From: Mucilaginibacter daejeonensis
GTDB lineage: Bacteria; Bacteroidota; Bacteroidia; Sphingobacteriales; Sphingobacteriaceae
Length of the DNA stretch: 64,000 nt
Direction of reading: 5' to 3'
Assembly: GCF_020783335.1 (NCBI RefSeq)
Contig: NZ_CP086068.1
Location: 2,046,001-2,110,000 of the forward strand
Position numbers and translations under genes: made by a program. Position 1 is the first letter of the stretch. Each line of letters begins with the position of its first letter. The notes beneath the pieces were generated by a model that was not told the DNA's origin, did not search any database, and was given only the letters and a program-made list of their open reading frames with translations. Positions 1 to 64,000 of this stretch are shown here, piece after piece.

Positions 1-578
1 TCACGGTACAAAGGACCTATCCTGGACGTAAACCGCTCACAACGCAACTGTAGATCTTCTATGTCATTAAATAATCCGCGTAAACAGTCCCGGTAACTTT
101 CAGCTCGTTCACGCGCTAAATGATGCATCACACCAATGCCAGGCCCATAAATCAAGTTGGCAAAATTGATCTGTTTTAATTCCTTCAAAAGATCCGGTGC
201 ATCCAGATCCGGCCGGCCTTTGAAGCTTTTTAATAATTCCCACTTATACTGCTCGTCATGTAAACCCTGCTCTTGCACTAACGCCTTGTAATCACGAATC
301 AAAGCTGGAAATGGATCCGGTTGATCATTCTTAGGACGTACCTCAAAACCGAACTGCGCTAAAAAATCATTAGTTTGCGGCCCGCCACTACGTTCCCATA
401 TTTCTCCTCCAACAGCTAAATCATGTGCTTTGCGCAATACCGCTTTTGGGGGATATGTTCGACCCTCGAAATGCAAATCATAACCAGTGGATGCATGAAT
501 TCCCTTGGGGTTGTCTTTGAGTGCCGCGATCGCTTGCAAAATATGTTCTCGGGTAATTGATTGTGGTTGAAAAGGCAT
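1..578 (-). CDS. McrB/ScoMcrA-type restriction protein, N-terminal part (cut by window edge)
   Basis: The reading frame is open for 192 codons from an ATG at 578 down to the window edge, so only the N-terminus is seen. Residues 1-75 look like the ScoMcrA-type N-terminal head domain: a YDLHFEGRTYPPKAVL block, then a glycine pair (SGGPQTN) and an FGFEV end. Residues 80-192 resemble the helical segment that precedes the AAA+ GTPase of McrB-like proteins in Bacteroidota (YKWELL, NFANLIYG, MHHLARERAESYRDC). From family knowledge such proteins are type IV (modification-dependent) restriction components; the motor or nuclease domain would lie outside the window. It is divergent from the PLD-like gene with 46 bp between start codons, so the two may share a promoter region. 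An HNH-type effector instead of an AAA+ motor cannot be excluded. Confidence 0.55.
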   Translation of the reverse strand, partial: MPFQPQSITREHILQAIAALKDNPKGIHASTGYDLHFEGRTYPPKAVLRKAHDLAVGGEIWERSGGPQTNDFLAQFGFEVRPKNDQPDPFPALIRDYKALVQEQGLHDEQYKWELLKSFKGRPDLDAPDLLKELKQINFANLIYGPGIGVMHHLARERAESYRDCLRGLFNDIEDLQLRCERFTSRIGPLYR

Positions 579-624
579 AGCGTTAAAGTGCCTAAACTAC
601 TAGATAAAAAGGTTATTTTCGGGC

Positions 625-1045
625 ATGCAGCTCCAAACTTATTACCAGCATATCCAGGCCGCCATTACGACTGAACTTCAAAATGCGCATCAGCAAGTCC
701 GCATTGCCGTGGCCTGGTTTACCAACAAACAATTAATGGAGGAGCTACTAACGTTGTTAAATTAAGGGCCGCCAGGTTGAGGTCGCTATCTTAAATGATC
801 AATTAAATTTCCGTAAAAGCGGTATCGATTACCAGCACTTTATTAATAGTGGCGGCAAACTTTATATTTCATATCAAGGCCAAAGACTGCATCACAAATG
901 CTGTCTAATCGACCAGCAAACCGTATTAACCGGCTCCTATAACTGGACCTATTACGCGGAACATCATAACCTGGAAAACCTGCTGATCGTCCGTGATCCA
1001 ACAACTTTTGGCAATTATCAGCGAATATTTGAACAAGTACTAAGG
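625..1045 (+). pseudogene. Phospholipase D-like (HKD) N-terminal domain, broken by a single-base frameshift
   Basis: An ATG at 625 opens 46 codons that end at TAA 763-765. The coding sense continues one frame over from 767 and runs without a stop into the ORF at 1046-2683. Removing one T at 762/763 gives a continuous protein of about 685 residues reading LLNKGRQVEVAIL across the join. The restored domain is phospholipase D-like: LHHKCCLID at about 887-913 is a textbook HxKxxxxD motif, and GSYNWT follows shortly after, as in PLD/Nuc nucleases. There is only one HKD motif, as in small PLD nucleases that act as dimers. The frameshift could be a real inactivation, a recent mutation or a sequencing error; no long homopolymer is present at the site. 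Confidence 0.6.
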
Positions 1046-2683
1046 ATGGCGGAGCCCATCGAACATCTTTCCAATTTTCATGCCTTTCACCAACCAATAG
1101 CAAACTTACTAACTCTTGAATACGATACCGGCGACCAAGCCCAGCAACTGGTAGAAGAACTATCTAAACTTAGCCCGGAAGCTGCCTTAATACAGTTGGA
1201 AGAGATCGGAAACACGCCCCCTAACCTCATCCGCCTGGTCATCGACAAACAACCGGAACCCGTGCGGCAACTGATCAAGAACCGGCAAGAAGCCATGAAG
1301 GGCCTATTAGAACGTTATTATAACTGGTCCTTAGAAGAATTACAGCAGCATCGGCTTACGCTGAATAAAGACTTACTGCTTCAAAATACCGAAATTCGCT
1401 GGACGCCCGAGAAGATCGTCTTGCTTGATTTCAGTGCCGTACAATTGCAACTACTCTATCAAAAGGGGCGATTTGATAACTTATCCAGGTTATTATTTGA
1501 ATTAGAAGATGAAATCAGTTGGAATGACCTCTGTCAGAACTATCATATCAGCTGGACGGAAAATTTGCTTGATAAATACGCTGAACGTATCGCTTGGAAT
1601 TGGGTGGTTCATCGTACTGCTTTTAACTTTGAAAAGCAACATATCCAAAAATATCAAAAGTGGTTCGATCGTTGGCATAGTATATCCTCCTGTCATAATG
1701 TTAATTGGTCCATTGAATTAATACGTAGCTTTGAAAACTTTTGGAGTTGGTATAATCTCTCTATTAATCCGAGCTTACCTTGGACGACCGAGCTATTTGA
1801 AACTTTTGAAGCTCGCTGGGATTATCACTTTCTGTCGAAGAACAATAGCTTTTGTTGGAGCAATGACATCATTGACCGTCACATCAACCGTTGGAGCTGG
1901 TCTTCGCTGGCTGAAAACACCGGCATCAACTGGAATCAGCAATTAATAGAAAAATATGTTCAAAAATGGGATCGTTTTAAATTATTCCGTAACGCCGGTA
2001 TTCAATGGACGGAGACGATGATCCGTCATTTTTCAAATTGGTTTGATCAAGATATACATAGCTGGTGTAATGGCTGGACCTATATTTCCTTAGTAGATAG
2101 CCCTTGGAAAACACCATACCTTGTTAGCCAGTTCGAATCTAAATGGCACTGGTGGTATGTGGCTAAATGGCAACAGTTTGACTGGTGCTCCAGCTTTATA
2201 GAAAAATACGCAGACAGACTATTTGTTTACTACCAAGCTCGCGATGGTGGCATTGGCGGACTTTGCGAAAATTCAACCTTCCCTTGGACAGAAACCCTAA
2301 TCAGAGAAAAAGCGCATGTAATCAATTATACCCATGGCAGCGGTTGGAATCACCTTTCGTCACACCCACGGCTACCTATGAACATTCCATTTCTCAAAGA
2401 TTTTGTCGAAAAACTTTCGTTTTCGCAACTAAGCAGCAACATAAGCCCCAATTTCAATATAGAAATTGTAAGAACTTTTCCAGAAAAGCATTGGGCTTGG
2501 AAAGCACTATCTGACCGTCAAGACTTACTATGGTCGCCCGAGTTATTGGAAGAATTTAAAGACCGTTGGGATTGGCAGGTAATTGCTGCAAACCGTAGTG
2601 TATACGAAAAAGCACTTCGTCCCTTGCTTAATAAAACAATTTTTACCTCCATAATGACCGAAGTTTTGTCAACAAAAACTTAA
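1046..2683 (+). CDS. Tryptophan-rich repeat protein, C-terminal part of the PLD-like protein
   Basis: This 545-residue frame is the intact remainder of the PLD-like gene; the ATG at 1046 is internal to the restored protein, and whether it is used as a start is unknown. Residues 1-130 are helical and charged. From about residue 150 to 530 the protein consists of degenerate repeats of about 24-28 residues of the form W-x-W-x2-L-(S/A)-x-N, then 6-7 residues, W-(T/S/N), and an amphipathic helix ending in (F/Y)-x-x-(R/K)-W; at least ten units can be seen by eye. Similar Trp/Asn repeats occur in giant-virus and scattered bacterial proteins of unknown function. A PLD nuclease fused to a solenoid-like repeat on a mobile island next to a restriction gene suggests a defence role, which is inference. 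The gene looks more AT-rich than the core genes. Confidence 0.65.
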   Translation: MAEPIEHLSNFHAFHQPIANLLTLEYDTGDQAQQLVEELSKLSPEAALIQLEEIGNTPPNLIRLVIDKQPEPVRQLIKNRQEAMKGLLERYYNWSLEELQQHRLTLNKDLLLQNTEIRWTPEKIVLLDFSAVQLQLLYQKGRFDNLSRLLFELEDEISWNDLCQNYHISWTENLLDKYAERIAWNWVVHRTAFNFEKQHIQKYQKWFDRWHSISSCHNVNWSIELIRSFENFWSWYNLSINPSLPWTTELFETFEARWDYHFLSKNNSFCWSNDIIDRHINRWSWSSLAENTGINWNQQLIEKYVQKWDRFKLFRNAGIQWTETMIRHFSNWFDQDIHSWCNGWTYISLVDSPWKTPYLVSQFESKWHWWYVAKWQQFDWCSSFIEKYADRLFVYYQARDGGIGGLCENSTFPWTETLIREKAHVINYTHGSGWNHLSSHPRLPMNIPFLKDFVEKLSFSQLSSNISPNFNIEIVRTFPEKHWAWKALSDRQDLLWSPELLEEFKDRWDWQVIAANRSVYEKALRPLLNKTIFTSIMTEVLSTKT

Positions 2684-2706
2684 CAAATTCATGTCATATT
2701 ACCAAC

Positions 2707-2928
2707 TTATTCTATCATTCGTATAATAGGTAAAACATCAAAACCATTATTCTTTGCTATGGTTGTCAATGGTTGTATTTGTTCTAATACCTGTTGCCGC
2801 TCAAAAAAGGAAATATCAGGCACGATGGTAAGATAGTCTTCCAGAAATTTATGTCTTGGTGCCTTGTGTTGCATAATATCTAAAGCAGCACGTTGTAATT
2901 CAAAATATGGCTCAAAATAAGTTTCCAA
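2707..2928 (-). CDS. Small hypothetical ORF, possible gene remnant
   Basis: A frame of 73 codons opens at a TTG (2928). An in-frame TGA lies just upstream, and no ATG is available near the 5' end. The peptide is charged and helix-rich (YFELQRAALDIM, FFERQQVLEQ) with no motif I recognise. It lies between the PLD-like gene and the ORF6N gene, and the absence of a normal start makes a decayed C-terminal fragment of a larger island gene as likely as a real small protein. Treat as weakly supported. Confidence 0.25.
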   Translation of the reverse strand: METYFEPYFELQRAALDIMQHKAPRHKFLEDYLTIVPDISFFERQQVLEQIQPLTTIAKNNGFDVLPIIRMIE

Positions 2929-3007
2929 TGGCGGCAGCTTATGTCATCAGTATTTGAAAGTTTCTTGATTAGTTGTCTGATGTTTCTGTTCAAATCTAAA
3001 CGTAGGA

Positions 3008-3043
3008 AACAAAACACGTCGCAATTATTAAATGCGACGTGTT
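3008..3043 (-). terminator. Intrinsic terminator after the ORF6N gene
   Basis: AACACGTCGCA (3013-3023) and TGCGACGTGTT (3033-3043) form a perfect 11-bp stem with a 9-nt loop. On the minus strand it is followed by TTTTGTTT, which fits rho-independent termination of the gene ending at 3138. Confidence 0.6.
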
Positions 3044-3137
3044 GTTAAGACTAAGTTTACAGCTCGCCGTTTTCAATCACTTTATTATTACTTTAATACT
3101 CATCAGGTTTGTAGCCAATTCTTTGTCTTGGCTTAGG

Positions 3138-3590
3138 TTAATAATGCTGCTGAAGAAGCTCATCTAAGTACTTAAATAGTAAGTCAATTTTTCCATCTTG
3201 CTTTGTCAACGCTGACTTGATCCTTTCAATCTCTAGCCAAATGTCACTTTGTCCCGCTAAAGTTTCGCGAAGTTTAACAAAGATGTCGATGATCTGAATG
3301 CTAACCGCAATTGCTCTTTGACTCTTTAAAATGTTCGATAGCATTAAAATTCCATGCTCCGTAAATACATAGGGAAGGTACTTCGAGTGCTCACCTCGCT
3401 TTAAGGTCACAAATTGTGACCTTAAAATTTCATTTTCCTCTTTGGTTAGTTCAAACATATAATGGCTAGGGAAGCGCTCAAGGTTACGGTTGACTTGTTG
3501 CTTTAGTTTTTTTGTTTCGGTTCCGTATAGTTCAGCAAGGTCAGCATCAAGCATTACCTTTTGGCCTCTTATTAAATATATTTTGCTCAT
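3138..3590 (-). CDS. ORF6N domain-containing protein
   Basis: A 150-residue protein. The N-terminal half matches the ORF6N domain found in phages and mobile elements: IYLIRGQKVMLDADLAELYG at the start, then LKQQVNRNLERFP, HYMFELT, and VFTEHGILMLSNIL around residues 75-95. The C-terminal part is a predicted helix (FVKLRETL, IERIKSAL) that may mediate oligomerisation. The domain is thought to bind DNA, and its role in the element (regulation or anti-repression) is not known. It sits 69 bp downstream of the integrase gene on the same strand, could be cotranscribed with it, and has its own terminator downstream. The ATG at 3590 gives the expected domain start. Confidence 0.8.
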   Translation of the reverse strand: MSKIYLIRGQKVMLDADLAELYGTETKKLKQQVNRNLERFPSHYMFELTKEENEILRSQFVTLKRGEHSKYLPYVFTEHGILMLSNILKSQRAIAVSIQIIDIFVKLRETLAGQSDIWLEIERIKSALTKQDGKIDLLFKYLDELLQQHY

Positions 3591-3659
3591 AACGACTTCG
3601 TCAGGAACAACAGGTGTGATTGATTATCCATATTTTTAAAATTTTAAGTCAAATGACGA

Positions 3660-4895
3660 TCAAGCGACCGACAGACCTTTAAGCTTACCTTTCAACGCTG
3701 CCATATCTTCACTCACTTTCCTTTCGATAACTTTCGCATAGACTTGTGTCGAACGCATTGATGTATGACCAAGAAGCTTACTGACCGTCTCTATTGGCAC
3801 TCCGTTTACGAGCGTTACCGTAGTTGCAAAAGTGTGCCTGGCCATATGAAAGGTGAGGACTTTGTTGATCCCACATAGTTCAGCAAGTTCTTTGAGGTAG
3901 CTATTCATTTTTTGATTGGATAATTTGGGGAAGATCGTTCCATTCGCCGCTGCTCGTACGTTTCCCTTGTATTTCATCAATAACCGCTCTGGTTCGTTGA
4001 GTACCGGAACATTGACGGGGATGGTGGTCTTCTGGCGAAAAGTCTTGATCCACAATCCGCCGTCCTGCCCTTTAACCAGGTTGTCTGGCGTAAGCTCCAT
4101 CACATCGACGAAGGCGAGCCCGGTGTAGCAGGCAAATACGAATATATCCCTTACGACACTCAATCGAGGTAGTAGCAGATGTTTTTGCTCCAGTGCAGCC
4201 AGCTCGTCAGAGGTTAAAAAGTCTTTCTCCACGCGATCAAATTTCAATTGATACTTTTCGAAAGGGTCACGGTATAACCACTCGATCCGGCAAGCCAAAT
4301 TGATCATCTTTTTGAACCGTTCAAGATGCTTCATAATCCCGTTGGTTGTTAATGGCTTTTGATGATCGACCGGCTGGTGATTGCGAAGGAATACCTCAAA
4401 ATCCTGAATAAACTTGTAATTGAGCTCTGATAAAAAGAATGATCTTCTCTTTAACTTGTTACTCACAAATTCCCGCAAGTACTTCTGGGTAGTGTAGTAA
4501 TTTTTCATGGTCGCTGGAGCAAGTACACCTTGAGAAGTTTCATTATGATACTCAGCAATTTCTTCAAGGGTGTGTTCATCATCACCACTTTTCAAAAAAG
4601 CGTTCTTAACCGCATCGGCACTGATCACACGCCTTTTGAGTTGTAACTCCCGGTAACATTCTCCCAATACCTGTCTTACCTCTTCCAGGTAGATGTTGAG
4701 CTCCCTGCCTTCAGCGGTCGTCGTTTTGCCCATACCTTTCCGAACGTCCCAGCACCTTGTAGCAACGCTCTGTTTGAGTGCCAGCATGGCTTTCTCTCCA
4801 TTGACTTTAATTGCCGCATAAACCGGCGCTTTTCCTTCTTTGCCTTTTTCTGTCCGCAAATTGAAGTGGACACTGAATGTGTTGATCGCTTTCAT
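3660..4895 (-). CDS. Tyrosine-type site-specific integrase (Bacteroidota CTnDOT-like)
   Basis: A 411-residue recombinase with the three-part layout usual for Bacteroidota mobile elements. Residues 1-90 are an arm-type DNA-binding region (FSVHFNLRTEKGKEGKAPVY), about 105-200 the SAM-like core-binding domain, and 210-400 the catalytic domain. The catalytic HxxR (HMARH), the second histidine in LLGHTS, and the nucleophile tyrosine in TQVYAKV are visible. The position of the first catalytic arginine reads TGLAFVDV, with no Arg, as is usual in IntDOT relatives. It probably excises and integrates the adjacent element, with the tRNA-Pro gene about 300 bp away the likely target. The ATG at 4895 is the natural start. 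Confidence 0.9.
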   Translation of the reverse strand: MKAINTFSVHFNLRTEKGKEGKAPVYAAIKVNGEKAMLALKQSVATRCWDVRKGMGKTTTAEGRELNIYLEEVRQVLGECYRELQLKRRVISADAVKNAFLKSGDDEHTLEEIAEYHNETSQGVLAPATMKNYYTTQKYLREFVSNKLKRRSFFLSELNYKFIQDFEVFLRNHQPVDHQKPLTTNGIMKHLERFKKMINLACRIEWLYRDPFEKYQLKFDRVEKDFLTSDELAALEQKHLLLPRLSVVRDIFVFACYTGLAFVDVMELTPDNLVKGQDGGLWIKTFRQKTTIPVNVPVLNEPERLLMKYKGNVRAAANGTIFPKLSNQKMNSYLKELAELCGINKVLTFHMARHTFATTVTLVNGVPIETVSKLLGHTSMRSTQVYAKVIERKVSEDMAALKGKLKGLSVA

Positions 4896-5130
4896 AACAT
4901 TGATCTAATTAAACCATTTGCATTTATTGGGTATTAAATCATACCGAATGGCATCAAAAGATCAGCTCAAATCAGCGCAAAACAACGCAGGTTCGTTGCC
5001 TTGTAATTTATTGTATTACAGTGATTTAAACCACTTTTGAATACCTCAAAAGTATGAAACGAAAAGAGGTGTTCAGTTAGGTGACGGATAACTTGCGATG
5101 ATTTGATATAATTTGCGTTGGCAGGAAAAC

Positions 5131-5166
5131 AAAAAAGCCTGTAAATCAATGATTTACAGGCTTTCC
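5131..5166 (-). terminator. Intrinsic terminator downstream of tRNA-Pro
   Basis: AAAGCCTGTAAATCA and its exact complement form a stem of up to 15 bp (5134-5164). On the minus strand it is followed by six T residues (5136-5131). It lies 24 bp past the tRNA 3' end, so it ends the tRNA transcript and separates it from the integrase gene. Confidence 0.8.
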
Positions 5167-5189
5167 ATATCGTTTGATATGTGGTATCG

Positions 5190-5263
5190 TCGGGATGGCA
5201 GGATTCGAACCTGCGGCCTCCACATCCCAAATGTGGCGCGATACCGGGCTACGCTACATCCCG
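5190..5263 (-). tRNA. tRNA-Pro (anticodon TGG)
   Basis: A 74-nt minus-strand tRNA. The acceptor arms CGGGATG (5263-5257) and CATCCCG (5197-5191) pair fully, with discriminator A at 5190. The anticodon stem is CCACA/TGTGG with loop TTTGGGA, giving anticodon TGG (proline). The T-loop GTTCGAATC is canonical. CCA is not encoded. A consensus promoter lies just upstream and a terminator just downstream. Its 3' end faces the integrase, the usual arrangement when a tRNA gene serves as attachment site. Confidence 0.95.
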
Positions 5264-5273
5264 AAAGGGTTTG

Positions 5274-5304
5274 CAAAGGTAAGATTATTTAACTGCTTTG
5301 CAAA
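5274..5304 (-). promoter_or_regulatory. Bacteroidota sigma-A-type promoter of tRNA-Pro
   Basis: On the minus strand, TTTG (5304-5301) is followed by a 19-nt spacer and TACCTTTG (5281-5274). This matches the Bacteroidota consensus (TTTG, about 19-21 nt, TAnnTTTG). The predicted start falls about 4 nt before the mature tRNA 5' end at 5263. Confidence 0.75.
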
Positions 5305-5661
5305 TTTTATTTTAACAAAGTTTAAAGTTGTTGTCATTTTTGCAATGCCGTTTCCTTTAAACTGTCGCAAAGATAGCGCGGCTTTGCGTATTTGCAAATC
5401 AAAAAATACTTTGTACGGCTAACAGGCAGGTAATGAGTACGAAAAAATACAAAACAGGCATTCCTATGGCAACATTACGTTAATGTTAGCCTGACAACAC
5501 CATGGGGCAGCGACCTGCCGATGGTTCTGAAAGGGATAGACCATGTTCTGATCAAGGGGTATTGGTGATGGCTTGTGGTTAAGCAGGGTCAGCAAACTTT
5601 GCCTTCGACTTATTGTTGTTCAAATCTTTGATCGCGAAAATTCCCGTTCACACAATAATTC
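5305..5661. other. Intergenic region between tRNA-Pro and alaS, no gene seen
   Basis: No convincing reading frame is present. The only structure noticed is a small hairpin at 5468-5491 (GGC-AACATTA / TAATGTT-A-GCC, loop CGT) without a T-run, so it is not a typical terminator. Its role is unknown. Confidence 0.3.
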
Positions 5662-5669
5662 TATCTTTG
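5662..5669 (+). promoter_or_regulatory. Probable -7 element of alaS
   Basis: TATCTTTG fits TAnnTTTG and ends 20 bp before the ATG at 5690, implying a short leader. No good -33 TTTG is seen at the usual distance, so the call rests on the -7 box and its position. Confidence 0.4.
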
Positions 5670-5689
5670 CCAACTTATATTTCCCATAA

Positions 5690-8332
5690 ATGATGACGGC
5701 TCAACAGATACGCCAGGCTTTCCTGGACTTTTTTGCTTCTAAAGGACATGTGATCGTGCCATCGGCACCCATAGTGGTCAAGAACGACCCAACACTCATG
5801 TTCACCAACGCGGGCATGAACCAGTTCAAAGATGTGTTTTTGGGTGAAGCCGATGCCAAAGCGCCGCGCGTTGCTGACACCCAACGTTGTTTGCGTGTAT
5901 CAGGCAAGCATAACGATCTTGAAGAGGTGGGAGTAGATACTTATCACCATACCATGTTCGAGATGTTGGGCAACTGGAGCTTTGGCGATTACTTTAAGAA
6001 GGAAGCGATCGAGTGGAGTTGGGAATTGTTGACCAGCGTATATGGTCTGCAAAAGGACCGCCTGTACGTGACCTATTTTGAAGGTGACGAAAAGGAAGGA
6101 TTAGTTAAAGATCAGGAAGCTTATGATCTGTGGAAACAGTTCGTAGCGGAAGACCACATCTTACCGGGCAATAAGAAAGATAATTTTTGGGAGATGGGGG
6201 AGACAGGTCCTTGCGGGCCATGTTCAGAGATCCATTATGACGGCCGCACCGATGAGGAGCGTGCCAAAGTAAGCGGCGCCACGTTGGTAAATGCAGATGA
6301 TCCGAATGTGATCGAGATCTGGAACAATGTGTTCATGCAGTTCAACCGTTTAAAGGACGGCTCATTGCAGCCACTGCCGGCCCGCCACGTGGATACCGGC
6401 ATGGGCTTTGAGCGTTTGGTGCGCGTGTTGCAGGGCAAGACCTCTAACTACGATACTGATGTTTTTATGCCGCTGATCCAGTTCTTGTCAGAAAAGAGTG
6501 ACAAGAACTATAATGCTGCTGCCACTCCCGGCACTGAAGGCTGGAACGAAGCTGTGGCCATGCGTGTGATGGCCGATCACATCCGTGCTATCAGCTTTGC
6601 CATTGCCGATGGTCAGCTGCCATCAAACAATAAAGCGGGTTATGTGATACGCCGCATCTTGCGTAGGGCAGTACGTTATGCTTATCAGTATTTAGGTTTT
6701 AAAGAACCGTTCCTGAACCAATTAGTGCCATTGTTGGCCGACCAATTCCAAGGCGTTTTCGATGAGTTATACTCTCAGAAAGACTTTGTACAAAAGGTCG
6801 TACTGGAGGAAGAGGTCGCCTTTCTACGCACCCTTCAAAACGGTATCACGCAATTTGAGCAAGTGGTATCTGGCGCGAACGATAAGGTCATTGGGGGAGC
6901 GTTCGCGTTCGAACTTTCTGACACATTTGGTTTCCCACTGGATCTTACTGAACTGATGGCCCGCGAGCGTGGTTTTACGGTAGATGTAGATGGTTTTAAC
7001 CAAGCACTTCAACAACAAAAAGATCGCTCACGTGCTGCTACGGCTATTGATACAGGCGATTGGACCGTGATAAGAGATGAGGATAGCGTAGAGTTCACTG
7101 GTTATGATGAGACCGAGGCCATCGCGCACATCGTTAAATACCGTAAGGTGAAGGCTAAAGGGAAAGAACAATACCAAATCGTGCTGGACAAAACCCCTTT
7201 TTATGCTGAAAGTGGCGGCCAGGTAGGCGACACTGGTGACCTGGTATTCCCTGACGGCGAGATCGTGAAGGTGACCGATACTAAAAAGGAGAACGGTTTG
7301 ATCGTGCATTTTACAGATGTGCTGCCTAAAAGCTTGAATGATGCGCTGACGGCCATCGTTGATGAAGAACGCCGTTCAAGTATCGAGAGCAACCACTCGG
7401 CCACGCACTTGCTGCATGCGGCCATGAAACAGGTATTGGGTGCCCATGTCAATCAAAAAGGGTCTTTAGTGAATGCCGACTACCTGCGTTTCGACTTTTC
7501 ACACTTTAGCAAGGTGACCGATGAGGAAATGGCACAGATCGAGGCCATCGTTAACCAAAAGATCAGAGATAATATCGCCTTAAAAGAGGAGCGAAGCGTA
7601 CTTTACGCCGAAGCCATCACCAGTGGAGTTACTGCACTGTTCGGCGAAAAATATGGTGAGTACGTGCGCGTGATCACTTTTGATGATGATTTTTCGAAAG
7701 AGCTTTGCGGTGGAACGCACGTAAAGGCTACAGGTCAAATTTCCTATTTCAAGATTGTGGCCGAGAGCGCTGTAGCTGCTGGTGTACGACGCATAGAGGC
7801 CATTACCGGCATAGCGGTGGCTAATTACATCAATGAGCAAACTCAATTGGTAAGCCAGTTGAAAGATTTGTTGAAGAACCCTAAAGACATCGCCAAAAGC
7901 GTAGAAAGCCTGCTTGATGAGAACACTCGTTTAAAAAAGGAGATAGAACGCTCTGTACTGGAAAAGGCCGCAGGTTTGAAGACCGAACTGGCAGCAAAGG
8001 CAGAACAGCTGAACGGTATTAATCTAATAGCTGAAAGGGTACAGTTACCTAATGCCGAAGCGATCAAGAACCTGGCTTATCAACTGAAAGATATCGTTAC
8101 TGATCTTTACTGTGTATTGGTTGCCGATATAGATGGCAAACCGAACATCACGGTGATGATTGCCGAGAATTTAGTGAAAGACAAAGGCCTCAACGCGGGC
8201 AACATCGTGCGCGAATTAGCCAAAGAGGTTCAGGGTGGTGGTGGCGGTCAACCTTTCTTTGCTACCGCAGGTGGTAAAGATGTAAGCGGTCTTGATCGTG
8301 TGCTCGAAAGAGCCAAGACTTTTATTAGTTAA
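5690..8332 (+). CDS. alaS: Alanyl-tRNA synthetase
   Basis: An 880-residue cytoplasmic class II enzyme that charges tRNA-Ala. The N-terminal catalytic core is clear (RQAFLDFFASKGH, MFTNAGMNQFKD, TRCLR-like QRCLRVSGKHNDLEEVG). The editing domain carries the zinc ligands H569xxxH573 (NHSATH) and C673xxxH677 (CGGTH). The C-Ala domain ends in the glycine-rich GGGGGQPFFATAGG motif. The length is normal for the family. Two ATGs occur in tandem (5690 and 5693) and either may be used. It is a single-gene unit with a -7 box upstream and a strong terminator at 8354. Confidence 0.98.
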   Translation: MMTAQQIRQAFLDFFASKGHVIVPSAPIVVKNDPTLMFTNAGMNQFKDVFLGEADAKAPRVADTQRCLRVSGKHNDLEEVGVDTYHHTMFEMLGNWSFGDYFKKEAIEWSWELLTSVYGLQKDRLYVTYFEGDEKEGLVKDQEAYDLWKQFVAEDHILPGNKKDNFWEMGETGPCGPCSEIHYDGRTDEERAKVSGATLVNADDPNVIEIWNNVFMQFNRLKDGSLQPLPARHVDTGMGFERLVRVLQGKTSNYDTDVFMPLIQFLSEKSDKNYNAAATPGTEGWNEAVAMRVMADHIRAISFAIADGQLPSNNKAGYVIRRILRRAVRYAYQYLGFKEPFLNQLVPLLADQFQGVFDELYSQKDFVQKVVLEEEVAFLRTLQNGITQFEQVVSGANDKVIGGAFAFELSDTFGFPLDLTELMARERGFTVDVDGFNQALQQQKDRSRAATAIDTGDWTVIRDEDSVEFTGYDETEAIAHIVKYRKVKAKGKEQYQIVLDKTPFYAESGGQVGDTGDLVFPDGEIVKVTDTKKENGLIVHFTDVLPKSLNDALTAIVDEERRSSIESNHSATHLLHAAMKQVLGAHVNQKGSLVNADYLRFDFSHFSKVTDEEMAQIEAIVNQKIRDNIALKEERSVLYAEAITSGVTALFGEKYGEYVRVITFDDDFSKELCGGTHVKATGQISYFKIVAESAVAAGVRRIEAITGIAVANYINEQTQLVSQLKDLLKNPKDIAKSVESLLDENTRLKKEIERSVLEKAAGLKTELAAKAEQLNGINLIAERVQLPNAEAIKNLAYQLKDIVTDLYCVLVADIDGKPNITVMIAENLVKDKGLNAGNIVRELAKEVQGGGGGQPFFATAGGKDVSGLDRVLERAKTFIS

Positions 8333-8353
8333 AAGGTGAACAAGTTCACATAC

Positions 8354-8390
8354 AAGGCCCGTTCGCGTTTCGCAACGGGCCTTTTCATTT
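8354..8390 (+). terminator. Intrinsic terminator of alaS
   Basis: GGCCCGTT (8356-8363) pairs with AACGGGCC (8374-8381), followed by TTTTCATTTT. It lies 22 bp past the alaS stop. Confidence 0.8.
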
Positions 8391-8394
8391 TCAC

Positions 8395-8814
8395 TTACTC
8401 ACGAATAAAAAGTGTCCTCATAGCATAGGGTTTACCTTTTATGTCTTTAAAGCGTGTCTCCAACAAGAGTTGCTTACCCGAGGTGCGGATCTCAATGTAG
8501 TCGCCGTGATGTTCGGTATCCGCGGGAGAGACCAGCTTACCTTTAACCACTTTAGCGTAATAAGCATCAACACTGCTGGGCTCTTTGGTGATGGTCTGGT
8601 CGTTGATGAGCGCCGTTCCATCTTTGTCGATCGTGATGGTCAAATGCCTTTTTACTCTCGGGTTCACCCATGCGCCCTCATAGCGCTGCCTGCATAGATC
8701 GATGTCGGCTTTGGTCTGAGGTTGAGACCTGAACGCCAACAACGTAAGGCAAAGGCTTACCGAGAAGAGGGTGATCAATGCAGTGTATCTCATGAGGATG
8801 TTTTTGAGTGGCAT
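8395..8814 (-). CDS. Small exported or membrane-anchored hypothetical protein
   Basis: A 139-residue protein with a hydrophobic N-terminal segment (about residues 9-27, ALITLFSVSLCLTLLAF) consistent with a signal peptide or anchor. A second ATG at residue 8 (8793) would give a more compact signal sequence. The rest looks like a small beta-rich domain (HLTITIDKDGTALIND, KGKLVSPADTEHHGDYIEI) and I do not recognise a family. It starts 9 bp after the stop of the TPM-domain gene on the same strand, so the two are almost certainly cotranscribed. Its function is unknown; it may act in the envelope with the TPM protein. Confidence 0.7.
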   Translation of the reverse strand: MPLKNILMRYTALITLFSVSLCLTLLAFRSQPQTKADIDLCRQRYEGAWVNPRVKRHLTITIDKDGTALINDQTITKEPSSVDAYYAKVVKGKLVSPADTEHHGDYIEIRTSGKQLLLETRFKDIKGKPYAMRTLFIRE

Positions 8815-8823
8815 TAGAATATT

Positions 8824-10317
8824 TTACCAGCTGCCACCTGCACCGCCACCACCGGTACTACCGCCGCCATAACTGCTGGAAGATGACGAACCACTGCTGC
8901 TACTGCTGGACGAGGATGAGCTGTTGCTGGTTAGCATCGGTATCACCACCGTCGTGATCACTTCTTCGTGCTTGCAATTTTGGCATACCGCGATCTTTTT
9001 GCCTTGTCCTTGCCGGCTGCGGGTAGGGCTCACAATGGTCTTCAATTCCGGCTTTTTCATGGTCTTGAAGTTGCACTGTGGACACACCGTGTACTTGCCG
9101 TAGTTGTCGGCCTTCTGCTGGATGATCTTAGTCTCACCTGATGGATCCGGTGCCAGCCAAATGTCGTATTGATACACACCAAGCTCTTCTTCCTTGCGCT
9201 GCCCCTCTGATAGGTAAGGGGTACCATCTATGTTTTGGTCACGGTCCACGCGTTGAAGGGTATTGCCGTTTTCGTCCAATAACGGTGTGAAGCGCTCGGT
9301 ATACTTCTTTCGCTTTAACGACTCTATGATGAGAACAACTATAATAAGAGGGGAGAAAATGGCTGCCCACCAGGTGGCTTTGATGTATCGCTGTTTAGCG
9401 TTGTAAAAGTTAAGATCATCAAAATGGGCCTTCCTTACAACGCCCAGGGAACCTATATAAAAAAGCAGCGTTATTACTGCGAACAAGCAGCCGACGATGA
9501 TCACACCACTCATAGTGCTTGATCCATCCCACATTGCAAATTTGGTAAATCCGGATACGATCAACACGACCAATACGATCAAAAATAGCGCGATACCCAT
9601 ACCAGCGCTCCACATCTGATATGAGTTGCTATTCTTCGTTTTGTTTTTCGGTACTGCAGGGCTTTTTTTTACAATATAGCCTATCATCAGTATGAACACG
9701 AGGCTCGTTATGGCACTTAAGATCAGAAATGTGGGGAGGTCAAAGTTGCTAACGCCCTTTTTATGGAGTAAAGCTTGAAGTTCTTTATGATTAGCCGGTT
9801 GCTGCAAATATGCGGCTACCGTTTCCATAGCAGCTATGATGCCTTGGCCATACTCTTTTTGTTTGAAAGCAGGTACCAGGTCATTTTCACCGATCAGTTG
9901 CAGGTCGTGGTCAGGTAACAGACCCTCCACGCCGTAACCGGTCACGAAGCGGTAGCGGTGCCGGTCGATCACCACCATCAATAACAATCCGTTGTCTGCG
10001 TATTTCTTACCGATGCCCCATTTGCGGAATAGCTCTACGGCTGCATCGAACTCATCGTCGTTCTCGGGCAGGTCATGGATCACTACAATGGCGGTCTGTA
10101 CACCGGTCTTTGCTTCCATGGTATCAATGATGCTGTTCAGCGAAACGGTCTCTGATGATGTGAGGATACCGTCGGGGTCGCTCACGGATCCTTGGTGTAG
10201 CTCACGTGGGTTGGGTATATCATCCACCTTGTACTTTTGTTGCGCGTAACTAAACTCAAGGTTTAGGGTCAGCGATAGGAGCATCGCCATACGCAGTACA
10301 TATCCAAAAAGCTGCAT
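8824..10317 (-). CDS. TPM-domain (YgcG/Psb32-type) membrane protein with zinc ribbon and Ser/Gly tail
   Basis: About 497 residues from the preferred ATG at 10317; a longer frame starts at 10356, but the signal peptide (MQLFGYVLRM...FSYAQQ) fits the shorter form. A TPM domain follows (IPNPRELHQGSVSDPDGIL, NGLLLMVVIDRHRYRFVTGYGVEGLLPD). Several hydrophobic helices come next (SAITSLVFILMIGYIV, IALFLIVLVVLIVSG, a third and fourth after that). Near the C-terminus is a CxxC...CxxC zinc ribbon (CPQCNF, CQNCKH), then a serine run and a GGGSTGGGGAGGSW tail typical of the family. TPM proteins act in the envelope, and some are phosphatases or photosystem-assembly factors; the role here is unknown. It is the first gene of a two-gene operon. 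Confidence 0.85.
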   Translation of the reverse strand: MQLFGYVLRMAMLLSLTLNLEFSYAQQKYKVDDIPNPRELHQGSVSDPDGILTSSETVSLNSIIDTMEAKTGVQTAIVVIHDLPENDDEFDAAVELFRKWGIGKKYADNGLLLMVVIDRHRYRFVTGYGVEGLLPDHDLQLIGENDLVPAFKQKEYGQGIIAAMETVAAYLQQPANHKELQALLHKKGVSNFDLPTFLILSAITSLVFILMIGYIVKKSPAVPKNKTKNSNSYQMWSAGMGIALFLIVLVVLIVSGFTKFAMWDGSSTMSGVIIVGCLFAVITLLFYIGSLGVVRKAHFDDLNFYNAKQRYIKATWWAAIFSPLIIVVLIIESLKRKKYTERFTPLLDENGNTLQRVDRDQNIDGTPYLSEGQRKEEELGVYQYDIWLAPDPSGETKIIQQKADNYGKYTVCPQCNFKTMKKPELKTIVSPTRSRQGQGKKIAVCQNCKHEEVITTVVIPMLTSNSSSSSSSSSSGSSSSSSYGGGSTGGGGAGGSW

Positions 10318-10400
10318 AGTGTTGTGAAGTGGTAAATGGTTGAATGATAAACCCACTTCGCTGAAGATAGTTTGTTAGGTGATAGGGTAGGTCAGATATA

Positions 10401-10444
10401 TTTTTAAAAAGAACGGCCTTTCATGAATATCCACGAAAGGCCGT
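10401..10444 (-). terminator. Intrinsic terminator of the L,D-transpeptidase gene
   Basis: ACGGCCTTTC (10413-10422) and GAAAGGCCGT (10435-10444) form a perfect 10-bp stem. On the minus strand it is followed by TCTTTTTAAAAA. It lies just past the stop at 10466. Confidence 0.75.
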
Positions 10445-10465
10445 CCAACTTATATGTTCTAGTAA

Positions 10466-12004
10466 TTATGCGGTCAGGTATTTGTTCAGGTGAGCCAGCA
10501 AAACGGCATCCAAACCATACACATCCTTACGGAATTGCAAGGTACCTGAACTATCGACCCAGCAGGTAACATAGGTCAGGTATACCGGCACCTTATTGCT
10601 AAGGTCCACGTTATGAGGTTCGCTGCTGCCGCTTTCCATGTCTTTCTTAATGGTCTCGAACTTGCTTCCGTCACCATATAATGCTTGAGCCAGATCAAGC
10701 GGGCGCTCCACGCGCACGCAACCATGGCTTACCGCACGCATCGGGCGGTCAAAGGCGAGCTTGGCTGGGGTATCATGCAGGTAAACGCTGCTTTTGTTTT
10801 TGAACAGGAACTTGATCTTACCTAAGGCGTTGTCATCGCCTGGGCGTTGCTTGAAACTATATTCGTCGGGGTTCACGCTACCCCAGTCAATGGTCTCTGG
10901 GTCCTCAACCATTTTGCCACCTTTGTAAGCGTCCATGTTGTGGTTCGATAAGTAGTATGGATCTTGTGCAGCCTGCACCATGATCTCTTTGGTGGCAATG
11001 CTTTTAGGGATGTTCCATACCGGATTTACCTGAGCGGTGTAGATCATGCTGTTCAGTTGAGGCGTTTCACGCGAGAACGGACGGTCCACTTTATCACTTT
11101 CGTCATATTCGGTAAGGTCGGCTTGCTTATCAACATTACGGCCTTCACCCACACAAACCTTCATATTCATGACCGATTTACCGCCTTGTACCACATCCAA
11201 ACGGTAATCAGGGATATTAACGATCACATATTTGTCGGCATTAGGCTTGTTTTTCCAACGCAAGCGTTCCAAGTTCACTTTCAGCAAACGGTCGGTCTCT
11301 TCGGCACTTTGGCCTTGCACCTGAATGTTGCTCGCCAGTGCTTTTTGCAAAGCGATGTATTGCGGGTCTTTGGGTTGTATGCTATCTAAAAAGGTCTTCA
11401 TATCGGCTATGCCGAACACCTTTTTCATCGATACACTGTCTGGACGTTTGGTCTCGGTATAGTAACGCGCATATATCTTACGCGGGCTGATCACACCATA
11501 CTGTAAAGCGTTGGTGTAGTTGATCAGTGCATTGGCCAATGAAGCCTCCAGCTCGGCCATAGTTTGGTAAGCCTCGTCGGTGGTCTTGATCGCATCTTTG
11601 CTGTAAAATTTGTTCACCAGGTCGTTCAGTTGTTTTGCCTGGAACATCTTTGGGTCAAGTCCGTGCTCGCCAGACTTGTTCAGGTATGAGGCCAGCGTCT
11701 TAAGGTCTTCACCTTCCATGTGGTCCAATACCAACACCGGATCATAGCCATTTTGCTCATAAAAGGCGGTGATCACTTCGGGGTGATTGAAGCGTTTCTT
11801 GCGTTCGGCCAGTACCTTTTTAAATACCGGGTCGAAGCCTTCAGGAGTCACTTTGTTAAAGGCCTTGTTCTTATTCACCTTGTAAATGGTGTTGGCCATG
11901 TCTGATCGTTTGTGCTTATTACAGCTTGCCAACACTAAGGCAAGTACGGCACAGTAAAATGCGTAAAGCGAGGTGCGCTTCAACGTAGAGTAAGTAGCTA
12001 TCAT
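10466..12004 (-). CDS. Murein L,D-transpeptidase, YcbB-like, predicted lipoprotein
   Basis: A 512-residue enzyme that forms 3-3 crosslinks or otherwise remodels peptidoglycan in the periplasm. The N-terminus has a signal sequence ending in a lipobox (LVLASC, Cys at about 28), so it is probably lipid-anchored. Residues 60-240 are the helical YcbB-type region (FYEQNGYDPVL, DEAYQTMAELEASLANALINY). The YkuD catalytic domain follows, with the active-site block HGCVR in AVSHGCVRVERPLDLAQAL. The length matches the YcbB/LdtD branch. It is a single-gene unit with its own terminator, divergent from the DinB-like gene. Confidence 0.93.
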   Translation of the reverse strand: MIATYSTLKRTSLYAFYCAVLALVLASCNKHKRSDMANTIYKVNKNKAFNKVTPEGFDPVFKKVLAERKKRFNHPEVITAFYEQNGYDPVLVLDHMEGEDLKTLASYLNKSGEHGLDPKMFQAKQLNDLVNKFYSKDAIKTTDEAYQTMAELEASLANALINYTNALQYGVISPRKIYARYYTETKRPDSVSMKKVFGIADMKTFLDSIQPKDPQYIALQKALASNIQVQGQSAEETDRLLKVNLERLRWKNKPNADKYVIVNIPDYRLDVVQGGKSVMNMKVCVGEGRNVDKQADLTEYDESDKVDRPFSRETPQLNSMIYTAQVNPVWNIPKSIATKEIMVQAAQDPYYLSNHNMDAYKGGKMVEDPETIDWGSVNPDEYSFKQRPGDDNALGKIKFLFKNKSSVYLHDTPAKLAFDRPMRAVSHGCVRVERPLDLAQALYGDGSKFETIKKDMESGSSEPHNVDLSNKVPVYLTYVTCWVDSSGTLQFRKDVYGLDAVLLAHLNKYLTA

Positions 12005-12134
12005 AGGTTGCTGATTTGACTACTCTGTACAAATGCTGTACCATGACGGCAATTAGGTGTTGGAACCGCAAATAGCGGTATTTATGAGCTACGATCGACC
12101 GATACTTGTATAGTTTACCATAACTTTACGTACC

Positions 12135-12647
12135 ATGTCGAATACGAATGAACTTGAAGTTTGGCTGCGCGGGCCTTTACCTGACGTGCCGCCACTACTG
12201 CAACCCGTTGCTCATGCCTTGTTGCAGGCCCGTGAAGAAGTTGACCGGTTGATGGCAGACCTTGATGAGAATCTATTATGGGAACGTCCCGCCGGGCTGG
12301 CGTCGCCAGGCTTTCATCTGCAGCATATGAAGGGCGTACTTGACCGGCTTTTTACTTATGCACGCGGAGAGATGCTCACGGGGGACCAACTGGCTTACTT
12401 GAAAAGTGAAGGGCAGCCGCCAGAAGACGATCAGGTGATCGAACTTTTAGTGCGGGCTTTTAATGGTCAGGTGGAAGCTGCCATACAACAGCTGATCGCT
12501 ACTGACACCACTACGCTTACCCAGGCAAGGGAAGTGGGCCGTGCGCAAGTGCCATCGACCGTGATCGGCTTGTACACCCATTCGGCCGAACATACCATGC
12601 GCCACCTTGGCCAATTGCTGGTTACAGTAAAAGTGCTTAAAGGGTAA
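12135..12647 (+). CDS. DinB-like (YfiT-type) putative metal-dependent protein
   Basis: A 170-residue four-helix-bundle protein of the DinB/YfiT superfamily. Histidines that would form the metal site are visible in FHLQHMKGVLDRL (around residue 62) and in THSAEHTMRHLGQLL near the C-terminus, the usual DinB spacing. Members include thiol transferases and hydrolases; the substrate here cannot be told from sequence. The TAACTTTA just before the ATG resembles a -7 box with A in place of the final G. The 3' end overlaps the convergent epimerase gene by 11 bp. Confidence 0.8.
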   Translation: MSNTNELEVWLRGPLPDVPPLLQPVAHALLQAREEVDRLMADLDENLLWERPAGLASPGFHLQHMKGVLDRLFTYARGEMLTGDQLAYLKSEGQPPEDDQVIELLVRAFNGQVEAAIQQLIATDTTTLTQAREVGRAQVPSTVIGLYTHSAEHTMRHLGQLLVTVKVLKG

Positions 12648-13764
12648 CGAGACTATTAGATCTTTCCAGGAAATCAGCTTTGGCATCAGCTCCAATACCA
12701 GGCGTATCGTCAATGTTGAGGTGGTAACCTTCATAAGTGACCCCGCCGATACAAGGGTCCTCTAAGTGACCGATCATGCAGGTATCCATATCATAAAATT
12801 GGATGTTAGGGCAGGCATATACCAAATGCAACATCGCGCTTAAGGCTATACGGCTTTCCAGCATACCACCCATCATGCAGGGGATGCCGTGCTGTGCGGC
12901 CAGGTCATGTATCTTCAAAGCTTCGTGTATGCCGCCTGATTTAGCCAGTTTGATATTGATGTAATGGCATGAGCCGGTCTTGATTTGCACCCGTGCGTCA
13001 TGATGCGTGTATACACTTTCATCAGCCATGATCTTCACTGGCGATCGCTGCATTAACTCTGGCAGCATATCATTGTTCCAGGTGCGCATCGGCTGCTCGC
13101 AAAACTCTACGTCGTATGGGCCTATTGCTTGCAGCGCATATACCGCATCTTCATAGCTCCAGCCCTGATTAGCATCTATACGTATCTTCATCTCGGGGCC
13201 AACGGCCTCACGTATCTTCTGAATGCGTACGGCGTCAAGTCGGGCATCCTTGCCTAACTTGATTTTCAAAGTTTTGGCACCGCTTAATTTAAGGTCGACG
13301 GCTTTACGTGCCATCAAATCTGGGTCGGCAATGCCTATGGTAATGTCGGTCTCCACCTCTCGGCGGGTGCCGTTCAGGAATTGATATAGTGGCAAGCCTG
13401 CGTTCTTGGCCGCTATATCATATAAGGCCATGTCGAACGCGCTCTTGATGGTATAATTACCGGCGGTGAGGTCATGTAATTGCTTTAACCTTGCCGGAAT
13501 ATCCAGCGCGTCCTTTCCTTCCCACAAGCGGGCGAAGTCGCGTGCCATGGCCAGGCAGGTCTCCTGCGTTTCACCGACTATCATAGGGAATGCCGAGCAC
13601 TCGCCAACCCCATAAAATCCGGCATCAGTATGTACCTTAATAAGCACGTTCTGTGCGTAATGCATGGTGCCGGTAGCAATAGCAAATGGCTCCATAGGAA
13701 TGCTAAAACGATAAATATCGATATGCTTGATGTAGACGTGCGGACGGTTCACTAGTAGGGGCAT
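12637..13764 (-). CDS. Dipeptide epimerase (enolase superfamily)
   Basis: A 375-residue member of the muconate-lactonising branch of the enolase superfamily, most like L-Ala-D/L-Glu and related dipeptide epimerases. Visible catalytic features are KIKLGK (KxK), the metal ligands in DANQGW, CEQP and ADES, and the second acid/base lysine in NIKLAKSGG. The N-terminal capping domain (residues 1-120) contains PFAIATGTMHYAQNVLIKV. It probably epimerises dipeptides during murein peptide recycling, which is inference; other acid-sugar or dipeptide substrates are possible. An ATG at 13764 is used; MEPFAIATG further in is internal to the fold. Confidence 0.87.
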   Translation of the reverse strand: MPLLVNRPHVYIKHIDIYRFSIPMEPFAIATGTMHYAQNVLIKVHTDAGFYGVGECSAFPMIVGETQETCLAMARDFARLWEGKDALDIPARLKQLHDLTAGNYTIKSAFDMALYDIAAKNAGLPLYQFLNGTRREVETDITIGIADPDLMARKAVDLKLSGAKTLKIKLGKDARLDAVRIQKIREAVGPEMKIRIDANQGWSYEDAVYALQAIGPYDVEFCEQPMRTWNNDMLPELMQRSPVKIMADESVYTHHDARVQIKTGSCHYINIKLAKSGGIHEALKIHDLAAQHGIPCMMGGMLESRIALSAMLHLVYACPNIQFYDMDTCMIGHLEDPCIGGVTYEGYHLNIDDTPGIGADAKADFLERSNSLVTL

Positions 13765-13852
13765 TTATGTCGAAACAATAATAAGCAATTAAGGTGTTTG
13801 AAAAATTACGGATGTTTGCCAATAATTTTTAAGTGGCTAACACAAATTAGTT

Positions 13853-13860
13853 TATATTTG
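13853..13860 (+). promoter_or_regulatory. Candidate -7 element upstream of DUF4290-murA
   Basis: TATATTTG matches TAnnTTTG about 110 bp upstream of the DUF4290 ATG. The -33 region is only T-rich. It would drive the DUF4290-murA unit with a leader of about 100 nt. Confidence 0.4.
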
Positions 13861-13969
13861 CGTTACTCAGATAATTAGTTGTTTTTATACCACTTTTCGG
13901 CGCCGCATGACCTGATGCGTTTTTGACTTACAGTTACTGGCCCGACAACATATCCTACTTTTAAACTAC

Positions 13970-14707
13970 ATGGCTCTCAAAAATACGCCCGGCGACTTTG
14001 ATTATAACTCGACCCGCAGCAAGCTCTTACTTACCGAATATGGCCGTAATGTGCAAAATATGGTCAAATACATCGTTAACCTGCCCACCAAAGAGGAGCG
14101 TAACCGCTACGCCAATGTGGTGATCGAGTTAATGGGTTTTTTAAACCCTCACCTGCGCGATGTGGCCGATTTTAAGCATAAACTGTGGGATCACCTGCAC
14201 ATCATCTCTGATTACAAGATCGATGTGGATTCGCCATACCCGGTACCATCGCCTGAGGCCATTCATATCAGGCCTGAGCCGCTGGGTTATCCTCATCAGC
14301 GCATTCGCTACAAGCATTACGGCAAGACCATCGAACTGATGATCGCCAAAGCCAAAAGCATCGAGGAGCCGGCACGCCGCCAGCACATGGTACAGGCCAT
14401 TGCCAACTTCATGAAAATGGCTTATGTGCAATGGAACAAGGATTCGGTGGCTGACGAAAGCATTCTGGCCGATCTTCGTGAACTATCCAACGGTGACCTT
14501 AAACTGGAAGATAACGTGAACCTGAACCGCGTAGAGTTCCGTAACCCGGTACAGAATACCCGGGCCAACAACCAAAGCAGGGGAGGCGGTCAGCAGAACA
14601 GAGGAGGCGGTCAGCAAAATAACAACCGGGGCGGTGGTCAGCAAAACAACAATCGCAACCAGCAGAACCGCAATAATCAGAACCGTAATAACGGAAAGAA
14701 ATACTAA
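13970..14707 (+). CDS. DUF4290 domain-containing protein with Gly/Asn/Gln/Arg-rich tail
   Basis: A 245-residue Bacteroidota-specific protein. Residues 5-190 form the DUF4290 domain (FDYNSTRSKLLLTEYGRNVQ, RYANVVIELMGFLNPHLRD, RIRYKHYGKTIELMI), probably helical. Residues 198-245 are a low-complexity tail of RGGGQQN-type repeats ending in NNGKKY, resembling an RGG-rich RNA-binding tail. The function is unknown. It is followed by murA, an adjacency that I recall as common in this phylum, which hints at a link to cell wall synthesis. Confidence 0.9.
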   Translation: MALKNTPGDFDYNSTRSKLLLTEYGRNVQNMVKYIVNLPTKEERNRYANVVIELMGFLNPHLRDVADFKHKLWDHLHIISDYKIDVDSPYPVPSPEAIHIRPEPLGYPHQRIRYKHYGKTIELMIAKAKSIEEPARRQHMVQAIANFMKMAYVQWNKDSVADESILADLRELSNGDLKLEDNVNLNRVEFRNPVQNTRANNQSRGGGQQNRGGGQQNNNRGGGQQNNNRNQQNRNNQNRNNGKKY

Positions 14708-14904
14708 AGTTACCGACATACCGAAGGCCGGGCACCGTAGCTTTAAGTCGACCGACGATAAAGCACTTAAGGTGACCGGCCTTTTAATTTTTAAGTTTTT
14801 AAAGTGTTGGATGTTCGCCTATTTGCAGGTGTCTGTTTTTTGAACATCTTTGCACTGAATTATTTTTAACGGTTATAGTGTCTGTTAAACACTATGTGAG
14901 CAAT

Positions 14905-16212
14905 ATGAAAGATGCATTCGTAATACAGGGTGGTAAAAGATTGAAAGGCGAGATCGTACCTCAAGGCGCTAAAAATGAGGCCTTGCAGATCATCTCGGCC
15001 GTGCTGCTGACCAGTGAGAAAGTTACCATCAGCAATATACCTGATATCAAGGACGTCAATAAACTGATCGACCTGCTGGGCGACATGGGGGTTACCATAG
15101 AACGCCTTGCACCGGATACTTACTCGTTCGAGGCCAAAAATATCGACCTGAACTTTTTCCAGTCTGAGGCTTTCAAGGCCAAAGGCGGCGGTTTGCGTGG
15201 CTCGATCATGATCGTTGGCCCATTGCTGGCCCGTTTTGGCAAGGCATCTATCCCTAAACCAGGTGGCGATAAGATCGGCCGTCGTCGTTTAGATACCCAC
15301 TTCCTTGGTTTCGAGAAACTGGGAGCTAAATTCAACTACAATCCTGAGGATGGTTTTTTCAATGTAGATGCCACCGACCTGAAGGGAACCTACATCCTGC
15401 TGGATGAGGCCTCTGTGACCGGTACCGCTAACATTGTGATGGCCGCTGTGTTAGCCAAAGGCACCACTACGATATACAATGCCGCTTGTGAGCCTTACCT
15501 GCAACAGCTTTGTAAGATGCTGAACAGAATGGGCGCTAAGATCACCGGTATCGGCTCTAACCTGCTTACCATCGAGGGAGTTACCGAACTGGGTGGTACG
15601 GAGCACCGCATGCTGCCTGATATGATCGAGATAGGCTCGTTCATTGGTCTGGCGGCCATGACCGGTTCTGAGATCACTATCAAGGATGTGCACTACAAAG
15701 AGCTGGGCATCATTCCAGAAGTATTCAAAAAATTGGGTATCAAACTGGAACTGCGCGGCGACGATATCTTCATTCCGGCGCAAGATCATTATGAGATCGA
15801 GAGCTTTATTGATGGGTCGAGTATGACCATTGCCGATGCGCCATGGCCAGGCTTTACGCCCGATCTGTTGAGCATTGTACTGGTAGTGGCCATTCAGGCC
15901 AAAGGATCGGTCTTGATCCACCAAAAAATGTTCGAGAGCCGTTTATTCTTCGTGGATAAGCTGCTGGACATGGGCGCGCAGATCATTTTGTGTGATCCGC
16001 ACCGCGCAGTGGTGATCGGTTTGGATAAGCAGGTGCAACTGCGAGGTATCTCTATGACCTCACCTGACATTCGCGCCGGAGTGTCTCTGCTGATCGCAGC
16101 ACTATCAGCCCAAGGCGAATCGACCATTTACAATATTGAGCAGATCGAGCGCGGCTACCAACATATTGACGAACGTTTACGAGCACTGGGTGCCGATATA
16201 AAGCGTATCTGA
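14905..16212 (+). CDS. murA: UDP-N-acetylglucosamine 1-carboxyvinyltransferase
   Basis: About 435 residues. MurA adds enolpyruvate from PEP to UDP-GlcNAc, the first committed step of peptidoglycan synthesis in the cytoplasm. The family pattern is clear: GGKRLKGEIVPQGAKNEALQ at the N-terminus with the conserved K and N, the RGSIMIVGPLLARFG segment, and DIRAGVSLLIAAL near the C-terminus. The catalytic loop reads PGGDKIGRR, so residue 122 is Asp where E. coli has Cys115, the fosfomycin target. The longest frame starts at a GTG (14878), but the ATG at 14905 gives the standard N-terminus. It lies downstream of DUF4290 and ends in a terminator. Confidence 0.97.
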   Translation: MKDAFVIQGGKRLKGEIVPQGAKNEALQIISAVLLTSEKVTISNIPDIKDVNKLIDLLGDMGVTIERLAPDTYSFEAKNIDLNFFQSEAFKAKGGGLRGSIMIVGPLLARFGKASIPKPGGDKIGRRRLDTHFLGFEKLGAKFNYNPEDGFFNVDATDLKGTYILLDEASVTGTANIVMAAVLAKGTTTIYNAACEPYLQQLCKMLNRMGAKITGIGSNLLTIEGVTELGGTEHRMLPDMIEIGSFIGLAAMTGSEITIKDVHYKELGIIPEVFKKLGIKLELRGDDIFIPAQDHYEIESFIDGSSMTIADAPWPGFTPDLLSIVLVVAIQAKGSVLIHQKMFESRLFFVDKLLDMGAQIILCDPHRAVVIGLDKQVQLRGISMTSPDIRAGVSLLIAALSAQGESTIYNIEQIERGYQHIDERLRALGADIKRI

Positions 16213-16234
16213 TCTAACAGATACACCTTGTAAC

Positions 16235-16277
16235 AGAACCACTGCTTGACACGATCGGGCAGTGGTTCTTTGTTTTT
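16235..16277 (+). terminator. Intrinsic terminator of murA
   Basis: AGAACCACTGC (16235-16245) pairs perfectly with GCAGTGGTTCT (16259-16269), followed by TTGTTTTT. It lies 22 bp past the murA stop. Confidence 0.8.
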
Positions 16278-16368
16278 AGGGCTATCCGCAACCATGCATT
16301 GACCGATCGTCTTTAAAACCAACGTTTGACCTTACATACTCATACACTTACCTTTAACCTAACAACAA

Positions 16369-17610
16369 ATGATCACTTCAACCTTAAAGTTATATAAAGA
16401 GGCCTATCAAGGACTCTCACGTGACAGCTGGTTCTTGTCGCTAGTACTGCTCGTTAATCGTAGCGGAACCATGGTGCTGCCGTTCATGACCATTTATTGC
16501 ACTCAAAAACTTGGATTTGATATTGCTCAGGCTGGTGTGGTAATGTCCATGTTCGGCTTCGGTTCATTGGCAGGTGCTTATGTAGGTGGTAAGATCACCG
16601 ACCGTTACGGGTTTTACGATGTGCAGTTGGGGGCTTTGTTCAGCGGTGGACTGTTGTTCTTACTGCTCGGCTTTATGCATAGCTTTTGGTCGGTGTGCTT
16701 GACCACGTTCATCCTGAGCGTTTGTAACGATGCGTTCAGGCCGGCCAACTCCACGGCGGTAGCTCATTACAGTACACCCGAGAATCGCACACGTTCTTAT
16801 TCCTTGAACCGTCTTGCCATCAACCTCGGTTGGGCTTTCGGCGGGGCCTTGGGAGGCTTTTTAGCTTCGGTGAACTATCATTTACTGTTCTGGGTGGATG
16901 GGTTTACCAATATCTTTTCGGGCTTACTTTTATTCAAGCTGATGCCGCGTAGTACTACGGCCATGTCGGCCACGGTGCAAAAGGCTAAAGTGAGTGTCGG
17001 CTCGGCCTATCGTGATGGTATCTATCTTTGGTTTCTATTGTTTTGCATACTCTTCGCCGGTTGTTTCTTCCAACTGTTCACGATACAGCCCGTGTTCTTC
17101 AAAACGCAGTGGCATTTTAACGAAACATTCATCGGCATTCTCATGTCAATGAACGGGCTGTTCATCATCGCTATAGAGATGGTGATCGTGCATAGTTTAG
17201 ACGGGAGGAGAAACCCATTGGTATTCATTGCCGTGGGTACACTGATCACCGGGGCAGGGTTCATTTTAAGTGATGTGTTCCCGGCAACGGCCTGGGCGGC
17301 TATCGCGATCATGTTCTTCCTGACCATTGGCGAGATCATGAGCATGCCGTTCATGAACTCATTTTGGATATCGCGCGTTACAGAAGGCAATACCGGGCAG
17401 TATGCCGCTCTATATAGCATGGCATGGTCGGTAGCGCAGATCGGCGCTCCGGCGCTGGGCAGTATAGTGGTTGAGCGCTTTGGCTATACCGTACTTTGGT
17501 GGGGAATAGGAGCGGTGAGCGTGGTAGCAGCCGCCGGCTTCATCACCTTGTATAAGCTAAAGTTCAGTGATCGTTCATCAGAGGCGCTAACGTTCGAGCC
17601 GATCAATTGA
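16369..17610 (+). CDS. MFS transporter
   Basis: A 413-residue inner-membrane protein with about 12 hydrophobic helices. The loop after the second helix reads GGKITDRYGF, the MFS signature G-x3-D-R-x-G. Pairs of transmembrane segments are obvious (ALFSGGLLFLLLGFM, GIGAVSVVAAAGFITLY). It is most like DHA1-type drug or small-molecule exporters; the substrate cannot be predicted. It is a single-gene unit flanked by terminators. Confidence 0.9.
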   Translation: MITSTLKLYKEAYQGLSRDSWFLSLVLLVNRSGTMVLPFMTIYCTQKLGFDIAQAGVVMSMFGFGSLAGAYVGGKITDRYGFYDVQLGALFSGGLLFLLLGFMHSFWSVCLTTFILSVCNDAFRPANSTAVAHYSTPENRTRSYSLNRLAINLGWAFGGALGGFLASVNYHLLFWVDGFTNIFSGLLLFKLMPRSTTAMSATVQKAKVSVGSAYRDGIYLWFLLFCILFAGCFFQLFTIQPVFFKTQWHFNETFIGILMSMNGLFIIAIEMVIVHSLDGRRNPLVFIAVGTLITGAGFILSDVFPATAWAAIAIMFFLTIGEIMSMPFMNSFWISRVTEGNTGQYAALYSMAWSVAQIGAPALGSIVVERFGYTVLWWGIGAVSVVAAAGFITLYKLKFSDRSSEALTFEPIN

Positions 17611-17617
17611 TCAAGAC

Positions 17618-17663
17618 CAAACACAAAAGGCATCTTATGTTGAGTAGATGCCTTTTGTGTTTG
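17618..17663. terminator. Bidirectional terminator between the MFS gene and folD
   Basis: A perfect 17-bp stem pairs 17618-17634 with 17647-17663 (GGCATC/GATGCC core with A- and T-rich flanks) around a 12-nt loop. It sits between the convergent stops at 17610 and 17678 and can serve both strands. Confidence 0.8.
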
Positions 17664-17677
17664 ATCATATGATGCGT

Positions 17678-18568
17678 TTAGCCAAGGTCTGGATATACCT
17701 CACGGTTGGCCGAACGTAAAGTGTTTTGCAACAGGCCAATAATGGTCATCAAGCCAACGCCTCCTGGCACCGGTGTGATCCATGATGCCTTTGGAGCAAC
17801 GTTCTCAAAGTCGACGTCGCCAAAAAGCTTGTAACCCGACTTAGTGACGGTAGAGGTCTCACGGTTCATGCCCACATCCACTACCACAGCACCTTCTTTC
17901 ACCATATCAGCGGTGATGAAGTTCTTTTTGCCAATGGCCACGATCAGGATATCAGCATCCAGCGTAAATTTTTTGATATCTGGCGTGCGGCTATGGCAAA
18001 CGGTGACGGTGCAGTTACCCGGCTGCGTATTACGAGCCATCAAAATGCTCATTGGGGAACCCACGATGTTACTGCGGCCAACCACAACGCAATGTTTGCC
18101 GGCGGTATCGATACCATACTCTTTCAGCATTAGCGTGATCCCATAAGGAGTAGCCGGAATGAATGATGGCAGGTTGCGCTGCATACGGCCCAGGTTCACC
18201 GGGTGAAAGCCGTCCACGTCCTTGCGGTGATCAATGCGTTCGGTAACCTTTTCAGGGTCGATGTGCTTGGGTAAAGGCAGTTGCACGATAATGCCGTCAA
18301 TGTCCGCATCAGCGTTCAGCTCGGCCACCTTAGCCAGAAGCTCTTCTTCGGTCACGGTGTCTTCGTAACGTACCAGTGTCGACTTGAAGCCCACCTTTTC
18401 GCAATTACGCATCTTGCTGGCCACATAGGTCTCGCTGCCGCCATCATGACCTACCAGTACCGCCACCAAATGAGGTTTGCGGCCACTCTTGGCCAGATAT
18501 TCTGCCGCTTGTTCGGCTATCTCTACTTTAAGTTTCTCAGATACGTATTTTCCGTCGAGTAATTGCAT
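17678..18568 (-). CDS. folD: Bifunctional methylenetetrahydrofolate dehydrogenase/cyclohydrolase
   Basis: A 296-residue cytoplasmic enzyme interconverting 5,10-methylene- and 10-formyl-tetrahydrofolate. Signature blocks are present: [13 protein letters not shown] with the catalytic Tyr and Lys, VQLPLPKHI, the NADP-binding [13 protein letters not shown], and [12 protein letters not shown] near the end. The longest frame begins at 18601, but [13 protein letters not shown] at 18568 is the normal N-terminus, and the longer start would lie inside the terminator stem of lepA. It lies downstream of lepA on the same strand and is separated from it by that terminator. Confidence 0.97.
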
Positions 18569-18582
18569 GAATAGAAAATGTA

Positions 18583-18621
18583 TAAAATAAGAAAAGGACA
18601 AAGGTTGTGCCTTTGTCCTTT
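18583..18621 (-). terminator. Intrinsic terminator of lepA
   Basis: AAAGGACAAAGG (18593-18604) and CCTTTGTCCTTT (18610-18621) form a perfect 12-bp stem with a 5-nt loop. The minus strand then reads TCTTATTTTAT. It lies between lepA and folD. Confidence 0.7.
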
Positions 18622-18634
18622 GTATGATGTTTGC

Positions 18635-20422
18635 TTAGTCTAACTTCAATACCGCCATGAATGCCGATTGTGGTATCTCTACGTTACCTACCTGGCGCAT
18701 GCGTTTTTTACCTTTCTTCTGTTTCTCTAACAGCTTACGTTTACGTGAGATGTCACCGCCGTAACACTTGGCGGTCACGTCCTTACGCAAGGCACGAACG
18801 TTCTCACGGGCGATCACCTTGGCACCGATAGATGCTTGTATAGCGATCTCAAATTGCTGACGAGGCAACAGCTCTTTCAGCTTCTCACAGATCTTTTTAC
18901 CAAAGTCGTAGGAGTTGCTGCGGTGGATCAACGAAGAAAGTGCATCTACCGGTTCGCCGTTCAGTTTAATATCCAAGCGTACAAGGTCGCTCTGGCGGTA
19001 ACCGATCTGCATGTAGTCGAACGAGGCGTAACCTTTGGAGATGGTCTTCAGCTTATCATAAAAGTCGAACACGATCTCACCCATCGGCATCTCAAATACC
19101 AGCTCAACACGGTCGGCCGTGAGGTACGACTGGTTAACGATGATGCCGCGCTTTTGTATACATAATGACATTACCGGGCCAACGAATTCGGCTTTAGTAA
19201 TGATGTTAGCTTTGATGTAAGGCTCTTCCACATACTCCAGTTTGCTTGGATCAGGAAGGTCTGACGGGTTGTTCACGATCAGCTCGTCGCCTTTGGTAGT
19301 GTAAGCGATATACGATACGTTGGGAACGGTGGTGATCACCGTCATGTCGAACTCGCGCTCCAAACGTTCCTGGATGATCTCCATGTGGAGCATGCCCAGG
19401 AAGCCGCAACGGAAACCAAAACCCAAGGCCGCCGACGATTCCGGTTCAAATACCAGCGATGCATCGTTGAGTTGCAGCTTGGCCATCGATTCCCGTAATT
19501 CCTCGTAATCTTCGGTATCTACCGGATAAATACCTGCAAATACCATCGGTTTCACTTCCTCAAAACCTTGTATACCCTCGGCCGCCGGGCGCTCGATAGT
19601 GGTGATCGTGTCTCCAACTTTTACCTCGCGTGCCTCTTTGATACCCGATATGATGTAACCCACGTCACCGGTCTTGATCACATCCTTGGGTAACTGGGTC
19701 AGTTTTAAAGTACCCACTTCATCCGCAATGTATTCCTTACCGGTGGCCATGAATTTTACACGGGTATTCTTGCGTATCTCGCCGTTAACTACCTTAAAAT
19801 AAGCAATGATGCCGCGGAAAGAGTTGAACACCGAGTCGAAGATCAACGCTTGTAGCGGTGCTTCAGGGTCGCCAACAGGGGCAGGGACGCGCTCAATGAT
19901 GGCACGAAGGATATCATCGATACCCATACCGGTCTTACCCGATGCGGCCAATATCTCCTCGCGTTTACAACCGATCAGGTCAACGATCTGGTCCTTAACC
20001 TCCTCTGGCATAGCGCCTGGGAGATCCATTTTATTCAGTACCGGTATGATCTCCAGGTCGTTCTCTAAAGCCAGGTAAAGGTTAGAGATGGTTTGTGCCT
20101 GGATGCCCTGCGATGCATCAACGATCAGTAGTGCGCCCTCGCAGGCCGCTATAGAGCGCGACACTTCGTACGAGAAATCCACGTGCCCTGGCGTATCGAT
20201 CAGGTTGAGCACATATTTTTGACCATCCAGCTCATAGTCCATTTGGATGGCGTGGCTTTTGATGGTGATACCACGTTCGCGTTCGAGGTCCATATCGTCG
20301 AGCAATTGGGCCTGCGCTTCGCGCTGGGTAATGGTTTTGGTATATTCGAGCAAACGATCGGCCAGGGTACTCTTACCATGGTCGATGTGTGCGATGATAC
20401 AAAAGTTACGGATGTGCTTCAT
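18635..20422 (-). CDS. lepA: Elongation factor 4 (ribosome back-translocase)
   Basis: A 595-residue translational GTPase. G1 is AHIDHGKST, switch II is DTPGHVDF and G4 is NKMDLPGA. The LepA-specific C-terminal domain is present ([24 protein letters not shown] and [11 protein letters not shown] at the end). It acts on stalled or mistranslocated ribosomes. [18 protein letters not shown] at 20422 is the standard start; an ATG four codons upstream also exists. A TATTTTTG box lies 10 bp upstream. Confidence 0.98.
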
Positions 20423-20431
20423 TTCAAAACG

Positions 20432-20439
20432 CAAAAATA
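20432..20439 (-). promoter_or_regulatory. Candidate -7 element of lepA
   Basis: The minus strand reads TATTTTTG (TAnnTTTG), ending 10 bp upstream of the lepA ATG. This implies a very short leader. No convincing -33 box is seen. Confidence 0.4.
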
Positions 20440-20500
20440 ACTTTTTAAGCCGATAAATCGGTATGCCTTTGCCGAAAACCCATTACATCGTTAAAGCGCC

Positions 20501-21379
20501 ATGCAAGAAGAATTGATAAAGCATATATTGAATTGCCTAACAGATCATTATCAAGATGATGTTAAGCTATTGTCGATACATCCGGTAACCGGTGGAGATA
20601 TCAATGAGGCATATTGCCTTGATACCAGCTCGGGCAAATTGATGATGAAGCTGAATAGCAGGAGCAAATATGCTGAAATGTTCGAGCGGGAGGCACAGGG
20701 GTTAGCTGCCATCCGTTCTAGCCGAACGATCGCCGTACCGGAAGTGATCATCTACGGCCATCACCATGATGACAGCTATCTGATCATGCAGTGGATAGAA
20801 AGCCGTCGCGCCACACGGGAGGCGTCAAAGCTGCTTGGGATTCAGCTGGCAGCTATGCATCGGAACACAGCATCCGCATTTGGTTTTAAACATCACAATT
20901 ACATGGGCTCGATATCCCAAAGTAACCGGCGGCATTATAAGTGGTCAGAATTTTTCGTACAAGAGCGACTGATGCCCATGGTCAAGATCGCACGTAATAA
21001 AAGCTTGTTAGAGGAAAAGGATATTGCTGATATCGAGCAATTATGTCAACGCCTACCTCAACTGTTTGATGAGGAAGCTCCCGCGTTGATACACGGCGAC
21101 CTTTGGGGTGGTAACTACCTGATCAGTGCCGACGGCAAGCCATACCTGATCGACCCGGCCGTTAGCTACGGTCACCGGGAATTCGATATATCGATGACAA
21201 CGTTATTCGGCGGTTTTGAAAGGGCGTTCTATGACGCTTACCAAGATGCGTTTCCACTGGCGCAAGACTGGGAGGAGCGTACTGATTTGTGGAACTTGTA
21301 CCCGTTGCTGTTGCATTTAAATTTGTTCGGGCTAAGTTATCTCGGTCAGGTGAGGAGTAGTATCAAGCGGTACTTGTAA
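20501..21379 (+). CDS. Fructosamine kinase family protein
   Basis: A 292-residue kinase of the fructosamine-3-kinase/aminoglycoside phosphotransferase fold. Key blocks are GGDINEAYCL (glycine loop), LMMKLN with the ATP-binding lysine, LIMQWIES hinge, the catalytic IHGDLWGGNYL and the metal-binding LIDPAVSYGHREFD. The family phosphorylates ketoamines on glycated proteins or metabolites and so aids deglycation; the bacterial substrate is usually a small ketosamine. It is divergent from lepA. Confidence 0.92.
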   Translation: MQEELIKHILNCLTDHYQDDVKLLSIHPVTGGDINEAYCLDTSSGKLMMKLNSRSKYAEMFEREAQGLAAIRSSRTIAVPEVIIYGHHHDDSYLIMQWIESRRATREASKLLGIQLAAMHRNTASAFGFKHHNYMGSISQSNRRHYKWSEFFVQERLMPMVKIARNKSLLEEKDIADIEQLCQRLPQLFDEEAPALIHGDLWGGNYLISADGKPYLIDPAVSYGHREFDISMTTLFGGFERAFYDAYQDAFPLAQDWEERTDLWNLYPLLLHLNLFGLSYLGQVRSSIKRYL

Positions 21380-21388
21380 CAGATCGTC

Positions 21389-22066
21389 TTAAAACAAGCT
21401 CAATGGCCGCTCATCCGGCGCATCGAACCAGTCGCCACTTTTATTGTCCACTTTGTTCAGGCTTTTGCCTACCTGCACTTTGAGCAATGCACTGTTCTCA
21501 ATGGGTTGTAATACTTCAGCGCGTTCATCGTAAGTTAATGCAGTGTCCAGCCACACAAGTGCTTGCTCCCGGGTCAGGATCACAGGCATGCGATCATGTA
21601 CCTCGCCGACTATCTGATTGGGAGTGCGGGTGATCACCGTGGCGCTTAATAATGGAGCATCAAGCCGGGTGTTGTAGTCCCATAAGCCTGCCAATAACAT
21701 CAGGTCTCCGTTGGCCATGCTGAAATACCATGGTATCTTTTCCTTGGTGCGTTCCCACTCATAAAAGCCGTTAATGGCGATCACACAATGGCGCTTACCT
21801 AATAGGTGTTTGTATGAGGCCTTTTGTGTCATGTCCTCACTGCGGGCATTGTGCGTTTGAAACTCCGGGTAGGTGTTGCTCCACGACGGCACCAACGGCC
21901 AGTGAAAATGCCGAAGCGCGTCGGGCGCACGGTCGGCCAGTCCAAAGATATAGTTGCCTTTGAACGCAAAGGCATTGACGTCGCCCTCCCGGGAAGTATC
22001 GCTATCCTTGACCCCTAAGCGCTGAGCGGTCTCTGTACTGCTCGAAAAATTGACCCTGCCACACAT
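21389..22066 (-). CDS. SRAP (YedK/HMCES) domain protein
   Basis: A 225-residue SOS-response-associated protein. Cys2 directly after the initiator Met (MCGRVNF) is the residue that forms a thiazolidine crosslink with abasic sites in single-stranded DNA. The other active-site blocks are NARSEDM, INGFYEWE and HDRMPVIL. It shields abasic sites during replication. A longer frame begins at 22078, but catalysis needs Cys at position 2, so 22066 is the correct start. It converges on the fructosamine kinase gene with 9 bp between stops. Confidence 0.96.
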   Translation of the reverse strand: MCGRVNFSSSTETAQRLGVKDSDTSREGDVNAFAFKGNYIFGLADRAPDALRHFHWPLVPSWSNTYPEFQTHNARSEDMTQKASYKHLLGKRHCVIAINGFYEWERTKEKIPWYFSMANGDLMLLAGLWDYNTRLDAPLLSATVITRTPNQIVGEVHDRMPVILTREQALVWLDTALTYDERAEVLQPIENSALLKVQVGKSLNKVDNKSGDWFDAPDERPLSLF

Positions 22067-22118
22067 ATGATCCCGCAAATATACGATGCCTTTACATCAA
22101 GATATTCTGAGCTCTATT

Positions 22119-22628
22119 TTATCGCTCATTAAACTGCCATTGTTTTACGGGTTTCCACGGACCACCTAGGTACTCGAACAGGCTTAAGCCAACACCCGTG
22201 GCCGTGAAGGGTTCAAATCGTTGTTCCAGTTCGGCCTTCAGCAGGGTGGCGGTCTCCGAGGGTACCTTGTTCTGCACCGTGATGTGCGGCCAAAGCTTAT
22301 GCTTGTCTTGCGGGATCAGCTTATCCCACCAAAGCTTCTGCAAATAGGCATGCAGCTGTAGAAGCAGCGGGCAGTCGATCATATAAGCTACGCCACTGCC
22401 TGTCATTTTCAAACCTGTTATATTCAATTCCATTTGCCGGTAAGTATCTGCCGCCATCTGTATATCATTGATGACCTGCGGCTGGCCGGGTGGCAAGTGA
22501 TGGAACAGCGTTAGGTGCGCATCAAGGTAATTGCGTTCGGGCGGGAAATGCGACCGGCGCTTTTCATTAAAGAATTGCTGGCTAACATGGTCAAGGGTCA
22601 AGGTCAAAATGAGGGGTGGAGCGTTCAT
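22119..22628 (-). CDS. 2'-5' RNA ligase/2H phosphoesterase family protein
   Basis: A 169-residue 2H-fold protein. The two HxT motifs are AHLTLFHHLP (about residue 39) and PHITVQNKV (about residue 118), spaced as usual. The family hydrolyses cyclic phosphates or 2'-5' linkages; the true substrate in Bacteroidota is unknown. It lies 52 bp upstream of the SRAP gene on the same strand and may share its transcript. Confidence 0.85.
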   Translation of the reverse strand: MNAPPLILTLTLDHVSQQFFNEKRRSHFPPERNYLDAHLTLFHHLPPGQPQVINDIQMAADTYRQMELNITGLKMTGSGVAYMIDCPLLLQLHAYLQKLWWDKLIPQDKHKLWPHITVQNKVPSETATLLKAELEQRFEPFTATGVGLSLFEYLGGPWKPVKQWQFNER

Positions 22629-23051
22629 GGCTATTGAACACGAGGCAAAGGCAGAGGTTTGCCTTGATAGATACGAACGGGCTTAACACCAGTGAATCTT
22701 CGTATAGTTCGTTCCTGTCGCAGAGCTAATTTAATCAATAGTTATAAACTGAGTCATATAAGTGCGCATCGATAGCTGCGTATAAGCAGCCGACCTCCAA
22801 CACGGCTATTCACGTCATCCGACGCGTCAGCGAATTTTTGCTTGTCAATTTTTGCTTTTGGATGTAACCCTGTTCAAATATTTTTCGTAGAATGGCATGC
22901 ATAGTTGTACTAAACCGTTTATCGATCAAAAACGATACTATATGGCTCAATATCTACGTAGTGTTTTTTCTTCAAAGTTAATGTCATGTTCAGCCGGACA
23001 TTGATCGTTCGTTAATCAACTTATTTCATCACAACGATCGATCTTTCGTTC
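22629..23051. other. Intergenic region upstream of the first T9SS operon
   Basis: No gene is seen. The only repeat noticed is an 11-bp direct repeat AATTTTTGCTT at 22833-22843 and 22847-22857. The promoter of the adhesin operon must lie here, but no full TTTG/TAnnTTTG pair stands out. Confidence 0.3.
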
Positions 23052-26000
23052 ATGCTATCATTTATCAAAAACAGATCTCTCGGGTCGCTTGAGGCATTGC
23101 GAGTGCGTGCTTTGGCCCGTCGCGTGCATCGCTTAAGCATTTTAGCAGCGCTACTTATACTGGTCAGTACGTTCCGTTCTTCGGCTCAATATGCTATCGG
23201 GGGTAGTGCAGGCACCAACCTCGTTAATTCGGTGTATTGGCTTACGTGGGATCGCAACGCCAGCAATTCTACGCTTGAGTCAGCCCCGGCCGGTTATACG
23301 CCATCAAACATCGTTAACGGTACTTATGTGTGGCGGTTCTCTCCAACGGTACGCATCACGGGTGTGATCACCAATCAGGTGCTTTCGGCCGGTGCCAGTA
23401 TGACCACTTACACCCCGGGCAGCTATTATGGTGATGGGCTCGACCTCATCTATTCAGGTAATAATCTGCCAAAGCCTGACTCGCGTGGCGTGCAAAATTC
23501 TGCCATCGCTACCACCAATGGCGGCACCGTTACATTCGACATCGACATTAAGGTGGCGATACTGATCAATGGGGTATGGACAGATGTGAACTACCCAGGG
23601 ATGATCATTGCTGATGCCGAATCTATCGACGTGGGCGGTGAATATATTTCGGGTAATACGCCAAACGCCATTGCCTGGCAATTGCTCAACAAACGTACCC
23701 AAGGCAATGCTGCTGACGATCATTATAAAATGGAGTTGAGCAACGGTGGCCGGTCGTTCCGTTTATTTGCAGATCTGCCACCAGGTAACTTCGGGGTACA
23801 GGCGGTCATGTTCGCACGCGGCGCGCGCAACCTGACCAATGTTTCCATGAAAGGGTCAGGCATCACCGCTATGGCCATTGGTTTTGTGTTACCCTTTGAC
23901 CTGGGCGATGCACCTGCCTCGTACGGCGTTACCGGTCATTACATCGACGATTTTACTGTGACCGATTACTATCCCGGAGATGGTATCTACGCGGTGATCA
24001 ATTACAATACTACACCGCTTACCCCGAAAGCCCGTGTATTCATCGGTGCAGACAATCTGGATGCCGATGGTCAACCGGTGACCGGAGTTAATGCCGACAA
24101 TGACGATCTGGTAGGCAATGCTGATGAGAGCACGCTTTCACCAGCCAGCTTGCCCACAGTGAAAGTGAACCAGGTGGGCGACATCACCCTTAATTTAACG
24201 GCGACCAATAATAAGACCACTCCGGCTATTTTATATGGTTGGCTCGACTTTAACCAGGACGGTGTTTTCGGCGCTGATGAACTGATCAAGGTAACCGTGC
24301 CGGCCAATACGGTCAACCAGCCGTTCGTGCTTACTTACCCGAACGCCATGTTCGCCTCCAAGACCAAGACAGGGCCTTTATACGCCCGGTTGCGCATCAC
24401 CACTACTAACCTGATCGATGATGTGTCGACCATTCAGGACGAACGCAGTGTGTCGTTCTCTGCTGATGGTGAGGCGGAAGACTACCGGTTAAAGGATATT
24501 CAGGGCGTGACCATATCCGGATCAGTGGTAGATGACGGTAACGGCAGTGCCGATAATGCCATAACAGGCACGCCACTACGCACCTTATCTGGCAAGCAAT
24601 TGTATGCTTACCTGGTGAACAGCGCCGGTATTATCGTTAACAAAGCGGCAGTTGATGCTAACGGAAATTACGCGTTGGCCAATAACAATAATGGTAATTA
24701 CACCGTTGCTATCTCCACTAACGATGTTGGTATAGGTGGTGCATTGGCGGCGATCGATCCCAATCTTCCTGCCGGATGGCAGGCCTCAGGTGCAGCTTAT
24801 GGTACTAACAACTCGGGAAATACGGGTATCAAACCTGGCACGCCCGACCTCAGGATAGCCGTGTCTACCCCAGGCACCAGTTTGGATGTTAGCAGCGTCA
24901 ACTTCGGTATCAATCAGGCTCCTGTCACCATAGCCGACGTTGGAACTACCAATATAGGTCTGCCGATCACACTTACTGTGACGGCTAACGACACAGACGC
25001 CGATGGAACGATCAACGTGACCACCGTGCAACTGATCGACCCGGCCGACAACGGCAAGAAGACCACCGTGACCATCCCTAACCAGGGAACCTATACCGTC
25101 AATACTACTAACGGACAGGTGACCTTTACACCCTTAGCTACTTTTGCGGGTAAGGCAACACCATTGGCTTATACCGTAAAAGATAATTTTGGCACCGAAA
25201 GCGTAAGTGCGCTGATCAGCATCACTATCAAGCCTGTTGGTCAGGCCGACCAGGATGTAGCGCCGATCAATACACCGGTAACCACTGTGGTCAAAGCCAA
25301 TGATGGCACCGCAGCAGCCAATGCCACCGTGACCGCTACCAATGGCGCACATGGTACCACCACAGTGGATGCAAATGGCAGGGTGACCTATACACCGGCG
25401 ACAGGTTACGCAGGTATAGATAATTATACCTATACGCTGACCACGCCAGATGGTGTGATATCGGACCCGATCACGGTAAGTATCAGCATAAAGCCTGTGG
25501 GTGTGAATGATGCGGATGTGACGCCGATCAATACGCCGGTGACCACTATTGTTAAAAGTAACGACGGCGCCAGCGGCATAGGCACTACGGTGACCAGTAC
25601 CAGCGGATCGCACGGCACCACCGCGGTAGATGTGAACGGTAGAATAGTATATACCCCAACCAGTAATTACATTGGCAAAGATGTTTATACGTATACCCTA
25701 ACCACACCCGACGGTATCGTGTCAGATCCGATCACGGTCAATATCAACATCAAACCTGTAGGGGTGAATGATGCGGTGACCACGCCACTCAATACGCCGG
25801 TAGTGACCACCGTGAAAAACAACGACGGCGCAAGCGCCAACGGCACCACGGTAACGCCTACCAACGGTTTGCACGGCATCACCACGGTTGATGCCAATGG
25901 AAGGGTCACCTATTCGCCTGTGGCAGGTTATGTTGGTACTGATGTTTATACATATACGCTTACCACGCCTGATGGCGTAGTGTCAGACCCGATCACGGTC

Positions 26001-27257
26001 AATGTTACTATATACGCATCATCATTAGGCCTCACCAAGGTTGCTAACAATGGTTACAGCAAAGTGGGCGATGTGATCAACTATACACTGGTGGTTAGCA
26101 ACACCGGCAGCACACCGCTCACCAACGTGGCGATCACCGATGCTGGTGCCGATGCAGGTTCTATAACGCCAGCAACTATAGCTACCTTGTTGCCGGGCGC
26201 AAGCGTAACGGCCACTGCAAGGCACACTGTAGTAGCGGCCAATATCACCGCCGGCCGTTATAGTAACCAGGCCGTAGCTAATGCCACCGATGCTAATGGC
26301 ATTACTATCACCAAACGTTCTGATGACCCGAATACTTCTGCAGGCGAAGATCCTACCGTTGTGAATGCCACCATAGCTCCGCCGGCTGGTTCGGTAAGCT
26401 TGACCAAGACCGGTGTATTCAGCTCATACTTCATCACCTATACCTTCTTGATCCGTAACACGGGCAACTCGGTGATCAACACCCTGGCACTAACCGATAG
26501 CAAATTGGGTTTCACCAATTCGCCGATCAATTTGCCGGCAGGTGGTTTGCAACCTGGAGCCACTGTTACTTATACCCAGAATTATACGCTTACCCAGGCC
26601 GATAAGGACGCAGGCACCGTGACCAATACGGCCAGCGTGACCGGTGTGGACGCAGGCGGAAATACCTTGACCAATACCTCTGGCACAGTGACAACCTTCC
26701 CTAAAGCGCCTGTGGCGGCCAACGATGCCGAGATCACTGGTGTTAATCAACCGGTCATTATCAAGGTGCTCAATAATGATGATAAAGGCAATAGCGCTTT
26801 CGACCTTACCTCTGTACAGATCGTTACCCAGCCCGCACATGGCACCGTTACGGTAGGTGGCGATGGCACCGTGACCTATACGCCTAATACAGGCTATGCC
26901 GGCGATGACGTATTCACTTATCGCGTTCGCGACTTGAATGGTTATTACACCAATGTGGCCACGGTGAATATCAGTATCAGTGCCATCTCGAACTTGAAGA
27001 TTCCTAACGTGTTCACCCCGAACGGTGATGGCGTTAACGATGTGTTCGAGATCCGCGGTATCGAGAAGTTCACTCAGAATGAGCTGATCATTGTTAACCG
27101 GTGGGGCAACGAGGTGTTCCATCAAACCAATTATCGCAACACCTGGACAGGGGAGGGCCTAAACGAAGGAACCTATTACTACATCCTCAAAGTGAAGAGT
27201 AACGATTGGCAGGTAGCCAAAGGTTATGTGACCCTGATGCGAACCCTTAAGAGATAA
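23052..27257 (+). CDS. T9SS-exported giant adhesin with GEVED, tandem Ig-like and DUF11 domains
   Basis: A 1401-residue predicted surface protein. A signal sequence lies within residues 25-46 (LAALLILVSTFRSSAQ). Residues 282-475 carry a GEVED-type module (DLGDAPASYG, DFNQDGVFGADE, DGEAEDYRL). Residues 490-620 resemble an SdrD-B/carboxypeptidase-regulatory fold. Residues 727-987 are three 87-residue cadherin/VCBS-like repeats. Residues 995-1215 hold two DUF11 repeats (LTKVANNGYSKVGDVINYTL, LTKTGVFSSYFITYTF). The last 85 residues are a gliding-motility-type C-terminal sorting domain (IPNVFTPNGDGVNDVFEIRG, NRWGNEVFH, GTYYYILKV), which sends it through the type IX system. It heads an operon with a PorP/SprF protein and a PorE-like protein. 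Confidence 0.93.
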   Translation: MLSFIKNRSLGSLEALRVRALARRVHRLSILAALLILVSTFRSSAQYAIGGSAGTNLVNSVYWLTWDRNASNSTLESAPAGYTPSNIVNGTYVWRFSPTVRITGVITNQVLSAGASMTTYTPGSYYGDGLDLIYSGNNLPKPDSRGVQNSAIATTNGGTVTFDIDIKVAILINGVWTDVNYPGMIIADAESIDVGGEYISGNTPNAIAWQLLNKRTQGNAADDHYKMELSNGGRSFRLFADLPPGNFGVQAVMFARGARNLTNVSMKGSGITAMAIGFVLPFDLGDAPASYGVTGHYIDDFTVTDYYPGDGIYAVINYNTTPLTPKARVFIGADNLDADGQPVTGVNADNDDLVGNADESTLSPASLPTVKVNQVGDITLNLTATNNKTTPAILYGWLDFNQDGVFGADELIKVTVPANTVNQPFVLTYPNAMFASKTKTGPLYARLRITTTNLIDDVSTIQDERSVSFSADGEAEDYRLKDIQGVTISGSVVDDGNGSADNAITGTPLRTLSGKQLYAYLVNSAGIIVNKAAVDANGNYALANNNNGNYTVAISTNDVGIGGALAAIDPNLPAGWQASGAAYGTNNSGNTGIKPGTPDLRIAVSTPGTSLDVSSVNFGINQAPVTIADVGTTNIGLPITLTVTANDTDADGTINVTTVQLIDPADNGKKTTVTIPNQGTYTVNTTNGQVTFTPLATFAGKATPLAYTVKDNFGTESVSALISITIKPVGQADQDVAPINTPVTTVVKANDGTAAANATVTATNGAHGTTTVDANGRVTYTPATGYAGIDNYTYTLTTPDGVISDPITVSISIKPVGVNDADVTPINTPVTTIVKSNDGASGIGTTVTSTSGSHGTTAVDVNGRIVYTPTSNYIGKDVYTYTLTTPDGIVSDPITVNINIKPVGVNDAVTTPLNTPVVTTVKNNDGASANGTTVTPTNGLHGITTVDANGRVTYSPVAGYVGTDVYTYTLTTPDGVVSDPITVNVTIYASSLGLTKVANNGYSKVGDVINYTLVVSNTGSTPLTNVAITDAGADAGSITPATIATLLPGASVTATARHTVVAANITAGRYSNQAVANATDANGITITKRSDDPNTSAGEDPTVVNATIAPPAGSVSLTKTGVFSSYFITYTFLIRNTGNSVINTLALTDSKLGFTNSPINLPAGGLQPGATVTYTQNYTLTQADKDAGTVTNTASVTGVDAGGNTLTNTSGTVTTFPKAPVAANDAEITGVNQPVIIKVLNNDDKGNSAFDLTSVQIVTQPAHGTVTVGGDGTVTYTPNTGYAGDDVFTYRVRDLNGYYTNVATVNISISAISNLKIPNVFTPNGDGVNDVFEIRGIEKFTQNELIIVNRWGNEVFHQTNYRNTWTGEGLNEGTYYYILKVKSNDWQVAKGYVTLMRTLKR
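25230..26012 (+). repeat. Three tandem 261-bp repeats inside the adhesin gene
   Basis: KPVG-starting units begin at 25230, 25491 and 25752, exactly 261 bp (87 codons) apart. Each unit contains a conserved YTYTLTTPDG and SDPITV block near its end. The exact in-frame period means copy number can change by recombination without breaking the gene. Confidence 0.85.
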
Positions 27258-27284
27258 ATGTTGAAGTATCGTGCACCGCATTAT

Positions 27285-28247
27285 ATGAAAAGACTTTTAA
27301 CCATATTATTCATACTTACTGCAGGGCGCTTGTTCGCCCAGCAGGATGCCCAGCAAAGCCAGTATATGTTCAACGGCATATACATTAACCCGGCTTATGC
27401 GGGTTACAAAGAGAACCTGAATTTTCACAGCTATTTCCGTTCGCAATGGACAGGCATTGAGGGTTCGCCTACCAGCATGTCGTTGGCAGTAGATGCCATC
27501 GCTAATAATGGCAATGTGGGTTTAGCGTTCCAGCTGGCGAGCGATAAGTTGGGCGCTCAAAGCTATCTGTCGGCTTATGCCAACTATGCCTACCGCCTGC
27601 GGATGAACGAAGAAGGCTCTTCCAGACTAGCTTTCGGGCTCGGCCTTGGCGCCATGCAGTTGGGCCTGAACGGCGCTCTGCTGAATCCTAATGATCCTGA
27701 AGTGAACATGCCGCTTACCATGCAAAGCGCCATCATCCCTGATGGAAGGGTGGGCGTCTTTTATTCTGACAACAAGTACTACGCTGGCCTTTCGGCCGAT
27801 AACCTGATCGCGCAGTTCATCAACGTGCGTAACCGGGGTTTCATCGCGCAGCCTAAGCCGCACTATTACCTGACCGCAGGTGCATTGTATCCGCTATCAG
27901 AGGATGTTCTGATCAGACCGAGCTTTTTGCTGAAGGATGATAACGGTGGCCCAACCAGTTTGGACCTTAATGCGTTCATTATGTTCGGTCAAAAGCTTTG
28001 GGTAGGTGGCTCGTACCGTACCGGCGTTAAGCTGTATAACAAAAGCTACTTACAGAATGACCTGAGCTATCTGAACTCGTTCGTGGCGGCAGTAGAGGTG
28101 TTTCCACTCGAGAACCTCCGTGTGGGTTACGCCTACGATATGTCGATCGGTCCGCTGAAAGGTTACAGCAGCGGTACGCACGAGATATCGATCGGCTTTT
28201 ATATCAGGACACAAAAAACAAGGATGTTAACGCCAAGATTCTTTTGA
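27285..28247 (+). CDS. PorP/SprF family type IX secretion outer-membrane protein
   Basis: About 320 residues. It starts with a signal peptide (MKRLLTILFILTAGRLFAQ) and the hallmark start of the mature family domain, QQSQYMFNGIYINPAYAGY, followed by SYFRSQWTGIEGSP. The C-terminus ends in beta strands and F-F, as in outer-membrane barrels. PorP/SprF proteins usually pair with one cargo protein that carries a gliding-type sorting domain, here the upstream adhesin. The longest frame starts right after the adhesin stop (27258), but the signal peptide points to the ATG at 27285. It lies 4 bp before the next gene. Confidence 0.95.
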   Translation: MKRLLTILFILTAGRLFAQQDAQQSQYMFNGIYINPAYAGYKENLNFHSYFRSQWTGIEGSPTSMSLAVDAIANNGNVGLAFQLASDKLGAQSYLSAYANYAYRLRMNEEGSSRLAFGLGLGAMQLGLNGALLNPNDPEVNMPLTMQSAIIPDGRVGVFYSDNKYYAGLSADNLIAQFINVRNRGFIAQPKPHYYLTAGALYPLSEDVLIRPSFLLKDDNGGPTSLDLNAFIMFGQKLWVGGSYRTGVKLYNKSYLQNDLSYLNSFVAAVEVFPLENLRVGYAYDMSIGPLKGYSSGTHEISIGFYIRTQKTRMLTPRFF

Positions 28248-28251
28248 TACC

Positions 28252-30258
28252 ATGTTGAACAACGGTAATTGGATACGATCAGGCCGCGCATCTGTTGGGC
28301 GTGGGGTCATAGCAGTGGCAGCGTTCGTGCTTATGTCGGGGCAAACCGCCAAAGCGCAGTATGTACAGAAACTGGCTAACGAGCAGTACGAGCTTTATAA
28401 CTACAGCAAAGCGGCCGAACTATATTTACAGGCTTATAAAAAGAAGCCTACGCTGATCACGGCCGAGAACCTGGCCAACTCGTACCGCCTGATGCGCGAC
28501 TATAAAGAGGCCGAAAAGTGGTACGCGATCGTAGTGGCCATGCCTGAAAGCAAACCGCAGAACATTTTCACTTACGCAGAGGTGCTCAAGAACAACCTGC
28601 GCTATGCCGAAGCAAAAGAGCAATACAAAAAGTACTACACCCTGATGCCCAAAGCATCGCTTAAGGAGTTGAATTATTGGACCGCCTCATGCGATTCGGC
28701 CATGAAGTGGATGAAGAACCCGGTGCCGGTAACGATCGACAATGAGCAGGCGCTGAATACGCCTGAGTCTGACTGGGGAGCCGTACGTTACGCCGACCGC
28801 GTGGTATTCACATCTGACCGTACCGACAAGCTCCAAAAAGAAGAGACCAAAGTAAAGCGGCCGTTCATTTGGTTCGATGACAATTCCAGTATAGATAAAC
28901 GGATATACGGCTGGACGGGTAATAAATACCTTAACCTTTACGAACGCGGCACTAGTGGCGGCGACATCAAGCCGTTCACTTTCATTGCAGGTACTGATTA
29001 TCACATCGGTGCAGCCAGCTTTACAGCGGATGGCATGGATATGTATTTTACGCTGACACATCTGCTGAAAGATAAACCTAAAAAAGATACCGCCAAGATC
29101 ACCACCATCAACCTGGGCATTTATCATAGCCGTTTTGATGCGGTGAACAGGCAGTGGAGCAAGCCGGAACCGTTCGCTTATAATAAGGAAAGCGAATACT
29201 CGGTTGGCGACCCTTTCATTACGCCTGATGGCCGTACCTTATACTTCGTTTCCAACATGCCCGGCGGTATTGGTGGTACCGATATTTACTACTGCACCAA
29301 AGAGACCGGCGTCTGGGGTACACCGGTCAACGTATCGTCGGTCAATACAGCTTCTAATGAACGTACGCCGTTCATCGATGCAAAAGGCAACCTATACCTG
29401 TCGTCAGACGGTGATAAAGGTATGGGCGGATTAGATATCTTCAAGGCCGTTAAAAAGGGGGATGCTTTTGCCAGTAAGCAAAACCTCGGCTATCCCATCA
29501 ATTCCGCTCAAGATGATCTTTCGTATACGCTGACCGATAGCTTATCTGGTTACTTATCCTCTAACCGTACCGGTGGCAAGGGGAGCGATGATATCTACAG
29601 CTTTGCCTACAAAGCGCCGGTGCTCTATAAGTTGGAAGGATTTGTGTTCGATAAAAATACTAACGCCGTCTTGCGCAACAGCACGGTGACCCTTAACCGG
29701 ATCAACGGCGGCAATGCCGTGGTCAAGACCGACGCCCGCGGACATTTCAACTTTACGATATACAACGATAACCGTTACCGCCTGAAAGGCGAAATGAACG
29801 GCTACCTGGCCGGGGTGGTAGACACCTTTGCGACGGCTGGCCTGGATCCCAACGCGCCGATACGCAAAGATATTTACCTGGAAAAGATTGTGTTGAAGAA
29901 GGCGATCAGGCTGCAAAATATCTATTATGATCTGGATGATGCATCGATCAGGCCTGATGCGGCTGCCGAGCTCGATAAGCTGATCAAGATCATGAAGGAG
30001 AACCCTACGCTGGTGATCCAATTGTCGTCACATACCGATAGCCGTGCCGATGATGATTACAACATGTCCTTGTCAAGGCGAAGGGCAAATGCCGCGATGG
30101 AGTACATCATTACGGTCGGTGATATCGACGAGGACCGGCTGATCGCCCGAGGTTATGGCGAAACACGCCTGCTTAATAAATGCAGCAATGGCGTCAATTG
30201 CACCGAGGCCGAACACCAGTGGAATCGCCGTACCGAGTTCGCGATCATCAAGTATTAG
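28252..30258 (+). CDS. PorE-like OmpA family protein (TPR, PD40 propeller, OmpA)
   Basis: A 668-residue envelope protein. A signal sequence ends near AKAQ (about residue 35). Residues 40-150 are TPR-like (YNYSKAAELYLQAYKKKP, DYKEAEKWYAIV). Residues 160-440 are a PD40/WD40-like propeller with repeated F/YFTSDR-type blades (VVFTSDRTDK, LYFVSNMPGGIGGTDIY, LYLSSDGDKGMGGLDIF). A carboxypeptidase-regulatory-like fold follows (about 455-530), then the OmpA peptidoglycan-binding domain (SHTDSRADDDYNMSLSRRRA at about 590). This order matches PorE of the type IX machinery, which anchors the system to peptidoglycan. It is the third gene of the adhesin-PorP operon. Confidence 0.93.
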   Translation: MLNNGNWIRSGRASVGRGVIAVAAFVLMSGQTAKAQYVQKLANEQYELYNYSKAAELYLQAYKKKPTLITAENLANSYRLMRDYKEAEKWYAIVVAMPESKPQNIFTYAEVLKNNLRYAEAKEQYKKYYTLMPKASLKELNYWTASCDSAMKWMKNPVPVTIDNEQALNTPESDWGAVRYADRVVFTSDRTDKLQKEETKVKRPFIWFDDNSSIDKRIYGWTGNKYLNLYERGTSGGDIKPFTFIAGTDYHIGAASFTADGMDMYFTLTHLLKDKPKKDTAKITTINLGIYHSRFDAVNRQWSKPEPFAYNKESEYSVGDPFITPDGRTLYFVSNMPGGIGGTDIYYCTKETGVWGTPVNVSSVNTASNERTPFIDAKGNLYLSSDGDKGMGGLDIFKAVKKGDAFASKQNLGYPINSAQDDLSYTLTDSLSGYLSSNRTGGKGSDDIYSFAYKAPVLYKLEGFVFDKNTNAVLRNSTVTLNRINGGNAVVKTDARGHFNFTIYNDNRYRLKGEMNGYLAGVVDTFATAGLDPNAPIRKDIYLEKIVLKKAIRLQNIYYDLDDASIRPDAAAELDKLIKIMKENPTLVIQLSSHTDSRADDDYNMSLSRRRANAAMEYIITVGDIDEDRLIARGYGETRLLNKCSNGVNCTEAEHQWNRRTEFAIIKY

Positions 30259-30290
30259 TATACTAACTAAAGGTCAATAATGTCGTTCAA

Positions 30291-30326
30291 AAAGCCTGTA
30301 TCTCAACCGATACGGGCTTTTTTATT
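30291..30326 (+). terminator. Intrinsic terminator of the first T9SS operon
   Basis: AAAGCCTGTATC (30291-30302) pairs with GATACGGGCTTT (30309-30320) with one wobble pair, followed by TTTTATTAT. Confidence 0.75.
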
Positions 30327-30432
30327 ATAGGATGTTGGCCTCGGTTAACTGTTCGTTACAAAATAATGGCAAACAAGAAAGTGCTAAACGACCTTATTAG
30401 GGTAGACATTTTTAAGGATCTATACTTACGAT

Positions 30433-32625
30433 ATGCCTAAAACGATAATTGTTGCTAACCGCTTGCCGGTAAAAATTCAGGAAAATCATGATCAGTATAC
30501 ACTCATTCCAAGTGAGGGTGGGCTGGCCACCGGGCTGGGCTCGGTGTACAAACAAGGTAACAACGTTTGGATCGGCTGGCCAGGCCAGGTGATACCTGAA
30601 AACAAGAGGCCTGAGGTAGGGCAGAAGCTGCAAGAGCTGAGCTTGGTACCGGTATATCTGACACAAGACGACGTGTTGGAATTTTATGAAGGCTTTTCCA
30701 ACGATGTATTGTGGCCCGTTTTTCACTACTACGCATCAACCTATACCACCTATAAACCTTCACACTGGGACTACTACCAAAGTGTGAACGAGAAGTTCAA
30801 AGAGGTGATCATGGCCAACTGTGAACCGGGTGATACCATTTGGATACACGACTATCAATTGCTATTGTTACCGTCATTGATCCGTCGCGAAAGGCCTGAT
30901 GTATCTATCGGCTTCTTTTTACACATCCCATTCCCATCGCACGAGATGTTCCGGCTGATCCCATGGCGGGCGGAGTTACTACAAGGCATGTTGGGTGCCG
31001 ACCTCATCGGCTTCCATACTTTTGATGATGTGCGCCACTTCCTGAGTTCGGTAAGCCGCATATTGCCGGTACCGGTGTCATCAAATATGATCACCTCGGG
31101 CGAGCGCTCTGTGATCGTCGAATCATTCCCTATGGGCATCGATGAGCAGAAATACGCGAGCATGACCTATGAACCCGAGGTGATCGAACAGGCTGCCCAG
31201 ATACGGCAGATCTTTAAAGGCGGCAAGATCATCCTGGCGATCGACCGGTTAGATTACAGCAAAGGCATCTTACAACGCTTGCAGGCACTGGAGCTATTGT
31301 TGGAGGAACATCCGGAGTACATCGGTAACGTGACCCTATACATGGTCGTGGTGCCCTCGCGCGATACCGTTCCGCAATACATGTACCTGCACGATCAGAT
31401 CGATAAAAAGGTAGGCAACATCAACGCCAAATACCGCACCATGGATTGGACGCCTGTAAGCTATTACTACCGTTCCGTACCACTGGAAACGCTGTCAGCC
31501 CTATACAGCACGGCGGATGTGTGTCTGGTGAACCCCATGCGTGACGGTATGAATTTGGTGAGTAAAGAATACGTGGCCAGCCGCACCAATAATGATGGCG
31601 TGCTGATCCTGAGCGAAATGGCCGGTGCATCGCGTGAGCTGATCGATGCCTTGCTGGTGAACCCTAATAATGTGATCCAGGTGAAAGATGCTATTATTGA
31701 GGCACTGGCCATGCCGTTAGAAGAGCAGCAACGCCGCATGAAACAAATGAGGCAGCTGGTAGCCAAATTCAACGTGAACCATTGGGTGCAGATCTTTATG
31801 GAGCGCCTCAACGAGGTGAAATTGCTTCAACGGTCTATGCAGACCCGTCATGTGCATTCCACCACGGCGCAATCGATCATTAACCGTTACCATAATACTG
31901 GTAAACGTATCATCTTTTTGGATTATGATGGTACCCTGGTCGAGTTCAAGCCTAATGTTGACCAGGCCGTTCCAGACCGCCAATTGTATGATCTGTTAGC
32001 CAAGCTATCGGCCGACCCAAATAATCAGTTAGTATTGATCAGCGGTCGTAAGCACGAGAATCTGGGCGACTGGTTCGGCGACAAGAACATCTACCTTATC
32101 GCCGAACATGGGGCCTGGTTCAAGCCGCCTCAGCAGGAATGGCACAAGATCAACGGACTATCTACCTCCTGGAAGAAAGATATTCACACGGTATTAGAAA
32201 AGTACGTGGACCGTACGCCGGGATCATTTATCGAGGAAAAGACCTATTCGTTGGTGTGGCATTACCGTAAAGCTCAACGTGGTTTAGGCGAATTGAGGGC
32301 CAATGAACTGATGAACACCTTAAAATTCCTGGCTACCGACAAAGGCTTACAACTGTTGCCGGGCGATAAGGTGGTCGAGATCAAGAACATGGAGATCAAC
32401 AAAGGCAAGGCTGCGCTGAGTCTGGTGGATCAGGGCGATTGGGATTTTATCATGGCCCTGGGCGACGACGTGACCGATGAGGATCTTTTCAAAGCCTTGC
32501 CCGAAAGTTCGGTAACGATCAAAGTGGGGTCGGGGGCATCGGTGGCTAAATTCTATGTGCGTAACCCCAAAGAGGTTCGCGGCTTGCTGACCGCCATGAC
32601 GGTGGATACCCAGGTGGCCATTTAA
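30433..32625 (+). CDS. Bifunctional trehalose-6-phosphate synthase/phosphatase (OtsA-OtsB fusion)
   Basis: A 730-residue fusion. Residues 1-465 are a GT20 synthase: the glucose-6-phosphate loop GGLATGLGSV, IHDYQLLLLP, the sugar-nucleotide region DRLDYSKGI and NPMRDGMNLVSKEY. Residues 490-725 are a HAD phosphatase with nucleophile motif LDYDGTLVEF (about 495), SGRKHENL and LGDDVTDEDLF. Together they make trehalose from UDP-glucose and glucose-6-phosphate for osmotic and desiccation tolerance. Fusions of this type are common in Bacteroidota. It is a single-gene unit after the T9SS terminator. Confidence 0.96.
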   Translation: MPKTIIVANRLPVKIQENHDQYTLIPSEGGLATGLGSVYKQGNNVWIGWPGQVIPENKRPEVGQKLQELSLVPVYLTQDDVLEFYEGFSNDVLWPVFHYYASTYTTYKPSHWDYYQSVNEKFKEVIMANCEPGDTIWIHDYQLLLLPSLIRRERPDVSIGFFLHIPFPSHEMFRLIPWRAELLQGMLGADLIGFHTFDDVRHFLSSVSRILPVPVSSNMITSGERSVIVESFPMGIDEQKYASMTYEPEVIEQAAQIRQIFKGGKIILAIDRLDYSKGILQRLQALELLLEEHPEYIGNVTLYMVVVPSRDTVPQYMYLHDQIDKKVGNINAKYRTMDWTPVSYYYRSVPLETLSALYSTADVCLVNPMRDGMNLVSKEYVASRTNNDGVLILSEMAGASRELIDALLVNPNNVIQVKDAIIEALAMPLEEQQRRMKQMRQLVAKFNVNHWVQIFMERLNEVKLLQRSMQTRHVHSTTAQSIINRYHNTGKRIIFLDYDGTLVEFKPNVDQAVPDRQLYDLLAKLSADPNNQLVLISGRKHENLGDWFGDKNIYLIAEHGAWFKPPQQEWHKINGLSTSWKKDIHTVLEKYVDRTPGSFIEEKTYSLVWHYRKAQRGLGELRANELMNTLKFLATDKGLQLLPGDKVVEIKNMEINKGKAALSLVDQGDWDFIMALGDDVTDEDLFKALPESSVTIKVGSGASVAKFYVRNPKEVRGLLTAMTVDTQVAI

Positions 32626-32656
32626 CGATCAGTGACCATTATTTGCCAGTACCGGC

Positions 32657-32664
32657 TATATTTG
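32657..32664 (+). promoter_or_regulatory. Candidate -7 element of the DUF3820 gene
   Basis: TATATTTG (TAnnTTTG) ends 4 bp before the ATG at 32669, so transcription would begin at or very near the start codon. No clear -33 partner is seen. Confidence 0.35.
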
Positions 32665-32668
32665 CGGC

Positions 32669-32902
32669 ATGGAACCCATCAAGCCCAATAGCCAGGTACT
32701 GGTCGATATAGTCAAGACCGCAATGCCTTTTGGCAAATACAAGGGTACTCTGCTTTGTGATCTGCCGGTGAGTTACCTGGAATGGATGCACAGCAAAGGT
32801 ATGCCTGCGGGTAAGCTGGGAATGATGTTAAGCACCGTGCATGAGATCAAGATCAATGGGTTGATGCCTCTCCTGCAGTCGGTCAAAAACGCAGTAGGGT
32901 AA
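32669..32902 (+). CDS. DUF3820 family protein
   Basis: A 77-residue protein matching the short DUF3820 family. The conserved block MPFGKYKGTLLCDLPVSYLEW occupies residues 18-38, followed by a helix with GKLGMMLSTV. Related domains sit near exonuclease and helicase proteins in other bacteria, but the function of the stand-alone form is unknown. It converges on corA with 2 bp between the stops. Confidence 0.88.
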   Translation: MEPIKPNSQVLVDIVKTAMPFGKYKGTLLCDLPVSYLEWMHSKGMPAGKLGMMLSTVHEIKINGLMPLLQSVKNAVG

Positions 32903-32904
32903 GT

Positions 32905-34032
32905 CTATAGCCTATCGAACCAGCCTTTTTTCCAAAAATACCATAGCTGTATAAGCCCGATAAGCAGCATGATACCTATGCAGTACACGTAACCATGCGG
33001 CTCGTAAAGTTCGGGCATGTTCAGGAAAAGGCGCTGGTTAGTGTCGGGGTCGGTGGGAGCAAAGTTCATCCCGTAAACACCCGCAACAAAGGTGAGCGGT
33101 ATAAAAATGACCGATATAATGGTAAGCACCTTCATGATCTCGTTCATGCGATTGCTTACCATTGATAGATAAAGATCAATGATACTGGCACTGATCTCCT
33201 TGTAACTCTCTATAAGGTCAATGATCTGAATGCAGTGGTCGTAGGCGTCGCGCAGATAAGTTTTCGTCTCTTTGGTGATGAGCGGACTATCGGTACGGAT
33301 CATGTCATTGATCTTATCACGCTCGGGCCAGCTGGCGCGGCGTAGTACGATCAGTGTACGTTTCATGTGCTGCGTATCATACATCACACTTTTATCCGGC
33401 TTGTCGTAAATACGGTCCTCAATGCTTTCCAGTTCCTCGCCGATCTGGTTCAATACCACAAAGTACCAGTCGATCAGGGTATCGAAAAGGGCGTAGCAGA
33501 TGTAGCCCGGACCGTTATTCCTGATCGGGCTATTATCGGCCTTTAAACGCTTTTCCAGACCCTCAAAGTTCTCCTCGTGCGTCTCCTCAAAACTGATGAT
33601 CAGGTTATCTTTCACTAACACCGATAGCTGTGTGTTCTTCAGCTCGAACTTGTCATCTTCAAAGGTGATAAGCCGCCCGGTAGCGAACACGTAATCATCA
33701 TACTCGTCAAATTTAGGGCGCTGATGGTTGTTCATGATATCCTCAAGCACCAGGTCACTGATGTTGAGGTAATCGCCTATATGCTCGATCATGTCGGCAT
33801 TGCCCAGCCCGTTGATCTTGATCCAGTGCGAATGATCAGTGCAGGTCTGTAGTTGTTCTTTAACGATGCTGATGTCGGCTCCTTCATTGGTGACCAGCTC
33901 GGTGGCGTTGTAGGAGTATATACGGATCTTTGGTGGCAAAGCGCCGTCAGGCACACGAATGAGGCCGGGCTTATCGCCCACGTTGCCTGCACGCCGGTTC
34001 ATTTTGATCCGTTTATACTGCTTGGAGGTCAT
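32905..34032 (-). CDS. corA: Magnesium/cobalt transporter CorA
   Basis: A 375-residue protein with the CorA layout: a long cytoplasmic alpha/beta funnel and helix region (residues 30-310), then two C-terminal transmembrane helices. The signature YGMNF follows the first helix (VIFIPLTFVAGVYGMNF). The second helix is YVYCIGIMLLIGLIQLWYF, followed by a basic tail. It is a homopentameric inner-membrane divalent cation channel. It starts 2 bp after the WbqC-like gene and is cotranscribed with it. Confidence 0.95.
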   Translation of the reverse strand: MTSKQYKRIKMNRRAGNVGDKPGLIRVPDGALPPKIRIYSYNATELVTNEGADISIVKEQLQTCTDHSHWIKINGLGNADMIEHIGDYLNISDLVLEDIMNNHQRPKFDEYDDYVFATGRLITFEDDKFELKNTQLSVLVKDNLIISFEETHEENFEGLEKRLKADNSPIRNNGPGYICYALFDTLIDWYFVVLNQIGEELESIEDRIYDKPDKSVMYDTQHMKRTLIVLRRASWPERDKINDMIRTDSPLITKETKTYLRDAYDHCIQIIDLIESYKEISASIIDLYLSMVSNRMNEIMKVLTIISVIFIPLTFVAGVYGMNFAPTDPDTNQRLFLNMPELYEPHGYVYCIGIMLLIGLIQLWYFWKKGWFDRL

Positions 34033-34034
34033 GC

Positions 34035-34646
34035 TTACAGGTAGTTCAGTGTTTGCGGACCCTGGTTAAAGAGCAGGTCAACGATGCTCAGATCAGGCAG
34101 GAAGCCTTTTCTTTCTTCAAAAACCTGATAATAAGGTTTTTGTTCAAGCTGTATCTCTTTTTTAGGATGAATGTCGTTACGGTGGTCGGCTAAGCCTTCA
34201 TAATGTCTATGAAACTCCGTTGTATATCGAGGCTCGATATTGAGCTTCATGAACTTGAGCACCATCTGAAGCAGCTGTTCATTATAGTCGAACAGGTGCT
34301 CGAATTTTTGCTCATAAAAACGCGCAAAGTCATCCTCATAAAATTCAAAGTAGGCCGAGCGGCGATAGCATGATTGCAGGCTCATCCAGTGCAAACGCTG
34401 CCAGTTGAATTCGTAACTGATCTTCACATCTTTAACAGGGGTATGCACTTTTGATCCTTTTACCACAGGCACCACCAGGGCCAACAGGCCATCGGGGGAG
34501 TAGATGTGCGCCCGGTTGCGATAGGTCTGCTTCGGAAAATGCTCGTATTTTTCGATCAGGGTGCCGTTCCTGTGCTTGTTCAGCAAGCTGAAATAGGATA
34601 CCGGCGGTAAATAAAACATAGGTAACAGGGCACCACTTTCCATCAT
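34035..34646 (-). CDS. WbqC-like family protein
   Basis: A 203-residue cytoplasmic protein of the WbqC family. Conserved features are LPMFYLPPVSYFSLL at the start, KYEHFPKQTYRNRAHI, GLLALVVPVVKG and HWMSLQSCYRRSAYFEFY. Members occur in O-antigen and sugar-modification loci, but the reaction is not established. It is the first gene of an operon with corA and divergent from the acyltransferase gene. Confidence 0.9.
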   Translation of the reverse strand: MMESGALLPMFYLPPVSYFSLLNKHRNGTLIEKYEHFPKQTYRNRAHIYSPDGLLALVVPVVKGSKVHTPVKDVKISYEFNWQRLHWMSLQSCYRRSAYFEFYEDDFARFYEQKFEHLFDYNEQLLQMVLKFMKLNIEPRYTTEFHRHYEGLADHRNDIHPKKEIQLEQKPYYQVFEERKGFLPDLSIVDLLFNQGPQTLNYL

Positions 34647-34653
34647 ATATATT

Positions 34654-34661
34654 TATGTTTG
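34654..34661 (+). promoter_or_regulatory. Candidate -7 element of the acyltransferase-GT2 operon
   Basis: TATGTTTG fits TAnnTTTG and ends 24 bp before the ATG at 34686. No strong -33 box is seen. Confidence 0.4.
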
Positions 34662-34685
34662 CAGCTTTAAAATTTTGCAAAAGTA

Positions 34686-35570
34686 ATGATAAAGAAAGTT
34701 TTTTCGTCGTTGGGTGTGGCTTTGCTGTACTTGATGTCGTTATTGCCCTTCTTTATCCTTTACCTGATCGCTGATCTGCTGTTCGTGATCATCTTTTATG
34801 TGACAGGCTACCGGCGTAAAGTTGTCCAGCAGAATCTATCTAACGCATTTCCTGAAAAAAGCGCTGCCGAACGGGCTACGATCGAGAAGGAGTACTTCCG
34901 TTACCTGGCCGATCTGGTCGTCGAGACCATCAAGATGGGCTCTATTTCGCGCAGCGAGGTGGATAAACGCATGGTGGTGAACAACTTTGATGCTTGCACA
35001 TCGGCTGCCTTTGCTGAGGGTCGGAGCGTGATCGCTGTGGTAGGGCATTATGGCAACTGGGAACTGGCCAGCTTAAAGTTCGGCCTCGTAACCGATCATC
35101 CACGCATCACGGTATATAAGCCGCTTAGCAACCGCACGTTTGACGAGATGTTCCGCAAAGTGCGCTCAAGATTTGGCGCTACGCTGGTGCCCATGAAGAA
35201 TACCTTACGCAAAATGGCGCAACTGCGCGGAGCGCCATCTATATTGATGCTGGCCAGCGATCAAACCCCATCGCGCGATGAGGCTACGCATTTCGTACAG
35301 TTCCTGAACCAGCCTACCGCTATTTTTTTAGGTGCCGAAAAGCTTGCCCGCTCGTTAGATGCTGCCGTGGTTTTTTGTGATATGCGGCGGGTGAAAAGAG
35401 GTCATTATGTTTGTAACTTCGAGCTTTTGTTCGACCACGCCAAGGATACCGCAGAATATGAGATCACCAATACCCATGTACAACGCCTCGAAAGCACCAT
35501 TAGGCAGGAGCCGCCATACTGGTTATGGTCGCACCGCAGGTGGAAGATCAAACCGGAGGACGTGCGTTAA
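34686..35570 (+). CDS. Lipid A biosynthesis acyltransferase (LpxL/HtrB-like)
   Basis: A 294-residue inner-membrane acyltransferase. A hydrophobic N-terminal anchor covers residues 10-38. The catalytic H-x4-E motif is in VVGHYGNWELASL, and the second conserved block is SDQTPSRDEATHFVQFLNQPTAIF. The C-terminus has PPYWLWSHRRWKIKP, typical of the LpxL/LpxM family. It transfers acyl chains onto lipid A precursors, though other lipids such as ornithine lipids are possible in this phylum. Its TAA directly abuts the ATG of the GT2 gene. Confidence 0.93.
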   Translation: MIKKVFSSLGVALLYLMSLLPFFILYLIADLLFVIIFYVTGYRRKVVQQNLSNAFPEKSAAERATIEKEYFRYLADLVVETIKMGSISRSEVDKRMVVNNFDACTSAAFAEGRSVIAVVGHYGNWELASLKFGLVTDHPRITVYKPLSNRTFDEMFRKVRSRFGATLVPMKNTLRKMAQLRGAPSILMLASDQTPSRDEATHFVQFLNQPTAIFLGAEKLARSLDAAVVFCDMRRVKRGHYVCNFELLFDHAKDTAEYEITNTHVQRLESTIRQEPPYWLWSHRRWKIKPEDVR

Positions 35571-36617
35571 ATGAACACTGTGCCTAAGGTGGCCGTTGTG
35601 ATATTGAACTGGAACGGCCTTCATCATCTTCAAAAATTCCTGCCATCTGTACTGGCTTCCACCTATCCTAACCTGCAGGTGGTAGTGGGCGATAATGCCT
35701 CCACCGACGGTTCGGTAGCTTTCCTGAAAGGGCGTTATGCCAATGAGGTAACGGTCATCGAGAACAAGGAGAACTATGGTTTCACCGGCGGTTATAACAG
35801 GGTGATGGCACAGGTAGAGGCGGACATCTATATTCTTCTCAACTCTGACGTAGAAGTTACCCCGGGCTGGATCGAACCGGTGGTACAAATGATGCAGGCC
35901 GACGAGCTTATTGCGGCGGCAGCGCCCAAGATCAAAGCCTACCGTAAAAAGGACCACTTTGAACATGCTGGCGCAGCCGGTGGTTTCATTGATAAGTTGG
36001 GCTATCCATTTTGCCGCGGGCGGTTATTTTACGAGGTAGAAGAGGACAAAGGCCAGTACGATACCTCAGGCGAGATATTTTGGGCGTCAGGCGCTGCCTT
36101 GTTCATCACAGGCCGCCATTGGAAAATGTCGGGCGGGTTCGATGAACGCTTTTTTGCCCACATGGAAGAGATCGACCTTTGCTGGCGCTTAAAGAACATG
36201 GGGTACAAGGTCATGTATTGCGCAGCATCTACCGTATACCACGTCGGCGGCGGTACCCTCAATGCCGAAGACCCATTCAAGACCTACCTGAATTTTCGCA
36301 ATAACCTATTCCTGCTCAAAAAGAATCTGCCTGCCGCGCGGGCTGCCTGGGTGATCAGCATACGCTTCGGGTTGGACCTGATCGCTTTGTTGCGCTTTAT
36401 GGGCGAGGGTAAACGCAAGGATGCCTGGGCTGTAAGCCGTGCGCATCAGAATTTTGTACGCAAAGTATTTCAACGTTCACCGGTAGCTGCTCGTCAAGCT
36501 TTGGGTGGTCAATTGCCACCAAACATGAAGGGGCTGTACAAAAAGAGCATTGTTTCACAGTTCTTTATCAAGAAAAAACACCGTTTTAGTGACCTTGATC
36601 CGGCTGACCTGGAGTAG
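35571..36617 (+). CDS. Glycosyltransferase family 2 protein
   Basis: A 348-residue GT-A-fold enzyme. VAVVILNWNGLHHLQKFLPS, VGDNASTDGS, NYGFTGGYNRVM and the metal-binding LLNSDVEV are in the family order. WASGAALFITGR and FAHMEEIDLCWRL complete the active site as in rhamnosyl- or dTDP-sugar-using members. A C-terminal region with a hydrophobic helix and basic residues may bind the membrane. It directly follows the lipid A-type acyltransferase, suggesting a role in LPS or glycolipid assembly. Its last 32 bp overlap the convergent mscS-like gene. Confidence 0.93.
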   Translation: MNTVPKVAVVILNWNGLHHLQKFLPSVLASTYPNLQVVVGDNASTDGSVAFLKGRYANEVTVIENKENYGFTGGYNRVMAQVEADIYILLNSDVEVTPGWIEPVVQMMQADELIAAAAPKIKAYRKKDHFEHAGAAGGFIDKLGYPFCRGRLFYEVEEDKGQYDTSGEIFWASGAALFITGRHWKMSGGFDERFFAHMEEIDLCWRLKNMGYKVMYCAASTVYHVGGGTLNAEDPFKTYLNFRNNLFLLKKNLPAARAAWVISIRFGLDLIALLRFMGEGKRKDAWAVSRAHQNFVRKVFQRSPVAARQALGGQLPPNMKGLYKKSIVSQFFIKKKHRFSDLDPADLE

Positions 36618-39096
36618 GCGAGGTTACAGCCGCTGGTGGCGGCTGCATGGCGTCAGTGCCTTGAGGTACGCGTAGTACCAACTCTGGTTGGGGTTTCGGT
36701 ATCTTGATGCCTTCGGCCTCAAAGGCTTTATAGATCTCGGTCAATACAACGCTTTTTAATTGCGCGAACATGGACAGATCGGCCGCCCAGAACGAAATGA
36801 CCAGATCCACCGATGCCGACGATAAGGTATCGAGGTAGACCACCGGTGCCGGTTTCACCATAATATCGTCCCGGTTGGAGACCAGGTTACGAAGTAAATT
36901 CTTCACTTTATCTATATCCGTACCGTAGGCCACGCTGATGCGGAGCTCTACCTGCCGGTTATTGTCACTTAAGGTCCAGTTGATCACATGCTGCGATATC
37001 AGATCACCGTTGGGGATAATGATCTCGGCGCCGTTACCGGTAGCGATCTTGCTTGATCGTATTCCGATCTCTTTTATAGTGCCGGCCCGGTTCGATACCT
37101 CTATCACATCGCCTACTTGTACAGGTTTCTCAAACGCAAGTATAAGCCCCGATACCAGGTTGTTCACGATATTCTGTAAGCCGAAACCTACACCCACACC
37201 CAGGGCACTAATAATGATAGTGATCTTATCCAATGGAAAGCCCGATGCGCCCACTGCCAATAGGAACCCTACGCTGAACACGCCGATACGGATCAACAAT
37301 AGCGAGGTTCGGTTCTTGCGATCGGCAGCGGACTTGCCAGCATGCTGGTCAGCAAAGTCGTAAAAATAACTGATCACCCGGGCGGCTACCGAGGCCAGCC
37401 AGATCACGCCTGCGAATATGATAATGCTGCCAAACGTGAACAACGTGCCACCCAACTTGCGCGATTGATTGAGGAAGCTACCCACCAGATCGAAAAAGCT
37501 GTCTTCGATACTGAGATTCTGCAACAGCATCACGAACCACATGACAGCTGCTACGATGTTGAGCACACTACGGAGCTTGCCTTGAAGTAGTTTGAAGTCG
37601 AGATATGAGCTGATGCTTTCCTTATCGATCTTATTGGCTTCCAATTGCAGGAACAGCGCCTGGATCACCGTTTGAACAAAGTAGTACAAGCACATGGCCA
37701 ACCACAGGTTGAACAAGGAGGTTACCGCCACGATCTTGGCTAAGCTAAAGCGCCCTGCGATATTAAGCAATACAGAAGCGGCTTGCGCCACGATCAATAG
37801 CCACAACGCGGTACGGCTGTAGGGCACATACTTTTCGTTGGAGATATTGATATGCTTTAAGAATTTTAACGAGAACCAGGTGGTTGTAATGGCCAATAGC
37901 AGTATGATTATGCGATCCACATTGGACACCTCTACAAAAAGATTGCTGAGGCTGTACACCACCGTGATGGCGAACAATTTGAGCAAGAAGCTGAATAGCG
38001 GCGTAGGGCAAGTGCGGTAGATCAAATACAATAAAGCCGACACCGATATCATGAATAGGATCTCGACAAAAGCGATTGGTGGGGTGTTGTAAAAGTATGG
38101 AACGATCAACGAGACCACCAGTAAAGAGGAAGCGATAGGATATCCCGTCACGTATTGCGTTTGCTCAGTGATCTGTTGTGCTTTCCTTGGCAGTTTACTT
38201 ATGCGTCGCTTGTTGATCACCAGCCACACGATCATCCCAAGTAGTAATAAGATGCCGGCGATGTGTTTTAACGCTTCACCGTTAAGAAGGCGGAAAAGCC
38301 GTGTATTCATCAACACGGTACGCTTCAAAGCCGATTTGAACGTACTGCCAGTGGAGTTCTTCATGTTCCACAGGTAGCCGTACTCGCAGTTGAGCGCGTT
38401 GATGCTGAAGTTGCGGATCTTGGTATTGATCAGTTCTTTTTCGTCCAGTATGGCAATGTAAACGTTGGCCAGCCGGTTCTGCATCTTGCCTACCCGCAGC
38501 AAGGCCCGCCTGTTCATCGAGTCAAGTTTTTGCGCTTTGATTTCTATCGCGGCACGTTGCTCCAAAAACGTGAGGCGCAGGGTGCTATCGCTCGGGAATA
38601 TTCTGAATAACGAATCGCCGTGTATCTTGCTGATCGCTTCGTCAATGTCTACCAGGTCATCGCTGATGTCCACTAACTGGTCCTGCCAAACATCCAGCTG
38701 GTCTTGCCGCTTGTTCAGCACATCACGGATCGAGTACAGGTACCGCAGGGTACCGGCCTTGTTACGGCCGATCAACGTGCGCATCACTGTAGCGGTGCGT
38801 TCAAGATCGGGCAGAGCGGCAGCGATACGTACGGTATCTAAACCTTTACTTAATTTGTTGCTTATCTGATTGAATGACAGCGTATAGTATTCGATGCGCT
38901 GAAGTAGATTATTAGTTGAGGTATCAGAGGTTTTATAATACCGCATCATCGAATCGCGGCGCAGCATGGCAGCCCTCAACGAATCGGTGACGGTACGTTT
39001 ATGTTTTTTACGGGTTTGGGCAGCGGCAAAAAAAGGCGTGATCAATGCCAGCACAAGGCAGCAGATCAGCGCGCGAAAAGCAAATGTTCTGTACAT
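36586..39096 (-). CDS. Mechanosensitive channel, large MscS family (MscK-like layout)
   Basis: About 836 residues. A signal peptide (MYRTFAFRALICCLVLALITPFFAAAQ) precedes a periplasmic coiled region (residues 40-240). A series of transmembrane helices follows. The MscS pore and beta domain contains GVGVGFGLQNIVNNLVSGLILAFE (pore helix and start of the beta domain) and VGDVIEVSNRAGTIKEIGIRSS. It releases solutes on hypo-osmotic shock. The extended N-terminus is like MscK/YbdG-type relatives. The longer frame begins at 39123, but the signal peptide argues for 39096. Its 3' end overlaps the GT2 gene tail to tail. Confidence 0.93.
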   Translation of the reverse strand: MYRTFAFRALICCLVLALITPFFAAAQTRKKHKRTVTDSLRAAMLRRDSMMRYYKTSDTSTNNLLQRIEYYTLSFNQISNKLSKGLDTVRIAAALPDLERTATVMRTLIGRNKAGTLRYLYSIRDVLNKRQDQLDVWQDQLVDISDDLVDIDEAISKIHGDSLFRIFPSDSTLRLTFLEQRAAIEIKAQKLDSMNRRALLRVGKMQNRLANVYIAILDEKELINTKIRNFSINALNCEYGYLWNMKNSTGSTFKSALKRTVLMNTRLFRLLNGEALKHIAGILLLLGMIVWLVINKRRISKLPRKAQQITEQTQYVTGYPIASSLLVVSLIVPYFYNTPPIAFVEILFMISVSALLYLIYRTCPTPLFSFLLKLFAITVVYSLSNLFVEVSNVDRIIILLLAITTTWFSLKFLKHINISNEKYVPYSRTALWLLIVAQAASVLLNIAGRFSLAKIVAVTSLFNLWLAMCLYYFVQTVIQALFLQLEANKIDKESISSYLDFKLLQGKLRSVLNIVAAVMWFVMLLQNLSIEDSFFDLVGSFLNQSRKLGGTLFTFGSIIIFAGVIWLASVAARVISYFYDFADQHAGKSAADRKNRTSLLLIRIGVFSVGFLLAVGASGFPLDKITIIISALGVGVGFGLQNIVNNLVSGLILAFEKPVQVGDVIEVSNRAGTIKEIGIRSSKIATGNGAEIIIPNGDLISQHVINWTLSDNNRQVELRISVAYGTDIDKVKNLLRNLVSNRDDIMVKPAPVVYLDTLSSASVDLVISFWAADLSMFAQLKSVVLTEIYKAFEAEGIKIPKPQPELVLRVPQGTDAMQPPPAAVTSPTPGQPDQGH

Positions 39097-39183
39097 TTTG
39101 AAACTGGCAGAATACCAATGCAATGTACAACACTAACTTCAAAAAAGCGTTTGCCTCAGGGCAAAATACAAATACCAGGAATA

Positions 39184-39603
39184 TTATCGCTGAATGAGAT
39201 GCTCCACGGCCAAACGGTAAGAATCCATCCCGAAACCCGCTATCACTCCTATACAATTGGCCGCCAGCATAGAGTGATGGCGGAACGTTTCGCGCTTGTG
39301 AACGTTAGATAGATGCACTTCGATCACTGGTGTGTTGATCGCGGCGATCGCATCGGCTATGGCAATGCTGGTATGCGTATAAGCCCCTGCGTTAAGCACG
39401 ATGCCATCGTGGTCAAAACCGACCTCATGCAGCTTGTCGATCAATTCGCCCTCTTTGTTGCTTTGGAAATAGCTGAACGTATGCTCCGGATAGCGTTGTT
39501 GCAAGGTCTTGAAATATTCTTCAAAACTTTGATCGCCGTAAATGGAAGGCTCTCTAACGCCAAGCAAATTCAAATTAGGTCCGTTAATGATCTGTATCTT
39601 CAT
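39184..39603 (-). CDS. aroQ: Type II 3-dehydroquinate dehydratase
   Basis: A 139-residue dodecameric enzyme of the shikimate pathway that dehydrates 3-dehydroquinate. Signature residues are NGPNLNLLGVREPSIYG at the start (with the catalytic Tyr), LNAGAYTHTSIAI, VHLSNVHKRE and the late HHSMLA. MKIQIINGPN at 39603 is the normal start, and the frame begins three codons earlier. It is divergent from xerD. Confidence 0.97.
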   Translation of the reverse strand: MKIQIINGPNLNLLGVREPSIYGDQSFEEYFKTLQQRYPEHTFSYFQSNKEGELIDKLHEVGFDHDGIVLNAGAYTHTSIAIADAIAAINTPVIEVHLSNVHKRETFRHHSMLAANCIGVIAGFGMDSYRLAVEHLIQR

Positions 39604-39716
39604 GATCAGCATGATTTGTTGCGATGTTTGTTACCGAGCAACAAAGGTTTATCACCACCTTTGTGCTAGGCTAACGTGTCAAACTTAGCTATAAAACATC
39701 AGAACATAAAACACGC

Positions 39717-40616
39717 ATGGATTGGCGGTCGGCTATAAAAGGTTTTAGGAACTATTTGCGGTTAGAGCGCTCGTTGTCTGAGAACTCTATCGAGGCCTAC
39801 ACCCGCGATATTGACAAGCTGCAGCAGTTCGCCGAGAGTTCGCAACCCGCTTTAAAACCGGATGTTATTGTCCTGAACGACCTGCGCCTTTTTTTACAGT
39901 GGATAAACGAGCTGGGCATGATCCCATCTACCCAGGCCCGTATCCTGTCGGGCATCAAAGCATTTTATAAATTTATGCTGATGGAGGACATGATCACGGC
40001 TGATCCGTCCGAACTACTCGAATCTCCGCGCATTCAACGCAAACTTCCCGACACGCTAAGTTATGAGGACATCAACGCGCTCATCAGCGCCATCGACCTC
40101 TCTAAGCCCGATGGTCCGCGTAACAAAGCCATGCTCGAACTATTATACAGTTGCGGTCTGCGCGTATCCGAACTAACCGAATTACGCATCTCTAACCTGC
40201 ACCTTGATATCGAGTTCATTAAAGTGGTAGGTAAGGGTAATAAGGAACGTTTAGTGCCGATCAGTGATACCGCGATCAATGCCTTACAACAGTGGTTGCT
40301 GTACGGCAGGGTGCATGTAGAGGTAAAAAAAGGGGAGGAGGACATGGTCTTCCTTAACCGCAGGGGCAGCCGTTTATCGCGCGTTTATGTATTCATGCTG
40401 ATCAAAGATCTGGCGTTAAGGATCGGTCTGCAAAAAACGATAAGCCCGCACACCTTTCGCCACTCATTCGCCACGCACCTGATCGAGGGCGGGGCCGACC
40501 TGCGCGCCGTACAGGAAATGTTAGGGCACGAAAGCATTACCACCACCGAGATATACACTCACCTCGACCGCGATTACTTAAAGAGCACCATCATCCATTA
40601 TCATCCCCGCAGTTGA
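39717..40616 (+). CDS. xerD: Site-specific tyrosine recombinase XerD
   Basis: A 299-residue recombinase that resolves chromosome dimers at dif with XerC. The catalytic set is complete: R149 in CGLRVSEL, K173 in GKGNKERLVP, H245xxR248 in HTFRHSF, the second His in LGHESI and Tyr in TEIYTH. The N-terminal SAM-like domain (residues 5-90) is typical, and the length matches housekeeping Xer proteins and not mobile-element integrases. It is not linked to the island integrase at 3660. Confidence 0.95.
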   Translation: MDWRSAIKGFRNYLRLERSLSENSIEAYTRDIDKLQQFAESSQPALKPDVIVLNDLRLFLQWINELGMIPSTQARILSGIKAFYKFMLMEDMITADPSELLESPRIQRKLPDTLSYEDINALISAIDLSKPDGPRNKAMLELLYSCGLRVSELTELRISNLHLDIEFIKVVGKGNKERLVPISDTAINALQQWLLYGRVHVEVKKGEEDMVFLNRRGSRLSRVYVFMLIKDLALRIGLQKTISPHTFRHSFATHLIEGGADLRAVQEMLGHESITTTEIYTHLDRDYLKSTIIHYHPRS

Positions 40617-40673
40617 ACACCGGTCCGTTCTTTACTACCAAAAAGAGTAAAATAATTTAGTCATAGTAAATTT

Positions 40674-40698
40674 AATACTAAAAATATTAGTATTTTTG
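40674..40698 (+). promoter_or_regulatory. Dyad overlapping the promoter of the radical-SAM operon
   Basis: AATACTAA (40674-40681) and TTAGTATT (40687-40694) form a perfect 8-bp dyad with a 5-nt spacer. The right arm overlaps the -7 box TATTTTTG (40691-40698), which ends 7 bp before the ATG at 40706. The position fits a repressor operator; no matching regulator is known to me. Confidence 0.45.
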
Positions 40699-40705
40699 AA
40701 TTGCT

Positions 40706-41962
40706 ATGAATGAGGAAAGGATAACCGAGAAGCTCAATATTTTGGCTGATGCAGCTAAATATGATGTTTCGTGTGCGTCGAGCGGGAGCAAGCGTAAGAA
40801 TCAGAATAAAGGATTGGGTAATGCCAGTAATGGTATTTGCCACACCTACACCGAGGATGGTCGTTGTGTGTCCTTACTCAAAATATTGCTGACCAACCAC
40901 TGCATCTTCGATTGTGCTTACTGTGTGTCGCGCAGCAGTAATGATATTAAGCGGGCTGCCTTTACGGTGCAGGAGGTGGTCGATTTGACCATCAATTTTT
41001 ATCGCCGTAATTACATCGAAGGATTGTTCCTGAGCTCGGGTATCTTTAAAGATGCCGACTTTACCATGGAGCGTTTGGTGCGGGTAGCCAAAAAGCTACG
41101 TACCGAGCATAATTTCAATGGCTACATCCACCTCAAATCCATTCCCGGGGCAAGCGATGAGCTGATGCGCGAAGCTGGGCTGTACGCCGATCGCTTGAGT
41201 GTTAATCTTGAGATGCCTACCGAAGCTGGTCTCAAATTGTTGGCGCCCGAAAAGAACCGCCAGGAAATGATCAAGCCGATGGGCTTTTTAAAGAACGAGA
41301 TCATTCAGCGTACGGAGGAGAAAGCACTATTTAAAAAAGCGCCCATGTTCGCTCCGGCAGGCCAGAGCACCCAGGTGATCATTGGTGCCACACCCGAGAC
41401 GGATCAACAGGTGTTGCAGACCGCCGATCACTTTTATCGTAACTTCAATTTAAGGCGAGTTTATTACTCGGGTTATGTACCTGTACTGAGCGATTCGCGC
41501 TTGCCGGCCTTGAACACCAGTGTACCGATGGTGCGCGAGAACCGCCTATACCAGGCCGATTGGCTTATGCGTAATTATGGTTTTCACGTGAACGAGATCG
41601 TGAACGAACGGGCTCCTCACTTGGATCTGGATGTTGATCCCAAACTGAGCTGGAGCCTGCGCAACCTGCACGTCTTCCCTATAGATGTTAACAAGGCCGA
41701 TCTGCAGCTGATCTTGCGCGTTCCGGGGATAGGTCTGCTATCGGCGCAAAAGATCGTGAGTGCGCGTAAGTTCGGCAAGTTGAACTGGGACCAATTGAAA
41801 AAGATAGGGGTGGCCTTGAACCGTGCCCGCTACTTTATCACCTGCAACAGCACCTCGTTCGAGCGGCGCGACCTGACAGCCATGTCGATCAAGCAGTTCA
41901 TCCTGTCTACTTCACAAAGTAAGTATTTAAAAAATTCGGTCACTCAACTGGGGCTTTTTTAA
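40706..41962 (+). CDS. Radical SAM protein linked to DNA modification/repair (TIGR03916-type)
   Basis: A 418-residue protein. The radical SAM cluster motif is C66-x3-C70-x2-C73 (CIFDCAYC). FLSSGIFKDADFTMERLVRV, HLKSIPGASDELM and NLEMPTEAGLKLLAPEK follow. A helix-hairpin-helix DNA-binding domain lies near the C-terminus (DLQLILRVPGIGLLSAQKIVSAR, about residues 332-355). This is the family of putative DNA modification/repair radical SAM proteins that is linked to a uracil-DNA glycosylase-like partner in other genomes. The reaction is unknown. It is followed at once by its usual partner gene. Confidence 0.92.
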   Translation: MNEERITEKLNILADAAKYDVSCASSGSKRKNQNKGLGNASNGICHTYTEDGRCVSLLKILLTNHCIFDCAYCVSRSSNDIKRAAFTVQEVVDLTINFYRRNYIEGLFLSSGIFKDADFTMERLVRVAKKLRTEHNFNGYIHLKSIPGASDELMREAGLYADRLSVNLEMPTEAGLKLLAPEKNRQEMIKPMGFLKNEIIQRTEEKALFKKAPMFAPAGQSTQVIIGATPETDQQVLQTADHFYRNFNLRRVYYSGYVPVLSDSRLPALNTSVPMVRENRLYQADWLMRNYGFHVNEIVNERAPHLDLDVDPKLSWSLRNLHVFPIDVNKADLQLILRVPGIGLLSAQKIVSARKFGKLNWDQLKKIGVALNRARYFITCNSTSFERRDLTAMSIKQFILSTSQSKYLKNSVTQLGLF

Positions 41963-41975
41963 CGTGGGTACGGAT

Positions 41976-42731
41976 ATGACAACGCTGGTATACGACGGTA
42001 GCTTTGAAGGTTTGCTCACGGCAGTGTTCGAGATCTATGAGCACAAGCTGCAGCATGTAAAAATGCAGCGTGGTGAATGGCTGAGCACGGCCCTGTTCGA
42101 AAATGTGATCGAGGTGGTCACCGATGATAAACGCGCGGGCCGGGTGTTGCAGGGCTTACAGCAAAAGCTGAGCACGGGCGGCCTGCAAAGGCTTTATGCC
42201 GCACATATGGCCGATATTGAAAATGAGGATGGTAACCTAGTAGGTTACATCCGTTATGCGTTCGATGCCAAACAGAACATTGAGGAAGATTACGGAAACC
42301 GCTATGTATTGCGCCTGGCCGAGCTGATGCGCATGATCCGGCGTGAAAAACACCGGATGGAGGCTTTTATCCGTTTCCAGAAATTGAAGGACGAAACGTT
42401 CTATGCCGCCATTGAGCCTGACTTTAATGTGTTGCCGCTTCTCTCTCGCCATTTTAAAAATCGCTATGCTGATCAAAAGTGGCTCATTTATGATATGCGC
42501 CGCAACTATGGCTTGTTCTATGATCTGCACCAGGTCGATTTTATCGTTCTCGACTTCGCCATATCCAAACCTGACAATGTGATATCCACCTATACCGAAG
42601 ATGAAGGCCTGTACCAAAATCTTTGGAAGAACTACTTTAAGAGCGTCAATATCCCTGCACGCAAAAATACCAAATTACACATGCGGCACATCCCTAAACG
42701 CTATTGGCGCTTTTTGACCGAGAAGATCTGA
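41976..42731 (+). CDS. TIGR03915-type partner of the radical SAM DNA repair protein
   Basis: About 251 residues. The N-terminus TLVYDGSFEGLLTAVFEIYEHK is the hallmark of the TIGR03915 (SAM_7_link) family. Conserved blocks DDKRAGRVLQGLQQ, IRREKHRMEAFIRFQ, FNVLPLLSRHFKNRYADQKW and MRRNYGLFYDL follow. In some genomes a uracil-DNA glycosylase domain is fused downstream; none is present here, since the protein ends at KRYWRFLTEKI. A GTG at 41964 is an alternative start. It shares the operon of the radical SAM gene with almost no gap. Confidence 0.9.
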   Translation: MTTLVYDGSFEGLLTAVFEIYEHKLQHVKMQRGEWLSTALFENVIEVVTDDKRAGRVLQGLQQKLSTGGLQRLYAAHMADIENEDGNLVGYIRYAFDAKQNIEEDYGNRYVLRLAELMRMIRREKHRMEAFIRFQKLKDETFYAAIEPDFNVLPLLSRHFKNRYADQKWLIYDMRRNYGLFYDLHQVDFIVLDFAISKPDNVISTYTEDEGLYQNLWKNYFKSVNIPARKNTKLHMRHIPKRYWRFLTEKI

Positions 42732-43002
42732 TCGGTTATTGAGCTTAATGAGTAATATGAACTGATAAATTATTGGTATCGATCGGCGGGAAGTTTGGAT
42801 AAAGCTTCCCTTTCTTTTTATGTTTGATAGATGTCTTTGGTGGATATATGATAGCATTTTGATGAACTAAATAAGTGAGTAATATTGTTGAATTGGTGAT
42901 CTATTAGCCATTTTGTGATGATATTCTATATAATATTCTCAATTCGTTATAAAATCTTATCTTTATCCCATCACTATATATCATTAACAAACAACATCTA
43001 AT

Positions 43003-44319
43003 ATGAAGATAGCCGTAGTAGGAACGGGTTATGTAGGCTTGGTGACAGGCACATGTTTAGCAGAGACAGGGAACGAAGTGACCTGTGTGGACATCAACGA
43101 AAAGAAAGTGGCGATGATGAAGGCAGGCCAGCTGCCGATCTATGAGCCAGGCCTGGAACAACTGTTCCACCGCAACATCGCCCAGGGCAGGTTAACGTTC
43201 ACCAATAGTTTGGCCGAAGGCATCGCTGAGGCACAGATCATCTTTTTAGCCCTGCCGACCCCTCCGGGTGGTGACGGTGCGGCCGACCTGAGCTACGTAC
43301 TGGGTGCAGCAGGCGACATCGCCAAACTGATCACCGACTACAAAGTGATCGTGACCAAGAGCACCGTACCGGTAGGCACGGCCGATAAAGTGACCGCCGC
43401 CATGCAGCAGCACGCCAAAGAAGGCGTGGAGTACGCGGTGGTAAGCAACCCGGAGTTCCTGCGCGAAGGCGTAGCGGTAGAGGACTTCATGAAGCCCGAC
43501 CGCGTGGTGGTAGGTACCACCGACGAAAGAGCAAGAAAACTGATGGCTGAACTATACGGACCATACGTGCGCCAGGGCAACCCGATCATCTTCATGGATG
43601 AGCGCAGCTCAGAACTGACCAAGTATGCGGCCAACTCCTTCCTGGCCACCAAGATATCGTTCATGAACGAGATAGCGAACCTGTGCGAGCTGGTAGGCGC
43701 TGACGTGGACATGGTGAGAAAAGGAATCGGTGCGGATGAACGCATCGGTAAACGCTTCCTGTTCGCCGGTATCGGTTATGGCGGCTCATGCTTCCCTAAG
43801 GATGTGCAGGCGCTGGCCAAATCGGCAGAAGAGAACAGCTACGACTTCAAGATACTGAACTCGGTGATGGAAGTGAACGAGATACAAAAGAACGTACTGA
43901 CCGAGAAGGTAAAGAGATATTACAAAGGCGACCTGAAAGGCAAGCACTTCGCGCTGTGGGGTCTGGCGTTCAAACCAGAAACGGACGACATCAGGGAAGC
44001 ACCGGCACTGTACATCATCGATGCACTGGTAGAGGCCGGCGCAACGGTATCAGCATTTGACCCGGAAGGCATGAACAATGTGAAGGCACTGCTGGGCGAC
44101 AAGATCACGTACGCAGAGAACCAGTACGACGTACTGAAGGACGCTGATGCACTGCTGATCGTGACCGAGTGGTCACTGTTCCGCACACCGGACCTGGAGC
44201 GGGTGGAGAGCCTGCTGAAGGCGAAGGTTATCTTTGACGGCCGTAACCTGTACGACCTGGACAAGATGATCGACCGTGGTTTCTACTACAACTCTATCGG
44301 TAGAAAAGAGATCAAATAA
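43003..44319 (+). CDS. UDP-glucose 6-dehydrogenase
   Basis: A 438-residue NAD-dependent enzyme making UDP-glucuronate for polysaccharide synthesis. Features are the Rossmann start MKIAVVGTGYVGLVTG, ALPTPPGGDGAADLSYV, STVPVGTADKV, NPEFLREGVAV and the catalytic cysteine in GYGGSCFPKDV. The C-terminal UDP-binding domain (WGLAFKPETDDIREAP) is complete. It stands alone with an AT-rich 270-bp leader region and its own terminator, and by eye uses a narrower set of G/C-ending codons than its neighbours, consistent with high expression. No other capsule genes lie beside it. Confidence 0.96.
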   Translation: MKIAVVGTGYVGLVTGTCLAETGNEVTCVDINEKKVAMMKAGQLPIYEPGLEQLFHRNIAQGRLTFTNSLAEGIAEAQIIFLALPTPPGGDGAADLSYVLGAAGDIAKLITDYKVIVTKSTVPVGTADKVTAAMQQHAKEGVEYAVVSNPEFLREGVAVEDFMKPDRVVVGTTDERARKLMAELYGPYVRQGNPIIFMDERSSELTKYAANSFLATKISFMNEIANLCELVGADVDMVRKGIGADERIGKRFLFAGIGYGGSCFPKDVQALAKSAEENSYDFKILNSVMEVNEIQKNVLTEKVKRYYKGDLKGKHFALWGLAFKPETDDIREAPALYIIDALVEAGATVSAFDPEGMNNVKALLGDKITYAENQYDVLKDADALLIVTEWSLFRTPDLERVESLLKAKVIFDGRNLYDLDKMIDRGFYYNSIGRKEIK

Positions 44320-44341
44320 GCATCCCGAACAATAGATCATG

Positions 44342-44374
44342 AAAGGCTTTGTGAGCATCACAAGGCCTTTTTCG
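44342..44374 (+). terminator. Intrinsic terminator of the UDP-glucose dehydrogenase gene
   Basis: AAAGGCTTTGTG (44342-44353) pairs with CACAAGGCCTTT (44359-44370) with one wobble pair, followed by TTCGTTG. The run of T residues begins inside the stem. Confidence 0.65.
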
Positions 44375-44536
44375 TTGTACCATCTTTTTTTGGTAGATAA
44401 CGCTGGTCAGCGTTGCTGAAAATGGGTGTTGTAATTGAAGCGATAGGTGTTTTTCTTGTAGGTTAAAATGGGTATGTGGTATACCTCAAAGTGTGCATAA
44501 ATAGCCCATTAATTTACATCAGCTACACAGTAATTA

Positions 44537-44568
44537 CTTGCATGTTACTACCGATCAATATAATTTTG
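44537..44568 (+). promoter_or_regulatory. Promoter of the GNAT/E1-nitroreductase cluster
   Basis: TTG (44538-44540) is followed by a 20-nt spacer and TAATTTTG (44561-44568), a good match to TTTG/TAnnTTTG. The leader to the ATG at 44624 would be about 50 nt. The rest of the 304-bp gap between 44319 and 44623 shows nothing else. Confidence 0.55.
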
Positions 44569-44623
44569 TGCGCGATCAACCTACAATGTTCGTTTAACGC
44601 AAACGAACTTCACCTGGTAGTTA

Positions 44624-45433
44624 ATGGAACAGACATTAAACAAGGATAAGCCTGAAGTAAGGCTACGAGCTTTCAGAGCTATCGACGAACCACATACCTG
44701 CCAGTTATTCATCGAAGGGCATACTCATGTACTCACCAGTATCGGCGTCACTAAAGTGACCTCATCTAAGAACGAATGGACCGAGAATCCGGCCGCGTTC
44801 GTGATGGTGGTGGAATCAATGGACGGCAAAAAGGTGTACGGAGGAGCCCGTGTACACGTGGCCGGCGGTTCGCAGCTGTTGCCTATCGAGCAGGCCACCG
44901 GCCGCATGGACCCGGGGATATTTGACCTGGTGTGGCGCTTTGCCCAGCAAGGCACTGGCGAACTTTGCGGCCTTTGGAACTCGCGCGAGATCGCCGGCTA
45001 CGGTATCGGCAGTATCTTCCTGATCCGTACAGCGGTGGCTATCTCTTACCAGATCGGCATACAATCGTTATTTGCTTTATGTGCTCCATACACCATCCCG
45101 CCGGGTGAGGCCGTGGGGATGGAGATCGAACTGGGGATCGGTAACAATGGTACCTTTTATTATCCCAAGCTGGATCTGTTAGCTACCACCATGATCCTTA
45201 AGGATGTGCCAACATTGAAAAAGGCTTACGAAGAGGACAAGGCGGCCATCATGAAGATCCGCGAGAACCTCAACATCATCCGCAACGAGGTGCTGCGCAA
45301 AAAGGAGATCACTATCCATTACGAGATCGAGATACCGCACTTGGATCAGTGGGACCTCAAGGCCACCATAGCTAATGCCCAAAGCAATTACAACAGCGCC
45401 AAGTTCAAGGAAGAAGACCCTGAGATATTGTAA
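44624..45433 (+). CDS. Putative GNAT-fold acyltransferase-like protein
   Basis: A 269-residue protein of uncertain family. Residues 10-190 look like a GNAT fold of the type seen in acyl-amino-acid or autoinducer-like synthases: RLRAFRAIDEPHTCQLFIEGH, a strand pair VYGGARVHVAGGSQLLPIE, ELCGLWNSREIAGYGIGSIFL, IGIQSLFALCAPYTIP and a C-terminal strand NGTFYYPKLDLLATTMIL. The C-terminal 70 residues are a charged coiled-coil-like extension (EDKAAIMKIRENLNIIRNEV). No catalytic residue can be assigned with confidence. It lies 83 bp upstream of the E1-nitroreductase fusion on the same strand and probably works with it. Confidence 0.55.
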   Translation: MEQTLNKDKPEVRLRAFRAIDEPHTCQLFIEGHTHVLTSIGVTKVTSSKNEWTENPAAFVMVVESMDGKKVYGGARVHVAGGSQLLPIEQATGRMDPGIFDLVWRFAQQGTGELCGLWNSREIAGYGIGSIFLIRTAVAISYQIGIQSLFALCAPYTIPPGEAVGMEIELGIGNNGTFYYPKLDLLATTMILKDVPTLKKAYEEDKAAIMKIRENLNIIRNEVLRKKEITIHYEIEIPHLDQWDLKATIANAQSNYNSAKFKEEDPEIL

Positions 45434-45516
45434 ACTTTGACCTCACGGTCGTGTTTATTTTGAGGTGCGCACAACGTTTTTGTTTGAACGCCGTATAAAT
45501 ACCTCAATTCATAACC

Positions 45517-47820
45517 ATGACCGATAATCTTTCTACCATATACCCAAATTCGGCAACAGATCTGGTATTCCGCCCGTTGTTCTTCAGGCTGGCCCTTGCT
45601 GACGATAAAAAAGCATTAGATACGCTCATCTTCGATGGGAAGATCCTGCATACGCATAACGAGATATACACACAACTTCAGGAACTGATCAAAAGCATGT
45701 ACCCGGCGGAGCGTATCACGCCCGATCGGTACAGCCAGCTGATCGAAGCCCATTTGAACGGCACACCAGCCGATGAGTACGGCGTATGGGTATATTACCC
45801 TTGGAACGGCCGCCTGGTACACCTGTTGGACGAGGAAGAATTTGTGGAAGTACGTACCAACCGTAACCGCTTAAAGATCACCCGTAGCGAACAGAGACTG
45901 TTGAAGCAGAAAAAGATCGGCGTGGTTGGTCTATCAGTAGGGCAGTCCATAGCGCTTACCCTGGCTATGGAGCGCACTTGTGGCGAACTTCGCCTGGCTG
46001 ATTTTGACACGGCCGAGCTAAGCAACCTGAACCGCTTGCGTACCGGCGTGCACAACATGGGCATCAAAAAAACGGTGATCGCTGCCCGTGAGATAGCCGA
46101 GATCGATCCTTACATCCACGTGAAATTATATCACGATGGTTTGACCAAAGAGAACATGGACGATTTCTTCACCGCTGACGGCAAGCTTGACCTGTTCATT
46201 GAGGTGTGCGATGGCATGGATATTAAGATCGAGAGCCGTTTCAAAGCTCGCGAGCTGCAGATACCGGTGGTGATGGATACCAACGATCGCGGTATGCTTG
46301 ATGTGGAGCGCTTTGACCTCGAACCTGAGCGCCCGATATTACATGGCCTTGCGGACGGCCTCGACCCCGACAACATCAAAGACCTTTCTAACGAAGACAA
46401 GATACCTTACATCCTGAAGATGGTAGGCGCCGAGACCATCTCGACCCGCTTAAAAGCTTCGATGATGGAGGTGCAGCAATCGATCAATACCTGGCCGCAA
46501 CTGGCCTCGTCGGTAGTACTGGGCGGCGCCTTAACCACTGATGTGTGCCGACGGATACTGCTGGACCAGTTCCGTTCGTCGGGTAGATATTATGTTGACC
46601 TTGACGAACTAGTGAAGGATGAGGAAATATTGTCAACAGAGGTCGATCCTTCATATATCGGTCCGCCGGAGCTGACCGAGGAAGATATGCTGAAAGCTGC
46701 CGAGCAGATCGAGGGTAGCACTGAAGGCATCACGCTTGATCAGAATATTGCTACGCAGATCGCGCAGGCCGGTGTGATCGCGCCATCGGGTGGTAACGCC
46801 CAGCCTTGGAAGCTATTGTACACTGACAAAGGTTTGCTGGTATTCCATGACGCGCACCACTCGCACTCGTTCCTTGATTTTGAGCATTTAGGCTCATATG
46901 TAGCCATCGGCGCATTGGTCGAGAACGTGGCCATCAAGGCATCTACTTTTGGCTTAAATATCAAGACCGAATATTTCCCGCTGCAAGGCGACCGCACATT
47001 GGCAGCACGGGTCATCTTTACCGAGGCAAGTTCTGCGGCCTACGAGCCTGCGTTGGAAAAAGGACTGAACATACGCGTGACCAACCGTGACAAAGTTGAA
47101 AAAGAACGACTGGCCCCGCCTGTAGCTGATCAACTGATCAGCGTGACCGAAGCATATGATGGCGCTAAATTGCAGCTCATCACCGATGACCAACTAATGA
47201 AGCAAGTGGGCGATCTGGCGGCCCGTGCCGAGATGATGCGCATCTTGCACCCACGCGGGCATTACGATACCTTCACTAACGAGCTACGCTGGAGCACCGA
47301 AGAAGCTGAACGCACGCTGAACGGCCTCGATGTGAATACTTTGGGCGCCTCTAAAGGCGAGATCGCTGCCTTGGGAGTAGCCAAGGATGCCAAAGCCATA
47401 GCCTTTTTGCGTGAACAGCAGGGTGGTATAGCCTTCACCAAAATGGTGAACAACGCCATCGCTTATTCATCGGCTATCGGTATCGTGACCATGCCGCAGT
47501 ATTCCGCTGAGGATTTCGTGAAAGGTGGCCGGGCGGTGGAGCGTTTATGGATAGAGGCAAACCTTGCAGGGCTTTCGTTCCAGCCGGTGGCGCAATTGGT
47601 GTTCATGACGGCCAGGACAACCTATGATGCACCTGCCACTACCGAACAGGAAAAGCTGTATCACGCTGAAGTAAGCCAGTTACAGCAGCAACTACATGCA
47701 TTATTACCGCAGATCGGCGAACAGCAACCTGTATTCATGTTCAGGCTGGCTAAGGGCGGGCAGCCAAAGGCACGGTCATTGCGCAGGCCACTTTCAGCAA
47801 CGTTCAGTTATAAAGTTTAG
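45517..47820 (+). CDS. E1-like (ThiF) and nitroreductase fusion protein, Rv1355c/MoeY type
   Basis: A 767-residue fusion. Residues 1-125 are an N-terminal region of unknown type. Residues 130-340 are a ThiF/MoeB-like adenylating domain: IGVVGLSVGQSIALTLA (a variant of the usual G-x-G-x-x-G), LADFDTAELSNLNRL and VMDTNDRGMLDVERFD. No CxxC pairs are seen, so the structural zinc site of MoeB/ThiF is absent. Residues 410-745 are an FMN nitroreductase-like domain, beginning GVIAPSGGNAQPWKLLY (about 420) and ending WIEANLAGLSFQPV. The architecture matches mycobacterial Rv1355c (MoeY), whose substrate is unknown. A carboxylate or peptide may be adenylated and then oxidised or reduced; this is inference. 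Confidence 0.85.
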   Translation: MTDNLSTIYPNSATDLVFRPLFFRLALADDKKALDTLIFDGKILHTHNEIYTQLQELIKSMYPAERITPDRYSQLIEAHLNGTPADEYGVWVYYPWNGRLVHLLDEEEFVEVRTNRNRLKITRSEQRLLKQKKIGVVGLSVGQSIALTLAMERTCGELRLADFDTAELSNLNRLRTGVHNMGIKKTVIAAREIAEIDPYIHVKLYHDGLTKENMDDFFTADGKLDLFIEVCDGMDIKIESRFKARELQIPVVMDTNDRGMLDVERFDLEPERPILHGLADGLDPDNIKDLSNEDKIPYILKMVGAETISTRLKASMMEVQQSINTWPQLASSVVLGGALTTDVCRRILLDQFRSSGRYYVDLDELVKDEEILSTEVDPSYIGPPELTEEDMLKAAEQIEGSTEGITLDQNIATQIAQAGVIAPSGGNAQPWKLLYTDKGLLVFHDAHHSHSFLDFEHLGSYVAIGALVENVAIKASTFGLNIKTEYFPLQGDRTLAARVIFTEASSAAYEPALEKGLNIRVTNRDKVEKERLAPPVADQLISVTEAYDGAKLQLITDDQLMKQVGDLAARAEMMRILHPRGHYDTFTNELRWSTEEAERTLNGLDVNTLGASKGEIAALGVAKDAKAIAFLREQQGGIAFTKMVNNAIAYSSAIGIVTMPQYSAEDFVKGGRAVERLWIEANLAGLSFQPVAQLVFMTARTTYDAPATTEQEKLYHAEVSQLQQQLHALLPQIGEQQPVFMFRLAKGGQPKARSLRRPLSATFSYKV

Positions 47821-47907
47821 AAGCTATAGTTGAGCTTAAAAGCTAATTACGCTATTTTTAGCACCGATATAACATTCCGTTACTCCACCCTGTATCATCC
47901 TTATAAT

Positions 47908-50043
47908 ATGAAGCGTTGGTTATCTATTTGTATCCTTCTATTAATATCTATCGTTGCGGCGCAAGCACAGATCACGTACAGTGGTCATAAGCGCATCGCT
48001 ACGGTGGGCGATGGGATAGCTTATTACATCGACTCTTCAGGTAAGCATACCGTTCAGACTATACAAAACCAAGCTAACTTTACCAAGGTGAAGGCCGCGG
48101 TACCAAATCTTGGCCTTACGGATAAACCGGTTTGGCTAAAGGTGGACGTTAAAAATCAGAGTGACCTCAACGACCTGATCCTGCAATTTGATCAGCCATT
48201 ATTAGAGAGTATCACCTTCTATTACCCCGCCAACGGAAGCTTTGCAGGTAATGTGAGCGGCGAACGTTATCCATTTGGGTCACGGCCCGTGAACTATCAC
48301 AAGTTCCTGTATCACTTAAATATCCCTCCGGGCGGATCATCGGTTTACTATGTGCGCATCACCTCAAGCCACCCCATGCAAATGCCGGTGTTCCTGGGTG
48401 ATAAGGAAAGCATAGAGGATCTAAGCATGAGTAAGAACATTCTTTTTGGAGTGTTCTTCGGCATCATCCTCGTAATGTTCTTTTACAATCTGTTCGTGTA
48501 CATCTCGGTGAAAGACCCGATATATATCTATTACGTGATCTACATCCTCGTGGTGGGGCTCACGCAAACCACTATAGAGGGGTATAGCTTCCAGTACCTA
48601 TGGCCTAACAATACGTTCCTGGCTACCCGTAGCTTTTTCCTGTTAACGGCGCTGGTGAACATAACCGGGCTCGAGTTCGTGCGCCAATTCCTGCACACTA
48701 AGGATTACTTACCCAGGTTAGATAAGTTCGCTTTTTTGATCTATGGCGTTTACCTGCTCGTGATCGTGCTTACTGTGCTGGGCCAGTTGCGCTTATCATA
48801 CATGATCCTGCAGGGTTTCGGCGGCGTGGTGTCCCTTTATATGCTGGCCGTGGCTGTGATCATAGCCCGGAGAGGGAACCGTTCCGCCAAGTTCTTCCTG
48901 ATCGCCTGGTTGCCACTCATTGCCGGTATCATTATCTGGATACTTAAGGACATGAACGTACTGCCGTACAACCTATTCACCAATTACAGTATCACATATG
49001 GTTCGGCGTTGGAGGTCATCTTGCTGTCGTTCGCACTGGCTGATAAGATCAACATCTTCAAGGCCGAAAAGGAGCGCTCGCAAGAGGAGACCTTACAAGC
49101 CTTAAAAGAGAACGAACGCATCATCCGCGAGCAGAACGTGATATTGGAGGCCAAGGTGAATGAACGAACGTTGGAATTAAGCAAGGCCAACAGCGAATTG
49201 AACGTTACGCTGGAGGACCTCAAGCAGGCACAAACGCAATTGGTAGAATCTGAAAAAATGGCCTCCCTGGGTCAGTTGACGGCAGGTATTGCGCACGAGA
49301 TCAATAACCCGATCAACTTCGTGACCTCGAACATCAAGCCGTTGAGGCGCGATATCGAGATGGTGATGGATACATTGCGCACGGTAGAAGGTATAGCCAT
49401 GATGGATATCACCGCCGCTGAAAAGCAAAAGCAGATCGAAGAGCACAAAGAGGACATGGACTTTGAATACCTCCAGGATGAGATCGCTCACCTGATGAAG
49501 GGGATCACCGAAGGTGCCAACCGCACGGCCGAGATCGTCAAGGGGCTGCGTATCTTCTCCCGTTTGGATGAGGACGACCTGAAGCGTGCCGATATCAACG
49601 AGGGTATCGAATCGACGCTGGTGATCGCTAACAACCTGATGGGTAAGATCAGTGTGGTCAAACAGCTTGGGCAGCTGCCACCGATCGAGTGCTATGCTGG
49701 TAAGCTGAACCAGGTGTTCCTGAACATCATCTCCAATGCGGCTTATGCGGTACACAAAAAATTCGGCGATCAGCCGGGTGGGCAAATATCCATCAAAACA
49801 TATAACGACGATCACGACGTTTTCATCGAGCTTTCCGACAATGGGATAGGCATGAGCGAGAAAACGCAGAAAAAGATATTCGAACCGTTCTTTACCACCA
49901 AAGAAGTGGGCGAGGGTACGGGTTTAGGCATGTCAATTGCTTATAATACCATCAAAAAACACAATGGAAACATAACGCTGGAAAGTACTGAAGGTGAGGG
50001 GACAAGCTTTATCATAAAGCTGCCCATCATTTTTGTGATGTGA
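47908..50043 (+). CDS. 7TM-DISM sensor histidine kinase
   Basis: About 711 residues. A signal peptide (MKRWLSICILLLISIVAAQAQ) leads into an extracytoplasmic 7TMR-DISMED2 beta domain (residues 25-160), then seven transmembrane helices (about 175-380), a coiled coil (about 390-445) and the kinase. The phosphoacceptor is H463 in GIAHEINNP. The HATPase domain has the N box (NQVFLNIISNAAYAV), G1 (DNGIGM), the F box and G2 (GEGTGLGMSI). A longer frame starts at 47830, but the signal peptide fixes the ATG at 47908. It senses an extracellular ligand, possibly a carbohydrate, and begins a run of signalling genes. Confidence 0.93.
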   Translation: MKRWLSICILLLISIVAAQAQITYSGHKRIATVGDGIAYYIDSSGKHTVQTIQNQANFTKVKAAVPNLGLTDKPVWLKVDVKNQSDLNDLILQFDQPLLESITFYYPANGSFAGNVSGERYPFGSRPVNYHKFLYHLNIPPGGSSVYYVRITSSHPMQMPVFLGDKESIEDLSMSKNILFGVFFGIILVMFFYNLFVYISVKDPIYIYYVIYILVVGLTQTTIEGYSFQYLWPNNTFLATRSFFLLTALVNITGLEFVRQFLHTKDYLPRLDKFAFLIYGVYLLVIVLTVLGQLRLSYMILQGFGGVVSLYMLAVAVIIARRGNRSAKFFLIAWLPLIAGIIIWILKDMNVLPYNLFTNYSITYGSALEVILLSFALADKINIFKAEKERSQEETLQALKENERIIREQNVILEAKVNERTLELSKANSELNVTLEDLKQAQTQLVESEKMASLGQLTAGIAHEINNPINFVTSNIKPLRRDIEMVMDTLRTVEGIAMMDITAAEKQKQIEEHKEDMDFEYLQDEIAHLMKGITEGANRTAEIVKGLRIFSRLDEDDLKRADINEGIESTLVIANNLMGKISVVKQLGQLPPIECYAGKLNQVFLNIISNAAYAVHKKFGDQPGGQISIKTYNDDHDVFIELSDNGIGMSEKTQKKIFEPFFTTKEVGEGTGLGMSIAYNTIKKHNGNITLESTEGEGTSFIIKLPIIFVM

Positions 50044-50118
50044 ACGAACTTAATTAATGACCGTGCGTAAAAAGACCATCGAAATGTGTATTTTTAGTCA
50101 CCTAACTGATATAAAACA

Positions 50119-51213
50119 TTGATCCCCAACTCAGAAAAGATCAAGATCCTGTACGTTGACGATGAACAGGATAACCTTGTCGGATTCAAAGCGTCGTTGC
50201 GTTTAGATTACCAGATCTATACAGCGGTGAACATACCTCAGGCTACCAGCCATCTGGATAGCCATCCTGATATCAGGATCATATTCTGCGATCAGCGTAT
50301 GCCCGAAATGACGGGCGTACAGTTCTTCGAAAAGATCCGCTCTACCCATCCGCACCCGGTGCGCATTTTGTTGACCGCTTACACCGATGTGGAGTCAATC
50401 ATCAACGCCATCAACAAGGGTCATATTTTTAGGTACCTCAACAAGCCCTGGACCGAAACAGATATCTTATCAGCCATACAGGAGGCCAATAAGTTTTACC
50501 TCACCAACTCCATGTTGTCTGTCAAGAACGAGGAGTTGAACAAGGCCTATAACGAGCTTAACAAATTCGCCTACAGCGTAAGTCATGACATCAGGGGACC
50601 GATAGCCGGCGTGTTGGGCGCCATAAACGTGGCCCGCGAGATAGACGATGTGAACGAGATGCGCGAGATGCTGTATCTGATGGAAAAGTCATTGAAAAAG
50701 CTTGACTCGTACGTGATCAGCATGCATGATTATTATGCCATACAACGCGGTGAATTAAAGATCAAGAACATCGACTTCCAGTTGATGGTGGAGGAGATAA
50801 AGGGTTTTTACGAGGTGATATCCACCCTGGATAATATCGAATTCAAGGTGAACGTAACGCAGGATGCTGTGTTCAGGAGCGATGATACACCTTTGAAATT
50901 GGTGATCAATAACCTGCTCTCTAATGCCTTTAAGTACCAGGATCTGGAACGCCAGCACCGCTCTGTTGAATTAAACATAGAAGTTGTAAAGGGTGTGGCC
51001 ACGATATATGTAAAAGACACAGGAATCGGTATATTAGGCAATCATATCGGCGAGATATTCAACCTGTTCTACCGGGCCACATCGCAGGGGCCAGGCTCAG
51101 GTTTTGGCCTGTACAACGTAAAAAGTGCGCTCCAAAAACTGAACGGGCAGATCGAGGTGAACTCGGTGATGGGACAAGGCACCACCTTTAAGGTGATCAT
51201 TCCATCTATTTAA
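50119..51213 (+). CDS. Receiver-histidine kinase hybrid (REC-HisKA-HATPase)
   Basis: A 364-residue cytoplasmic protein without membrane segments. The REC domain covers residues 8-125 with acidic pair DDE, phosphoacceptor D58 in CDQRMPEMTG and lysine in NKPWTE. HisKA follows with H156 in SVSHDIRGP, then HATPase with NNLLSNAFKYQ, DTGIGI and GSGFGLYNV. The order REC before kinase is reversed relative to classic hybrids and suggests it is controlled by an upstream kinase, probably the 7TM-DISM protein. The start is a TTG; an in-frame TGA lies four codons upstream and no ATG fits. It ends 1 bp before the next receiver gene. Confidence 0.9.
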   Translation: MIPNSEKIKILYVDDEQDNLVGFKASLRLDYQIYTAVNIPQATSHLDSHPDIRIIFCDQRMPEMTGVQFFEKIRSTHPHPVRILLTAYTDVESIINAINKGHIFRYLNKPWTETDILSAIQEANKFYLTNSMLSVKNEELNKAYNELNKFAYSVSHDIRGPIAGVLGAINVAREIDDVNEMREMLYLMEKSLKKLDSYVISMHDYYAIQRGELKIKNIDFQLMVEEIKGFYEVISTLDNIEFKVNVTQDAVFRSDDTPLKLVINNLLSNAFKYQDLERQHRSVELNIEVVKGVATIYVKDTGIGILGNHIGEIFNLFYRATSQGPGSGFGLYNVKSALQKLNGQIEVNSVMGQGTTFKVIIPSI

Positions 51214-51214
51214 C

Positions 51215-51616
51215 ATGATGAGATTAACTTTCATAGTCATTGACGACAGCGAACTGGACCGTTTCATCCTCCGCAGGGTGATCGAGCACCTGAGCGATGG
51301 CTATGAAGTGATCACCTATCGTACCGCTTGGGAAGCGCTTGTGGATATAGAAAGGATAGAAAGAGAGACCTTTACGATGATATTCCTTGACCTGAAGATG
51401 CCGGTAATGGATGGCTTTCAGTTCATTGAGGAATTTGGTAAACTGCCCGAACACATCAAGGACCGGCACCGCATCGTGATCCTTTCTACCACTCGTAATC
51501 CTACTGACATTGCGCGGTTAATGGATAGTGATCTTGTGGATAGTATCGTAGAAAAGCCGATCACCAAGGAGAAATTCAATTCGCTTTTAGGCGCGCTTAA
51601 CACTACGGCGCTTTAA
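51215..51616 (+). CDS. Single-domain response regulator
   Basis: A 133-residue receiver domain with no output domain. The acidic pair is IDDSELDRF, the phosphoacceptor D59 is in FLDLKMPVMDG, the conserved Thr/Ser lies in ILSTTRNP and the lysine in VEKPITKEKF. It resembles Rcp1/CheY-like regulators. It is cotranscribed with the hybrid kinase (1-bp gap) and is probably its phosphorelay partner. Confidence 0.9.
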   Translation: MMRLTFIVIDDSELDRFILRRVIEHLSDGYEVITYRTAWEALVDIERIERETFTMIFLDLKMPVMDGFQFIEEFGKLPEHIKDRHRIVILSTTRNPTDIARLMDSDLVDSIVEKPITKEKFNSLLGALNTTAL

Positions 51617-51630
51617 TGCTGCTCAACTGA

Positions 51631-52095
51631 TCAGGAAAGCAGCTTCTGCCTCAATAAAAATTCGAGCTGGTTGTTGGAGTCTTCCAGCTTTACGTTCATT
51701 TCTTTCAATTCCGCGTTCTCAAGGTATTTCTCATAAGCGCGGTTGATCGTCATGTCCAATTCTTCCTCGTTCCATGGTTTGGCCAGGTAATGGTATATCT
51801 TGCCTTTATTCACCGCATCAACTACGGCCGTCATGTCGGCATAGCCGGTCAGCAAAATGCGCATAGGCTCAGGATCGATCTCGATCACTTTCTCCAGGAA
51901 CTCTACACCGGTCATTTCGGGCATACGCTGATCGGTAATGATGATGTGCACTTTTTTAGCACTCAGCACTTTCAAAGCCTCATCGCCGCTAATAGCGGTA
52001 TAGACCTGATATTTTATACGAAAGGTCGCCTTGAACGAGAAAAGATTATTCTCCTCATCGTCAACGTACAACACTGCGATCTTTTCTGATGCCAT
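51631..52095 (-). CDS. Response regulator with C-terminal coiled coil
   Basis: A 154-residue receiver. Its REC domain (LYVDDEENNLFSFKATFR, TDQRMPEMTGVEFLEKV, LAKPWNEEEL) is a close paralogue of the REC half of the hybrid at 50119, sharing the DQRMPEMTGV block and the KPW motif. The last 35 residues are a coiled coil (AELKEMNVKLEDSNNQLEFLL) with no DNA-binding domain. It converges with the single receiver (14 bp between stops), so it is transcribed separately. Confidence 0.88.
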   Translation of the reverse strand: MASEKIAVLYVDDEENNLFSFKATFRIKYQVYTAISGDEALKVLSAKKVHIIITDQRMPEMTGVEFLEKVIEIDPEPMRILLTGYADMTAVVDAVNKGKIYHYLAKPWNEEELDMTINRAYEKYLENAELKEMNVKLEDSNNQLEFLLRQKLLS

Positions 52096-52259
52096 ATCGA
52101 TCTGATAAATAAATGTTCAACAAATGTAGTAGATATTAAATAAATGTAAGAAAAGTGAATGGGTTTGTCAATAACGCATCGCGAAAGTTACTTTTTCGTG
52201 TTGGTCAAGCTTCCATACCGATGGTTAAATATCAACACATTTCACTTAATTGAAGCCGC

Positions 52260-53135
52260 TCAGTCACCAAACAGACTGCTGCTCAGGTACCTGTCGCCGC
52301 GATCGCAGGCAATGAACACGATCGTACCCGAAGTAAGCTCCTGCGCGATCCTGATAGCTGCCGTGCATGCACCGCCCGAACTCATACCCGCGAATACACC
52401 TTCCACGCGGGCCAGTTGGCGCGTCATGGCGGTGGCATCCTGTTCAGATATGTCCAAGGTGCGGTCTACTCGGCTTGGGTCAAAAATCTTTGGCAGGTAG
52501 GCCGCGGGCCAGCGCCTGATACCTGGTATCGATGATTCTTCAGTTGGCTGGCAGCCCACGATCTGTATACCCGGGTTCTTTTCCTTCAAATACTTAGAGC
52601 TACCCATGATGGTGCCGGTTGTGCCCATGGCGCTTACAAAGTGCGTGATCTGGCCATCGGTATCGCGCCACATCTCAGGACCGGTGGTCTTGTAATGGGC
52701 CATATAGTTATCGGAATTAGCAAACTGGTTGAGCAAAAAGTATTCGCCTGTTGCGCCTTTGCTTTCGGCATGGTCTCGGCAAGCCTCTATATTCTCCAAT
52801 AAGGTGACCTTAGCGCCAAAAGCCTCCATGGTGAGCGTGCGTTCGCGTGTACTGTTGGCAGGCATCACCAGTTCGATCTCGAGGTCAAACAGCCTGGCGA
52901 TCATGGCCAGTGCAATGCCGGTGTTACCGCTAGTGGCCTCTATCAATCTCATTCCCTTGGTCACCTCGCCACGTTCGATCGCGCTGCGGATCATATTCAG
53001 GGCCGCACGGTCCTTCACACTGCCGCCGGGATTATTGCCTTCCAGTTTGGCGTATATCTTTACATTTGGATTGGGGTTCAGTTTTTTGATCTCTATCAAT
53101 GGGGTATTGCCCACCAGGTCTATAATTCCAGCCAT
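52260..53135 (-). CDS. cysM: Cysteine synthase (O-acetylserine sulfhydrylase)
   Basis: A 291-residue PLP enzyme making cysteine from O-acetylserine and sulfide. The PLP lysine is in NPGGSVKDRAA (about residue 41), the substrate loop is EATSGNTGIAL and the phosphate-binding glycines are in SAMGTTGTIMG. The length and IEIKKLNPNPNVKIYAKLEGNNPGGS start place it in the CysM-like branch. It is the second gene of a two-gene operon 10 bp after cysE. Confidence 0.95.
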   Translation of the reverse strand: MAGIIDLVGNTPLIEIKKLNPNPNVKIYAKLEGNNPGGSVKDRAALNMIRSAIERGEVTKGMRLIEATSGNTGIALAMIARLFDLEIELVMPANSTRERTLTMEAFGAKVTLLENIEACRDHAESKGATGEYFLLNQFANSDNYMAHYKTTGPEMWRDTDGQITHFVSAMGTTGTIMGSSKYLKEKNPGIQIVGCQPTEESSIPGIRRWPAAYLPKIFDPSRVDRTLDISEQDATAMTRQLARVEGVFAGMSSGGACTAAIRIAQELTSGTIVFIACDRGDRYLSSSLFGD

Positions 53136-53145
53136 ATTGATACAA

Positions 53146-53958
53146 CTATGCTTTGCGGGTAATGTTCTGTACGGTGATCATTGGCGTATGGTACACGGTG
53201 CTGTAAGGCTCAACGCTTTGGGTGAGCCACACGTTACCGCCGATCACGCAATGATGACCGATCACGGTATCGCCACCCAAAATGGTAGCGCCTGAGTAAA
53301 TGATCACATGGTCCTCTACGGTAGGGTGCCGCTTGGTGCCGGCCATATTCTTGTGTACACTAAGCGCCCCCAGCGTAACTCCTTGATATATCTTCACATA
53401 CTTACCGATCACGCACGACTCACCGATCACCACGCCTGTTCCATGATCGATGTAAAAATGCTCGCCTATAACTGCCGACGGATGTATATCGATGCCGGTC
53501 ACGGAATGTGCATGCTCGGTAAGGATACGTGGTATGAGCGGTATGCCCAACAAGCTAAGCGTGTGTGCGATACGGTAAAAGTAGATGGCATAGAACCCAG
53601 GGTAAGTACGCACAACCTCAAATTCGCTCTGCGCGGCCGGGTCACCCTCGTAAATGGCCTGAATGTCGGTGTTCAGCACCTCATATAAGTCGGGAAGGCG
53701 GTCGAAGAATAGGGTAGATAATACCTCGCTCTGCTGCTCATCGTGATCGCATCCTGAGCCAATGATGGCCGCAAGCTCAGAGCGGAGGGAGGATACATAT
53801 TCCTCAACCGACGACAGGGTGCTGAAGGTGGGCTGGCATTGCTCAGGATAAAGCAACTTCATGATGTTCAACGCCCAGGTGGTGATCACCTGATTGGGCG
53901 CGTATCCTTTGACAACGCTCTGTTTACGAAAGAGGTAATTATAAAATTCGTCATTCAT
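53146..53958 (-). CDS. cysE: Serine O-acetyltransferase
   Basis: A 270-residue enzyme making O-acetylserine from serine and acetyl-CoA. The N-terminal helical region (residues 1-135) is followed by a left-handed beta-helix of hexapeptide repeats (IDHGTGVVIGESCVIGKYVKI, with the catalytic His, and GGDTVIGHHCVIGGNVWL). KRHPTVEDHVIIYSGATILG is the standard family block. It directly precedes cysM, giving a compact cysteine operon. A cluster of TGTAACA motifs lies 270-410 bp upstream. Confidence 0.95.
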   Translation of the reverse strand: MNDEFYNYLFRKQSVVKGYAPNQVITTWALNIMKLLYPEQCQPTFSTLSSVEEYVSSLRSELAAIIGSGCDHDEQQSEVLSTLFFDRLPDLYEVLNTDIQAIYEGDPAAQSEFEVVRTYPGFYAIYFYRIAHTLSLLGIPLIPRILTEHAHSVTGIDIHPSAVIGEHFYIDHGTGVVIGESCVIGKYVKIYQGVTLGALSVHKNMAGTKRHPTVEDHVIIYSGATILGGDTVIGHHCVIGGNVWLTQSVEPYSTVYHTPMITVQNITRKA

Positions 53959-54224
53959 GGGTTTCGGAAGCCATGTTCAATTAATCAACTACAGAAATAG
54001 CTAAAAAGTTCGACATTATGAATTTTTGAAGATGCTCAACAGTGAACTTGTTGTGAAAGAGCATACTTCAAAAGAAAAATTGCCCTATCCGGACGATAAA
54101 TGAATGGAAACCGACCATCTCCGGTTAACCTCTCGCCGTGTTGATCTGTGTCAGATAGTATCCCTGGTACGCTAAAACATGGTAAAATGATAGCACTTCC
54201 TCAGGCAAAAAGCGGCATTAAAAG

Positions 54225-54367
54225 TGTTACAGCGATGTAACAGAATTCCCCAACTTTCCCCACTTTTTAGTGTTACAAAATTCGTAAAAACCCAACTTTT
54301 TCAAGAAAAATCGACATTTTTCAGAAATGTAACAGCATATGTAACACTTTATAACGCAAATGTAACA
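54225..54367. promoter_or_regulatory. Array of six TGTTACA/TGTAACA motifs upstream of cysE
   Basis: Copies lie at 54225, 54236, 54271, 54328, 54340 and 54361 (7 bp each). The first two form a perfect dyad with a 4-nt spacer (54225-54242), and the last three are direct repeats 12 and 21 bp apart. The array falls in the otherwise empty 545-bp gap between the cysE start and the terminator of the PorP gene. It may be an operator region for the cysE-cysM operon. The regulator is unknown. Confidence 0.45.
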
Positions 54368-54445
54368 CCTGAAACATGCGGATGGGCCCGGCCGGTAAAA
54401 CCAGAAGCGCTGATCAGCGCAATTTTTGCAAAATTGATGATCAAT

Positions 54446-54478
54446 AAAAAGGGCCAACTGATCAAGATCAGCTGGCCC
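54446..54478 (-). terminator. Intrinsic terminator of the second T9SS operon
   Basis: GGGCCAACTGATC (54451-54463) and GATCAGCTGGCCC (54466-54478) form a 13-bp stem; the one imperfect pair is a G-T wobble only on the minus strand. It is followed there by TTTTT. Confidence 0.75.
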
Positions 54479-54503
54479 GGATATACAAATTGTGCAGAGT
54501 CTG

Positions 54504-55544
54504 TTAATAGAAATCGTAGCAACGTTTAGCACCCTGAAATTTGGAAGGTGTATTGCGCGATGGGAGAGTGGTCTCATATCCTAAGCTACCCTCGCTGCTG
54601 CCGCTGGTATTGCTGTAGTTAAGCTTGGAGGTCGGTGCATCATGACTAAGGCCGAAGCGTAGTTTCTCATGTCCTTCGCGGTTGATCGGCAGGTCAAATA
54701 TGAATGACAGTACGAATGAGCTTGGTCCGGCCTGACCGCCGCTGCGGTACCATAGACCGGCATTCACACTACGGCGTTTGTATTGAGCACCAGCACTTAC
54801 CGATGATGATGTGCCCTGCTTGTAATACACCACCGAAGGGATGAAGTATGATTTTTCATCATCGTCCATGTTGTCATACGGGTTCAGGTCCATACGGTAG
54901 CTCAGGTGACCGGTGGCACGCATAGGCATTTTTTGAGGCGAGCCGCTAAATGATTCGTTAGGACGGTTGATGTGCTGCAGGGCACCACCCGCCATAAAGT
55001 TGCCGGCCACCAGGTTGATACCCGCACCGGAGTCAAAGTAGTAACGGTTGCTCAGGGCACCCAGGTCGGCCGCAGAGGTCGAGCCGGGGATATAACCTAA
55101 ACGCGGGTCCAACTGATCACCGAACACCAGCTTGCTGCGGTCGATGCTGCGGTTCCCTATACCAGCCTGTAAACCAAATGATAACACATAATTATCTCCA
55201 CCCACGCTGTATGAATAGATACCTGCCAGGTTGTTGCGAAGGTAGTACGCCGTACCTTCGTTGGCACGTGTGAACATCAGACCTATACCACCTCCAAATT
55301 GCGGTACGTTGTAATCGATAGAGGCGGTCATGTAACGTAACGTTCCTGGTAACGATGACCACTGATTACGGTAGATCATATTGATCCGTAGGTCGCCCTC
55401 GAACTGCCCGTTCAAGGCAGGGTTAAGATACACCGGTGAATTAAAAAATTGCGAATACTGGTGATCCTGAGCCCTGGTGATCATGCTTGCCAGTAACATC
55501 ACGGCGGCCAATAAATAGTTCTTCATGCTGTCCATCTTCCTCAT
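54504..55544 (-). CDS. PorP/SprF family type IX secretion outer-membrane protein (second copy)
   Basis: 346 residues. A signal peptide (MKNYLLAAVMLLASMITRAQ) precedes the hallmark start QDHQYSQFFNSPVYLNPALNG. Alternating polar and hydrophobic strands fill the rest, and the final residues CYDFY carry a terminal aromatic as in barrel proteins. Two upstream ATGs (55544 and 55535) and the one at 55526 are in frame; 55526 gives the cleanest signal peptide. It is the second gene of the operon headed by the PKD adhesin (13-bp gap) and is likely the dedicated membrane partner of that cargo. Confidence 0.93.
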   Translation of the reverse strand: MRKMDSMKNYLLAAVMLLASMITRAQDHQYSQFFNSPVYLNPALNGQFEGDLRINMIYRNQWSSLPGTLRYMTASIDYNVPQFGGGIGLMFTRANEGTAYYLRNNLAGIYSYSVGGDNYVLSFGLQAGIGNRSIDRSKLVFGDQLDPRLGYIPGSTSAADLGALSNRYYFDSGAGINLVAGNFMAGGALQHINRPNESFSGSPQKMPMRATGHLSYRMDLNPYDNMDDDEKSYFIPSVVYYKQGTSSSVSAGAQYKRRSVNAGLWYRSGGQAGPSSFVLSFIFDLPINREGHEKLRFGLSHDAPTSKLNYSNTSGSSEGSLGYETTLPSRNTPSKFQGAKRCYDFY

Positions 55545-55557
55545 CTGTCTCTTCTTA

Positions 55558-58500
55558 CTATCTTATCAGGTGTATGGCTCCCGTGCGTCGAGGCACTGAT
55601 GATCCGTACGTCATTCCTTTCCAGTCGCCACCGTTAATGTACTTGGCCTCTATTTGCCATATATACACGCCCTGAGGTAATGGTGCGCCTCTGAATGTTC
55701 CGTCCCATCCGTCAGCAGGTTCACCGCGCTCTGTCAGCTTATCGGTCTCCCAAACCATTTGCCCATAGTTGTTAAATATGCGCATGTGCCATTCCTTCAA
55801 ACCTGATCCCTTGGCCATGAACGTTCTGAGTTCATTGTTAAGGCTGCCTGGTGTAAAGGCATTAGGTACAAATAGTTGTCCTGGTGTGCCTGTTATACGG
55901 ACGTAGTGAACTTTAGTTGTGCCGCAATAAGCATTTGTTGTAGTTAAAGTGACCTTATATAAGCCGGTATCAGCATATGTGTGATCAGGGTTCTGTTGAG
56001 TAGATGTGCCGCCATCACCAAAGTTCCATTTCCAGCTTTTAGCGCCGTTGGTGCTAAGGTCCTGGAACGAGAACTGGTAGTTCGGATAAGTTTGCACACT
56101 ATCAGGCCTTGCCCTGAACTCCGTGATCGAGGGAGACTGCACGGTCACGGTACGGGTCACGGTCTCGGTACAGCCCGTGGTACGATTGGTCACGGTCAGC
56201 TTCACGGTATAAGGTGATGCCGTGTGATCGTAGGTGTGTGCCGGAGGTGTACGCAATGTTGACGTGTTAGGGTTCTCAGGCGTAGCTTTAGGGTCACCAA
56301 AATCCCAGGTATACATCAGGTCATCCAACGAGGAACCGGCCGGAGCAGGAGTATTATTCACAAAATTGACGGTCAAAGTGGTACAGCCTACGCCGTTGTC
56401 AAAAGTGAAAGCAGGCTTAGGTCTTTCCGACACGATGATGGTCAAACCTTGCGAGGCCACGTTCTGCGCACAATCATTGCTCGCGAACAACACCACCTGG
56501 TAGGTGCCAGGCTTGGTGAAGGTGTGCATCAAATCATCAGTATTGGTCGTGGTCGTATTGGCTGTCTCATCACCCCAGTCGATGCGGTAGGTCACGCCAC
56601 CCTGGCTGGTGTTCTTAAAGTTCACGGTATGCGGTGCACAACCAAAACGTTCGCCTGCGGTACGTACACTAATGCCCGAGAACAACGTACGTGGAGTTAC
56701 CTGGATTGGCACTGAAGCACTACGGCCAACGCCGCAGGTGGTCTGCGCTTCCATATACACATTAAAGTTACCCTCGTTAGGCAGAGTAATGGTCTGCTGG
56801 GTCTTATTGGTGACGGTGATCGGAGCTACGGCCTCACTACCGGTGGCATCGATCACGTGGTAAACATATTTGTCATTGGTTCCGGGCGATATATTGTCGA
56901 TCACCAAAGCGAATGGGGCACAACCCGTAACGCTCTTAGGCGCTATGCGGGCGATCGGCACAGCTGGTTTGATCAGTACAGTACTGGTCATCTCGGTAAC
57001 GCTACAAGGTGTGGTAGCCACCAGCTTTATCTCGTAAATGCGGTCCTTGCCATCGGTACCAGCGGCAAAGGTCACCGGGTCGGGCTGGGCCTTGGTAGAG
57101 GTGATGCCGTTACCGAAATCCCACAGGTAAGTACCTGCGGTAAGCGGGGTGCTGGTATTGGTGAAGTTCACCGCTACGGTACCACAGTTCTGTGTAGCAC
57201 TTTGCGTAAAGCTGGCGGTCACCTGCTTGGTAGTGGTAAAATTATGGCTGAATACCGCCGACTCACAACCGAACTTACTGGTCACGATCAAACGGATTTC
57301 TACCGTGGCACCATCAGTAGCGATAGTATAACCAGGGAAATCAATACCGGTACCGATCACCTGACCATTGGCGTACCAGGTATATTGATCGTTCACGTCA
57401 GGGTATGGTGCGGCTTTGATATTCTGTGGGGTAAGTACGAATGGGTAACATCCGGCGTCGCTCACGAACTTGTATTCTGATCTGGCGTTCGGATTTACGG
57501 TGATCGATACCACGTTACTGATGTTGGCCTGTACACCGTTGCACAGCATCGAGCTTACGATACGGCGATACATGATGTTCTTTACCAGCACCGGTGTCAT
57601 ATAGTTAGCGCCGGTAGCATCGGTGATGTTGGCCCAGGTAGCGCCACCGTCTATACTGCTTTGCCACTGATACATGTAGTTACCATCAGCACCGGCTGGG
57701 GTGCTGCCATTGATCTGGCCGGCAGATGTATTTACACAGGTGGTTAGCTGACCGGTGCTGATGCTGTTACCTGATATAGCAGGCTGAACCACCGCGCGAA
57801 CGATATTACTTTTAGCCTCGGTACACGAGCCTGAGCTAACCGACCTGCGGAAATAAGTGCTCTCGGTGATCACCATGTTTAGGTCCTTAGCGGTTTGAGC
57901 CGATAGTACCGTCCAGGTCTGCCCGTCAACGCTGCTTTCCCAAACATAGTTGTAAGAGCCACTGCCACCGCTCGGTGTGTTGCCATTTACAGTAACATTG
58001 ACGCCGGCACAGGTAGTGGCTACCGGTAAGGTCACCACGTTGTTGCTGACATCAGGATTATTGGTCACCTTCACGTCAGCATATTGTATGGTACATTGTG
58101 CCGCACCCGAAATACTCCATCTAAAAACGTAGGTCTGTCCTGGCTGTAAGCCACTTACCTGGGTATCGAATTTAGAAGCATCGGCAAACGTCACACCGCT
58201 TTGGCCCGAGGTAAGCGTCCAATTACCGGTAAAGTTTCCAGGGTCATTACCCTGCAGTTTGTAAGTAGGTTGGCTACACAGCACTGCATCCGCACCAGCA
58301 TTGGCCGCTGGGACTTGCGGTTGCACGGTGATGGTGATCGTTCTCACTTCGCCATTACACATGTCGCTTGAGGCTGTATTTACGGGAGTGATGGTATAGG
58401 TCACGGTACCTACGCTGGTACTGTTATTGATCAATTGCTGATCGATCAGTTGTTTGGCTACCGGGGTGGTTTGGTCAGTTGCGCCGGTCACGCCACCGGT

Positions 58501-61119
58501 CACGGCCGCCGTCCAGGTGTATTGAGTAGTGCTGATGTTAGAGCTCAGTTTGATACCCGCGCTTGATCCGCTACAAACCGTATTGTTAGCCGGGCCTACA
58601 ACGGTGATCACTGGCTTAGGGGCTATGGTAACGGTCAAGTTGAACGGAACTCCATCGCAACCATTGGCTTGTGGAGTTATGGTATAAATAACGGTAGCGT
58701 TGCTGGTGGTAGATGAGTTGGTGATCACATCATTGATCGGACCAGAACCCGAAGTGGCAAAACCGGCCGCGCTTGGTGAGCTCAGGCTCACTACCCAGTT
58801 ATAAGTGCTGCCCGCCACGGTCGACTCTGGCGTGTAATTAACGGCACTGCCGGTACAGATGGTCTTGGCATTGGCGGTGGTCACCGTGTTGGATGGATTG
58901 ATCTTCACGGTCACTTCATCGCTAATGGTCTGGCAATCGCCCGGCAATGAAGTGGTAATGGTCACCACTAATTTCACCTGACCAGCGGCACGGTCGGCGG
59001 CACTTGGCGTGTATACAGGGTTCAAGGCATTCTTATTGTTAAATGAACCGGTGCCTGTAGTGCTCCAGGTCAGCGTATTATAAACTCCATTTACTGATGA
59101 ATTCAATTGTACGAGGTCGGCCGCACACACGGTTTGATCGGGTCCTGCGGTCAGGGTAGGTGCCTCCTTAAAGGTAATGTGCTGTATTTGCGAGGTAGTG
59201 GTACCGCAATCATTAGTGTGCTTCACCGACACTTCGTAAGTACCAAAGTCAGGGAAGGTGATCTCGGGATATTGGCTGTTGGCTGTGGTGCCATTGGCAA
59301 ATACGGCCGCTGCGATACCGTTCTGTCCGGTCACTGTCCATTGGAAGGTGTTCGGCTTGATGTCAACACTACCCGTAAGCGTGGTGCGGGTAGGGCTGTT
59401 CGCCAGGTCATTAAATTTCAAGGTTTGGCCTTTGCCGCAAAGTGACAGGTCAGGTGATAAAGCGGCTACCGGCAGCGCAGTTATGGTGATAGACTTAACA
59501 GGGCTTTTAACGATGCCGCACGGCGAGTTAGTGATCTCCACGTATATATCGTAAACACCCGGATTGGCAAAAAGGAATTGTGGAACAGGGCTTAAAGCCG
59601 TGGTACCGTTAGCATAGGTCACCCCGGTAGATGGGGTAACGGTCCATTTATAGTTATAAACGTCACCACAAATTGCATCGGTAACTGATTGGTTGACCGG
59701 GGTAACAGGACCACTGTTGCTGCATCGTGTAGCATCTATGCTGAACGCAGCTGTTGGCGGGTCGGTAACACAAACATCCAAGGTGGCGTTGGTAGGAGGA
59801 CAGTCGCTTTGCGTGTTCTCCAGCTCAATGGTCACTTTGTGCTGACCGCGGGTGGTAAAGGTCCAGGTAAATTTCTCGGTCAGTTTTTTGCCCGTAGCCT
59901 TTGGCACACCGTCAACATACCAAGTGTATGATGCATCGTTGAACTTACAGCCCGCGCTGCTGCTGCTTGAAGTAGCGGTTTGGCCAGGATCTGACGTGTT
60001 GGTGAAGGTCACCGGATTATTTACGCAGATACGTACAGGGCCGTTAAGGCTATTTTTGGGAGGAAGTAAAATCGTTTGGTTAGTGATGATCGTGTTGGGG
60101 TTATCAGCATTGGCCGGTGGAGGACAATAGGGATTGTTCAGGCTGAACTTCACCATGAACTGGTTGGTCACGGTGCCCTTATCGTTCTTCGCACCACATG
60201 ACGATTTCAAATAGCGGTGAGCTAAGTGGCCACCCAGCAAACGGATCTGCGCGTAGGTGAAGTCCTGGCTCAAACCGTCGCCCCATGATACGGTGTAGCG
60301 GCTACCCGGATAGTTGCGTTGGATACCGGCTTGGGTAGTGATATCAACGTTGTAGGTCACTTCAGCCTCGCCATCCTGCAAACATTTAGAGCCCGAGTTT
60401 TGCGCACCAAAGATGATGTTAACGATGTTATTGATCAGCAGGTATGAACGTGTACCTACCACCCCATTGCTGTTCACGGCCTTTACGGTCACGGTGTAGC
60501 TTGAAGCCGACAGAGCGGGTGATTGACCGATAGGCGCTATAGCGATCACGCCGCCTTCGCTTTGCAAGGTCATGTCGTTGAACAGCGTAGCGGTGACCGT
60601 GTGGGTGCTGCTCAGCGTGCTGGTGAAATTAAATTTAGAACCGTTCTGACCAATACAGGTGCCAAAAACTTCTGCTGATGCCGATGATGTATTGGTACAA
60701 GCGGCAGCCGCTTTGAAACCAGCCGCCGCATTGATGGTGAACGGTGTTGAAGGCGCGCTTATAGTAGCCGGGTTGCTGGTTTGTACGCGAACACGATAAC
60801 CGGTACCGGCCACTGCATTGGTAGGGATGGTGCCGTTCACAAAGCCGGTAAAATATCCTGTGAATGAACCTATTAAGGTGGGCGTTGTAAAGTTCCCGTT
60901 AGCGTCTGACAGAAACAGGTCATAACGGTTATTGAGTGCTATCGCCGCGGTGCTTTCATCGACCTTGATCTCGGCCGAAATGCTTGAACCCTGACCATAA
61001 GGCCCCGGGTCAACATTACGAATAGTTACAGTTTGAGCGGATACTGATTCTGCAATTGCCGTTATCACCCCTAACACTAAAACCAACCCTACAAAAAAAC
61101 GGATAAATGTTCTCACCAT
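55558..61119 (-). CDS. Giant PKD-domain protein with gliding-motility C-terminal sorting domain
   Basis: An 1853-residue predicted surface protein. A signal peptide ends at VSAQT (about residue 29). Many Ig/PKD-like domains follow, with repeated signatures such as NTSDPGQTATSS, PQFLFANPGVYDIYVEI, YLWDFGNGI, DWGDETANTT, YTWDFGDP and WKWNFGDGGTS, the last group being classic PKD W-x-F-G-D-G motifs. The C-terminal 100 residues are a gliding-type sorting domain (FVPNAFTPGSLNNELRTF, FNNYGQMVWETD, GWDGTFRGAPLPQGVYIWQI). It is probably exported by the type IX system and either cell-surface-attached or released; the ligand is unknown. It heads an operon with PorP/SprF. Confidence 0.92.
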   Translation of the reverse strand: MVRTFIRFFVGLVLVLGVITAIAESVSAQTVTIRNVDPGPYGQGSSISAEIKVDESTAAIALNNRYDLFLSDANGNFTTPTLIGSFTGYFTGFVNGTIPTNAVAGTGYRVRVQTSNPATISAPSTPFTINAAAGFKAAAACTNTSSASAEVFGTCIGQNGSKFNFTSTLSSTHTVTATLFNDMTLQSEGGVIAIAPIGQSPALSASSYTVTVKAVNSNGVVGTRSYLLINNIVNIIFGAQNSGSKCLQDGEAEVTYNVDITTQAGIQRNYPGSRYTVSWGDGLSQDFTYAQIRLLGGHLAHRYLKSSCGAKNDKGTVTNQFMVKFSLNNPYCPPPANADNPNTIITNQTILLPPKNSLNGPVRICVNNPVTFTNTSDPGQTATSSSSSAGCKFNDASYTWYVDGVPKATGKKLTEKFTWTFTTRGQHKVTIELENTQSDCPPTNATLDVCVTDPPTAAFSIDATRCSNSGPVTPVNQSVTDAICGDVYNYKWTVTPSTGVTYANGTTALSPVPQFLFANPGVYDIYVEITNSPCGIVKSPVKSITITALPVAALSPDLSLCGKGQTLKFNDLANSPTRTTLTGSVDIKPNTFQWTVTGQNGIAAAVFANGTTANSQYPEITFPDFGTYEVSVKHTNDCGTTTSQIQHITFKEAPTLTAGPDQTVCAADLVQLNSSVNGVYNTLTWSTTGTGSFNNKNALNPVYTPSAADRAAGQVKLVVTITTSLPGDCQTISDEVTVKINPSNTVTTANAKTICTGSAVNYTPESTVAGSTYNWVVSLSSPSAAGFATSGSGPINDVITNSSTTSNATVIYTITPQANGCDGVPFNLTVTIAPKPVITVVGPANNTVCSGSSAGIKLSSNISTTQYTWTAAVTGGVTGATDQTTPVAKQLIDQQLINNSTSVGTVTYTITPVNTASSDMCNGEVRTITITVQPQVPAANAGADAVLCSQPTYKLQGNDPGNFTGNWTLTSGQSGVTFADASKFDTQVSGLQPGQTYVFRWSISGAAQCTIQYADVKVTNNPDVSNNVVTLPVATTCAGVNVTVNGNTPSGGSGSYNYVWESSVDGQTWTVLSAQTAKDLNMVITESTYFRRSVSSGSCTEAKSNIVRAVVQPAISGNSISTGQLTTCVNTSAGQINGSTPAGADGNYMYQWQSSIDGGATWANITDATGANYMTPVLVKNIMYRRIVSSMLCNGVQANISNVVSITVNPNARSEYKFVSDAGCYPFVLTPQNIKAAPYPDVNDQYTWYANGQVIGTGIDFPGYTIATDGATVEIRLIVTSKFGCESAVFSHNFTTTKQVTASFTQSATQNCGTVAVNFTNTSTPLTAGTYLWDFGNGITSTKAQPDPVTFAAGTDGKDRIYEIKLVATTPCSVTEMTSTVLIKPAVPIARIAPKSVTGCAPFALVIDNISPGTNDKYVYHVIDATGSEAVAPITVTNKTQQTITLPNEGNFNVYMEAQTTCGVGRSASVPIQVTPRTLFSGISVRTAGERFGCAPHTVNFKNTSQGGVTYRIDWGDETANTTTTNTDDLMHTFTKPGTYQVVLFASNDCAQNVASQGLTIIVSERPKPAFTFDNGVGCTTLTVNFVNNTPAPAGSSLDDLMYTWDFGDPKATPENPNTSTLRTPPAHTYDHTASPYTVKLTVTNRTTGCTETVTRTVTVQSPSITEFRARPDSVQTYPNYQFSFQDLSTNGAKSWKWNFGDGGTSTQQNPDHTYADTGLYKVTLTTTNAYCGTTKVHYVRITGTPGQLFVPNAFTPGSLNNELRTFMAKGSGLKEWHMRIFNNYGQMVWETDKLTERGEPADGWDGTFRGAPLPQGVYIWQIEAKYINGGDWKGMTYGSSVPRRTGAIHLIR

Positions 61120-61307
61120 CGACTCTTATCTATTTGAACGACCGCACTCTATCTTTGCGGTTGCTCACTTTTACGGTAAGAGCCAGGAAAGGTTATCCGT
61201 TCATTTACACTTTTTTGGGGTCATATGAACGTAAGGCAGCAGTGTTGTAGTTCCACGATCAGCGAATTAGATCTGATGACGTTATCCGTTTTCTTCTCTC
61301 AGAAAGC

Positions 61308-62546
61308 TTATCCAAAAAATAGATATGATACCAGAATAGCGGCAATAGCACCAGCCAGATCAGCGATCAAACTGGCAGGGATCACATAGCGGGTACGCTT
61401 AACGCTCACCGAGCCAAAATATAAAGCCACCATATAGAACGTGGTGTCTGCTGCGCCATATAACACGCTTGACAGGTGTCCTACAAAACTGTCAGGACCG
61501 AATACCTTCATGTTATCAAGCATCAGCCCACGCGCACCAGAAGCACTTAGCGGGCGCATGAGGGCGATAGGTAGCACATCAGTAAAGCGGGTATCCATAT
61601 TGAAATGGCCGAATACCCACTTAAAGGCATCGGTTATGTAAAGCAATGCTCCCGAGTTGCGGAACACGCTCACGCCTACCAGCATGGCCACCAGGTAAGG
61701 GATGATCTTGACCGAGGTCTCAAAGCCACCGATAGCGCCTTCAATAAAGGCCTCGAACACATTGACCTTTTTGCGGGCTGCACCCAACACGAACAGCACG
61801 GGTATGAGGAAGAGTATAAGGTTACTCGATACTTTCGATACGGTACCGATCTGCTCCTTAGTAAGGCAAGCGGCAAAATACCATACCAGCAGACCGATAA
61901 AGGCGGTAAGTCCTAATAGCCAGCTCATTACCACGCGGTCAAAAAGGTTGATCTTTTGTTTGATGGCTACTACAAGTAAACCTGCAAGTGTGGCTACATA
62001 TGTTGCTATGATACAGGGAATAAAGATATCCGTTGGATCGTGTGAACCCAATATAGCTCGCTGGGCAATAATGCTTATGGGTAATATGGTCAACCCCGAG
62101 GCATGCAGCACCATAAAAAGGATCTGTGCATTGGAGGCGGTGTCTTTTTGAGGATTAAGCTCCTGTAGACCGGCCATGGCCTTGAGACCAAATGGTGTTG
62201 CGGCATTATCAAGACCCAACAGATTAGTCGAAAAATTCATCATCATTTGGCCGGCGGCCGGATGGTTACGTGGCACTTCAGGGAACAAGCGTTGAAAGAA
62301 GGGCCCCACGATGCGGGATAAGAAGTTGATTGCACCGGCCTTTTCGCCCACCCGCATGATGCCTAACCAAAAAGCCATGGTACCGGCCAAGGGTAGGGCA
62401 ATGTCCATCACGGATGCTTTTGATGAATCGAATATGCCATCGATCAATACCTTAAAGATCTCGGTATCGCCAAGAAAGATCAGCTTGAAAAGCGCGATCA
62501 CAAAGGCGATCACGAAAAAACTTATCCAAATGTAATTGAGTGCCAT
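61308..62546 (-). CDS. SpmA-SpmB fusion, nucleoside recognition (Gate) domain membrane protein
   Basis: A 412-residue polytopic protein joining the two spore-maturation proteins SpmA and SpmB. The first half has FDSSKASVMDIALPLAGTMAFW and MMMNFSTNLLGLDNAATPFG. The second has FIEGAIGGFETSVKIIPYLVAM and LPIALMRPLSASGARG. In sporeformers these affect core dehydration; in non-sporulating Bacteroidota the function is unknown but transport is likely. It starts 20 bp after the small secreted protein at 62567 on the same strand, so they form an operon. Confidence 0.92.
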   Translation of the reverse strand: MALNYIWISFFVIAFVIALFKLIFLGDTEIFKVLIDGIFDSSKASVMDIALPLAGTMAFWLGIMRVGEKAGAINFLSRIVGPFFQRLFPEVPRNHPAAGQMMMNFSTNLLGLDNAATPFGLKAMAGLQELNPQKDTASNAQILFMVLHASGLTILPISIIAQRAILGSHDPTDIFIPCIIATYVATLAGLLVVAIKQKINLFDRVVMSWLLGLTAFIGLLVWYFAACLTKEQIGTVSKVSSNLILFLIPVLFVLGAARKKVNVFEAFIEGAIGGFETSVKIIPYLVAMLVGVSVFRNSGALLYITDAFKWVFGHFNMDTRFTDVLPIALMRPLSASGARGLMLDNMKVFGPDSFVGHLSSVLYGAADTTFYMVALYFGSVSVKRTRYVIPASLIADLAGAIAAILVSYLFFG

Positions 62547-62566
62547 AGCGGTGTGGTCGTGTCAGA

Positions 62567-63055
62567 TCAGTTATAAGTGGTGATGGCCTTGTCAGACACG
62601 ATGCGGATATCGTGGTCGCGTTTAATAGGATTGTAAGGCATCTTATCGGTAGAGGTATAATAGATGTTGCCAAGATCCTTGACCTTGTAATTCAGTATGC
62701 CAGAGCTTTCATCTTTGCTGAGCACAAAAGGCTCAATGGAATTGATGACCAGGTTCACCTGCTGTATCTCATCGGTGGCTATATATATGTACACCCGTCT
62801 GCCATCGGCCCTGATCTCGACCTCCGATGTGCTGCCACCTGGCAGGCTTAGTTCATATTTGATACTCCCGGTAGTTTTGGTACCAATGGCTTTTTTGTTT
62901 TTTGATATGTAGCCCTTAGAGAGCATGAATTGGTCATCATGTTGAAGGTTGTTGGTGATCAGGTATACCATATCGTCATATGAGATCAGTTTTTGCTGCG
63001 CCTTGCAGGCCAAAGCGGTGAGGCAAAACATGGATATGGCAAGTATTCGTCGCAT
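62567..63055 (-). CDS. Small secreted hypothetical protein
   Basis: 162 residues from the ATG at 63055. It has a signal sequence MRRILAISMFCLTALACKAQ; cleavage after KAQ is more likely than lipidation because the residue at -3 to Cys is atypical. The mature part looks like a mixed alpha/beta domain (ISYDDMVYLITNNLQHDD, GSIKYELSLPGG, RRVYIYIATDE). I do not recognise the family. The longer frame from 63103 lacks a sensible signal sequence at its start. It is cotranscribed with the SpmA-SpmB fusion. Confidence 0.7.
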   Translation of the reverse strand: MRRILAISMFCLTALACKAQQKLISYDDMVYLITNNLQHDDQFMLSKGYISKNKKAIGTKTTGSIKYELSLPGGSTSEVEIRADGRRVYIYIATDEIQQVNLVINSIEPFVLSKDESSGILNYKVKDLGNIYYTSTDKMPYNPIKRDHDIRIVSDKAITTYN

Positions 63056-63167
63056 GGTTCGGTGTTGTATGATCAAGTACGGTACAGGTGTTAAAACTAT
63101 CATTTTTATGGTCTGTAAACAAAAAATTCAGTTCAAAATAATACATTAGCAAAGTTTACTAAAGCAT

Positions 63168-63605
63168 ATGCCTAACATAGAACTAAAACGTGTAAGCGCC
63201 GATTACGGCTTTGAAGCGACAGACGAGAACGGTCATACCGTGCGAATGGATACCAGCCCCGAGACCGGCGGGCAAAACTTTGGCGTTAGGCCCATGCAAA
63301 TGTTATTGATGGGTTTGGGCGGATGCTCGGCCATTGATGTGATCAGCATACTCAAAAAGCAGCGTCAAGAAGTACTGGACTATAGCATGAAGATCAGTGG
63401 TGATCGTGAGGCTGGCGTTGAACCTTCGCTTTGGAAAGAAATAAATATAGAGTTCCATTTACAGGGAAATATCGATGAGGACAAGGCTAAGCGTGCCGTT
63501 GAACTTTCGATAGGTAAATACTGTTCAGTGTCGGCCACGCTTGAAAAAGCAGGTGCTAAGGTCAACTGGCAAGTATTCATTCACTCTGGCCCTGGATCAA
63601 AATAA
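63168..63605 (+). CDS. OsmC family protein
   Basis: A 145-residue OsmC/Ohr-fold protein. The two redox cysteines are in GLGGCSAIDVISIL (about residue 49) and KYCSVSATLEKAG (about residue 113), spaced as in OsmC-type hydroperoxide reductases. It lacks the extra motifs of Ohr. It probably reduces organic peroxides in the cytoplasm. Six bp separate it from the sulfhydrylase gene, so both are likely cotranscribed. Confidence 0.92.
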   Translation: MPNIELKRVSADYGFEATDENGHTVRMDTSPETGGQNFGVRPMQMLLMGLGGCSAIDVISILKKQRQEVLDYSMKISGDREAGVEPSLWKEINIEFHLQGNIDEDKAKRAVELSIGKYCSVSATLEKAGAKVNWQVFIHSGPGSK

Positions 63606-63611
63606 CTACTA

Positions 63612-64000
63612 ATGTCAACTGATAATTTACACCCTTTAAGTAAGGCGATACGCATACGCGCCGAGAAAACGTTACAGAACGAGCACTCGTCGCCATTATA
63701 CCTGACCAGCAGCTTCACCTTTGATGAGGCCGAGGCCATGCGTGCCGCATTTGCCGACGAGACCGACGATAATATATATAGCCGTTTCAGCAACCCAACG
63801 GTAGATGAGTTCATTGCCAAGATGTGCGCCTTAGAGAACGCAGATGCAGGCTTTGCTACCTCTACTGGTATGAGCGCGGTATTTTCATCAATATTCGCAT
63901 TATTGCAACAAGGTGACCACCTGTTGTGCTGTAGTTCGGTTTTCGGCAGCACGTTCACCGTCGTGACCAAGTTCCTGCCTAAGTATGGCATCACCTGTAC
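63612..64000 (+). CDS. metZ: O-succinylhomoserine sulfhydrylase (MetZ-like), cut by window edge
   Basis: The first 129 residues of a Cys/Met metabolism PLP enzyme are visible. The blocks AIRIRAEKTLQNEHSSPLY, YSRFSNPTVDEF, LENADAGFATSTGMSAVFS and LLCCSSVFGSTFTVV match the gamma-family and, in particular, the O-succinylhomoserine sulfhydrylase branch. The PLP lysine lies beyond the edge. It would make homocysteine from O-succinylhomoserine and sulfide. A cystathionine gamma-synthase or methionine gamma-lyase assignment cannot be fully excluded from the N-terminus alone. Confidence 0.85.
   Translation, partial: MSTDNLHPLSKAIRIRAEKTLQNEHSSPLYLTSSFTFDEAEAMRAAFADETDDNIYSRFSNPTVDEFIAKMCALENADAGFATSTGMSAVFSSIFALLQQGDHLLCCSSVFGSTFTVVTKFLPKYGITC

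Follow-up and report, generated by a model that had tools for sequence, protein, structure and literature searches.

In the genome of Mucilaginibacter daejeonensis (4.81 Mb, a single contig), a gene for an acyltransferase-like protein precedes one that joins an E1-like domain to a flavin domain, which raises the question of what such a pair makes and what its product is for. Both open reading frames are intact on the plus strand of the window, the stretch of 64,000 nucleotides analysed here: 44624-45433 encodes A (269 amino acids) and 45517-47820 encodes S (767 amino acids). A sequence-only reading had placed the two genes under one good promoter, and such a promoter serving A is plausible. 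The candidate Bacteroidetes-type element, TTG-N20-TAATTTTG (-33/-7), lies at 44538-44568 (+), 56 bp upstream of A, and is the single exact match to TTG-N20-TAnnTTTG on both strands of the window, with 0.68 expected by chance. The unit extends past 47820 to 52095, where genes for a sensor kinase and for three proteins of the response-regulator type follow, and the cassette as a whole spans 44538-52095. From its gene content and sequence relationships, this is quite likely an autoinducer-type signalling cassette, in which A would make an N-acyl amino acid, S would cap this as an oxazolone, and the kinase next door would sense the product.

S matches the NCBIfam model NF005901 ('Rv1355c family protein') with 794 bits (cut-off 476) over residues 16-762, and the ThiF model PF00899 with 57.1 bits (cut-off 28.1) over residues 116-252, corresponding to a ThiF/E1 adenylation domain at 45862-46272 (+). 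The flavin-dependent oxidase (FDO) domain, residues 404-760 (46726-47796, +), carries an APSGGNxQPW motif. The C-terminal half scores 112.5 bits with the Acg family FMN oxidoreductase model, below the cut-off of that model, and a sub-threshold 13.4 bits with Pfam Nitroreductase, and its first match is the Acg structure 2YMV, both by Foldseek (E 1.1e-13) and by profile (E 6.7e-14). The E1-flavin fusion of Rv1355c type proposed from the letters alone is therefore borne out, as is the lack of CxxC zinc pairs in its E1 part, none being found on inspection of the sequence. The E1 residues G135xxGxSxG, D162, D164, N170, N172, R173, K185 and D232 are fully or almost fully conserved in 26 fusions (S of the window and 25 relatives), and the adenylation residues of S are also kept in homologues from mycobacteria, rhodococci and nocardiae. 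Overall, S and the actinobacterial proteins are about 34-38% identical. D232, in the CDxxD motif, probably corresponds to D217 of TrzS. Because AlphaFold models the ATP-binding part of S with low confidence and only the FDO half is usable, the integrity of the E1 domain is judged from this conservation. By enzyme family, these sequence comparisons make S a TrzS.

The partner protein A has no Pfam match, and a search of its profile against PDB sequences returned none either, so its fold assignment rests on structure. The AlphaFold model of A (pLDDT 88.5, from 50 sequences), compared with the PDB by Foldseek, has FeeM (2G0B, E 8e-9) as its top match, followed by the AHL synthases BjaI, MesI, RpaI and LasI, giving substance to the earlier description of an acyltransferase-like protein. 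Conserved residues over 155 loci are H33, W52, G73-G74-x-R76, E113, W118-N119, G127 and Y180-P181. Comparison of A with rhodococcal TrzA candidates by hhalign gave an E-value of 0.005 and a probability of 7%. From fold and neighbourhood we infer that A is a putative N-acyl amino acid synthase of the FeeM/AHL-synthase type.

For the mycobacterial counterpart, the sequence-only reading knew of no substrate, a statement overtaken in December 2025 by the identification of Rv1355c as TrzS (PMC12856293). In the Rv1356c-Rv1355c (TrzA-TrzS) pair, TrzA acylates L-tryptophan, and TrzS uses ATP to cyclise the product and O2 to desaturate it; the oxazolones formed are N-acyl tryptazolones (PMC12856293). 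OxzAB and TyzACB carry out the same chemistry on tyrosine or phenylalanine, and the fold neighbours of TyzA are again FeeM and BjaI (PMC10404671). The fold and neighbourhood of A suggest that it would acylate an amino acid with a chain taken from CoA or ACP. The ThiF domain of S would then adenylate the carboxylate of the N-acyl amino acid and cyclise it to a 5(4H)-oxazolone, which the FMN domain would desaturate with O2, both steps being assigned by homology to TrzS, whose activity was shown biochemically (PMC12856293). The proposal of a small-molecule modification pathway of Rv1355c type thus stands, supported by the NF005901 match and the chemistry of TrzS.

The same proposal had also likened the locus to azole-peptide synthetases, and the pairing of an E1 domain with a nitroreductase fold does recall these enzymes. 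Nevertheless, it is extremely improbable that the genes belong to a RiPP-like pathway, for azole peptides or otherwise, or that S is an E1 for protein conjugation with a small carrier protein. Around 61 loci from the same family, no conserved peptide or carrier open reading frame of at least 80 amino acids was found, and the gaps between A and the kinase leave a median of 10 nucleotides. The absence of CxxC pairs from S, its homology to an enzyme with demonstrated small-molecule chemistry (PMC12856293) and its partnership with a FeeM-fold protein argue in the same direction. A YcaO-type synthetase was rejected as well: no YcaO gene was seen in the cassettes, the first reading having noted the lack of one at its locus, and they contain no conserved gene of at least 80 amino acids besides A, the tailoring enzyme, the kinase and the regulators.

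The most informative part of the locus, the receptor kinase, was missing from the earlier reading. This 7TMR-DISM sensor histidine kinase (HK) occupies 47830-50043 (+), with a likely start at ATG 47908, and matches Pfam 7TMR-DISM_7TM (183.7 bits), DISMED2 (110 bits) and HATPase_c. For comparison between loci it was divided into a sensor half, comprising DISMED2 and the 7TM domain (48010-49047, +), and a kinase half (49237-50034, +). It is followed by a protein of 364 amino acids with a receiver and a histidine kinase (RRHK; 50119-51213, +; Pfam Response_reg, HisKA and HATPase_c), a CheY-like single-domain response regulator of 133 amino acids (51215-51616, +; PF00072, 53.5 bits) and a convergent single-domain response regulator of 154 amino acids (51631-52095, -; PF00072, 70 bits). 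The gene for the last of these lies on the upstream or the downstream flank of the cassette, depending on the relative. Pfam domain prediction found no DNA-binding domain in any receiver of the cassette, RRHK included, and the cassette contains no exporter.

When the genes around the 61 same-family loci were clustered, A and the 7TMR-DISM kinase were present in all 61, the 154-residue receiver in 59, RRHK in 58 and the CheY-like receiver in 42. No third biosynthetic gene and no DNA-binding regulator was conserved around the loci, and the genes beyond the regulators are lineage-specific and housekeeping-like. The order of A followed by the 7TMR-DISM kinase holds in 61/61 same-family loci, in 78/78 named loci (those on a sufficiently long contig, L135 and L174 being left out where contigs end too early) and in 68/68 loci from other Bacteroidota families; these three sets, which overlap in part between family genomes and named genomes, amount to more than 200 locus reads. 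The kinase gene comes directly after A or one gene further on, always on the same strand; in all 155 dereplicated loci the two genes point the same way, with a median gap of 10 nucleotides. Among 151 genomes of the same family, 86 encode A and every one of these 86 encodes the matching kinase. A kinase match without A occurs in three genomes; in two of them it is a distant paralogue (35-38% identity), and the third is a broken assembly.

These counts bear on the simplest account of the locus, in which an ordinary oxazolone lipid operon of the TrzAS or OxzAB kind merely lies near a sensor kinase, with no special relation between them. The enzyme family and the two-gene order are indeed those of trzAS and oxzAB, and the neighbours in mycobacteria and Rhodococcus are c-di-GMP enzymes, not a 7TMR-DISM kinase (PMC12856293). 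Against chance proximity stand the adjacency of A and the kinase in every one of the locus reads, across many families whose cassettes have differing flanks, and their matching presence and absence in the 151 genomes. The loci are not recent copies of one another, since A is only 30-80% identical between them. We therefore regard an incidental neighbourhood as highly improbable.

Across Bacteroidota, the slot beside A contains exactly one of four enzymes: the ThiF-FDO fusion, a ThiF protein alone (about 365 amino acids), a class I SAM methyltransferase, or a membrane protein assigned to the isoprenylcysteine carboxyl methyltransferase (ICMT) family. Co-occurrence of A with the fusion in other genomes, on which the earlier proposal depended, was found, and its second premise, an E1 domain with ATP-binding residues, agrees with the conservation of these residues in S. 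The ICMT-type proteins, present in two genomes, match PF04140 with 66-71 bits (cut-off 24); NF040696 is their best model, yet they score below its cut-off. In one locus (L267), A and the kinase are present and the tailoring enzyme is absent. Both ThiF and ICMT act on a carboxylate, the former by activation and the latter by methylation, and the common task of the tailoring enzymes therefore appears to be capping the carboxylate left free on the N-acyl amino acid; that the soluble SAM methyltransferase also acts on a carboxylate is a guess. The predicted product of the fusion is a desaturated oxazolone and that of ICMT a methyl ester. For ThiF alone a saturated ring is predicted, because no stand-alone FDO is listed in the same-family genomes that carry it.

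The identity of the tailoring enzyme is reflected in the sensor half of the kinase, which varies jointly with it, and much less in the kinase half, which is conserved across tailoring types. Among pairs of loci with a kinase-half identity of 0.80-0.95, the mean identity of the 7TM domain is 0.71 within the same tailoring class, compared with 0.40 between fusion and ThiF alone and 0.37 between methyltransferase and ThiF, and RRHK identity is steady at 0.79-0.85 across the same pairs. The nearest neighbour of a locus belongs to the same tailoring class in 98 of 99 loci by the 7TM domain, in 83 of 99 by A and in 68 of 99 by the kinase half. On trees of 155 loci, tailoring class changes 11 times along the sensor, 34 times along A and 42 times along the kinase, with about 68 changes for shuffled labels; when changes between ThiF and methyltransferase are counted alone, the numbers fall to 2, 18 and 21, respectively. 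The breakpoint between sensor and kinase falls where the 7TM domain ends, around kinase residues 390-430.

Replacement is also seen at single chromosomal sites. In Mucilaginibacter, three loci at the same site (L148, L155 and L169) differ in both tailoring enzyme and sensor, and at a site in a second genus (L061, L106 and L093) enzyme and sensor differ and the gene order has changed too. The close flanking genes at both sites are mostly 85-97% identical. Within the fusion class, sensor identity tracks the identity of the FDO domain (partial r 0.45, p 0.001, with kinase, A and ThiF allowed for). The four loci whose FDO domains are closest to that of the window (L132, L137, L138 and L151) also have the sensors closest to its own, whereas L131, the locus with the closest A, does not. 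The match between sensor and enzyme holds from genus to class scale.

Such co-exchange could have another origin. The two-component system might read an unrelated cue and control the production of the oxazolone or the response it carries, with the product (a stress lipid, a membrane component or an antibiotic) as output and the co-exchange as passive linkage, recombination occurring only in the conserved A and kinase half. In loci ordered A, tailoring gene, kinase (A-T-HK), the tailoring gene directly adjoins the sensor half. In the T-A-HK loci, where A lies between tailoring gene and kinase, label changes number 8, 9 and 9 on the three trees and the partial correlation is 0.18 (p 0.02). This linkage control is weak, and joint exchange by recombination in conserved flanks could occur without a functional link. 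Oxazolones have moreover been linked to oxidative stress and drug response (PMC12856293; PMC10404671). On the other side, receivers without a DNA-binding domain do not fit an ordinary local operon regulator, and three unrelated tailoring enzymes track the sensor at every scale compared, though the sensor has often parted from its own kinase half. A functional link is therefore favoured by three observations in combination: the universal pairing of A, an AHL-synthase-fold enzyme, with the kinase, the strong divergence of sensor alleles found at one and the same site, and the history of the sensor, which has repeatedly separated from its own kinase half yet hardly ever from its tailoring class. 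Regulation by an unrelated cue, with linkage behind the co-exchange, consequently seems unlikely.

In the autoinducer-type reading, the periplasmic/7TM sensor half of the kinase would recognise the uncharged, lipid-like product in the same or a neighbouring cell, as conservation and co-variation suggest. To judge from domain content, the kinase would then pass phosphate to the receiver-kinase and the single receivers of the cassette. Given that none of these receivers has a DNA-binding domain, the output of signalling would lie outside the cassette. Different caps would represent different signal types, each with a matching sensor half. Extended to the phylum, the comparisons lean towards a Bacteroidota-wide, quorum-sensing-like system in which N-acyl amino acids, made by an enzyme of AHL-synthase fold, are capped by unrelated enzymes, each signal type being read by a sensor half exchanged along with its enzyme.

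The enzymes themselves belong to a known oxazolone pathway. In the open-access literature searched, the cassette system is undescribed and no paper was found that connects 7TMR-DISM proteins with acyl amino acids. What is new within that literature is that such enzymes come with a receptor dedicated to them, and that the capping enzymes can be exchanged while the sensor halves match them. To our knowledge, Bacteroidota have no well-characterised autoinducer system of the synthase and receptor kind; if the proposal is true, they gain one that is widespread and comes in natural signal types, and 7TMR-DISM receptors are assigned a ligand class. It would also provide the first known role for oxazolones, whose physiological function has been called 'a major unresolved question' (PMC12856293). 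With a candidate receptor beside the oxazolone-type enzymes in every Bacteroidota genome examined, the question of role becomes one of a direct binding or kinase assay.

Among known systems, TrzA-TrzS of Mycobacterium tuberculosis, M. smegmatis and Rhodococcus jostii is similar in its ThiF-FDO fusion of the same NCBIfam family, its acyltransferase gene directly upstream and its E1 and FDO motifs (PMC12856293). The mycobacterial and Rhodococcus loci, however, adjoin c-di-GMP genes and have no 7TMR-DISM kinase (PMC12856293), whereas the Bacteroidota cassettes have a 7TMR-DISM kinase of their own, often lack the FDO, and may have methyltransferases in place of the fusion. OxzA-OxzB of Pseudoalteromonas rubra and TyzACB of M. 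tuberculosis share the logic of converting an N-acyl amino acid to an oxazolone (PMC10404671). Unlike S, which scores to the Rv1355c/TrzS family, OxzB and TyzB belong to another ThiF subcluster (PMC12856293), and no receptor kinase has been described for either system.

Synthases paired with sensor kinases are familiar from the autoinducer systems LuxM-LuxN and CqsA-CqsS. In Ralstonia, PhcB makes a methyl ester signal that is sensed by the kinase PhcS (PMC11960443). Like these three systems, the cassette pairs an AHL-synthase-like enzyme or a methyltransferase with a membrane histidine kinase, but its receptor is of the 7TMR-DISM/DISMED2 type, its ligand is a predicted N-acyl amino acid oxazolone or presumed ester, and its tailoring enzymes are interchangeable. 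ComQXPA of Bacillus resembles it in combining a hypervariable receptor N-terminus and signal-making genes with a conserved cytoplasmic kinase, and in forming pherotype groups (PMC4008528); it differs in its isoprenyl-modified peptide signal and in ComA, which has a DNA-binding domain. By sequence, the cassette is not a member of LuxMN, PhcBS or ComQXPA. As proposed, it would operate like LuxMN or PhcBS, through a synthase and a kinase, and would diversify in the manner of ComQXPA (PMC4008528).

The arrangement of the acyltransferase A, the ThiF-FDO (flavin-dependent oxidase) fusion and the 7TMR-DISM sensor histidine kinase varies among the compared loci. In one genome (G854, L256), a tandem pair of A genes, encoding 232 and 231 aa, is flanked by the fusion and the kinase. 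In another (G007, L112), A and the kinase adjoin two overlapping ORFs of 545 and 227 aa (7858-10166) that carry ThiF and the oxidase separately, reflecting either a frameshift or a genuine split. In a third (G717, L267), A adjoins the kinase at 4293-7093, with neither ThiF nor a methyltransferase nearby; the signal here is perhaps an N-acyl amino acid left uncapped.

ThiF proteins are also found with other partner genes. On a plasmid of Streptomyces sp. NBC_01431 (L125, 8170-11084), the gene after that of a ThiF protein with 50% identity to the ThiF domain of the window encodes a beta-ketoacyl-ACP synthase III rather than an A-type acyltransferase, and at L126 the gene order is ThiF then GNAT. 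These two ThiF proteins are possibly further small-molecule cyclases. A distant ThiF-FDO fusion (989 aa, about 25% identity) lies among exopolysaccharide and PEP-CTERM genes on the Nitratidesulfovibrio vulgaris DP4 plasmid (L129, 6101-9070).

On four Rhodococcus plasmids (L128, L310, L311 and L312), a GGDEF gene, a hypothetical gene of about 255 aa and an Rv1355c-family gene stay grouped, the hypothetical gene being convergent and a candidate for TrzA, the acyltransferase partner in the mycobacterial oxazolone pair. This grouping is consistent with oxazolones being tied to c-di-GMP in actinobacteria.
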